Part shown: piece after piece, positions 1-38,508 of the stretch
Numbering within the stretch: position 1 is the stretch's first letter
Layout of the letters: each line of letters begins with the position of its first letter
NCBI GenBank assembly: GCA_016870715.1
Contig: VGAL01000010.1
Location: forward strand, 1-38,508
From: Actinomycetota bacterium
GTDB lineage: Bacteria > Actinomycetota > Actinomycetes > Nanopelagicales > Nanopelagicaceae
Direction of reading: 5' to 3'
Length of the DNA stretch: 38,508 nucleotides
The notes under the pieces: model-generated
Told to the model about the DNA's origin: nothing
What the model saw: only the letters and a program-made list of their open reading frames with translations
Databases searched by the model: none
Translations under genes and position numbers: made by a program

Positions 1-1
1 A

Positions 2-31
2 CCAGGGGTTCTTGCCTCGCTCCGAAGTTAA
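2..31 (+). CDS. Possible C-terminal tail of an upstream gene (FtsK?)
   Basis: A reading frame open from the window edge ends with TAA at 29-31 and reads PGVLASLRS. Actinobacterial FtsK/SpoIIIE translocases commonly precede this RodZ-like/rimO/pgsA cluster and can end in a similar short tail. The fragment is far too short to identify by sequence, so the assignment rests on gene order alone. Other frames here also lack stops for a few dozen bases, so even the frame is uncertain. Confidence 0.3.
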   Translation, partial: PGVLASLRS

Positions 32-78
32 TTTTCGCAGGACTTGTCCACCGCACATTGCTGGACTTACCCTTATCT

Positions 79-95
79 CCCTGATTCCCCCAGGG
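79..95 (+). promoter_or_regulatory. Small hairpin touching the RBS of the RodZ-like gene
   Basis: CCCTG (79-83) and CAGGG (91-95) form a 5-bp inverted repeat. Its 3' arm overlaps the start of the Shine-Dalgarno stretch AGGGAGGTGAG that precedes the ATG at 105. It could modulate translation initiation or be the remnant of a terminator for the upstream gene. There is no T-run. The stem is short, so the functional claim is weak. Confidence 0.25.
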
Positions 96-104
96 AGGTG
101 AGAT

Positions 105-860
105 ATGTCAGATAGGCCAGATAGGTCGATTGGCTCAGATCTATTATCCGCTCGTAACGCGGCTGGACTCTCACTGGAGCAAGTTGCTGAAAAGACCAAG
201 CTACGTTCGAGTTTGGTAGCAGCGCTTGAGCGGAATGACTTCTCACTGTGTGGTGGCGATGTGTACACCCGTGGCCATATCCGCGTTCTCGCTAATCTTT
301 ACCGAATTGATAGCACCTATCTCTTAGAGAAATTTGATAAAGAGTTTGGCGTTGCAGAGACGGCCCTCGATGATTTGGCTCAAGCAACCTCCCAAAATCT
401 CGATCGACGTATCACCGTCAGTTGGAAATCGCTCTCAGGTGTTGCAGCGGTCGGGCTCTTGGCAGCCGTTGTTGTGAGTAATCAATTAACGAGTACTCCA
501 GAAAATATTACGGCGCCGCAGTCCAATTCGGAGCGGGCGAGTACTAGCGCCTCTCCTAATCAATCAGAATCCTTTCCTGCAGTTGCTTCAGCCGATGAAC
601 CAGTCATAGTCCGTCTGACAGTGGTAAAGAGTTATTCCTGGATATCAGTAACTGCAGCAGATGGAAGTTCGCTTTTTACTGGTCAAATTGAAAAGGGCGA
701 GGTCCGTGAATTCACTGATCCTCAAGTACTTCGTCTTGTTATCGGAAATGCGGGTGCGGTCTCCATCAATGTAAATGGAGTTGATCGGGGAATTGCCGGT
801 GACATTGGTGAGGTCGTGCGCTTAGAGTTCACGCCAGATGCCGAGAATTCTCAAGGTTAG
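105..860 (+). CDS. RodZ-like membrane-anchored helix-turn-helix protein
   Basis: The 251-residue protein has an N-terminal Cro/C1-type helix-turn-helix (HTH_25 type, about residues 11-70). It then has one hydrophobic membrane segment (about 110-127), a Ser/Asn/Pro-rich linker and a C-terminal beta-rich domain (about 165-245) of the DUF4115/RodZ C-terminal kind. This is the RodZ layout, in which a cytoplasmic HTH links to a periplasm-facing domain. In rod-shaped bacteria RodZ connects MreB to the wall machinery. In actinobacteria the homologue sits next to rimO and pgsA, and its job is less clear. A strong Shine-Dalgarno (GGGAGGTGAG) precedes ATG 105. The stop is 15 nt before rimO, so the genes are probably co-transcribed. 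A function in cell shape is inferred from the family only. Confidence 0.85.
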   Translation: MSDRPDRSIGSDLLSARNAAGLSLEQVAEKTKLRSSLVAALERNDFSLCGGDVYTRGHIRVLANLYRIDSTYLLEKFDKEFGVAETALDDLAQATSQNLDRRITVSWKSLSGVAAVGLLAAVVVSNQLTSTPENITAPQSNSERASTSASPNQSESFPAVASADEPVIVRLTVVKSYSWISVTAADGSSLFTGQIEKGEVREFTDPQVLRLVIGNAGAVSINVNGVDRGIAGDIGEVVRLEFTPDAENSQG

Positions 861-875
861 TAGTACTTTTATCGT

Positions 876-2261
876 ATGAAAAAAGTTGCGCTCGTTACTT
901 TGGGCTGCGCGCGTAACGAAGTCGACTCTGAAGAGGTGGCCGGTCGCCTAGCGGCAGATGGCTGGGAACTTGTTACCGATTCCGCGCAAGCAGATATTGC
1001 GGTAGTAAATACCTGCACTTTCGTTGAAAGTGCGAAGAAAGATTCCATCGATGCGCTTTTGGAGGCAGATTCTCTCCGCAAAAGCGGGATCAAGAAGGTT
1101 GTAGCCATTGGGTGCATGGCAGAGCGGTATGGGAAGGAACTAGCGGCTTCGCTTCCTGAGGCAGATGCGGTACTTGGCTTCGATCAGTACGAGGCTATTT
1201 CGGCCAGGCTCCAAACGATCCTCTCCGGTGGCCATGTCGAGGCGCATCATCCTCAAGATCGCCGGACTTTGTTACCGATTGCACCAGCAGAGCGACAGGT
1301 GCTCCGAAATAAATCGGGAGTGGGCGAACGGACGTTACGGAAACGTCTTGAGAAATCACCTGTTGCCCCATTGAAGATCGCCTCGGGTTGCGACCGACGA
1401 TGTTCATTCTGTGCTATTCCCTATTTTCGTGGTGCTTTTATCTCCCGACCTGCTGATGAGATTTACTCAGAGGCGCTCTGGCTAGCAAATGAGGGAGTGT
1501 CAGAACTTTTCTTGGTGAGTGAAAATACCACTTCATACGGTAAAGATTTGGGTGATCTGCAAGCGCTCGAGAAGTTACTTCCAGAGCTTGCACAAATAGA
1601 TGGTGTCGAGCGAATTCGGACCTCATACTTACAACCAGCAGAGATGCGGCCATCCCTCATCGACGCGATTGTCAGCACTGAAAAAGTCGCTCCTTACTTT
1701 GATCTCTCCTTTCAACATGCAAGTGCATCGACTTTGCGGAGCATGCGTCGCTTTGGAGATAAAGATAAATTTCTTGAGTTGATTGGCTCGATTCGAGCGA
1801 AATCTCCCCATGCTGGAATTCGCTCCAATTTCATCGTGGGTTTTCCTGGGGAGAGTGAAGTCGATTTCCAGACCTTATTAGATTTCCTCGCACTTGCTCG
1901 ATTAGATGCGATTGGCATCTTCGGCTATAGCGATGAAGAGGGGACCGAAGCCCAGAAACTTGATGGCCAATTGAGCGCACAGGAGATTCAAGAGCGGGTG
2001 GATGTGTGCGCGGCCCTTGCCGACCAAATGATCAGTGAACGCGCAGCGGCGCGCGTTGGCGAAGAGGTGCTCATTCTCATAGAAGATGCGGACGAGTTGG
2101 AGGGGCGAGCCGCTCATCAAGGTCCTGAGGTCGATGGCAGTACGCGGATTGTCAAAGGTGAGTCTGACGTCATGATCGGAGAAAAAGTAACGGTAGGAAG
2201 TTATATTCGTGGCGAAGTCATCGGATCGGATGGAGCTGATTTACTTGCCCGAACCATTTAA
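876..2261 (+). CDS. rimO: Ribosomal protein uS12 methylthiotransferase RimO
   Basis: The 461-residue protein is a radical-SAM methylthiotransferase that adds a methylthio group to the conserved aspartate of ribosomal protein S12. The N-terminal MTTase domain has the three cysteines expected for the auxiliary iron-sulfur cluster: C11 (TLGCARN), C47 (NTCTF) and C80 (IGCMAE). The radical-SAM motif CxxxCxxC follows at C172, C176 and C179 (GCDRRCSFC). A C-terminal TRAM-like segment (about 395-461) completes the usual length. The start [11 protein letters not shown] matches family N-termini. It differs from the MiaB in this window by the [10 protein letters not shown] and RIRTSYLQP-type RimO motifs. 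It sits between the RodZ-like gene and pgsA, the usual actinobacterial order. Confidence 0.95.
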
Positions 2262-2265
2262 ATCA

Positions 2266-2829
2266 ATGCTTAACCTTCCCAACGCACTTACCATCATTCG
2301 GATCGCACTTATTCCACTCTGCTTTACCGCCTTAATGTATAAATCTGGCAATGACCCGCAATGGCGCATCATTGCTTGGTGGGGCTTCTTTATTGTGGGC
2401 ATGACCGACATACTCGATGGGAGATTAGCTAGATCGCGAAAGCAGATTACTGAATTGGGCAAATTCCTCGATCCAGTGGCAGATAAATTGCTGGTTGGCT
2501 CGGCGCTTGTGGGACTCTCGCTTTTGGGTGAGTTGCCATGGTGGATCACGGCAGTAATTCTTGGTCGAGAATTAGCGGTAACAGCGCTCAGAATTTTTGT
2601 CGTGCGATTGGGAGGGCGCATCATTCCAGCAAGTCGTGGCGGGAAATTGAAAACGCTTACTCAAGGTTTTGCCACCGGTTTTTATGTGTTGCCGTTAATT
2701 GCCTCGCTCCATACCGCACGCGATATCTTTATGTATGTAGCGATTGGAATTACCGTCTTTACTGGTTTGGAGTATTTCGTAAAAGCGCTAACTGCTCCCA
2801 AATCTGATTCGCAGAGTAGTTCTAGGTAG
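2266..2829 (+). CDS. pgsA: CDP-diacylglycerol-glycerol-3-phosphate 3-phosphatidyltransferase
   Basis: This integral membrane enzyme of 187 residues belongs to the CDP-alcohol phosphatidyltransferase family. It makes phosphatidylglycerophosphate, the first committed step to phosphatidylglycerol and cardiolipin. The signature D-x2-D-G-x2-A-R-x8-G-x3-D-x3-D is visible in DILDGRLARS followed by GKFLDPVADK. About four to five hydrophobic helices follow. I chose ATG 2266 (MLNLPNALTIIRI), which matches family N-termini and lies 4 nt after the rimO stop. An upstream in-frame start at 2209 would overlap rimO by 53 nt and add an atypical leader. The C-terminal tail is serine-rich (SDSQSSSR). Confidence 0.93.
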   Translation: MLNLPNALTIIRIALIPLCFTALMYKSGNDPQWRIIAWWGFFIVGMTDILDGRLARSRKQITELGKFLDPVADKLLVGSALVGLSLLGELPWWITAVILGRELAVTALRIFVVRLGGRIIPASRGGKLKTLTQGFATGFYVLPLIASLHTARDIFMYVAIGITVFTGLEYFVKALTAPKSDSQSSSR

Positions 2830-2837
2830 GTCGAGGA

Positions 2838-3320
2838 ATGAGCGAAATCACGGAAGCCACTGTCTCTGAGATCATTAAATTGTTGCGAACATCGAATCAC
2901 ACTCTCGCAGTCGCAGAATCGATAACGGGTGGAATGCTTGGCGGAGCGATTACATCAGTCGCCGGCTCGTCCGATGTTTTTATCGGTGGGATCGTGGCGT
3001 ACAACGTGCGGATAAAAAGTGAATTACTTGCCGTTGCTCCTGAATTGATTTCTGCGCATGGCGTAGTAAGTCGGGAAGTCGCAATTGCAATGGCAGCGGG
3101 AGTCCAACGGAGGCTCGGAAGCGATTGGGCCATTGCTACAACTGGAGTCGCCGGCCCTGGTCCCAGTAGCGGGGTAGCAGCTGGCACCGTCTGGATCGCA
3201 ATTGCCGGCCCGGAGGGTGCGACAGCAGAGCCACTGGTGCTTCCTGGCGATCGCGAAGCGGTTCGAATGGCCGCGATTGACCGCGCACTTGGAGCTTTTA
3301 CCCGTATCCTTAGAGGGTGA
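2838..3320 (+). CDS. pncC: CinA C-terminal-domain protein (PncC-type nicotinamide-nucleotide amidase)
   Basis: The 160-residue protein is a stand-alone CinA C-terminal domain, which deamidates nicotinamide mononucleotide to nicotinate mononucleotide in NAD recycling. Family signatures are AESITGGMLGGAIT near residue 27, GGIVAYNVRIKS, and ATTGVAGPGPSSG near residue 100. The N-terminal MoCF-like domain of full-length CinA is absent, which is the common actinobacterial form. It starts 8 nt after pgsA, and its stop overlaps the GTG of clgR by 3 nt (GTGA). The cinA-clgR-recA order is a classic arrangement in actinobacteria. Enzyme activity is inferred from the family. Confidence 0.9.
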   Translation: MSEITEATVSEIIKLLRTSNHTLAVAESITGGMLGGAITSVAGSSDVFIGGIVAYNVRIKSELLAVAPELISAHGVVSREVAIAMAAGVQRRLGSDWAIATTGVAGPGPSSGVAAGTVWIAIAGPEGATAEPLVLPGDREAVRMAAIDRALGAFTRILRG

Positions 3321-3661
3321 GCCAGCCATCTCTTCTCCGCGACCATATCGGCGCTGCGCTTCGTCGTGCGCGTATCGAACAAGGGCAGACGCTACGCCAA
3401 CTCTCTCGACGCTCGAGCGTATCCCTCGGCTATTTAAGCGAGATTGAGCGCGGACAGAAGGAAGCCTCCTCCGAATTGCTTGCCTCGATTTGCGGTGCGC
3501 TAGCGCTCTCCATCCCTAACCTTCTCCTTGAGGTTTCGCGTTCGATGCATCGACAACTCATCGAGAATCATGGTGGGCTTGCCGCTCGTCCAACTCTTGC
3601 AATCGTTGCGCTCGACAACACGAGAGCGCAAGATGCCGTCAATATCGAGGACGCAGCCTAA
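3317..3661 (+). CDS. clgR: ClgR-family XRE transcriptional regulator
   Basis: The 114-residue protein has one XRE helix-turn-helix (about residues 8-68). It contains LRRARIEQGQTLRQLSRRS and SLGYLSEIERGQKEASSELL, which closely follow actinobacterial ClgR/PopR. In Corynebacterium, Streptomyces and Mycobacterium, ClgR activates clpP/clpC protease genes and some stress and DNA-repair genes. It starts at GTG 3317, inside the GTGA overlap with pncC. The next gene (TetR) probably starts 29 nt before the clgR stop, implying translational coupling. The C-terminal tail after residue 80 is variable. Regulation by Clp-mediated turnover is known for some homologues but cannot be read from this sequence. 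Confidence 0.88.
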   Translation: MSQPSLLRDHIGAALRRARIEQGQTLRQLSRRSSVSLGYLSEIERGQKEASSELLASICGALALSIPNLLLEVSRSMHRQLIENHGGLAARPTLAIVALDNTRAQDAVNIEDAA

Positions 3662-4178
3662 GAGCGTCAATACTGTGCTCGTGCAGAGCAACAGAACTCG
3701 TACCGCCCTACTCGATGGAGCACGCTTAGTACTCTCCGAAGTGGGCGTACGTGAGGCAAATATGATCACCATCGCTGATCGCTCTCGAGTTGCTCGAGCG
3801 ACTTTATATAACCATTTCCGCGATAAAGAAGAGATTCTCCATGCGCTCCTTGACTCTGAAATTGCGCGGATGAGTGAATTAGCAAAGAGCGCATCAAATC
3901 GAAGTGAAGTTCTCTTCCTCTTATCTCGAGACATTTTTGATAATGGAGTTTTGCGAAAGGTCGCTGAATTAGAGCCCCATCTGATTGCACGAATGGTCAC
4001 AATCTCGGAGAGTGAGAAGTGGGGCCAAGTCAGAGAGACTTTGCAATCGGTTCTCTACTGCTCACGTGAGAGTGGCGAGTTGGTGTTGCGATGGTTGCTT
4101 TCACAATTCTTTTCGCCCGTCCCTGAGAGCGCGCGCCGCGGCGCGGTAGAGAAGGTCGAAGCAAGCCTCTCGCTATGA
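3633..4178 (+). CDS. TetR-family transcriptional regulator
   Basis: About 181 residues. The DNA-binding domain is TetR_N-like: RTALLDGARLVLSEVGVREA, then TIADRSRVARATLYNHFRDKEEIL, the recognition-helix signature (about residues 20-75). The ligand-binding half resembles no specific subgroup that I recognise. The start is uncertain. ATG 3633 (MPSISRTQ) has a weak purine-rich stretch upstream and overlaps clgR by 29 nt. An ATG at 3528 would overlap it by 134 nt, and a GTG near 3676 is also possible. Its stop overlaps the ATG of the downstream secreted hydrolase (ATGA, 4175-4178), so the two are probably translationally coupled. It may therefore regulate its own operon; this is inference. Confidence 0.8.
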   Translation: MPSISRTQPKSVNTVLVQSNRTRTALLDGARLVLSEVGVREANMITIADRSRVARATLYNHFRDKEEILHALLDSEIARMSELAKSASNRSEVLFLLSRDIFDNGVLRKVAELEPHLIARMVTISESEKWGQVRETLQSVLYCSRESGELVLRWLLSQFFSPVPESARRGAVEKVEASLSL

Positions 4179-5629
4179 AGACTCTGGGAAAGTTCCTTTT
4201 CTTTCCGCTCTTGCTCGCACTAGCCACACCGTTACCAACGTTCGCGCAAAGTTCCGAGCGCGTCATCTTTGCTTCTCGCAATATCTATCTTGGCGCCGAC
4301 GTGGGAGTGGCGATGGCCAAACTCCCTAACTTTCCCGCAGCTGCTCAATTTATGTGGGATCAAGTCCGTGATACTGATTTCTCGCAACGAGCGCCCTTAC
4401 TTGCGCAAGAGTTGATTGCCACTGGCGCCCAGGTAATTGGCATTCAAGAGGCCACCATCTGGCGCTGTCGCGCCGGAGTTTTTTCGGAGGAAGTTGTGGT
4501 CTATGACTTCCTCGCTCAACTGGTTCGAGAACTCAATGCACGGGGAGGAAAGTTTTCAGTTGCGCAAGTTGGAGATAAAGAGGCGGTCAATCCTGGTTTT
4601 GAGATTGCACCCATTCCTTATCTGACGATGGTGAGAGATGCGAAAACCTTTCAGCCCTTATTTAGTAAGGATCGGGTTGCCTGCGGTTTCACGATTAGCG
4701 ACGCGCTCCTTGTTCGTGATGATGTGGAAATCATCGACGTTGGCACTTCGGAGTATTCAGCTAAGTATTCGATCATCCCTACTTTGATGACGATCTATCG
4801 CGGATATACCTGGGCTGATTTACGGATAGGTATGAGCACCTTTCGGGCAATTACTACACACCTGGAGTCGCTCTGGGATAGCAATGAAATCCCAAACGCT
4901 GCAGAACAAGCAACGGAACTCATCAAAGATCTTCAAGAGGCAAAGATGCCCGTGGTGGTTATGGGAGATTTCAATAGCGATCCACGTGATCCGCGCCCAT
5001 CAGATGCAGTGTCAATCAATCCTGGAGCGCAACCCTCGGCAAGTGAGAGGTGTGTGGCGCAAGTGAATATGCCAACACCTGCGAATGCAATCGATACCTG
5101 CAACGCTTATTGGAAGATGGTTCGAGCAGGATTCACGGAAATCTCCTCTGACGTGATGGATCCAAAAAACTTTACCTGGGGAGCAGATGCCCTTCTTGCC
5201 GGTCCTGCACCTGATCGCCTTAAGGCAAGTATTGATATGGGAGGAGATGGAATTTTCACCGACCGCTTGGATTACATCTTTGTGAAGAATGGAGAGAGCG
5301 CCTTTAATGGAGCACTTATCGGTAATCAATGGCCAGAAGGTTTAGATACCTGGCGCTGTTCAAGCGATGCACAAATAGCGCTCTCGCAAAGTGGCGCTAA
5401 TGGATTGGGAAAACGATTGCCGACATCGCGTGAGGGAAGGTGCCTACCTTCAGATCATGCGGGGGTCGCTGGCGCTGCAGAGCTACCTGCCAACGATGGT
5501 CGTGACCTGGCGCTACCGGAGCGGACGCGCTCGCCGTTGACCTTCTGGTCGGTGGTGGGTGGGCTTGCCCTGCTTGCTCTCCTCGCTCTCACCTGGCGGG
5601 TGCTCCGTCGGATCCGGCGTGTCGAGTAA
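4175..5629 (+). CDS. Secreted, membrane-anchored endonuclease/exonuclease/phosphatase-family hydrolase
   Basis: The 484-residue protein has a signal peptide (about residues 1-25, cleavage near TFAQS). The EEP catalytic fold follows: N36 (SRNIYLG), Q91-E92 (IGIQEATIW), GDFNSDP near 264, DRLDYIF near 365 and SDHAG near 425. These match the metal-binding and catalytic Asn, Glu, Asp/Asn and Asp-His of DNase I-like phosphoesterases. The C-terminus has a transmembrane helix (WSVVGGLALLALLALTW) followed by Arg-rich residues, so the enzyme should face outward and be tethered to the membrane. The substrate (DNA, nucleotides, lipid or sugar phosphate) cannot be told. It follows tetR with a 4-nt overlap and precedes the SOS box of recA. 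The family is clear; the substrate is unknown. Confidence 0.83.
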   Translation: MKTLGKFLFFPLLLALATPLPTFAQSSERVIFASRNIYLGADVGVAMAKLPNFPAAAQFMWDQVRDTDFSQRAPLLAQELIATGAQVIGIQEATIWRCRAGVFSEEVVVYDFLAQLVRELNARGGKFSVAQVGDKEAVNPGFEIAPIPYLTMVRDAKTFQPLFSKDRVACGFTISDALLVRDDVEIIDVGTSEYSAKYSIIPTLMTIYRGYTWADLRIGMSTFRAITTHLESLWDSNEIPNAAEQATELIKDLQEAKMPVVVMGDFNSDPRDPRPSDAVSINPGAQPSASERCVAQVNMPTPANAIDTCNAYWKMVRAGFTEISSDVMDPKNFTWGADALLAGPAPDRLKASIDMGGDGIFTDRLDYIFVKNGESAFNGALIGNQWPEGLDTWRCSSDAQIALSQSGANGLGKRLPTSREGRCLPSDHAGVAGAAELPANDGRDLALPERTRSPLTFWSVVGGLALLALLALTWRVLRRIRRVE

Positions 5630-5644
5630 GGGGTGAATAGCATT

Positions 5645-5658
5645 CGAACATCTGTTCG
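5645..5658. promoter_or_regulatory. SOS box (LexA operator) upstream of recA
   Basis: CGAAC-ATCT-GTTCG is a perfect palindromic match to the actinobacterial/Gram-positive LexA operator CGAAC-N4-GTTCG. It lies about 108 nt upstream of the chosen recA start. A LexA gene is present in this window, at 19035-19748. DNA-damage induction of recA-recX is expected from established SOS biology. The long leader suggests the transcription start is just downstream of the box, for example with a -10 near TAGACT at 5661. Confidence 0.9.
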
Positions 5659-5766
5659 GATAGACTATCCCCAGTGGCTAATTCTGTAAGGCTCAATGTC
5701 GGTGGTAATCCGTACCTTCGGGAGTGAGACAGATCGATAGAGATTGATATGAAAGGTAGGCGCGAA

Positions 5767-6876
5767 ATGGCACGAGAGGCACGTGAAAGCAAGGAGAGCA
5801 GCGAGAAGGCTGGAGACTCCAAGGCAAAGGCCGAGAAGGCAAAGGCGCTAGATACGGCGCTCGCTCAGATTGAACGCCAATATGGCAAGGGCTCCGTCAT
5901 GCGGATGGGTGAACGTCGCGCCGAGATTACCGAAGTCATCCCGACTGGCTCCATTGCACTTGATATCGCGCTGGGTATCGGTGGACTCCCTCGTGGACGG
6001 GTCGTAGAGATCTACGGTCCAGAGTCAAGCGGTAAGACAACTGTGGCTCTTCATGCAATTGCCAATGTCCAACGTGCAGGCGGTATCGCAGCCTTTATCG
6101 ATGCAGAGCATGCTCTTGATCCCGAGTATGCAAAGAAGCTTGGCGTCGACATCGATGCCCTTCTTGTCTCTCAACCAGATACTGGCGAACAAGCTCTTGA
6201 AATCATGGATATGTTAATTCGCTCAGGCGCTATCGATATCGTCGTTATCGATTCAGTTGCCGCTCTTGTTCCGCGTGCGGAAATCGAGGGTGAGATGGGT
6301 GATTCACATGTTGGTCTTCAAGCTCGATTGATGTCGCAAGCTCTCCGAAAAATCACTGGCGCCCTTCACAGCTCCAACACCACAGCGATCTTCATTAATC
6401 AGCTCCGCGAAAAGATTGGCGTCTTCTTTGGTTCACCAGAGACGACCACGGGCGGTAAAGCGCTCAAGTTCTATGCATCTATCCGTCTTGATGTCCGTCG
6501 CATCGAGACTCTTAAAGATGGACAAGAGGCGGTTGGTAACCGTACTCGCGTCAAGATCGTCAAGAACAAGATGGCGCCACCATTTAAGCAAGCAGAGTTC
6601 GACATCATCTACGGTGTGGGAATCTCGCGCGAAGGTTCACTCATTGACCTCGGTGTAGAAACCGGAATCGTCAAGAAGAGCGGCGCTTGGATTACCTACG
6701 AAGGCGATCAACTCGGACAAGGCAAAGAGAATGCTCGCGCCTTCCTTCGCGACAATCCTGACCTAGCCGATGAGATTGAGAGGAAGATTCGCGCTCAATT
6801 CACGATCGGTCAGATTGATCCTGCTCTTGCGGCAGCGGTTGAAGAGGCTGTTTCAAACGCAGATATCGACTTCTAA
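5767..6876 (+). CDS. recA: Recombinase RecA
   Basis: The 369-residue protein is the DNA-strand-exchange ATPase and co-protease for LexA. The Walker A motif GPESSGKTT lies near residues 83-91. Other RecA signatures are [39 protein letters not shown] and the loop-2 region with [28 protein letters not shown]. The start ATG 5767 ([11 protein letters not shown]) is preceded by AAAGGTAGG with 6-nt spacing. An ATG 18 nt upstream (5749) has a poorer ribosome site. The N-terminal extension is rich in Lys, Ala and Glu with short repeats (KAKAEKAKA) and is probably disordered. recX follows 12 nt after the stop, and an SOS box lies upstream. Confidence 0.98.
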
Positions 6877-6888
6877 TCCTCGTTACCT

Positions 6889-7368
6889 ATGGATTACGAG
6901 CCTGACCCCTACTCGGTCGCGACAAAGATCGCTGTTGATGCGCTCTCACGTCGCGCTCGGAGTAGGGGAGAGCTTGCAGAAATTTTGGCAAAGCGCGGAA
7001 CCCCTGAGGATGTTGCCGAGCGCCTAATTGATCGATTGGTTACCCAAAAGTTAGTTGATGATCACGCATTTGCGCAGGAGTGGTCTCGGTTGCGCCATCG
7101 GAGCAAAGGGCTATCACGTCGAGTGCTCGCGCAAGAACTTCGGAAGAAATCAATTGCTCCTGAAGTGATTGACGAGGTGCTCGGTGAGATTTCTCGTGAC
7201 GATGAGATCATTGCGGCACGGAATCTCGTTGCCAAGAAATTGCGGAGCCTGAACTGTTTCGATAGCGAAGTTCAATACCGTCGACTTCATTCTTTGCTCG
7301 CTCGCAAAGGGTATTCCTCAAACATCATCAGTGAGGCGATTCGCCTTGAGTTGGCTATCGCTTCTTAA
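6889..7368 (+). CDS. recX: RecA regulator RecX
   Basis: The 159-residue protein is made of three helical RecX repeats. It includes ALSRRARSRGELAEILAKRG, VAERLIDRLVTQKLVDDHAFAQEW and RRVLAQELRKKSIAPEVIDEVL, the normal family signatures. RecX binds RecA filaments and limits their activity. It starts at ATG 6889, 12 nt after recA, and is presumably SOS-induced with it. Its last 14 nt overlap the 3' end of the convergent secreted-protein gene (7355-9217), so the two transcripts meet tail to tail. Confidence 0.93.
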   Translation: MDYEPDPYSVATKIAVDALSRRARSRGELAEILAKRGTPEDVAERLIDRLVTQKLVDDHAFAQEWSRLRHRSKGLSRRVLAQELRKKSIAPEVIDEVLGEISRDDEIIAARNLVAKKLRSLNCFDSEVQYRRLHSLLARKGYSSNIISEAIRLELAIAS

Positions 7369-9217
7369 ATCCTGCTGGACACCTAGGCGCGGTGCCAGAG
7401 ACCTTCTTTGTTAGCTTTCCCTTTACACATGAAATAGTGATTCGTGGCGCTGCGGCCTTTTTGGGTGCGGCAACTTGGCTTGAGGAAGTTGCGCTGTTTT
7501 CTGTTGGCGTTGCTGGCGCAGCTGCTGAACTCTGATTCGTTTGATTAAGTTTGATTTTTAGAGTGGGCGCGGAGAAGGTGAAATTCTTCGCGTCAAGATA
7601 GACCCAATCACCTGACGTTTTTAATTCCACTGTCGAAACATTCTCTTTTCCATCGCTTGAGGTAATCGAGATTGAGGCAGATGTCGGCAACTTCTCCATT
7701 CCATAGAGACATTTGACTACGGAGGCAGCCATGGAAAGGCCATATGTTCCTAGATTCTTCGCTTCGCTCTTTCCATCGATGTAGGGCCCGTAATGAGGAG
7801 CGGCAACGCGATAATCCAGGGTCCCGGTCTCCTTGTTATAGACCGGCGCAGTCGCGGAATACGCGCTGGCATTAGTCGCAACAACTCCCACCACACCTCG
7901 ACTTGGACAGCGACGTTCCTCGGGGTTGGAAACCAATGCATTGCTCACCGTCCACGTCTGATTGATGGCAAATGCATAATCACCGATGTATGGCGCCCAC
8001 ACGTTGTACGCATCAAGTGCGCCATCTCGACCAGGATCTTCGACCATCATTCCCCCCTTACCTGAAAATATTTGCTCGTAAGGGCGACCAGATTGTTCAG
8101 TCGGGAATTTTAACTGCGGAAGTTCAGATTTCTTTAACCACTTTCCTGCAAAAATATTCTCAGAGGCACCGGCCTCAATTGTAATTCGATCGAAAGCACC
8201 ATTAATAGGGGTAGAAGTAACTGCAGGAGCGGTTAAACGGCCATTAAGCCATCCGGTGATATTTCGAGGAATTTGCAGCACAACTTTGTAGCGAGCATCT
8301 GCGGGAAAAGTACGGCGATGCACGCACACGCCTGTGTCATTAGCAAGACATCCACTCTCAGAATTCTCCGGCATGGTTTCTGATGCGCCATTGACCGGAT
8401 TCTTTTGCATTTTCATTCCGGGCTGCTTTATTAATGCTGAACTCTCGCGGAATATTGGAGTGAGTTCAAAGAAGAATTGGACTAACTCTGGCGTGCCCCA
8501 AGTTTGGCCAACTGGACGAGCTGTTGAAATCACTACTCCGCCGGCAAGATAATCATTTTCTGCGCCGCCGCCGTCACCTTCAATTCTCCAAATCCAACTT
8601 GCTAATCCCGGTGCAAAACCACGACCAGAATTATCGATTGTTCCCGGGAATTCTTTCTGCTCTTTGGGGAATTTTTGAATGGGCTTGGCGAGAATCTCAC
8701 TCTTATCGGACTTGATTAAGGTAATTGATTCGACACAGACTCCATTAGTTGTGGCTGCACAATTACCGACTCCACCACTGACGTACAGAGTTGACCAACC
8801 CTGCATTGGGCTGCACGTTGCATCGGTGGGATTTGCGCAGAGAGCTTCTTCACGAACGCCACCCCCGAGGTTCTTTTCAGCTTTGATGTAAGGAATAGCT
8901 TGAAGACGAAGTGATGAATCCCAGCCGACTCCTACATAGTTGACCTGACTTGGGTTAGGCGAGCCGAGCGCGGGATTTTGAATTTGTGGACTTGAATCCG
9001 AGAAGCGATCAACTGAACGACTCTTGGGAAACTTTGAGATAAATCCGGAGCCCCCCATACCTGGCATTGGAGCACCAGGGCCAGGGGTAGGCGGTGTACA
9101 GCCTGCAGGTGGTGGATTAGGTGGCGGTGGACAGACTGCCGCTGTTGCGGTGAATACGGGGGCAACGCAGAGGCTAATGAGAAGGAAGAGTGAGGTGAGC
9201 GCGCCCCGTATTTTCAT
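7355..9217 (-). CDS. Secreted protein of unknown function with [10 protein letters not shown]-terminal tail
   Basis: About 620 residues. I chose ATG 9217 because [20 protein letters not shown] is a classical signal peptide, cleaved near TATAA. An upstream extension to 9346 would put 43 atypical residues before it. The mature protein opens with a Pro/Cys-rich stretch ([12 protein letters not shown]) and a Gly/Pro/Met stretch. A long domain without recognised motifs follows, with several paired cysteines. After an Ala/Thr/Ser-rich linker, the end is [12 protein letters not shown]...CPAGFKKR. I recall similar tails on secreted proteins of planktonic actinobacteria and infer a surface-retention or sorting role. 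The gene lies alone on the minus strand between recX and miaB and overlaps recX by 14 nt. No enzymatic motif is visible. Confidence 0.75.
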
Positions 9218-9277
9218 AATCCAATTGTGGCACAGGAGAGTTCCTCGCTGAAAGAGCGTGGCCATTACCCTTTTCCT

Positions 9278-10729
9278 ATGGCGAGCATCGCAACGGGTCA
9301 ACGCACCTATCTGGTGGAGACCCATGGGTGCCAGATGAACGTCCACGACTCCGAACGGATTGGCGGACTACTCGAGGCGCAAGGATATTTGCCAGTTCCT
9401 GCTGGGAGCGAACCCGACCTTGTCGTCTTTAATACCTGTGCCGTTCGCGAAAATGCTGACCAAAAACTTTACGGTTCTCTCACTAAATACATCTACACCA
9501 AAGAGCAACGGCCCGACTTTCAGATTGCCGTAGGCGGATGCCTTGCCCAAAAAGATAGAGGCGAGATTATCAAGCGCGCACCTTGGGTCGATGTTGTATA
9601 TGGAACGCACAATGTAGGTGCGCTTCCCATCTTGCTTAAGCGCGCTCAGATTGAAAAAGAGGCTCAAGTTGAGATCAAAGAATCACTGGAGCATTTTCCT
9701 TCCACACTGCCAGTCCGGCGCGACTCTGCTTTCTCGGCCTGGGTCTCTATCTCGGTCGGATGTAATAACACCTGCACTTTTTGTATCGTGCCCACGCTGC
9801 GCGGAGTCGAAAAAGATCGGCCCACAACAGAGATTCTCGAGGAAATCCGATCACTTGTGGCACAGGGTGTCATCGAAGTGACTCTCTTGGGTCAAAACGT
9901 CAACGCTTATGGCGTTGATTTTGGTGATCGACAAGCCTTCGCGAAACTACTTCGTTCATGCGGAGAGATTGAAGGATTGCGTCGAGTTCGATTTATGAGT
10001 CCACATCCGCGGGATTTCACAGATGATGTCATCGAGGCGATGGCGCAGACTCCCAATGTGATGCCCCATCTACATATGCCGCTTCAATCTGGATCTAATC
10101 GCATCTTGCAAGCAATGCGACGCTCCTACCGTGCCGAGCGATACCTGGGAATCGTCGAACGAGTGCGCGCGATGATTCCCCATGCTGCAATCACAACCGA
10201 CATCATTGTGGGATTTCCGGGGGAGAGCGATGAGGATTTCCAAGCCACGCTCGATGTGATGGCGCAAGCGCGCTTTACTGCCGCATATACCTTCCAATAC
10301 TCCAAGCGTCCGGGAACTCCAGCGGCAACGATGCCCGATCAGGTCGACCCTGAAGTGATTGGTTCGCGGTACACCTTTCTTCATCAATTTCAAGAGAAGA
10401 TTTCTTTTGATGAGAGCCAGAAACTCATTGGCAGTGAAGTGGAAGTACTAATAGGTGATCATGTTGGCCGACGAGATGCCGAAAGAGGTCGGGTTGCCGG
10501 ACGTTCCGAGGATTTTCATTTAGTGCACCTCAATTATGAGCCTGATAAGAAACCGCAGCCGGGTGATTTAGTCCGTACCGTGATCACAGAAGCGGCCCCT
10601 CATCATCTCATCGCCTCTGGTCTACCGATATCCATCGAAAAAACTGCTGGTAGTTATGCAGCAGAGGTTCGTACGCAAGCGATCTCACTCGGCATGCCAA
10701 CTTTTTCAAACCCTGAACAGACTCGATGA
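9278..10729 (+). CDS. miaB: tRNA-2-methylthio-N6-dimethylallyladenosine synthase MiaB
   Basis: The 483-residue radical-SAM methylthiotransferase modifies A37 of UNN-decoding tRNAs after MiaA has added the isopentenyl group. Auxiliary-cluster cysteines are C18 (ETHGCQMN), one in NTCAVREN and one in GGCLAQK. The radical-SAM motif is C162-C166-C169 (GCNNTCTFC). MiaB-specific stretches include [10 protein letters not shown] and [14 protein letters not shown], and a TRAM domain lies near residues 385-455. ATG 9278 ([18 protein letters not shown]) fits family N-termini. A GTG at 9227 would add 17 odd residues. The ATG has little Shine-Dalgarno. miaA overlaps the stop by 4 nt (ATGA), so the two enzymes of the same tRNA pathway are coupled. 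Confidence 0.96.
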
Positions 10730-11631
10730 CCCTCATCATCATCGGTGGTGCTACGGCAAGTGGCAAGAGCGCTCTAGCCTTGGATGTCGCAGAACGTTTA
10801 GGCGCCGAAATTGTCAATGCTGATTCGATGCAACTCTATAAGGGCATGGATATTGGCACCGCAAAGGTGCCGATCAATGAGCGACGAGGAATCGTCCATC
10901 ACATGCTCGATACCCTCGATATCACCGAGGAGAGTTCCGTTGCTAATTTTCAACGACAAGCAAGAGAAATAATTGATCAATTGTTAGCGAAGGACATTCC
11001 AGTCGTAGTGGTTGGTGGAACTGGACTGTACATAAAAGCTCTTGTGGATGAATTGAATTTTCCAGACCGAGATCCAGAGGTGCGCGAACGCCTGTTCGCA
11101 GAATCAGAATCTCTCGGTGCACATGCGATGCATCAACGATTAACCACTCTTGATCCAGAGGCAGCAGCGCTGATACCCGAACAGAATCTTCGTCGAGTGA
11201 TTCGTGCATTAGAGGTGATCGAACTTACCGGTGAGCCTTATGCCGCATCGCTTCCTCGAGATGAACGGAGCTACTACCCGCAGGCGCTCCACTTTGCGAT
11301 TCGAGCTGAGCGCGAAGTACTCAACGAGAGGATCCACGCTCGAGTGCATACGATGTGGGAGGAAGGTTTCCTCCGTGAAGTCGAAGAGCTTGAAGCGCAT
11401 GGACTTCGTCAGGGGCGGACCGCTCGAGCAGCGATCGGTTACGCCCAAGTGCTGGCCGCACGCGATGGCCAAATCTCCATGGAGAGCGCCCTTGAGGAGA
11501 CCATCGTGAGTACCCGCCAATATGCCAGGAGGCAGGGAACCTGGTTCACCAAGGAGCCACGGATCACCTGGCTCGAAGGCACGCGCCCCGCCCTTCTGGA
11601 AAGCCTCCTTGCTATTTCTGGAAATTCGTAA
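10726..11631 (+). CDS. miaA: tRNA dimethylallyltransferase MiaA
   Basis: The 301-residue enzyme transfers a dimethylallyl group to N6 of A37 in tRNA. The P-loop GGATASGKS is at residues 7-15. [31 protein letters not shown] and [12 protein letters not shown] are the standard family motifs. It starts at ATG 10726, overlapping the miaB stop. In many actinobacteria dapF and hflX follow directly. Here a sugar-transport cassette of about 5 kb separates them. A sequence matching the SOS-box consensus lies inside the gene at 11085-11098 and is treated separately. Confidence 0.97.
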
Positions 11632-11738
11632 GTAACGAATTTATAAAGATACCGACAGATACCCCTTCGCTCCTTGACCCCCTAATTGCAGGTGCGGTTG
11701 GGTTGCACCAACCAACCCGGCGCTAATCCGAGATTTTC

Positions 11739-11750
11739 GGAAACGTTGCC
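11739..11750. promoter_or_regulatory. LacI-type operator-like palindrome before sugar ABC genes
   Basis: GGAAACGTTGCC is an imperfect palindrome with a central CG and A/T-rich half-sites. This is the shape of operators bound by LacI/GalR-family repressors (compare GGAAACGTTTCC-type sites). It lies 26 nt upstream of the GTG of the sugar-binding protein gene. No LacI-family regulator is encoded in the window, so any cognate repressor is elsewhere. A TTGACC -35-like hexamer lies near 11676. Confidence 0.4.
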
Positions 11751-11775
11751 GGTTGTAATGAAAAGGGGTAATTAC

Positions 11776-12786
11776 GTGAAAAGAACAGGATCAAAGAGCG
11801 TTCGCGTTCTTGCTGCTGTTGCCGCAATCGTTTCACTCTTTGCACTTCAAACCGTTCCTGCAACCGCAGGCGGCGTTGATTTCCGCAAGGCAGTAAAGAA
11901 CAGTGGTAAAGGTATAACCATCGGTCTCATCGGTCTCGATGATGCAATTGGATTCGGTAAAGATGTTCACGATTCCATTGCACGTGAGGCAAAGAAGGCC
12001 GGCGCCAAGTTGATTTTCTGCGATGGCAAGCTCAAGGCTGACCTCGCACTTGCATGCGCTAAGACCTTCAAATTAAAGAAGGTTAAAGGCTACGCAAGCT
12101 TCAATGCGGTCGCTGATGCAGCTCCTGCAATTTGCAAAGCTGGACCACAAGTTCCAGTTATCGCAATTGATATCGAGCAGGATCCATGCCAGTCAGCATT
12201 CATGGGAGCCGATAACGCTAACGCCGGTGCAACCACTGGAAAGGCGCTCGGTAACTATTTCAAGAAGAACTTCAACTGCGAATACGATGCCTTCATCTCA
12301 CTTGAAGATTACGGCGTAGGTATTGCTAACGAACTTCGTATGGGTGGATACCGCTCTGGCTTCGCCAGTGTTTGCGGTGCAATTCCAGCGGACAAGTTGA
12401 AGAAGTACGATGCAGGACGTTTGGACAAGGCTCTGGAAGTCATGCCAGCTGCTCTTACTACTCTTCCCAACGCTAAGAAGATCATCGTTGTTGCAATCAA
12501 CGACCAAGGCATCCAGGGTGCATTCTCCGCAGCCAAGCAAGTTGGCCGCGAGAAGGACATCTTCGCTGGAAGCCAAGGCGCTGAGAAGTCCGTTTGGTGC
12601 GATATCAAGACCAATCCAAACTGGATCGGCGCAACTGCATACTTCCCAGAGCGTTATGGCGAGATTGTCGTTCCATATCTCATCGACCTCATCAAGGGCA
12701 AGAGAGTTCCTTTCCAGCTCAAGGTCAAGCACGTTGCCATCAACGGAGCTAACATCGAGAAGTACTTCGGAAAGATCTCCTGCTAA
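11776..12786 (+). CDS. Sugar ABC transporter substrate-binding protein (Peripla_BP_4 type)
   Basis: About 336 residues. GTG 11776 (MKRTGSKSVRVLAA) is preceded by AAGGGG with 7-nt spacing, which decides the start over upstream in-frame codons at 11758 and 11686. The signal peptide (VRVLAAVAAIVSLFALQTVP) ends at ATA/GG. There is no lipobox cysteine, which is unusual for a monoderm binding protein. The mature part follows the ribose/galactose type-1 periplasmic-binding fold: GKGITIGLIGLDDAIG, a first lobe with the PVIAIDIEQDP hinge, and FAGSQGAEKSVWCDI in the second lobe. Codon use looks strongly biased, suggesting high expression. It heads the cassette with the ATPase and permease. The ligand is not certain; the neighbouring RhaM-like mutarotase hints at a deoxyhexose such as rhamnose. 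Confidence 0.88.
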   Translation: MKRTGSKSVRVLAAVAAIVSLFALQTVPATAGGVDFRKAVKNSGKGITIGLIGLDDAIGFGKDVHDSIAREAKKAGAKLIFCDGKLKADLALACAKTFKLKKVKGYASFNAVADAAPAICKAGPQVPVIAIDIEQDPCQSAFMGADNANAGATTGKALGNYFKKNFNCEYDAFISLEDYGVGIANELRMGGYRSGFASVCGAIPADKLKKYDAGRLDKALEVMPAALTTLPNAKKIIVVAINDQGIQGAFSAAKQVGREKDIFAGSQGAEKSVWCDIKTNPNWIGATAYFPERYGEIVVPYLIDLIKGKRVPFQLKVKHVAINGANIEKYFGKISC

Positions 12787-12851
12787 GTAATTAGTTGTGA
12801 GAGAACTTTCGTAGTTCTACCGTTAGATGAGTGAAATGGAGCGTGCAGAGA

Positions 12852-14333
12852 ATGAGTAGCGAACTCGTATCGTTACAGGGCATCCACAAATCCTTCAGTG
12901 GAGTGGAAGTCCTTCACGGAGTCGACCTCACCCTAGGCGCAGGAGAAGTGCTCGCACTTCTTGGCGAAAATGGCGCAGGTAAATCCACTCTCGTGAAGAT
13001 TCTCGCAGGTGACATCGAACCCACTAGCGGCTCGATAGATATTCAAGGAACCAAGTTGGCGAAGCTTGATGTTTATCAGGCTCGCCAACTTGGCGTCCGA
13101 ATGATTTTTCAGGAGCTCAACGATGCTCCAGCCCTCACAGTGGCCGAAAATATTTTTCTTGGGCAATGGCCACACTCTGGCCCATTTGTCTCGTGGAACG
13201 AGATGGCCGAGAAAGCAGAAGCAGTGCTTGATCGACTCGAGGTAAATATTCCAGTCGATGCAATTGCAGGACAACTTCGTGTTGGTGAGCGACAGCTGCT
13301 AGAAATCGCGCGCGCTCTCACACAAGATACAACAGTTTTAGTTCTAGATGAGCCAACAGCGGCGCTCTCAAATGTAGAGGTGGAACGCCTCTTCTCCGTG
13401 ATGAACCAACTTCGCGAAGAGGGCGTCGGAATGATTTACATAACGCACCGTCTCGATGAAGTGGAACGCGTTGCAGATCGAGTTCAAGTTCTCCGTGACG
13501 GATCATCGGTTCTTACCGTTGATGTAAAAAAGACATCTCGAGAGGATTTAGTCGCGGCAATGTTGGGTCATGCTTCAGAGAAGAATATTCGCCCCGAAAC
13601 GGCGCAGACTGCTGGTGCAGCAGTAAAGGTAACCGGCTTAACAAGTTTTGCTGAATTTCAAAATGTAAGTTTCACCGTTGAAAAAGGTGAGGTGCTTGCC
13701 CTCTTTGGAAAGATCGGCTCTGGAACATCAGCGATTTGTGAATCGCTCTTTGGTCTTCGACCAATCACTGCCGGAAAAGTCGAGATCTTTGGTAAGGAGT
13801 ACAAGACAAAAGGGCCGGCACACTCGGCAGATCAAGGTATTGGCTACCTTCCTGCTGATCGTCAACGCCTAGGTTCCTTTCCCGTTCGTTCGGTCGCAGA
13901 GAATTTGGCAGTTCGCTCATGGAAGCGCATGAGCAAATTTGGCTTCGTCAATAGAGCGCTCGAGCATCAGGCATTTACTAAGTGGGCAGAGGCGCTGCGT
14001 ATTGTCTCGCGCGGTTCCACCCAAACCATTTCTACCCTCTCAGGCGGCAACCAACAAAAAGTCCTCCTTGCACGTTGGTTTGAGGCTGGCGTCAACATCC
14101 TGTTGCTTGTCGAGCCAACCCGAGGCGTTGATGTGGGCGCCCGTCGCGATATCTACGAAATTATTCGTAAGCAAGCCAGAGAGAGCGGTATGGCAGTAAT
14201 CGTGGCTACCTCAGACTATGAAGAGGTCGTTCTTTTAGCCGATCGAGCATTGGTTATGTCTCGCGGAGAAGTTGTTTCAGAACTCACCGGAAATTCCGTT
14301 GAGGCCAGTACGTTAATTGCAGCAGCGAGTTAG
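12852..14333 (+). CDS. Sugar ABC transporter ATP-binding protein (RbsA/XylG type, two NBDs)
   Basis: The 493-residue protein has two tandem ATP-binding domains of the CUT2 class. NBD1 has Walker A GENGAGKST (near residue 37), signature-like LRVGERQLLEIARAL and Walker B LVLDEPTAALS. NBD2 has a degenerate Walker A (GKIGSGTSA), a good signature LSGGNQQKVLLARWF and LLLVEPTRGVD. In NBD2 the Walker B aspartate position is Val, next to the retained Glu. Loss of the P-loop in NBD2 is normal for this family. ATG 12852 (MSSELVSLQGIHKSF) has GGAG 9 nt upstream and is preferred to GTG 12831. The permease follows after 14 nt. Confidence 0.93.
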   Translation: MSSELVSLQGIHKSFSGVEVLHGVDLTLGAGEVLALLGENGAGKSTLVKILAGDIEPTSGSIDIQGTKLAKLDVYQARQLGVRMIFQELNDAPALTVAENIFLGQWPHSGPFVSWNEMAEKAEAVLDRLEVNIPVDAIAGQLRVGERQLLEIARALTQDTTVLVLDEPTAALSNVEVERLFSVMNQLREEGVGMIYITHRLDEVERVADRVQVLRDGSSVLTVDVKKTSREDLVAAMLGHASEKNIRPETAQTAGAAVKVTGLTSFAEFQNVSFTVEKGEVLALFGKIGSGTSAICESLFGLRPITAGKVEIFGKEYKTKGPAHSADQGIGYLPADRQRLGSFPVRSVAENLAVRSWKRMSKFGFVNRALEHQAFTKWAEALRIVSRGSTQTISTLSGGNQQKVLLARWFEAGVNILLLVEPTRGVDVGARRDIYEIIRKQARESGMAVIVATSDYEEVVLLADRALVMSRGEVVSELTGNSVEASTLIAAAS

Positions 14334-14347
14334 GAGCAAAGTACCTC

Positions 14348-15322
14348 ATGAGCAAAAGCAAGAGTGATGTCACTGAGTCAGAGGGTAAAGTGCGCCGGCG
14401 GATGCCAGATGTCGCACCGCTCCTTGGCTTCCTAATTCTTCTTACGGTTTTCTTCACCGTTACCAGTGAATACTTTTTAGATATTGATAACTTCAAGAAC
14501 ATTTTCGTTGCCTTGGCTGTCACTGGCGTGGTCTGTATCCCGGGAACCATGTTAATGATCGCCGGACACGTGGATCTCTCAGTAGGTTCTTCAGCTGCAG
14601 TTTCAGGAATGATTCTTGGAAATGTTGTCAATAGCTATGGCATCTCAGCCGGATTGACCGCTGTCCTCGTATATGGACTTGCCATTGGAATCATCAATGG
14701 ATTCTTTGTCACCGTCATTGGTGTCAACTCGCTTATTACAACATTAGGAACTATGGCGACGCTTTACGGTGTGGCGCTGCTTATCGGCAATGGCCAAACA
14801 TTGATGATGAAGAACTTTGAATGGCTTGGAACTGCACAACCTGCAGGCATCCCATTACCAATCATCATCTTCTTCGTGATTGCCGTTGCTGGAATTATCA
14901 CCTTACGTCGCACACGTTTTGGTCGCTCGCTCTATGCGATCGGTTCAAATCCCAACGCGGCTCGTGTCGTCGGTATTCGAAGCAATCGCATCGTCTTTGT
15001 GACCTTCGTACTCTCCGGACTCTCATCAGCGTTAGCCGGTGCAATCCTCTGTTCTCAGCTCTCTGCTGGCGACCCAAATGCTGCGCGAGGTCTGGAGCTC
15101 GAAGTCATCACAGCAATCGTTCTTGGCGGAGCGAGCCTGGCGGGTGGCCGAGGAACGATGTGGGGAACAATTATCGGCTTAACCACTATCGGAGTCTTGA
15201 ATAACGGCCTTATCCTTCTCGACGTGCCAACGTTCTGGCAGCGAGTTGCACAGGGTCTGATGTTGATCTTGGCGGTTTCATTTGATGCTACCCGTGAGCG
15301 ACTGGCAGCTAAACGAAGGTGA
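14348..15322 (+). CDS. Sugar ABC transporter permease (RbsC/CUT2 family)
   Basis: The 324-residue protein is very hydrophobic, with about nine to ten membrane segments. It is of the BPD_transp_2 type found in ribose/xylose/rhamnose uptake systems. Family hallmarks are HVDLSVGSSAAVSG, NGFFVTVIGVNSLITTLGTM, TRFGRSLYAIGSNPNAARVVGI and AIVLGGASLAGGRGTMWGTIIG. The hydrophilic N-terminal 25 residues (SKSKSDVTESEGKVRRR) are cytoplasmic. It presumably dimerises and pairs with the ATPase 14 nt upstream. The substrate cannot be told from the sequence. Confidence 0.93.
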   Translation: MSKSKSDVTESEGKVRRRMPDVAPLLGFLILLTVFFTVTSEYFLDIDNFKNIFVALAVTGVVCIPGTMLMIAGHVDLSVGSSAAVSGMILGNVVNSYGISAGLTAVLVYGLAIGIINGFFVTVIGVNSLITTLGTMATLYGVALLIGNGQTLMMKNFEWLGTAQPAGIPLPIIIFFVIAVAGIITLRRTRFGRSLYAIGSNPNAARVVGIRSNRIVFVTFVLSGLSSALAGAILCSQLSAGDPNAARGLELEVITAIVLGGASLAGGRGTMWGTIIGLTTIGVLNNGLILLDVPTFWQRVAQGLMLILAVSFDATRERLAAKRR

Positions 15323-15363
15323 CGGCTAAGTCAGATAAGTAGGTAGAAGGGATTCGGTTCACT

Positions 15364-15678
15364 ATGGAGCGTTTGCTTTTTTTCATTTACCTCTTTGAGG
15401 GTAAGGAAGCTGAGTACGACAAGCGCCACGACGAGTTGTGGCCAGATATGAAGCAGGCACTTACCGATAGCGGGTGGACCAACTACACGCTCTTCCGTAA
15501 TGGCACCACGGTGGTTGGCTATTGCGAGGCAGTTCCCGATGTGGCGACTGCTGCGAAGAAAATGGGCGCCACTGAAGTTAACGCGCGTTGGCAAGAATCG
15601 TTCAAGGACATCATTCGCAATATCACCGATCGAAACGGTAACCTCCTTACATACCGCGAGATGTGGCACCACGATTAA
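15364..15678 (+). CDS. rhaM: L-rhamnose mutarotase-family protein
   Basis: The 104-residue protein is a small ferredoxin-like dimeric protein of the RhaM/RhaU family (DUF718), which interconverts alpha and beta anomers of L-rhamnose. The family pattern is clear: YLFEGKEAEYDKRHDELWPDM contains the conserved His of the RH-x2-LWP motif. It continues with GWTNYTLFRNG and a C-terminal REMWHHD. It lies between the permease and the dehydrogenase, supporting a cassette for a 6-deoxyhexose or related aldose. No rhamnose isomerase or kinase is present here, so the catabolic route may be oxidative or encoded elsewhere. The family is secure, the exact sugar inferred. Confidence 0.88.
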   Translation: MERLLFFIYLFEGKEAEYDKRHDELWPDMKQALTDSGWTNYTLFRNGTTVVGYCEAVPDVATAAKKMGATEVNARWQESFKDIIRNITDRNGNLLTYREMWHHD

Positions 15679-15707
15679 TAAGTAGGACTAATCAATAGAT
15701 TGGATGA

Positions 15708-16766
15708 ATGATCATGGCGAAGTTACGAGCAGGATTTATCGGAGCAGGTTCCTGGGCAACGATGGCCCACCTCCCAGCAATCTCAAAACGAGATGAAGTA
15801 GAGATTGTTGCCATCTGTCGCAAGGGCGATGATTTATTGAAGAAACTCGCCAATCAATATGGCGCGAAGGTTGCCACCGAGGATTATCACGATGTCATCA
15901 AGCAAGACCTAGATATCATCGTGGTCTCTTCACCCTCTGGGCTGCATCATGAGCACTCCAAGGCTGCCTTGCTTTCAGGGGCACATGTGCTCTGCGAGAA
16001 ACCCATGACCATTACCAGCGCTGATGCGTGGGATCTTGTTGACACTGCGAAGAAGGCCGATCGTGAACTTCTTTTAAGTTTTGGTTGGAATTATCAAAAG
16101 ATGATTCAAGATATGTATCTACAACTCCAAAAGCGCGGTATTGGCAAACTCGAGTCGATGTCGATTCAAATGGCATCACAGACTCGAGAATTGCTCAGCA
16201 ATACCGGCGCCTATCCCGATGCATCTCCCGAACAGATTCCCGAGCAGAGCACGTGGACCGACCCCAAAGTTTCCGGTGGTGGCTACGGTCAAGCGCAATT
16301 AACCCACGCCCTCGGTCTTGCCTTCCGTCTCTATCCAGCGCGTGTAAAAGAGGCGATGGCATTTATGGCCGCCCCGCTCAATGCTCCGGTGGATCTCCAC
16401 GACGCAGTGATTTATAAGTTCGAGGAGGGTGCGATTGGCACCATGTCTGGAGCTTCGGCACATCTGGGAGCAAATAAGAATATTCACGAAGTTGTCGTCC
16501 ATGCCGTTGGTAGTGAAGGACAATTTTTGATTGATCTCAATCGCTCCTACGTTTACATCTATTACAACGATGGCACCATCTATCAACCAAATGTGGCACC
16601 TGACGCTGGCCACTACATCTTCTTTGGGCCAGCCAATGGACTGGTCGATGTTGCCCTGGGAAAGAAAGAGGCAAATATGGCCCCCGGAGAGCTAGGCGCA
16701 ATAACTGTCGATGCGCTTGAGCTCGCCTACAAGAGCGCGGCAACTGGAGCTATCGCCAAGCGCTGA
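15708..16766 (+). CDS. Gfo/Idh/MocA-family oxidoreductase
   Basis: About 352 residues. The N-terminal NAD(P)-binding Rossmann domain starts with GFIGAGSWATMAHLPAI. The family motif EKPM appears in HVLCEKPMTITSAD (near residue 95). The C-terminal half is the alpha/beta substrate domain. These enzymes oxidise or epimerise sugars and cyclitols. Context with a sugar ABC transporter and a RhaM-like mutarotase suggests oxidation of the imported sugar. ATG 15708 or 15714 (MAKLRAGFIG) could be the start, and neither has a strong Shine-Dalgarno. A 7-bp hairpin overlaps the stop codon. Substrate unknown. Confidence 0.88.
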   Translation: MIMAKLRAGFIGAGSWATMAHLPAISKRDEVEIVAICRKGDDLLKKLANQYGAKVATEDYHDVIKQDLDIIVVSSPSGLHHEHSKAALLSGAHVLCEKPMTITSADAWDLVDTAKKADRELLLSFGWNYQKMIQDMYLQLQKRGIGKLESMSIQMASQTRELLSNTGAYPDASPEQIPEQSTWTDPKVSGGGYGQAQLTHALGLAFRLYPARVKEAMAFMAAPLNAPVDLHDAVIYKFEEGAIGTMSGASAHLGANKNIHEVVVHAVGSEGQFLIDLNRSYVYIYYNDGTIYQPNVAPDAGHYIFFGPANGLVDVALGKKEANMAPGELGAITVDALELAYKSAATGAIAKR

Positions 16767-16778
16767 GCCTTGCTCAGC
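16762..16778 (+). terminator. Hairpin at the end of the sugar cassette
   Basis: GCTGAGC-CTT-GCTCAGC is a perfect 7-bp stem with a 3-nt loop. It overlaps the TGA of the dehydrogenase and sits just before dapF. There is no T-run, so intrinsic termination is doubtful. It may instead separate or attenuate expression of dapF-hflX from the sugar genes. Confidence 0.4.
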
Positions 16779-16796
16779 CCGTACTATCTGGAGTTA

Positions 16797-17591
16797 ATGA
16801 GAACCGCGACTCTTACCTATGGGCATGGCACGGAGAATGATTTTCTCCTCCTTCTCGATGAGGCTGACCAGATTCACATAGCGCCAGAGACAATTGCCCG
16901 CTTATGTAATAGAAGCTCTGGAATTGGCGCCGATGGTTTGATTCGCATGGTTCGCAAAAATGAGATCTGGTTTATGGATTATCGCAACAGCGATGGGTCA
17001 TTGGCAGAGATGTGTGGCAATGGCATTCGGGTGATGGCGCGATATTTAGTCGACCATAAGCTTTTAGCTCCGGGGCTTTTCCCGATTGATACTCGCACGG
17101 GAAAGAAGTTCTTAGCCGTTCCCGAAAGAGGCGAGATCTCCGTGAACATGGGGAAGGTCGAAGCGATCCCCAATGAGGTAACCATCATTCAGAACGGACA
17201 TGAGTGGCAGGCCCTTCATATCGAGGTGGGCAATCCGCATGCTGTCGCATTTGTTCAATCGCTCGATCAAGTGGGATCACTTGCTAATGCTCCGGTGATT
17301 TTGCCAGAGGATGCATTTGCTGAAGGGACGAATGTCGAGTTCGTCGAGATTCTCAATGAGAGCGAGGTAAGGATGCGCGTGCACGAGCGCGGTTCGGGGG
17401 AGACTCGTTCCTGCGGCACCGGAGTCTGTGCAGTTGCCCTTGCTACAACTCTCCACCGCGGAAAGAGAGTGCCGGCGCGATGGACGGTTCATGTTCCAGG
17501 AGGCGCTCTCACAGTGGAAATCGATGGTCATTCAAATGCCGTACTCACTGGTCCTGCGGTTCTACTTAGGGAGCATGAGGTTACCCTTTGA
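16797..17591 (+). CDS. dapF: Diaminopimelate epimerase
   Basis: The 264-residue enzyme converts LL- to meso-diaminopimelate for lysine and peptidoglycan. Its two active-site cysteines are in AEMCGNGIRV and RSCGTGVCAVA. GHGTENDFLLL, SGIGADGL and FMDYRNSDGS are standard motifs. ATG 16797 (MRTATLTYGHGTENDF) fits the family start and has GGAG only 3 nt upstream. A TTG at 16770 would add nine residues and fall inside the hairpin. The dapF stop overlaps the TTG start of hflX. Confidence 0.95.
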   Translation: MRTATLTYGHGTENDFLLLLDEADQIHIAPETIARLCNRSSGIGADGLIRMVRKNEIWFMDYRNSDGSLAEMCGNGIRVMARYLVDHKLLAPGLFPIDTRTGKKFLAVPERGEISVNMGKVEAIPNEVTIIQNGHEWQALHIEVGNPHAVAFVQSLDQVGSLANAPVILPEDAFAEGTNVEFVEILNESEVRMRVHERGSGETRSCGTGVCAVALATTLHRGKRVPARWTVHVPGGALTVEIDGHSNAVLTGPAVLLREHEVTL

Positions 17592-19030
17592 GTTCTGAAA
17601 AGCTCTATCAACGTTTGTTGCAGGAGAATGAACAGGCGCGAATTGATTTCGATGCTGGAGAGTTGAGCGACGAACTTTCGGAACGAAAAGCGCTTAAACG
17701 TGTAGCGGGCATCTCTACTGAACTTGAAGATATCTCCGAAGCTGAATACCGCTCACTTCGCTTAGAACGAGTGGTGCTCGTGGGAGTGTGGACCGAAGGA
17801 ACTGCTGAGCATGCCGAGAATTCTCTAAAAGAATTAGCAGCGTTAGCAGAGACGGCAGGTTCACAAGTCCTAGAGGGAATCATTCAGAGGAGGGATAAAC
17901 CCGATCCGGCAACGTTTATTGGCTCAGGCAAGGTGAGTGAATTAAAAGGAATTGTCTCAGCAACAAAAGCAGACACGGTGATTTGCGATGGTGAATTATC
18001 ACCAGGCCAACTTAGACAGTTAGAAGATCGTGTGAAGGTAAAAGTGGTCGATAGAACGGCTCTCATTCTCGATATTTTTGCTCAACATGCAAAAAGCCGT
18101 GAAGGTAAAGCACAAGTTGAACTTGCACAGATCTCATATCTCTTACCGCGTCTTCGTGGTTGGGGTGAATCGCTTTCGCGCCAGGTTGGTGGTCGTGCAG
18201 GCGCTGGCGGAGCTGGGGGAGTAGGTATCGGTGGACGCGGCCCTGGTGAAACGAAGATCGAGATTGACCGTCGTCGAATTCGCGATCGAATGGCGAAGTT
18301 GCGGCGAGAGATTGCGGAGATGAAAGTTGCTCGCGATACCAAACGTCAGGAGCGAGTTCGCCATCGGATTCCCTCAGTTGCAATTGCCGGTTACACCAAT
18401 GCCGGTAAATCATCTCTCCTTAATCGTTTAACAGGCGCTGGTGTCCTTGTTGAGAATGCGCTCTTTGCCACCCTCGATCCCACCACTCGTCGCGTGGAGG
18501 GAGGTGATGGTCGCGTCTACACCCTCACTGACACCGTCGGTTTTGTCAGTCACTTGCCACACCAACTTGTTGATGCCTTTAAGTCGACGCTTGAAGAGGT
18601 ATCTAATGCCGATCTGATTCTCCATCTTGTTGATGGCTCCCATCCAGAACCACTAGAGCAGGTTCGAGCAGTGCATCAGGTCATCGATGAGATCGGCGCT
18701 TCGAATATTCCTGAAATTATCGTGATCAATAAAGTAGATATCTCCGATCCACAACGAATCGTGGAGTTGGTTCAACAATTCCCGGGGAGTATCCCAATTT
18801 CGGCCCATACTGGTTTTGGAATTACAGAGCTCCGTTCGGCGATAGAAAGATCGCTGCCACATCCAGATGTCGAAGTGCGCGCTGTCATCCCCTACACACG
18901 TGGCGATCTACTTCACGAGATCCATGAGCGTGGTGAGATTTTTACCGAAGAACATATGGTGGATGGCACCCATGTTCGCGCCCTCGTGGATGCCCGCCTT
19001 GCCTCTGCGTTGGAGCGTTTTAGCGCTTAA
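17588..19030 (+). CDS. hflX: Ribosome-associated GTPase HflX
   Basis: The 480-residue GTPase acts in splitting stalled or stressed 70S ribosomes. The N-terminal HflX domain is followed by the glycine-rich loop GRAGAGGAGGVGIGGRGPGE (about 205-225), a coiled-coil with basic residues, and the G domain. The latter has G1 GYTNAGKSS (near 268), G3 DTVGF and G4 NKVD. A C-terminal domain completes the usual length. The start is TTG 17588, in a TTGA overlap with dapF, with GAGG about 7 nt upstream. The stop is only 4 bp from the lexA stop on the other strand, so the two genes converge with no room for separate terminators. Confidence 0.95.
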   Translation: MSSEKLYQRLLQENEQARIDFDAGELSDELSERKALKRVAGISTELEDISEAEYRSLRLERVVLVGVWTEGTAEHAENSLKELAALAETAGSQVLEGIIQRRDKPDPATFIGSGKVSELKGIVSATKADTVICDGELSPGQLRQLEDRVKVKVVDRTALILDIFAQHAKSREGKAQVELAQISYLLPRLRGWGESLSRQVGGRAGAGGAGGVGIGGRGPGETKIEIDRRRIRDRMAKLRREIAEMKVARDTKRQERVRHRIPSVAIAGYTNAGKSSLLNRLTGAGVLVENALFATLDPTTRRVEGGDGRVYTLTDTVGFVSHLPHQLVDAFKSTLEEVSNADLILHLVDGSHPEPLEQVRAVHQVIDEIGASNIPEIIVINKVDISDPQRIVELVQQFPGSIPISAHTGFGITELRSAIERSLPHPDVEVRAVIPYTRGDLLHEIHERGEIFTEEHMVDGTHVRALVDARLASALERFSA

Positions 19031-19034
19031 TTAA

Positions 19035-19748
19035 TTAACGTACTGAACGAAGTACAGCTGTCACTTTCCCCAAAATTTCCGCGTTATCGCCAGGGATGGG
19101 GGAGAAGTTGGGATTGGCAGGAAGTAACCAGATCTTGCCATCTCGACGAGAGAAGGTTTTCACTGTTGCTTCGTCATCAATCATTGCCGCGACGATTTCA
19201 CCTTTTTCGCAGGTTTTCTGCGCGCGAATCACTACATAATCTCCATCGCAAATTGCGGCATCGATCATCGAATCACCAACAACCTTGAGCATGAAGAGTT
19301 CACCTTCTCCGACAAGCGATGCTGGAAGTGGGAAGGTCTCTTCAATCGATTGCTCGGCGAGAATTGGACCGCCTGCGGCAATTCGACCAACAAGTGGCAC
19401 CGCGCGCATCTGATCCATGGGAGCCCCATCAGCATCGCTTGCATTTCCGGCATTGTCAGAGTTGAGTATTTCCAGGGCGCGGCCACGGGTGGGATCGCGA
19501 CGAATCCACCCCTTCTCTTCGAGGACCTCAAGTTGGTACTTCACACTCGATGGCGAGGCGAGGCCAGCGGCAATCCCAATCTCGCGCATCGTTGGGGGAT
19601 AGCCCTGAGCATCGAGGGCGCTCTGGATTACCTCCAGAATCTTCATCTGACGAGGGGTGAGCCCTTCCTCATTGGCGGGGCCATCAGGGAGCTCAGTAAT
19701 GGGGGAGGTAATGGGGGAGGTAATGGGGGAGGCCGTTTTCTTGGTCAT
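19035..19748 (-). CDS. lexA: SOS repressor LexA
   Basis: About 237 residues. The N-terminal winged-helix LexA DNA-binding domain begins [16 protein letters not shown] and contains [20 protein letters not shown]. The self-cleavage site [10 protein letters not shown] has its Ala-Gly bond. The S24 protease domain has the catalytic Ser in [10 protein letters not shown] and the catalytic Lys in [12 protein letters not shown] 19748 ([10 protein letters not shown]) is the likely start. A TTG at 19784 would begin inside the SOS box. The N-terminal tail contains (SPIT)3, encoded by three exact 12-bp DNA repeats (19696-19731). An SOS box at 19782-19795, 34 nt upstream, indicates autorepression. Confidence 0.96.
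19696..19731. repeat. Three exact 12-bp tandem repeats in lexA N-terminus
   Basis: GTAATGGGGGAG is repeated three times without mismatch on the + strand. Read as lexA on the minus strand it encodes Ser-Pro-Ile-Thr three times. The repeat is in frame and lies before the DNA-binding domain, in a tail that is not conserved in LexA proteins. Confidence 0.9.
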
Positions 19749-19781
19749 GTCCTCAAGGGTAACGGGAAAGGGCGAAATATT

Positions 19782-19795
19782 CAAACACCTGTTCG
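19782..19795. promoter_or_regulatory. SOS box upstream of lexA
   Basis: CAAAC-ACCT-GTTCG differs by one base from the palindromic consensus CGAAC-N4-GTTCG. It lies 34 nt upstream of the lexA ATG, consistent with lexA autorepression. It is one of two such boxes in the 115-bp divergent region between lexA and the LysM gene. Confidence 0.8.
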
Positions 19796-19803
19796 AAATT
19801 TTC

Positions 19804-19833
19804 TTGACAAAGGGGGTTAGATGGAGTTAACTT
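19804..19833 (+). promoter_or_regulatory. Putative promoter of the LysM gene
   Basis: A consensus -35 hexamer TTGACA is at 19804-19809. An imperfect -10 (TAACTT, 19828-19833) follows after 18 bp. An SOS box starts immediately downstream at 19834, where bound LexA would block the polymerase. The -10 is weak, so the exact start point is uncertain. Confidence 0.5.
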
Positions 19834-19847
19834 CGAACATCCGTTCT
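19834..19847. promoter_or_regulatory. SOS box upstream of the LysM gene
   Basis: CGAAC-ATCC-GTTCT matches the LexA operator with one mismatch at the last base. It lies 16 nt before the ATG of the LysM gene and just after its putative -10 element, a classic repressor position. Confidence 0.85.
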
Positions 19848-19863
19848 AAATGAGGAGTTTACG

Positions 19864-20226
19864 ATGGCAACTTCCCCTGCCCCCAGCGTCAGCCATATCA
19901 GCCATGTCAGCCACGTCGGCCAGACCCGCTTAACAACCCGCGGGCGCCTTCTCCTGTGCGCCTCAGGGCTCGTGGTGGCACTCTCTCTGATCTCTGCTAA
20001 CACCGCTCTGGGAAGTAATGAGAACGGAGTAGTTCTGGGTGGGACAACAGGGTACGAGAGCATCAGAGTCCTCCCTGGTGAGAGCCTCTGGTCGATAGCC
20101 CGCCAGGTTGCCCCAGATTTTGGAGCGAGCACCGGCGATATCGTTGCCATGATTATTGAGATCAATAACCTTCCCTCATCGGAGCTTGAGAGCGGAGCAG
20201 AGTTACTCATTCCCGTCCGTTCCTAG
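19864..20226 (+). CDS. Small membrane LysM protein, candidate SOS cell-division suppressor
   Basis: The 120-residue protein has a short N-terminal region with a repeated Ser-His pattern (SHISHVSHVG). One membrane-spanning segment (about 36-54) follows, and then an extracellular LysM-type domain (about 60-119: YESIRVLPGESLWSIARQ ... LESGAELLIPV) that would bind peptidoglycan. The start ATG 19864 has GAGGAG 7 nt upstream. It is divergent from lexA and has its own SOS box. This mirrors YneA (Bacillus), DivS (Corynebacterium) and ChiZ/Rv2719c (Mycobacterium), which are SOS-induced LysM-region membrane proteins that delay septation. Function is inferred from position and architecture; sequence identity to those proteins was not tested. 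Confidence 0.85.
   Translation: MATSPAPSVSHISHVSHVGQTRLTTRGRLLLCASGLVVALSLISANTALGSNENGVVLGGTTGYESIRVLPGESLWSIARQVAPDFGASTGDIVAMIIEINNLPSSELESGAELLIPVRS
19888..19923. repeat. Imperfect 9-bp tandem repeat in the LysM gene
   Basis: Four units related to GTCAGCCAT run in tandem (GTCAGCCAT, ATCAGCCAT, GTCAGCCAC, GTCGGCCAG) and encode the SHISHVSHVG stretch before the membrane helix. Confidence 0.8.
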
Positions 20227-20295
20227 CGGAGTGAAAAAAATCTTGCGACACACCGATTCTCCCCTTGCGAACCCTCGACCATTGCTCTACTGTTC

Positions 20296-20311
20296 CCACT
20301 AGATGTAGTAG
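20296..20311. promoter_or_regulatory. NrdR box 1 (candidate)
   Basis: CCACTAGATGTAGTAG matches 12 of 16 positions of the NrdR consensus ACACWAWATVTWGTGT. It is about 190 nt upstream of nrdR and 32 nt (about three helical turns) from box 2, the tandem spacing typical of NrdR operators. Confidence 0.65.
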
Positions 20312-20327
20312 TAACACCGGTGTAGTT

Positions 20328-20343
20328 AATCCACAGGTTGTGC
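20328..20343. promoter_or_regulatory. NrdR box 2 (candidate)
   Basis: AATCCACAGGTTGTGC matches 10 of 16 positions of the NrdR consensus, mainly in its 3' half (GTTGTG). Its start-to-start distance to box 1 is 32 nt. With box 1 it suggests autoregulation of nrdR and control of nrdJ by NrdR sensing ATP/dATP. Confidence 0.55.
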
Positions 20344-20488
20344 CTACTACTCCCCAGGTCCTCCACAGCCTTATCCCCAAGGCAGCGCGATTCTGGCTCT
20401 CGTCGAGGACATCTGAGTAGCTATCTGAGTGATTAACCAGTAAGTACCGAGTTTTCATAACCATTTGTGACGTTGTAAGGGGGTGCCA

Positions 20489-21025
20489 GTGAACTGTCCC
20501 TATTGCCGCCAGGCCGATAGCAGGGTCGTCGACTCGCGCCCAATCGACGAGGGCAGCTCCATCCGCCGTCGCCGCGAGTGCGCCACCTGTGGCAAACGCT
20601 TTACCACCCAGGAGATGGCGATTCTCTCCGTGATCAAGCGAAGCGGAGCAACTGAGCCCTTCAGCCGCGAAAAGGTCATCGCTGGTGTGCGGAAGGCATG
20701 TCAAGGACGCCCGGTCAATGATGATGATCTCGCGCTCTTGGCCCAACGCGTGGAAGAGAATCTTCGCGCGACTGGGCAGGCCGAAATCGAAGCGCAAGAG
20801 GTGGGTATGGCAATTCTCGCACCGCTGCGAGAGCTCGACGAAGTTGCATACCTCCGTTATGCATCGGTCTATCGCAACTTCAATTCATTAGATGATTTCG
20901 AGGGAGAGATTGCACTTCTTCGCGCATTGCCGTTTGAGAAGAATGACAGTGACAGTGACAGTGAAAGTGAAATCGAGAACTCCAGCGAGAGAGCGCAAGC
21001 TGATCGTGAGTTAAGTAAGAGTTAA
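20489..21025 (+). CDS. nrdR: Transcriptional repressor NrdR
   Basis: The 178-residue protein has an N-terminal zinc ribbon ([17 protein letters not shown] ... [13 protein letters not shown], with two CxxC pairs). An ATP-cone domain (about 50-140: [21 protein letters not shown]) binds ATP/dATP. NrdR represses ribonucleotide-reductase genes when dATP is high. GTG 20489 gives the normal MNCPYC start and has AGGGGG 5 nt upstream. GTG 20483 lies within that ribosome site. The C-terminal acidic tail ([11 protein letters not shown]) is encoded by tandem GACAGT hexamers (20945-20968) and is not part of the conserved fold. nrdJ follows after 55 nt. Confidence 0.95.
20945..20968. repeat. Hexamer tandem repeat in nrdR 3' end
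   Basis: Three exact GACAGT units followed by one GAAAGT encode an alternating Asp/Glu-Ser tail. It is an in-frame microsatellite in the unconserved C-terminus. Confidence 0.85.
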
Positions 21026-21080
21026 ATCAGAGATAAGAAGAGTTAAAAAAGTAAGACTAGAGGAGAAAGAGGAAAAGGAA

Positions 21081-23915
21081 ATGTCAGAGACAGTCGTAAA
21101 CCGGGTCGGGAGCAAGCGTGGCGCTGGACTCAAGGTGGAACGTATCTACACCACCGCAGGAGTTCATCCATACGATGAGGTGACCTGGGAGCGACGTGAT
21201 GTCGTGCAAAATAATTGGAAGACTGGTGAGGTTGTCTTCGAACAACGTGGGGTTGAGTTCCCTGACTTCTGGTCAGTGAACGCGTCAACCATCGTCACCA
21301 CTAAATACTTCCGTGGCGCAGTCGGTTATGAGAATCGCGAATGGTCACTCAAGCAGGTCATTGATCGCGTAGTACTCACCTACACCAAGGCCGGAAAAGA
21401 ATTCGGTTATTTCGCTACTGATGCTGAAGCAGAAATTTTTGAGCACGAGCTCACCTGGATGCTCTTGCACCAGGTCTTCTCCTTTAACTCTCCTGTCTGG
21501 TTTAACGTTGGCACTGCAGCTCCACAACAGGTAAGTGCCTGCTTCATCCTCTCCGTCGATGACACCATGGATTCGATCCTCAACTGGTACCGCGAAGAGG
21601 GCATGATTTTCAAGGGCGGTTCAGGTGCAGGTCTTAACCTCTCCCGCATCCGCTCCTCCAAAGAGCTTCTCAAATCAGGTGGCACCGCATCAGGTCCAGT
21701 CTCGTTCATGCGAGGCGCTGATGCCTCAGCAGGAACGATCAAGTCCGGTGGCGCCACTCGTCGCGCCGCGAAGATGGTCGTGCTCGATGTCGACCACCCA
21801 GATATCGAGGAGTTCATCGAGACTAAGGTCGGCGAAGAAGAGAAGATTCGCGTCCTCCGCGATGCCGGTTTCGATATGGACCTCGGTGGAAAAGACATCA
21901 TCTCTGTCCAGTATCAGAATGCAAATAACTCTGTTCGTGTAAGCGATGAATATATGCGCGCATACGAAGAAGGAAAAGAATTCGGCCTTCGCGCTCGTTC
22001 AACAGGTGAAATCATCGAGCATGTCAATGCACGATCACTCTTCCGCAAGATGGCAGAGGCAGCATGGGCTTGTGCTGATCCAGGAATTCAATACGACGAC
22101 ACCATCAATGATTGGCATACCAATCCAGAGACAGGTCGAATCAATGCATCCAACCCCTGCTCGGAGTACATGTCTCTTGATAATTCATCGTGCAATCTTG
22201 CATCGCTCAACTTGATGAAGTTCCTCAAGGCTGATGGATCATTTGATGCCAAGACCTTCGTGAAGGCAACAGAGATGATTATCACCGCGATGGATATCTC
22301 CATCTGCTTCGCAGATTTCCCCACCGAGGCAATTGGCGACACCACCCGTAAGTACCGCCAGCTCGGTATTGGTTTTGCCAATATCGGAGCGCTCTTGATG
22401 GCATCAGGTCTGCCATACGACAGCGATGGTGGGCGCGCACTCGCTGGCGCAATCACCTCATTGATGACCGGAACCTCCTATCGTCGCTCCGCAGAGATTG
22501 CAGGAATTGTCGGCGCTTACGAGGGTTATGCCCGCAACGCAACAGCGCATACCCGCGTCATGCGTAAGCATGCCGCTGCATCTGTCGCTGCACGCTCGGT
22601 AACAACCCTGGATCGTGATGTCTGGACCGAGGCAAATAAGCAATGGGATGAAGGTTTGAAGATTGGTGAGAAGAATGGCTGGCGCAATGCGCAAGCATCC
22701 GTTCTCGCGCCAACCGGAACCATTGGCCTCATGATGGATTGCGATACCACTGGTATCGAGCCAGATTTCTCGCTCGTGAAATTTAAGAAACTTGTCGGTG
22801 GTGGATCGATGCAAATCGTCAACCAGACAGTTCCTGCTGCCCTTCGCAAACTTGGTTACACCGAAGAGACCGTCGAAGCAATCGTCGAATACATCCAAGC
22901 AAATGGCCATGTCATTGATGCTCCAGGGCTCAAGCAAGAGCACTATGACGTATTCGATTGCGCGCTCGGTGCCCGTTCGATTGCGCCAATGGGCCACGTG
23001 CGGATGATGGCTGCCTGCCAACCATTCCTCTCTGGTGCAATCTCCAAGACCGTCAACCTTCCAGAGGAAGCAACTGTCGAAGAGGTTGAAGAGGTCTACT
23101 ACGAAGGATGGAAGCTTGGCCTGAAAGCGCTTGCCGTCTATCGCGATAATTGCAAGGTTGGACAACCGCTCTCCGATGGCAAAGCAAAGAAGAAGGATGA
23201 GCCAGTTGTCGAGAGCGCAGCTCCTGCTCGCGCAACACGTAAGCGTCTTCCTAAGTCGCGTCCATCACGAACCACCTCCTTTAACGTCGGTGGCGCAGAG
23301 GGATACATGACTGCAGGAGCTTACGAAGATGGCGCTCTTGGTGAAGTCTTCTTAAAGCTCGGCAAGCAGGGTTCAACTCTTGCTGGTGTGATGGATGCCT
23401 TCTCGATTGCAGTCTCGATCGGATTGCAATACGGCGTACCGCTCGAGACCTACGTCCAGAAGTTCACCAACTTGCGCTTTGAACCAGCGGGCATGACTGA
23501 TGATGCAGATATCCGGATGGCGCAATCGATGATGGATTACATCTTCCGTCGCCTTGCTCTTGATTACCTCCCTGCCGATGAGCGAGCAGCGTTGGGAATC
23601 TTCTCTGCAGCAGAGCGCGCTCGCGCCCTTGATGCGGGAAGTTACAGCGCACCGGAAGCCGCGCCCGCGATGGATGAGGTTGTGATCGAAACGCCACCTG
23701 CTGCTCCAGTAGCACAGGCAACAAAGGCGCAAGATATTGCGATTACGCCAGCGCCAGTTGCACCGGTGCAGATCGGTTCCTCCACTGAGTTGCTCGAGGC
23801 GATGATGGGTCGAAGCGCGGATGCTCCAATGTGTATGACCTGCGGAGTGAAGATGCGTGCAGCCGGGGCTTGCTACGTCTGCGAAGGCTGTGGCTCCACT
23901 TCGGGATGCAGCTAA
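21081..23915 (+). CDS. nrdJ: Adenosylcobalamin-dependent (class II) ribonucleotide reductase
   Basis: The 944-residue enzyme makes all deoxyribonucleotides without needing oxygen. It contains GGSGAGLNLSRIRS, ASNPCSEYMSLDNSSCNLASLNL (with the radical-bearing Cys in NPCSEYM), ILAPTGTIGLMMDCDTTGIEP and the C-terminal TSFNVGGAEGYMTAG section usual in actinobacterial NrdJ. A Pro/Ala-rich linker follows. The last about 30 residues are Cys-rich (MCMTCGVKM ... CYVCEGCGSTSGC), a zinc-ribbon or redox tail that may re-reduce the active site. A strongly purine-rich ribosome site precedes ATG 21081. It makes the organism dependent on B12 for this route. NrdR is encoded immediately upstream. No stand-alone class I genes are in the window. 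Confidence 0.96.
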   Translation: MSETVVNRVGSKRGAGLKVERIYTTAGVHPYDEVTWERRDVVQNNWKTGEVVFEQRGVEFPDFWSVNASTIVTTKYFRGAVGYENREWSLKQVIDRVVLTYTKAGKEFGYFATDAEAEIFEHELTWMLLHQVFSFNSPVWFNVGTAAPQQVSACFILSVDDTMDSILNWYREEGMIFKGGSGAGLNLSRIRSSKELLKSGGTASGPVSFMRGADASAGTIKSGGATRRAAKMVVLDVDHPDIEEFIETKVGEEEKIRVLRDAGFDMDLGGKDIISVQYQNANNSVRVSDEYMRAYEEGKEFGLRARSTGEIIEHVNARSLFRKMAEAAWACADPGIQYDDTINDWHTNPETGRINASNPCSEYMSLDNSSCNLASLNLMKFLKADGSFDAKTFVKATEMIITAMDISICFADFPTEAIGDTTRKYRQLGIGFANIGALLMASGLPYDSDGGRALAGAITSLMTGTSYRRSAEIAGIVGAYEGYARNATAHTRVMRKHAAASVAARSVTTLDRDVWTEANKQWDEGLKIGEKNGWRNAQASVLAPTGTIGLMMDCDTTGIEPDFSLVKFKKLVGGGSMQIVNQTVPAALRKLGYTEETVEAIVEYIQANGHVIDAPGLKQEHYDVFDCALGARSIAPMGHVRMMAACQPFLSGAISKTVNLPEEATVEEVEEVYYEGWKLGLKALAVYRDNCKVGQPLSDGKAKKKDEPVVESAAPARATRKRLPKSRPSRTTSFNVGGAEGYMTAGAYEDGALGEVFLKLGKQGSTLAGVMDAFSIAVSIGLQYGVPLETYVQKFTNLRFEPAGMTDDADIRMAQSMMDYIFRRLALDYLPADERAALGIFSAAERARALDAGSYSAPEAAPAMDEVVIETPPAAPVAQATKAQDIAITPAPVAPVQIGSSTELLEAMMGRSADAPMCMTCGVKMRAAGACYVCEGCGSTSGCS

Positions 23916-23933
23916 CAAGTAACACCTAGCCAA

Positions 23934-25040
23934 ATGGCTCAACCTTTCTCGATAGGGGCCGAGAGCGCGCTGATTGATGGCGTGATTACCTCGGCCTCGA
24001 TTGAGATAACCGACGGCTTCATAACCTCAGTTACTACTTCACCACCATCTTTATTTGGCGATGTCATTCTCGTCGAAGGAGTGCTCTCTCCTGGACTTAT
24101 CGATTGTCAGATAAACGGAATCGCAGATATCAATTTCTTTGATGCAGATAAAGAGCAGATGGAAGAAGCTCTTGCATCACTTGCTCGCCATGGCGTGACC
24201 GCATGTACCCCATCAATGATTTCGGCGCCAATAGGTGAATTGGTTGCAGCGATCAATGGAAGTGATTGCGGTGAAAGTTCTCTTACAGGTTTAGTACGAG
24301 CGCGTCACCTTGGATATCACATCGAAGGCCCCTTCCTTTCAGAAGATTTTGCACGTGCACATAACGCGCGCTTCTTCGTCGAACCCACCCGTGAGAATCT
24401 TCTCCCTCTTCTTGACACTCATCGAATTGCCATCGTCACTCTCGCTCCTGAGCGTGCTGGCGCGCTCGATGCGATTGCATCGATTCGCGAAGCAGGAGCA
24501 ATCGCAAGCGTCGGCCACTCAGGTGCAGATTTTCAGCAGATGGTCGATGCAGTTGCTGCCGGATTAAATATGATCACGCACCTATTTAATGGGATGACTA
24601 AAGATATTGACCAAGGAATTATTCGAGCAGCGCGCGAATTGGATCAGTTGACGATTGGATTTATTGCAGATGGAATTCATAACGATGGTGATCGGATCCG
24701 TTGGGCATTCGAGAATCTGAGCGAACGGATTGCGTTAGTCACTGATTCGTTGAGCAACCGATTGGGAGATGAGGTAGTCACTGCCAGAGCAGATGGCGGT
24801 GGATATCGAAGCGATGGCACGCTCGCCGGCTCACGATTGACTCTCGATCAGGTGATTGCCCGCGCGGTAGCCTCAGGTGTTCCGCTTACCCAAGCGCTAC
24901 TGAGCGCTACTCGTGTCCCAGCGCGCCTGCTTGGGCGAGGCGATCTCGGGGAGATAGCAGTGGGCGCTCGGGCAGACCTGACGCTCTTCACTGAAGGTGG
25001 GAGTATTCGTACCTGGGTAGGGGGAGTGGAGGTGACGTGA
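23934..25040 (+). CDS. nagA: N-acetylglucosamine-6-phosphate deacetylase
   Basis: The 368-residue amidohydrolase removes acetate from GlcNAc-6-P. Motifs are LSPGLIDCQINGIADINFFD (the E. coli-like form lacking HxH), the metal-binding Glu in YHIEGPFLSEDFARAHN, His in SVGHSGADFQQM, His in MITHLFNGMTK and the catalytic Asp in LVTDSLSNRLG. It starts 18 nt after nrdJ and its stop overlaps the next gene (GTGATGA region). It is the first gene of a three-gene amino-sugar operon and may be co-transcribed with nrdR-nrdJ. The pathway role is secure; physiological substrates such as peptidoglycan or chitin sugars are inferred. Confidence 0.92.
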   Translation: MAQPFSIGAESALIDGVITSASIEITDGFITSVTTSPPSLFGDVILVEGVLSPGLIDCQINGIADINFFDADKEQMEEALASLARHGVTACTPSMISAPIGELVAAINGSDCGESSLTGLVRARHLGYHIEGPFLSEDFARAHNARFFVEPTRENLLPLLDTHRIAIVTLAPERAGALDAIASIREAGAIASVGHSGADFQQMVDAVAAGLNMITHLFNGMTKDIDQGIIRAARELDQLTIGFIADGIHNDGDRIRWAFENLSERIALVTDSLSNRLGDEVVTARADGGGYRSDGTLAGSRLTLDQVIARAVASGVPLTQALLSATRVPARLLGRGDLGEIAVGARADLTLFTEGGSIRTWVGGVEVT

Positions 25041-26068
25041 TGAGCATTATGAGTTCAGAGATCAATGAACAGGCAGATGCGCTCTCGGCGACCCTTGCCG
25101 CTCTCGAGCGCTCCAGGTTGGAAGTAGAACAGCTTTTTAACGGTGCCCAGAGCGTTCTCTTCATGGCCCGCGGTACAAGCGATCATGTTGCCGATTATGG
25201 TCAGTACGTACTTTCGACAAGAGCTGGCGTATTGGCGGCAAGTGGTAGTCCATCACTTGCCACAGCATTCGATGCCAAAGTTAATCTCTCCCATCATGTA
25301 GTAATCGGCATTAGCCAATCGGGATCTACTTCGGAGATCGTGGAATCTTTAGCATGGGCTAAGCGGCTAGGCGCGAAGACGGTGGCCCTTACCAATGTGG
25401 CAAATAGTCCACTCACTCAAGGAGCAGATCTGACTCTGCTCACCCATGCTGGTGTTGAGCGCGCAGTTCCTGCAACGAAAACTTTCTCAAGCGCCATGGC
25501 CGCGATGGCATGGGTGGCCTCATCGCTAAGTTCAGGTTCTCTTGATAGTGAATTGAGCAGATTACCAGATCTGGTACGCGAAGTACTCGCAGCGCCACTT
25601 CATCTAGGAGAAATCGAGAGCGCAATTGGGAGCGCACATACCTTGGTGGTTTCGGGAAGAGGTTTTGGACAATCGGTAGCGCGAGAGATAGCTCTGAAGT
25701 TGAAGGAGTGCGCGCTCATTAACGCATCAGGTCTCTCCTTTGCCGATCTTCGCCATGGACCAGTTGTAGTTTTTAGCCAAGGATTTCCCCTTATTTCCCT
25801 CGGACTTTCAAACACCTCACCGCTTCTGACGGGGCTTCACGATTTGCAACGTGCTGCGCATCAAGCAGGGGCGCCAATCATCAACATCGGTGGCGTAAGT
25901 GCTCCAGGAATTCCGGTACATCAGATTCCGCTGCCAGAGCTATCTGATGAGCTCCTCCCAATCCTCCAAGTAATCCCGGGACAGAAGATCGCTGAGCGCA
26001 TCGCTATCACTCGGGGCTTTAATCCTGATACTCCTCGAGGCTTAAACAAAGTTACCCAAACGGTCTGA
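25040..26068 (+). CDS. SIS-domain protein, probable glucosamine-6-phosphate deaminase (NagB-II type)
   Basis: About 342 residues with two tandem SIS sugar-isomerase domains, like the isomerase half of GlmS but lacking the glutaminase domain. Motifs are FMARGTSDHVADYGQY, GISQSGSTSEIVE, VPATKTFSSAMAAM, SGRGFGQSVAREIALKLKE and DLRHGPVVVF. Position between nagA and a ROK kinase indicates deamination of GlcN-6-P to fructose-6-P. The start is ATG 25040, with GGAGGTGA 4 nt upstream. GTG 25037 and ATG 25049 are alternatives. A transfer-type or AgaS-like activity on galactosamine-6-P cannot be excluded. Confidence 0.85.
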   Translation: MSIMSSEINEQADALSATLAALERSRLEVEQLFNGAQSVLFMARGTSDHVADYGQYVLSTRAGVLAASGSPSLATAFDAKVNLSHHVVIGISQSGSTSEIVESLAWAKRLGAKTVALTNVANSPLTQGADLTLLTHAGVERAVPATKTFSSAMAAMAWVASSLSSGSLDSELSRLPDLVREVLAAPLHLGEIESAIGSAHTLVVSGRGFGQSVAREIALKLKECALINASGLSFADLRHGPVVVFSQGFPLISLGLSNTSPLLTGLHDLQRAAHQAGAPIINIGGVSAPGIPVHQIPLPELSDELLPILQVIPGQKIAERIAITRGFNPDTPRGLNKVTQTV

Positions 26069-26088
26069 TTGGTCTGAATCGAGTAACG

Positions 26089-26967
26089 ATGGCAATTGCA
26101 CTTGGAGTCGATATTGGCGGCACGAAAATCTCTGCGGCCGTGGTTCGCAATGGGCAAATCGTCAAAAAAATTGAGGAACCATTTCGACGCGCGCAGATAA
26201 TTGAGGATTTAGCCACGGCAATCAAGAGTTTGGATCCGCAGCACGAGAGCGAGAGCGTCGGGATTGCATGCGCTGGGCTCATCGACTCAGAGCGTGGTGT
26301 TATTACTTTCGCGGGCAATCTTGATTTCGAAAATTTTCCCTTGCGTGATCTTCTTGCCCCTCAAATCAATCGAGAGATTTCGTTAACTAATGATGCAAGC
26401 GCTGCCGGATGGGGAGAATTTCGCCATGGCGCGGGAAAAAGTTTTAGCCATATGGCCCTCCTTGCTGTGGGAACGGGAATTGGTGGCGCACTTATCCTCA
26501 ATCGCTCACTCATCTTGGGCGCCCATGGATTGGGAGCTGAATTAGGGCACCTCAATGTGCCGGGAGCGAGTGCGAAATGTCCGTGTGGCCTCATGGGATG
26601 TGTCGAGGCGGTTGCTAGTGGTCGAGCGATGGAGGCGCGAGCGAAGGCAAGTGGCTTTGCCAGCACCCAAGAGTTGGCCGATGCTGCCCGGGCCGGGCAG
26701 CCAAGTGCAACTGCACTCTTTGATCAGATGGGGTGGGCAATCGGTGCAATCTCTGGGAGATTGGCAAATGTAGTCGATCTCGAAGTAATCGTTATTGGCG
26801 GTGGCTTTGGCGCCACCTTCGAACTCTGGGAGGGCGGTGCGCTCCGTGGTTTGCGGGAGAACATCGTCGTTCCTGATTTACGGACCATTCCTGAATTCAC
26901 GCGGGCGCAATTAGGAAATGATGCAGGAGTAATTGGCGTGGCAGATTTTGCCTACGGCAGAGTCTGA
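26089..26967 (+). CDS. ROK-family sugar kinase (probable N-acetylglucosamine kinase or glucokinase)
   Basis: The 292-residue protein has ATP-binding LGVDIGGTKISAAVV at the N-terminus and NDASAAGWGEF with the catalytic Asp. It also has the ROK sugar-binding segment GAELGHLNV and the zinc motif CPCGLMGCVEAVASGRAM. There is no HTH, so it is an enzyme rather than a NagC/XylR-type regulator. It follows the SIS gene after 20 nt. With nagA and the deaminase it completes a route from GlcNAc to fructose-6-P. The 3' end overlaps the convergent NUDIX gene by 16 nt. Glucose as substrate is equally possible from sequence alone. Confidence 0.88.
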   Translation: MAIALGVDIGGTKISAAVVRNGQIVKKIEEPFRRAQIIEDLATAIKSLDPQHESESVGIACAGLIDSERGVITFAGNLDFENFPLRDLLAPQINREISLTNDASAAGWGEFRHGAGKSFSHMALLAVGTGIGGALILNRSLILGAHGLGAELGHLNVPGASAKCPCGLMGCVEAVASGRAMEARAKASGFASTQELADAARAGQPSATALFDQMGWAIGAISGRLANVVDLEVIVIGGGFGATFELWEGGALRGLRENIVVPDLRTIPEFTRAQLGNDAGVIGVADFAYGRV

Positions 26968-27416
26968 ATGAGATTGTGAAGATTTGCCCAGTTCTTTCCA
27001 AAGGCTGGATGTAGCGCCAGCGAATTAACCAAATCCCGTTCTACCCAGCGTACCTCAATTGATTCTTGATTTGCTGCGATGGGATCACAGTGACTTTTCG
27101 CTCGGGCGATGATGGTGTGGTAACACCAAGCTCCATGGTCCTCGGCGCGCTCATCGAGTATCTCAATCTCTTCAGCAGTGATTGCTATCTCCTCGTGCGC
27201 CTCGCGGAGCGCTGCTTCGGTGAAGCTCTCATGGGAGTCGCGGGCGCCACCAGGAATACCCCAAGTGTCGCCGTTATGTACCCACGGTGCGCGATGTTGG
27301 AGTAAGAGCTGTGAGCCGCGAATCAGAAGCAGACCGGCGGCGCCAAATTTTCCCCAATGTTTTCCGCCGCACGGACATTCCACCCAACCATCACCATCGC
27401 GCGTAGCCATGGCCAT
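26952..27416 (-). CDS. NUDIX hydrolase
   Basis: About 154 residues. The NUDIX box GGARDSHESFTEAALREAHEEIAI fits GX5EX7REUXEEXGU except that the final Gly position is not conserved. The N-terminus has a small CPCGGKHWGKFGAAGLLL stretch shared with actinobacterial NUDIX proteins often annotated as MutT-like. It probably hydrolyses a nucleoside diphosphate derivative; the substrate is unknown. Start candidates are ATG 27416, ATG 27410 and GTG 27425, and none has a good ribosome site. It is convergent with the ROK gene, overlapping by 16 nt. Confidence 0.85.
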   Translation of the reverse strand: MAMATRDGDGWVECPCGGKHWGKFGAAGLLLIRGSQLLLQHRAPWVHNGDTWGIPGGARDSHESFTEAALREAHEEIAITAEEIEILDERAEDHGAWCYHTIIARAKSHCDPIAANQESIEVRWVERDLVNSLALHPAFGKNWANLHNLIQTLP

Positions 27417-27497
27417 TGGTACCACAGCGTCGGGGCGATATTCACAGTTTCGAGGATGAGAGTTTGGGCGTTATCACAGTGACCTACTCTCCCCTCG

Positions 27498-27872
27498 ATG
27501 AACATCCTGAAAATCCACCAGCTCCACACTCTCCACACTCTCCACACTCTCAAGAATCTCGCTTTCGGATTGGTAGCCCTCACCGTGGTGGGGTGCGCGC
27601 AGATCGAGCAAGGAGCAGCACAAGGGCCAACTGGCAGATCAATAACCCCGAGTACTCGCGAGAGTTACCTCATTCCTCCAGAAATTCCTCCCACACTTAT
27701 TGATTATCTTTTAGAGAATAAAAATCCTGAGAGTGAGATCGTTGCAATCCAGGTAGAGCGCGGTAGTGAGAATCTCTGGACCTTAAGAATTTCAAGTGAA
27801 GCACCGCCTAATCGATCAGGTAGTGAACTCCGAAGCTTTCTTCGCAGCGGAGATACCTGGAGCGAAGTATGA
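27498..27872 (+). CDS. Small predicted lipoprotein of unknown function
   Basis: The 124-residue protein has an N-terminal leader with the repeat HTLHTLHTL, then a hydrophobic stretch and a lipobox TVVGC with Cys 33 as the lipidated residue. The mature part (AQIEQGAAQG...) is short and has no recognised domain. The repeat is encoded by three exact CTCCACACT units (27522-27548). The stop overlaps the ATG of the next gene (ATGA, 27869-27872), so it is probably co-translated with that secreted protein and may form a complex with it. It is divergent from the NUDIX gene. Confidence 0.72.
   Translation: MNILKIHQLHTLHTLHTLKNLAFGLVALTVVGCAQIEQGAAQGPTGRSITPSTRESYLIPPEIPPTLIDYLLENKNPESEIVAIQVERGSENLWTLRISSEAPPNRSGSELRSFLRSGDTWSEV
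27522..27548. repeat. Three exact 9-bp tandem repeats in the lipoprotein leader
   Basis: CTCCACACT occurs three times in tandem and encodes a His-Thr-Leu repeat in the n-region of the lipoprotein signal peptide. Confidence 0.9.
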
Positions 27873-28504
27873 AAAAAGCCTTAAAATTATCGGTTTTTTT
27901 AATGATTGCGAATGTAACCTCCGCTCCTAGCGCTCAAGCGGCCGACTGTGCGCAGACCTGCGTAGAGGTCCGTCGTGAAGGTGGCGAATTGGTCATCACG
28001 GCTCGTCGCGATCCCGTGCGAACCATTCGAAAAGTTCCGAGCGCCACCCCGACTCCTACACCCGTAAGAAGTAGTACCCGAGTCATCAAGCGCGCACCTC
28101 GACCCTCGCTTTCGGATCAGATCCGCGAGGTACTTCCTGAGGGGCGATTTGAGGCGTTACCTCGGTATGGAGCGTTGATTAACGAACCACTTTTGATACG
28201 CAGTTACGGTTGTTCAGCGTTTGTGAAAACGCTGCCGATTCTTGATACCTCAATCGAATTGCGACTGCATCCGCGGATCGAATGGCTATGGGGGGATGGG
28301 CAGCGCGAGTTTTGGGGTGGGAACGCGCTTCGCGGTGCGCATATCTACTCGCGAGCAGGGCGTTACCGGATTCAGATGCGCTGCCATTGGGAAGGTCGCT
28401 TTCGCACGCCCCACTCACCATGGGCTCTAATCCCTCATGGAATCACCTCGACCTTTGTCATGGATACCGAGCTCTTTCGAGCACGGGTTTTCTTCACCCA
28501 ATAA
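27869..28504 (+). CDS. Secreted protein with PKD-like segment, unknown function
   Basis: The 211-residue protein has a signal peptide (MKKALKLSVFLMIANVTSAP..., cleavage near SAQAA). A short Cys pair (CAQTC), a basic Pro/Thr linker (VPSATPTPTPVRSSTR) and a C-terminal half follow. The latter contains IEWLWGDGQREFWGGN followed by HIYSRAGRYRIQMRC, the WxxGDG...H-x-Y-x-x-x-G-x-Y pattern of PKD domains. It is translationally coupled to the lipoprotein upstream by a 4-nt overlap, so the two likely act together at the cell surface. A hairpin-like sequence follows the stop. No enzyme motif is seen. Confidence 0.75.
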   Translation: MKKALKLSVFLMIANVTSAPSAQAADCAQTCVEVRREGGELVITARRDPVRTIRKVPSATPTPTPVRSSTRVIKRAPRPSLSDQIREVLPEGRFEALPRYGALINEPLLIRSYGCSAFVKTLPILDTSIELRLHPRIEWLWGDGQREFWGGNALRGAHIYSRAGRYRIQMRCHWEGRFRTPHSPWALIPHGITSTFVMDTELFRARVFFTQ

Positions 28505-28507
28505 CTT

Positions 28508-28540
28508 CTCCACAAGATTTGGTGGATAAGTAATTTTTAC
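28508..28540 (+). terminator. Weak terminator-like hairpin
   Basis: TCCAC and GTGGA flank an 8-nt loop just after the preceding stop, with two more outer T-A pairs past a mismatch. ATTTTTA follows about 6 nt later. The stem is short. A second inverted repeat (GAGCC 28545-28549, GGCTC 28558-28562) lies immediately before the DUF4192 gene. Confidence 0.3.
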
Positions 28541-28569
28541 GTCGGAGCCAGCGACCAGGCTCTGCGCTT

Positions 28570-29535
28570 ATGACAACCATCTCTACACCCACCGAACTCA
28601 TCACCGCCGTTCCTTTCTTACTCAACGCTGCGCCCGAGGAGTGCCTGGTATTTATCGCACTCTCCGAAGGCGCTGTTGCGTTAGCAGTCCAAGCGGAACT
28701 TCCGCACGCTCCGGAACTCGATGGGGCAGAGCCATATCTTGCACCCCTTCGTGAATCGGATATTGATCAACTATTAGTTCTGGCCTACCTTCCCTCAGAT
28801 TTCTCCCGAGAAAAGGGCGATCAGATCTGGGAGCAACTGCAGCGAATCTGCGAAAAAATCGCCCCAGTAAAGGATTTTCTTATCATTCATCAAGGGCAGT
28901 GGCGCTCCTTCCTCTGCAAAAACCAAGAGTGCTGCGACCCAGCAGGTGAACCGCTGCCTGATATCGCCTCCAGTGAGTTTGCCGCTGAGCATGTCTTTCA
29001 GGGGTTGGTCATGCCGCCACTTACTCCTGCACCGACAGAACCGAGAGATCTTCTTGCTCTGTTAGATCGCGCACGTGCGGAATTTGAACGTTGTGAACCA
29101 AGTAACCGTTCCAAGCGTGGCGTGATTGCGCTACTCCGGCTGATTTCACATTTCACTATCAAGCGCGAATTAGAAAATCAGAGCCTTGTTGCCGATGCGT
29201 TGATTGCACTTACCGATATTCAAGTGCGCGACTTTGGAATCGGATCTCATGGCGATGAGAATCTCGAATTACATCGGGAGCTTTGGCGAGCGCTTTTGGA
29301 TTCTGCTCCTGTTGGATATCGAGGGCCAACAGCAACCTTGTTAGCGCTGGTCCGCTACGAAGGTGGAGATATCGAGGGGGCAAAGCGTGCACTGGAACGT
29401 GCGCTCACTGATGATCCGCACTACTCACTGGCACACCTTTTGCAGAAGACCTTCGCCGCAGGGTGGCCGCCTGAGGCCTTCACCACCATGCGCCATCAAC
29501 TCCATCCGAAGTTGGAGGCAGAGCTGCTCGGGTAG
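28570..29535 (+). CDS. DUF4192 family protein
   Basis: The 321-residue actinobacterial protein is of unknown function. The N-terminal TELITAVPFLLNAAPEECLVFIALSEG is the hallmark of DUF4192. The C-terminal segment (about 245-310: LLALVRYEGGDIEGAKRALERALTDDPHYSLAHLL) has a TPR-like helical pattern. No signal peptide or membrane segment is visible, so it is probably cytoplasmic. It precedes the metY riboswitch and has no obvious functional partner among its neighbours. Confidence 0.85.
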   Translation: MTTISTPTELITAVPFLLNAAPEECLVFIALSEGAVALAVQAELPHAPELDGAEPYLAPLRESDIDQLLVLAYLPSDFSREKGDQIWEQLQRICEKIAPVKDFLIIHQGQWRSFLCKNQECCDPAGEPLPDIASSEFAAEHVFQGLVMPPLTPAPTEPRDLLALLDRARAEFERCEPSNRSKRGVIALLRLISHFTIKRELENQSLVADALIALTDIQVRDFGIGSHGDENLELHRELWRALLDSAPVGYRGPTATLLALVRYEGGDIEGAKRALERALTDDPHYSLAHLLQKTFAAGWPPEAFTTMRHQLHPKLEAELLG

Positions 29536-29593
29536 CCAGGAAAAACGCCCTCGGATTTTACTTTTTTCAGTCTTTTGCCTATCTTTTCTCTTA

Positions 29594-29707
29594 GGTCATG
29601 AGTTCCAGTTCCAAGCCCCGGCTAACTGGACGGCAACCCTCCACCGCGGTGGGGTGCTCCGGGTGAAGACCAGGTCGCTACGAAAGTCGTAACGACAAGC
29701 GCGGGTA
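29594..29707 (+). ncRNA. SAM-IV riboswitch upstream of metY
   Basis: The sequence follows the actinobacterial SAM-IV aptamer: GGTCATGAGTTCCAG at the 5' end, AAGCCCCGGCT, CCGGCAACCCTCC-type core (here GACGGCAACCCTCC), CGCGGTGGGGTGCTCCGGGTGA and closing GACC. A 3' hairpin and the CAAGCGCGGGT strand follow, which pairs back as a pseudoknot in known SAM-IV RNAs. It sits 58 nt upstream of metY. Sensing S-adenosylmethionine would repress the metY-metX operon. The 3' boundary is approximate. Confidence 0.88.
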
Positions 29708-29754
29708 TCTCACCGATAACTCGGTAATACCCCCTTATAGAAAGTTATGAAGGG
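29703..29754 (+). promoter_or_regulatory. Riboswitch expression platform (candidate)
   Basis: GGGTAT (29703-29708) can pair with ATACCC (29727-29732), extended by ACCGA/TCGGT inside the stem. The 5' arm overlaps the aptamer strand GCGGGT. Downstream, CCCTTATA (29732-29739) can pair with TAT-G-AAGGG (29746-29754), burying the AAGGGA ribosome site of metY. No T-run follows either hairpin, so control at translation is more likely than termination. The pairing logic is inferred by eye. Confidence 0.45.
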
Positions 29755-29764
29755 ATATTTCGTC

Positions 29765-31078
29765 ATGTCAGCTAACTGGTCATTTGATACGCAACAGATC
29801 CATGCTGGACAGGTTCCTGATCCCACAACAGGGGCTCGTGCACTTCCGATCTATCAGACAACCGCTTATCAATTCCGCGATACCACCCACGCTGCAAATC
29901 TTTTTGGATTAGCAGAGTTGGGAAATATCTACACCCGCATCATGAACCCGACGCAGGACACCGTAGAGCAACGCCTTGCTGCGCTTGAAGGTGGGGTAGC
30001 TGCCTTGCTCCTTGCTTCAGGTTCGGCAGCGACCTTCTATGCAGTCGCCAACGTCGCCGAAGCGGGAGATCACGTTGTCTCCTCACCTTCGCTCTACGGC
30101 GGTACCTACAACCTCTTTCATTACACCTTGCCGAAGTTCGGTATCGAGGTAACCTTCGTGGAGAACCCGGATGATCCCGAATCATGGAAGAAGGCGATTC
30201 GCCCCAATACCAAAGCTTTTTTCGGCGAGACCATCGCTAACCCAAAGAATGACCTTCTCGATATCGCAGCTATTGCGAAGGTTGCTCACGATGCAGGTGT
30301 GCCACTGATCGTCGATAACACAGTGGCTACTCCATACTTAATTAAGCCAATCGAACATGGCGCAGATGTGGTCGTCCACTCGGCAACCAAGTTCCTCTCT
30401 GGCCATGGCAACTCGGTTGTAGGTGCGATTATCGACTCTGGCAAATTCGATTACGCACAACACCCTGCGCGCTTTAAGAACTTCAACGAACCAGATCCGA
30501 GCTATCACGGCCTTGTCTATGCAGTGAATCTCGGAGTCGGTTCGCCCTTTGGCGCCAACCTCTCCTACATCTTCAAGATCCGCCTTACCCTTCTCCGTGA
30601 TACTGGAGCTGCAGTAAGCCCATTTAATGCATGGTTATTGGCCCTTGGTTTGGAGACCTTGAGCCTTCGCGTCCAACGCCATGTCGAAAATGCGCTCGCC
30701 GTCGCTACCTGGCTGGAGAAGCATCCAGCGGTCTCGAAGGTCAATTACGCCAGCCTGCCCTCATCGCCATGGCATGGCTTGGCAAAGAAGTATTCGCCTA
30801 AGGGATCAGGTGCGGTCCTCTCCTTCGAACTCAAAGGCGGCATCGATGCCGGCAAGAAGTTCATCGAGGCGCTCCAACTCTTCAGCCACGTTGCCAACAT
30901 CGGTGATGTTCGCTCACTAGCGATTCACCCAGCATCCACCACCCACTCACAATTAACTCCAGAGGAACAACTCACCGCTGGTGTCACACCTGGTCTAGTT
31001 CGCTTAAGTCTTGGTATCGAAGATATCAATGACATTAAGGCGGATCTCGAGACTGGGTTTGCCGCAACAGGGAAGTAG
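29765..31078 (+). CDS. metY: O-acetylhomoserine sulfhydrylase (aminocarboxypropyltransferase)
   Basis: The 437-residue PLP enzyme of the Cys/Met metabolism family joins sulfide with O-acetylhomoserine to give homocysteine. Motifs are PIYQTTAYQF, YTRIMNPTQDTVEQRLAALEGG, SGSAATFYAVANVAEAGDH, VDNTVATPYLIKP and the PLP lysine in VVHSATKFLSGHGNSVVG. The start ATG 29765 (MSANWSFDTQQIHAG) is preceded by AAGGGA with 9-nt spacing. ATG 29747 would place that ribosome site inside the coding region. A SAM-IV riboswitch lies upstream. metX begins 2 nt after the stop. Confidence 0.95.
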   Translation: MSANWSFDTQQIHAGQVPDPTTGARALPIYQTTAYQFRDTTHAANLFGLAELGNIYTRIMNPTQDTVEQRLAALEGGVAALLLASGSAATFYAVANVAEAGDHVVSSPSLYGGTYNLFHYTLPKFGIEVTFVENPDDPESWKKAIRPNTKAFFGETIANPKNDLLDIAAIAKVAHDAGVPLIVDNTVATPYLIKPIEHGADVVVHSATKFLSGHGNSVVGAIIDSGKFDYAQHPARFKNFNEPDPSYHGLVYAVNLGVGSPFGANLSYIFKIRLTLLRDTGAAVSPFNAWLLALGLETLSLRVQRHVENALAVATWLEKHPAVSKVNYASLPSSPWHGLAKKYSPKGSGAVLSFELKGGIDAGKKFIEALQLFSHVANIGDVRSLAIHPASTTHSQLTPEEQLTAGVTPGLVRLSLGIEDINDIKADLETGFAATGK

Positions 31079-31080
31079 CA

Positions 31081-32175
31081 ATTACTACCGACCTACCCGT
31101 CACCGGGGCATGGTTAGAAGATCACGATCCAGGTGAGCGTCGCTTCCTAAAAATTGGCGACCTCACTCTGGAATCGGGTGAAGATCTTCCTGATATCACC
31201 ATCGCCTATCAGACCTGGGGAACGTTAAATACCGAGAAAAATAACGGTATTTTGATTAACCACGCCCTCACGGGTTGGTCTGATGTGCCCTCATGGTGGC
31301 CATCGTTAGTAGGTCCTGGATTACCTTTCGATACCGATAAATATTTCATCGTCTGCCCCAATGTGATTGGTGGCTGTCAAGGATCAACGGGACCTTCGTC
31401 GATTGCTCCAGATGGAAAGCGGTGGGGCTCGCGCTTTCCATCGTTAACCATTCGCGACATGGTCGCGGCAGAGAGAGCCTTCACGGAAAAGTTAGGAATT
31501 AAAAAATATCTCATCGCAGTCGGTCCATCGTTGGGCGGCATGCGTTCACTCGAATGGGCCATCACTCATCCCGATAAAGTTGGCGCCATCTGCACCATCG
31601 GTTCCTCCGCTGTTGCCACGGGTGATCAGATTGGCACGGCGAGCATCCAAATCAGAGCTATCAAAAAAGACCCATTTTTTAAGGGCGGCGACTACTACGA
31701 GCAGGAGCGCGGACCGGTTGAGGGGATGGGAATCGCGCGTCGAATCGCGCACCTGACCTATCGCTCTGAGGTCGAGATGGATATGCGCTTTGGTCGCGAT
31801 ATGCAAGGAGATGACACCGGGCGATATGCCGTGGAATCGTATCTAGATCATCAGGCAAATAAACTCGCTAAGCGTTTTGATGCGAACACGTACATCATCC
31901 TCACTGAAGCGATGAACTCACATGATGTTGGTCGCGATCGCGGTGGTGTAGAAAAAGCGCTTGCTTCGATTACTGTTCCGGTGATTGTCGTAGCAATCGA
32001 TACCGATCGATTATTTCCACCCCGTTTGCAACAGGAGATCTCCGATCTCACTCCTACTGCAGAGGCGCCAGATCTCCTCTCCTCACCCTTTGGTCACGAT
32101 GGCTTCCTCGTTGAGGTCGAGTCGGTGGGGGAGATCATTCGGAGGGCGATTTCGCGGGCGCTGGAGCGCTCGTAA
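31081..32175 (+). CDS. metX: Homoserine O-acyltransferase MetX, with predicted ATT start
   Basis: The alpha/beta-hydrolase fold enzyme activates homoserine for MetY. Motifs are YQTWGTLN, NHALTGWSDVPSWW, nucleophile Ser in GPSLGGMRSLEWA, Asp in AIDTDRLFPP and His in FGHDGFLVE. Coding similarity clearly extends upstream of the first TTG start (31252). The in-frame sequence TTDLPVTGAW...RRFLKIGDLTLESGE..ITIAYQTWG is typical MetX N-terminus, and the frame is open to a TAA at 31036. No ATG, GTG or TTG occurs there. ATT 31081 follows GGAAG (31071-31075) with 5-nt spacing and gives a normal N-terminus (about 364 residues). Acetyl versus succinyl specificity is not resolved. Confidence 0.88.
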   Translation: MTTDLPVTGAWLEDHDPGERRFLKIGDLTLESGEDLPDITIAYQTWGTLNTEKNNGILINHALTGWSDVPSWWPSLVGPGLPFDTDKYFIVCPNVIGGCQGSTGPSSIAPDGKRWGSRFPSLTIRDMVAAERAFTEKLGIKKYLIAVGPSLGGMRSLEWAITHPDKVGAICTIGSSAVATGDQIGTASIQIRAIKKDPFFKGGDYYEQERGPVEGMGIARRIAHLTYRSEVEMDMRFGRDMQGDDTGRYAVESYLDHQANKLAKRFDANTYIILTEAMNSHDVGRDRGGVEKALASITVPVIVVAIDTDRLFPPRLQQEISDLTPTAEAPDLLSSPFGHDGFLVEVESVGEIIRRAISRALERS

Positions 32176-32220
32176 GGCGGGTCAAAACCGCATATTTAGC
32201 GCGCTCTAGCCACTCTTGAG

Positions 32221-32226
32221 TACAAT
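32221..32226 (+). promoter_or_regulatory. Possible -10 element upstream of rpoD
   Basis: TACAAT, one mismatch from the -10 consensus TATAAT, lies 64 nt before the GTG start. A convincing -35 hexamer at the right distance is not visible. Confidence 0.35.
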
Positions 32227-32289
32227 AGGGGAATCCGGGCAGCCGGAGCGCCCAACGAAAACTCTTCACAACACCAAGCGAGGATACAC

Positions 32290-33774
32290 GTGCCTTCTAA
32301 AAGCCATGCCGCAAAGGGCAAAAGCGCTGGAAAACCAGCGGCAAAAAGCGCTGTGAAGAAAGCCGTGAAGAAGGCTCCCGCAAAGAAAGCTCCAGCTAAA
32401 AAAACACCAGCAAAGAAAGCTCCAGCAAAGAAAGCTCCAGCAAAGAAAGCTCCAGCAAAGAAAGCTCCAGCAAAGAAAGCGCCAGCAGAACGTCCTCGCT
32501 TTTTAACGAAGGCAGAGATTGAAGCGCGCAAGGCTGCGCTCGCCGCAGAACTTCAAAAAGAAATTGGAGCAAAGTCCTCACCGAAAAAACCAGAGAAGAG
32601 CGAAAAACCTGCTGCTGGAAAATCAGGTGGCAAGGTTGCTAAGGCTCAAGTTGAAGGCGAAGAGGTCGAGTTAGAAGAGGTCGATTTAGAGGATCTCGAA
32701 TCGCTTGAGAAGGAACTTGTCAGCGACAACCTTGAGGGCGTTGAGAACATCGTCGACGCCGAGCGGAAAGATAAGCCCGCTGAGCCTGAGGATGACCGTG
32801 CCGGATTTACCCTCACCGCCTCCGAAGAGGATGATCTGCCTGCTCAGACCGTTGTGACTGCCGGCGCGACCGCCGACCCGGTCAAGGATTACTTGAAGCA
32901 GATTGGTCGGGTGCCGCTGCTTAATGCTGAACAAGAGGTTGAGCTTGCAAAACGGGTCGAGGCAGGGCTTTTTGCCGAAGAGACCCTCAACGCTGGTTCC
33001 AAATTTGAGAAGAAGTTAAAGCGGGAACTCGACTGGATTGCAGAAGATGGGCGTCGCGCCAAGAACCATCTACTTGAGGCGAATTTACGTCTTGTGGTCT
33101 CGCTAGCAAAGCGGTACACCGGTCGCGGAATGCTCTTCCTTGATCTCATTCAAGAGGGAAATCTTGGACTTATTCGTGCGGTGGAAAAGTTCGATTACAC
33201 CAAGGGGTATAAGTTCTCGACCTATGCAACCTGGTGGATTCGCCAGGCGATTACCCGCGCCATGGCCGACCAGGCCCGCACCATCCGTATCCCGGTCCAC
33301 ATGGTTGAAGTGATCAATAAATTGGCCCGTGTTCAGCGGCAGATGCTCCAGGATCTAGGGCGCGAACCGACGCCTGAGGAGCTGGCAAAAGAGCTCGATA
33401 TGACCCCGGAAAAAGTCGTTGAAGTTCAGAAATATGGTCGCGAACCAATCTCGCTTCACACCCCACTTGGTGAAGAGGGCGATTCTGAATTCGGCGATTT
33501 GATCGAAGATTCTGAAGCAGTTGTTCCTGCAGATGCAGTCTCGTTTACTTTACTTCAAGAACAACTTCATTCCGTTCTCGATACGTTGTCCGAACGTGAA
33601 GCAGGAGTTGTTGCGATGCGTTTTGGTTTAACGGATGGACAACCAAAAACTTTGGATGAGATCGGAAAAGTTTATGGAGTTACTCGCGAACGTATTCGTC
33701 AGATCGAATCGAAAACGATGTCGAAATTACGCCACCCATCGCGCTCGCAGGTCTTGCGCGATTACCTCGATTAA
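32290..33774 (+). CDS. rpoD: Primary RNA polymerase sigma factor (RpoD/HrdB/SigA)
   Basis: About 494 residues. It begins at GTG 32290 with GCGAGGA 5 nt upstream. The N-terminal 60 residues are a Lys/Ala/Pro-rich histone-like tail (repeats of AKKAP), followed by an acidic region. Region 1.2 is [31 protein letters not shown]. Region 2 has the -10-recognition [19 protein letters not shown] and [18 protein letters not shown]. Region 3 has [13 protein letters not shown]. Region 4 ends with the [23 protein letters not shown]. This is the essential housekeeping sigma. The tail resembles those of actinobacterial HrdB-type factors and is encoded by exact 15-bp repeats. Confidence 0.97.
32411..32485. 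repeat. 15-bp tandem repeats in rpoD N-terminus
   Basis: CAAAGAAAGCTCCAG is repeated four times exactly (32411-32470). A fifth copy with one change (GCGCCAG) follows, encoding AKKAP units. Degenerate copies lie upstream, from about 32371. DNA identity at synonymous positions implies recent expansion. Confidence 0.92.
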
Positions 33775-33775
33775 T

Positions 33776-33789
33776 CGCCCTTAAGGGCG
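33776..33789 (+). terminator. Palindrome just after rpoD
   Basis: CGCCCTTAAGGGCG is a perfect 14-bp palindrome beginning 2 nt after the rpoD stop. It can form a GC-rich 5-bp stem with a TTAA loop. No T-run follows, so it is only a candidate terminator or 3'-end stabiliser. Confidence 0.45.
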
Positions 33790-33949
33790 GGCACTCTCAG
33801 GCCTATTGGGCGCCACCTGCGCTTTCGTTGGGGTACCCCCACAAGGGTGTCAAGACTCTCGGGATTTGGTGTCCTTTTTGGGCTACTGCTGGCTTAATTA
33901 AGGGGCCTCAGCCACCTAGACTTGAGGTCGGTTGTGGAGGCCGATCGTT
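33790..33949 (+). promoter_or_regulatory. Leader of the large surface protein, with SD-sequestering hairpin
   Basis: This gap contains a second palindrome, GGGGTACCCC (33830-33839). Near its end GGCCTC (33904-33909) can pair with GAGGCC (33937-33942), extended by CAC (33913-33915) with GTG (33934-33936). The 3' arm contains the GGAGG ribosome site of the downstream gene. No promoter with good -35 and -10 elements stood out, and I see no known riboswitch. Confidence 0.5.
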
Positions 33950-36900
33950 ATGTGTTTGTCAGCATTTTTAGCGACACCTGCGCGCTTTCGCCTACCCAAA
34001 AAGTCTCTCGCATCAATAGCAAGCTGGTTAGTTGTTGCTCCATTAATTGCACTTGTCTCCGTAACAACGTCGGCGGCTACGGCGCAAGCGGTTGATTGTG
34101 TCGTTGGTTCTAGCGCTGATTGCCCTGGAGCTAGTGCAAAACACATTAAAGATGTTACGGGAACAAATACAGATGGCGTCTACTGGATTACCGTGGGAGG
34201 GGTCGCCACTCAGGTTTACTCCATTATGAATTCTGCGATGGATGGTGGCGGGTGGATGCTCGCCATGAAGGGCGCCAACACTGGCGCAACTTTCAATTAC
34301 AACTCGACGCACTGGACAACGACTTCAACGTTAAACACCACCTACCTTCGACGTAATGACTCTTCATACAATGAAGATGCAAAGTTTTCGGTTTTCAATA
34401 GCACCCCCGCTTCAAAAGTCCTTGCGATATTTCCTGATGCGACAGCTGGCGGTGCAATAACGGGTCAAAGTTACGGATTCACCTGGAACGAGACCATGCC
34501 TACTCCGGCAAATACACAAAGTTATTCAGGTCGCCCGACTCAAGGTGATTACACAGGAAAAACTTTGCGCGAGCTTTTTGCCGGTGGTGAAAAGATTTAC
34601 ATTCGGGATGCGACAAATGCGAGTCCGTATCGCGCCGCAGGGTCCGGCGTCTTCTCCACCCAGACTGATGTGCGCTTTTTTGGCTTCAATTATTCTGGCG
34701 GAAGCTCCAGCAAAGCTCGTTTTGGTTTTGGCTTTAACGAGAATACTAATGGAGCCGCCTACCCAACTGCTGATGAGAATTCGAATGACGTCGAAGGTGG
34801 CATTGGTCTGAATAGATCAAATACAAGCGCTGGAGACTTTATTTATTGTTGTCAGAATTCCAGTGGCGTGAACCGCCAAATGAAATTTGAGCTGTATGTG
34901 AAGGCATATTCGACGGTTCCCGATGTCCTCGCCCCCTTCTCAGCAACACCGTCAGATGGACAAGTAACGCTTAACTGGGGAGCAGGATCCGCAACAAGCC
35001 CGGTAACGGGTTACACAGTTCAGAGCTCGAGTAATGGTGGAAGTAGTTGGAGTACCGCCGTCGCACTTGATTCGACTGCACGTAGTTATACCTACTCAGG
35101 ACTGACGAATGGCACGACTTATTCCTTCCGCGCCAATGCGGTGAACGCCCTAGGTGCAGGAGCCTTTGCGACCACAACAGCGATTCCCTCACTTCCCCCA
35201 GATGCTCCATCAATCAACTCACTAACCGTTCGCCAAGGTGCGCAATGTGCTGCTAACGCATCTCCGAGCACTGGTGTGACTGCAGCAATGGTTGGAAATG
35301 ATTGCGTAGTTCAGTTTACGAATGTCGGCACAGTAACTTGGACGCCTCCAGCAGGCGTCACTAATGTTCAAGTGTTAGTGGTGGGCGGTGGAGGTGGCGG
35401 TGGTTTTGATATAGGCGGTGGAGGTGGCGGTGGAGCTGTCGTTGCGGGCACATTCACCGCACAGGCAACTACTTATTCGGTAACGGTGGGTGGTGGCGGA
35501 AACGGGGCGGGCGCGAATCTAAACGGCAACGGCAACAACCATTACTACACAATTGGTAGCAGCAATGGTCAAGATTCGGTAGTGACAGGAACAGGACTTG
35601 AACTTCGAGCCAAAGGTGGTGGAGCCGGTGCGTCTTCATACTATGGATACACACCTAATTATGGAGCCGGTTTAGCAGGCGGCAACGGTGGAGGTTCATC
35701 TGGTTATTCCGATGGAAATTACAAAAGCGGCGGCACCCAGACTCAATCAACTCTCGGATCGACAAGTGGTTTAACGTCTGTGCTTTCTGGATCAACCGGC
35801 TATAACGGTGGTCGTGGGGGACGCCAATACTATTCTGGAGGCGGAGCAGGCGCGGGTGCAAAAGGAACAGATTCACCTACGCGAGCAGACGGAGGGGCGG
35901 GATTTTCAAGCGCAATCACAGGTACAAATTTCTATTGGGGCGGCGGTGGAGGTGGAGCTGGTCATTCAATAGCACCTGGAAATGGTGGCGCCGGCGGCGG
36001 TGGTGGTGGAGGTGGATATGGCACCGGTGCCGGAACGGGAAATACGCAGGGACTCAATGCTGGTTCTAACGGTCAAAACCGCGCACATGCGCCAGGCGGC
36101 AATGGAGGCGTCAGCACTGGCGGTGGTGGTGGTGGTGGGGCGCATTACAACACTGATTCAAAAGGCGGCAATGGCGGTTCCGGAATAGTTGTTCTTCGAT
36201 ACGAAGCGCCCTCTGTCTATGTTGAGGCGAATCTGTCGGCACCCGCATTCAATGGCGGATCCGCGGTAACAAATTACCTTTATCAATATTCAACTGATGG
36301 AAGCACGTGGAGCGCTGCCACAAGCTCAGGTTCAGCAGCCACAACTTTTAATCTAATGGGGGTTACGACTGGTTCCTATCGTTATTTCCGAATAGCAGCT
36401 AAGAATCCTGCGGGCACAAGCACGTACACGCAATACCCGACATCGCTCTTAGTGGCCGCTGCCCCAACGGCGCCATCAACGCTTGTTGCCACGAGGGGTA
36501 ATTCCCAAGTTGGACTAACGTGGACCGCGCCATCAGCTATTGGCGGTGCGAATATCACAGATTATGTTGTTGAGTATTCAACAAACAATTCTACGTGGAC
36601 AGTTTTTGCGGATGGAACTTCCACAACTGCTGCCGCGACAGTAACTGGGTTGACTAATGGCACTCCCTATTACTTCCGAGTCGCCGCTGTAAACATCGCA
36701 GGTACAAGTGCATATCTTGCAAGCTCCACTACTACGACGCCAGCAACTACCCCCTCCGCGCCTCAATCTCTCACGGTGAGCTCGGTCGTAACCGAAACAC
36801 TTACTACGAACGGTTTGGTTGGATACTGGAGTTTTGACGGATCGTCGACGCTCGGAGTCAATAGCGTTGCGGGAAATACAGCGCTTATCTCTGGAGGTTC

Positions 36901-38508
36901 TCCTGCTTATACGACAAGTGGAAAGTTTGGTGGAGGGTTACTCCTTAACGGGAGCTCATATTTAAGTGGTTCAGTTCTAAATTTGCCGACCGGAAGTTCA
37001 AGTTACTCGATTGGCGGGTGGATAAGAAATACAACTCTAGGTACGCAAGGCATCCTTGGTTGGGGAAATTGGGGAACTACCAATCAGACGAACGCATTGC
37101 GAACCTCCAATAATTCCATTTACCACTATTGGTGGGGGAACGACGTGAACCCGGCTATGCCATCTGGACAAACGTTGCTCAATACATGGCACCACGTAAT
37201 TGCAACTTATGATGGGTCGACACGAAAAATATATCTAGATGGTGCGCTGCTTTCTAGCGCAGCGGCGAGTGGTTTGAATGCGCAAAATATGAATTTCCGA
37301 ATTGGTTCGACTAATAATTCAGAGAACTTCATTGGCACCCTCGACGATATTGTTGTTTATAACCGTGCATTAACTTTGGCTGAGGTTGGCACAGTCATGA
37401 ATCAAACTGGTGGACAGGTGACACTCACATGGTCTGACATGGCTAACAATTCGCTAAACGGTGGTGCTGCAATTACCAATTACAGCGTTGATTATTCGAC
37501 AGACAACACCAGTTGGACTAACTCTGCCGCTGGCGCCGCCACTCCCACCTCTGCCACGGTTACTGGTCTTACTTCTGGAGCCAGCTATTACTTCCGAGTT
37601 CGAGCAATCAACTCAGTGGGTAATGGTGCATATGCAACTACTGGTCCGCGTGCAATTGCAAACCCGGCAACGCTCACTTATAACGGAAACTCTAATACTT
37701 CAGGCACTGTGCCTTCAGATGCCACAGCATACGTCGTGGGTCAGGCAGTGACAGTGCTTGGTAACACGGGAAACTTGAGCCGGACTGGATATACATTCGC
37801 AGGATGGACTGACAACAGTTCTGGGACAGGCACTGTTTACACCGCAGGAAATTCGTATTCACTTCCGTCGGCAACTTCCAATCTTTACGCAAAGTGGAAT
37901 GGAATATCTAATACCGTTGCATACGATGCACAAGGGGGCGCAGCAGTTTCGTCGGTGACTTGGGTTACTGGCGCATCGCTAACTCTTCCCGCAGCACCTA
38001 CTCGTGCCGGGTATACCTTTAACGGTTGGTACGACGCAGAAAATGGTGGGACTCGGGTCGGCGGCGCAAGCGCCTCTTATAGCCCAGCAAACACGGCGGG
38101 TTTCACCCTCTACGCGCAGTGGACTGCTAACACCAACACCGTTGCCTTCGATTCGCGAGGTGGATCCAGCGTTGACTCAAGAAGTTGGATAACTGCCACG
38201 ACATTGAATCTTCCTCCAGCGCCGACACGTGCCGGCTACACCTTCAATGGTTGGTTTGCAGCTGCATCCGGTGGAAGCCCAGTGGCACCGATGACGACAG
38301 CTGCAAATGGATTGTCTTTTGATGGAAGCGGACGCGTTGATGTTCCTCATTCGAACGCATTTAACTTCTCAACGGACATCACGATTGAAGCGTGGATAAA
38401 AACGACTTCAAATTCAGAACAGTACATCACCACAAAAAATGAAAATTCATTTTATTTCGGAATTAATCTCGGTGGCGGGGCCGGAAAGGTGTCATTTTGG
38501 CTCAATAA
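33950..38508 (+). CDS. Very large secreted modular surface protein (5' part; fibrinogen-like, FN3, glycine-rich, LamG, InlB-like repeats)
   Basis: An uninterrupted frame of 1519 codons runs off the window. ATG 33950 has GGAGG upstream with 9-nt spacing. Domains: signal peptide (1-47, cleavage at TAQA/V); bacterial fibrinogen-like domain (about 50-325) with DGVYWITVGG and MDGGGWMLAM; FN3 (about 323-414); a split FN3 interrupted by a glycine-rich module (about 430-755, ending GGSGIVVLRY); FN3 (about 837-932); another FN3 interrupted by LamG (GYWSFDG ... GTLDDIVVYNRAL, about 947-1152); then three InlB/Flg_new-type repeats (RAGYTFNGW). The third repeat is cut by a second LamG that runs off the end. 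These are carbohydrate- or protein-binding adhesin modules; ligand and total size are unknown. It stands alone after rpoD. Confidence 0.88.
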   Translation, partial: MCLSAFLATPARFRLPKKSLASIASWLVVAPLIALVSVTTSAATAQAVDCVVGSSADCPGASAKHIKDVTGTNTDGVYWITVGGVATQVYSIMNSAMDGGGWMLAMKGANTGATFNYNSTHWTTTSTLNTTYLRRNDSSYNEDAKFSVFNSTPASKVLAIFPDATAGGAITGQSYGFTWNETMPTPANTQSYSGRPTQGDYTGKTLRELFAGGEKIYIRDATNASPYRAAGSGVFSTQTDVRFFGFNYSGGSSSKARFGFGFNENTNGAAYPTADENSNDVEGGIGLNRSNTSAGDFIYCCQNSSGVNRQMKFELYVKAYSTVPDVLAPFSATPSDGQVTLNWGAGSATSPVTGYTVQSSSNGGSSWSTAVALDSTARSYTYSGLTNGTTYSFRANAVNALGAGAFATTTAIPSLPPDAPSINSLTVRQGAQCAANASPSTGVTAAMVGNDCVVQFTNVGTVTWTPPAGVTNVQVLVVGGGGGGGFDIGGGGGGGAVVAGTFTAQATTYSVTVGGGGNGAGANLNGNGNNHYYTIGSSNGQDSVVTGTGLELRAKGGGAGASSYYGYTPNYGAGLAGGNGGGSSGYSDGNYKSGGTQTQSTLGSTSGLTSVLSGSTGYNGGRGGRQYYSGGGAGAGAKGTDSPTRADGGAGFSSAITGTNFYWGGGGGGAGHSIAPGNGGAGGGGGGGGYGTGAGTGNTQGLNAGSNGQNRAHAPGGNGGVSTGGGGGGGAHYNTDSKGGNGGSGIVVLRYEAPSVYVEANLSAPAFNGGSAVTNYLYQYSTDGSTWSAATSSGSAATTFNLMGVTTGSYRYFRIAAKNPAGTSTYTQYPTSLLVAAAPTAPSTLVATRGNSQVGLTWTAPSAIGGANITDYVVEYSTNNSTWTVFADGTSTTAAATVTGLTNGTPYYFRVAAVNIAGTSAYLASSTTTTPATTPSAPQSLTVSSVVTETLTTNGLVGYWSFDGSSTLGVNSVAGNTALISGGSPAYTTSGKFGGGLLLNGSSYLSGSVLNLPTGSSSYSIGGWIRNTTLGTQGILGWGNWGTTNQTNALRTSNNSIYHYWWGNDVNPAMPSGQTLLNTWHHVIATYDGSTRKIYLDGALLSSAAASGLNAQNMNFRIGSTNNSENFIGTLDDIVVYNRALTLAEVGTVMNQTGGQVTLTWSDMANNSLNGGAAITNYSVDYSTDNTSWTNSAAGAATPTSATVTGLTSGASYYFRVRAINSVGNGAYATTGPRAIANPATLTYNGNSNTSGTVPSDATAYVVGQAVTVLGNTGNLSRTGYTFAGWTDNSSGTGTVYTAGNSYSLPSATSNLYAKWNGISNTVAYDAQGGAAVSSVTWVTGASLTLPAAPTRAGYTFNGWYDAENGGTRVGGASASYSPANTAGFTLYAQWTANTNTVAFDSRGGSSVDSRSWITATTLNLPPAPTRAGYTFNGWFAAASGGSPVAPMTTAANGLSFDGSGRVDVPHSNAFNFSTDITIEAWIKTTSNSEQYITTKNENSFYFGINLGGGAGKVSFWLN

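Follow-up and report, generated by a model that had tools for sequence, protein, structure and literature searches.

The end of the stretch of DNA analysed here (38,508 nucleotides, hereafter the window) encodes a large protein in which repeat domains and candidate binding modules alternate, raising the question of whether these modules are strung end to end between the repeats or nested inside them. If the nesting is real, ordinary domain annotation misreads such proteins as beads on a string, and the means by which small-genome lake Actinobacteria attach are poorly known.

Layout of the window protein

The window corresponds to contig C10 of a 1.41 Mb genome in 86 contigs, and its final frame (33932-38506, plus strand) remains open over 1525 codons before leaving the contig, which ends at 38508. 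Pfam matches in the 1525-aa frame comprised FN3, Laminin_G_3 (73 bits, curated cut-off 27.6), Gly_rich_2 (42.3 bits, cut-off 24.3) and Listeria-Bacteroides repeats; the features are listed in domain order in Table 1. The initial annotation had located the nested region correctly, but by starting at FN3-2 it omitted FN3-1 and the fibrinogen-like N-terminal region upstream. No second protein of the nested-FN3 type was found in the same genome. The adjoining gene encodes a sigma factor with a long N-terminal repeat (window 32290-32530), the length of which differs in a sister genome (G036, see below).

Table 1. Features of the open frame at the end of the window, in domain order.
Feature	Position	Strand	Basis
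N-terminal segment, likely signal peptide	33932..34096	+	Basic start, hydrophobic core, ATAQA; 60% identity to sister
Fibrinogen-like GGGW-type region	34097..34915	+	NCBIfam NF040941, residues 68-110, E 3.6e-5, under cut-off; 93% identity to sister
FN3-1, intact	34916..35194	+	PF00041 at 34952-35167, above cut-off
FN3-2 first part, strand A PPDAPSINSLTVRQG	35195..35239	+	Stitch test +9.2 bits; predicted beta strand
Insert 1, glycine-rich module (Gly_rich_2), 324 aa, in FN3-2 A-B loop	35240..36211	+	Pfam PF21722
FN3-2 second part, strands B-G, resumes as SVYVEANLSAPAFNGG	36212..36457	+	Own FN3 profile, positions 19-86
FN3-3, intact	36458..36751	+	PF00041 at 36470-36718, E 4.9e-14
FN3-4 first part, strand A PSAPQSLTVSS	about 36752..36787	+	Stitch test +14.0 bits
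Insert 2, LamG (Laminin_G_3), in FN3-4 A-B loop	36788..37405	+	PF13385 at 36950-37387, E 5.5e-20
FN3-4 second part, strands B-G, resumes TGGQVTLTW	37406..37657	+	PF00041 at 37391-37633; own profile, positions 10-88
InlB-type repeat 1, intact	37658..37906	+	PF09479 (three stretches in protein); TIGR02543
InlB-type repeat 2, intact	37907..38131	+	PF09479, residues 1328-1396
InlB-type repeat 3, N half	38132..38290	+	Own InlB profile match stops at position 52 of 70
Insert 3, LamG, ends at contig end	38291..38506	+	PF13385 at 38321-38503

Split FN3 and InlB-type repeats

The relation between the FN3 halves was assessed by a stitch test, in which the 14 residues directly before each insert were joined to the second half and rescored on an FN3 profile built from intact copies of related genomes. 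Unjoined, the second halves of FN3-2 and FN3-4 match this profile only from positions 19 and 10, respectively. Joined, both match from profile position 1-2, their scores rising from 60.3 to 69.5 bits (+9.2) and from 71.3 to 85.3 bits (+14.0), and both become full-length matches to FN3 (PF00041). By way of calibration, adding its own strand A raised the score of an intact FN3 by 10.5 +/- 3.5 bits (150 domains), and none of 5000 random 14-mers equalled the true strand A in either FN3-2 or FN3-4. When every position over the 500 aa upstream was scanned, the 14-mer just before the insert scored best in both domains. The gain on joining, the random 14-mers and the calibration with intact FN3s hence indicate, at the sequence level, that each pair of halves belongs to one domain, and place both breaks in the A-B loop, after the first strand. 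The initial annotation had held that FN3-2 is interrupted after SINSLTV by a glycine-rich module and FN3-4 after PQSLTV by a LamG, in each case right after the first strand, and that the same protein contains an uninterrupted copy (FN3-3); all of these points were borne out.

The structure predictions are compatible with split FN3s, short of proof. In two AlphaFold2 models (mean pLDDT 74.8 and 74.6), each strand A segment was predicted as a strand, with a mean pLDDT of about 85 over the first ten residues, and the strands expected downstream of the inserts were predicted as well; the input alignment already had intact FN3s spanning the LamG split, a possible bias towards this outcome. The alignment folded was A1, whereas A3 was left out because its deeper InlB rows spoiled it, and the third InlB-type repeat and the second half of the second LamG were poorly modelled. 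In Foldseek searches the first model best matched a tandem of titin FN3 domains (TMt 0.79), and the second matched LamG-type jelly rolls such as domain 4 of AbnA. Foldseek matches of the LamG model to neurotoxin binding domains reflect the common jelly-roll fold.

The third InlB-type repeat had likewise been described as broken by a LamG. The window itself presents the first half of this claim: the N half of the repeat ends at about 38290, a LamG begins at about 38300 and the window stops within it. The return of the repeat is visible only in a sister gene (L008, in G036:C21, CAMAPN010000021.1), which shares 84% identity with the window gene and also runs off its contig. There (residues 1451-1700) the repeat breaks at GGVRVG, gives way to a LamG and returns as NTYSPTNTAAFTLFAQWTANTNTVTF, completing an InlB-type repeat (PF09479) after the insert. 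The sister genome presents the same three nestings as the window protein. In a Clostridia MAG (L020, residues 807-1000), a weak CBM_4_9-like match interrupts an InlB repeat at the position where that of the sister gene is broken.

Recurrence of the nesting and nature of the inserts

A search of 296 genomes of the family for LamG and Gly_rich_2, followed by reading of the contigs with long frames, identified nested FN3s in four genomes from two genera: the window genome (G000), G036, G005 and G044. The junctions of the window recur in G036 (84% identity) and G005 (about 51%). At the A-B site, glycine-rich modules were found in G000, G036 and G005, and LamG modules in all four genomes. The LamG modules of G005 and G044 share about 30-33% identity with that of the window, a low value that fits separate insertions, although the two types may also reflect old common descent. 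A second FN3 site, the B-C loop, carries glycine-rich modules in G005 and G044 and a PA14 module with a glycine-rich module in G036 (contig C12); joining these B-C halves brought gains of 9.7-18.5 bits (+14.8 and +18.5 for G005 and G044), equalled by none of 3000 random 30-mers. The distant A-B cases of G005 gained little, from 1.9 to 7.7 bits depending on the join point. The initial annotation had looked to related genomes for the same host halves with different inserts, and these were indeed found, with LamG, glycine-rich and PA14 plus glycine-rich inserts. G005 also contains a third interrupted repeat type (FGTPVP...), of which one copy is intact and three of four are interrupted by long stretches, one of these inserts containing a clear LamG. 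To judge from these sequences, the nesting extends more widely than was seen initially, to two FN3 loops, InlB-type repeats and a third repeat type.

In G036:C12, three levels of nesting were observed (L072, residues 220-919), with an FN3 B-C loop holding the PA14 and glycine-rich modules, and the glycine-rich module itself interrupted by a stretch of about 148 aa without a clear Pfam match. In G005, which has a genome of 1.9 Mb, an open frame of 16,932 aa on contig C57 (L102-L104) includes tens of FN3s, several LamG and one glycine-rich module.

As a control, the FN3 following directly on a LamG or glycine-rich module was inspected. It was headless in nine of nine cases in the two genera concerned (g1 and g6) and intact in four of four elsewhere in the class. 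One LamG of G005 is located inside the third repeat type, and the FN3 that comes after the end of this repeat is intact. In G024, a relative from the same genus, a glycine-rich module lies upstream of an intact FN3. The controls and G024 thus identify the nesting as a special arrangement and not as a rule for LamG and glycine-rich modules. Class-wide searches with an FN3[LamG] segment and with Gly_rich_2 (346 and 297 genomes) did not reveal further nested FN3s in the loci examined.

The inserts are complete modules, since the same modules occur free-standing in small secreted proteins: the glycine-rich insert has such a homologue at 51% identity (L045), and the LamG insert has several (L132-L134). 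Between the window and the sister gene, the two full inserts presented dN/dS values of 0.02-0.06, similar to those of the stalk and rough, as dS is high, and the inserts look to be under constraint. Several of these small secreted proteins (L045, L132, L134, L044, L048 and L049) have in common a C-terminal Ig-like module (VTFY..GK.IPGC..CTWKP) preceded by a LamG, glycine-rich or fibrinogen-like head; this Ig-like domain is possibly a common display or anchoring module.

An end-to-end arrangement would require PSINSLTV and PSAPQSLTV to be mere linkers and the FN3s after the modules to be natural variants devoid of strand A. Such FN3s are conceivable, the closure of the split halves in three dimensions is presumed, and relatives such as G024 do place a glycine-rich module ahead of an intact FN3. 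Nevertheless, both segments match the profile's strand A no worse than the corresponding segments of intact domains; in these genera the FN3s directly behind the modules are missing a strand A that is present ahead of the module, and elsewhere a LamG is followed by an intact FN3; and linkers cannot account for the B-C cases, in which strands A and B both precede the glycine-rich module. We thus regard the linker reading as improbable. It is harder still to credit that the inserts are functionless remnants of accidental recombination, or the product of faulty assembly. Repetitive genes do assemble badly, and the window and sister contigs both end within the gene, but identical junctions occur in an independent genome and in the more distant G005, the frames are open throughout, and the dN/dS of the two full inserts is low. 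Both the assembly and the linker readings were considered and dropped.

A stronger competitor, which we nonetheless consider unlikely, accepts the nesting and assigns to the modules a service to the stalk (spacing, stiffness, protection from proteases or self-association) in place of ligand binding. Binding by the inserts is indeed putative, and no solved structural relative of the glycine-rich module was found by sequence. The Foldseek matches of the glycine-rich model, however, were to phage glycine-rich proteins, and LamG and PA14 are typical binding families. Among the inserts of RTX adhesins, the sugar-binding ones that were tested proved to bind fucosylated glycans (PMC12077191, PMC10865825), whereas two other inserts of AhLap did not bind erythrocytes (PMC12077191).

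We consider it likely that the window gene encodes a long secreted fibrillar adhesin with modules inserted in the loops of its stalk repeats. Beta-sandwich repeats of the FN3 and InlB types would build the stalk, and three complete modules (one glycine-rich and two LamG) would sit in their loops, two of them behind strand A of an FN3 and the third ahead of the final strand of an InlB repeat. Each module starts and ends in a single loop, so that its host repeat should still be able to fold shut and the chain to continue along the stalk, and the module would project sideways with its far face free for binding. The putative ligands would most likely be glycans or other polymers on the surface of cells, algae or lake particles. 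The protein is probably surface-displayed; its C-terminus, like that of its sister, lies beyond the contig end, and a recognised anchor domain was not found in a 6436-aa relative from G005. Of the modular display system put forward in the initial annotation, the nesting of modules in loops, as opposed to an end-to-end order, is thus upheld by the stitch test, the swapped inserts and the controls in which a LamG precedes an intact FN3, while display and binding are what we infer.

Relation to known adhesins and phage proteins

The closest precedent is provided by the RTX adhesins FrhA of Vibrio, AhLap of Aeromonas and MpIBP of Marinomonas, in which split Ig-like domains consist of a 12-aa N-terminal strand segment, a sugar-binding domain and then the bulk of the domain, the split serving there as a mark by which ligand-binding domains are recognised (PMC10865825, PMC12077191). 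As in those proteins, a module interrupts a beta-sandwich repeat of a long putative adhesin behind a single N-terminal strand, and the repeat then resumes, several split units occur per protein, and an insert may itself carry an insert. The hosts differ, being FN3, InlB-type and third-type repeats, with the B-C loop of FN3 also used, and so do the inserts, which are LamG, glycine-rich and PA14 modules here and sugar-binding and PA14 modules in the RTX adhesins; the proteins described here are moreover actinobacterial, and their binding is putative. Pfam searches of the window protein (with its C-terminus beyond the contig), the sister and the 6436-aa relative returned no match to RTX nonapeptide repeats or a type I secretion end. 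The order of one strand, module and domain bulk is found in the window protein at the sequence level, where it works like the split-domain RTX adhesins without being a member of that group.

The layout so far described for Gram-negative adhesins has apparently evolved separately in a lake actinobacterium. We lean towards the broader view that lake Actinobacteria came to split-domain presentation independently and that it follows a general rule there, by which the loops of at least three stalk repeats take exchangeable binding modules, nested up to three deep, and which marks binding domains in giant bacterial proteins beyond the RTX adhesins. If true, small-genome lake Actinobacteria would have arrived separately, and by way of other folds, at the design of Gram-negative RTX adhesins, and repeats lacking their first strand, with that strand found across a module, would offer a sequence-only route to candidate ligand-binding modules. 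Searches of the open-access literature turned up no previous account of surface proteins of Actinobacteria with nested FN3 or InlB repeats.

The InlB-type repeats, matched by PF09479 and TIGR02543, are shared with internalins and other Listeria-Bacteroides (InlB B) repeat proteins, but in the window protein, unlike internalins, one such repeat is interrupted by a LamG. Pfam searches identified no leucine-rich-repeat family in the window protein, and the internalin model NF033188 reached 88 bits against a cut-off of 1050, its best stretch lying only in the repeat region.

The glycine-rich module also resembles phage glycine-rich proteins of the Gly_rich_2 type. Two loci with a terminal glycine-rich module were found in viral contigs, where FN3[LamG] was not detected, and phage records returned no tblastn match. 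A partial-length alignment at 44% identity with a protein encoded on a viral contig of 245 kb suggests exchange of this module between phages and lake actinobacteria; unlike in the window protein, the viral module is located at the C-terminus, outside any FN3. It lies at L222 4001-4714 and shares with the window module the near-identical stretches GASSYYGYTPNYG.
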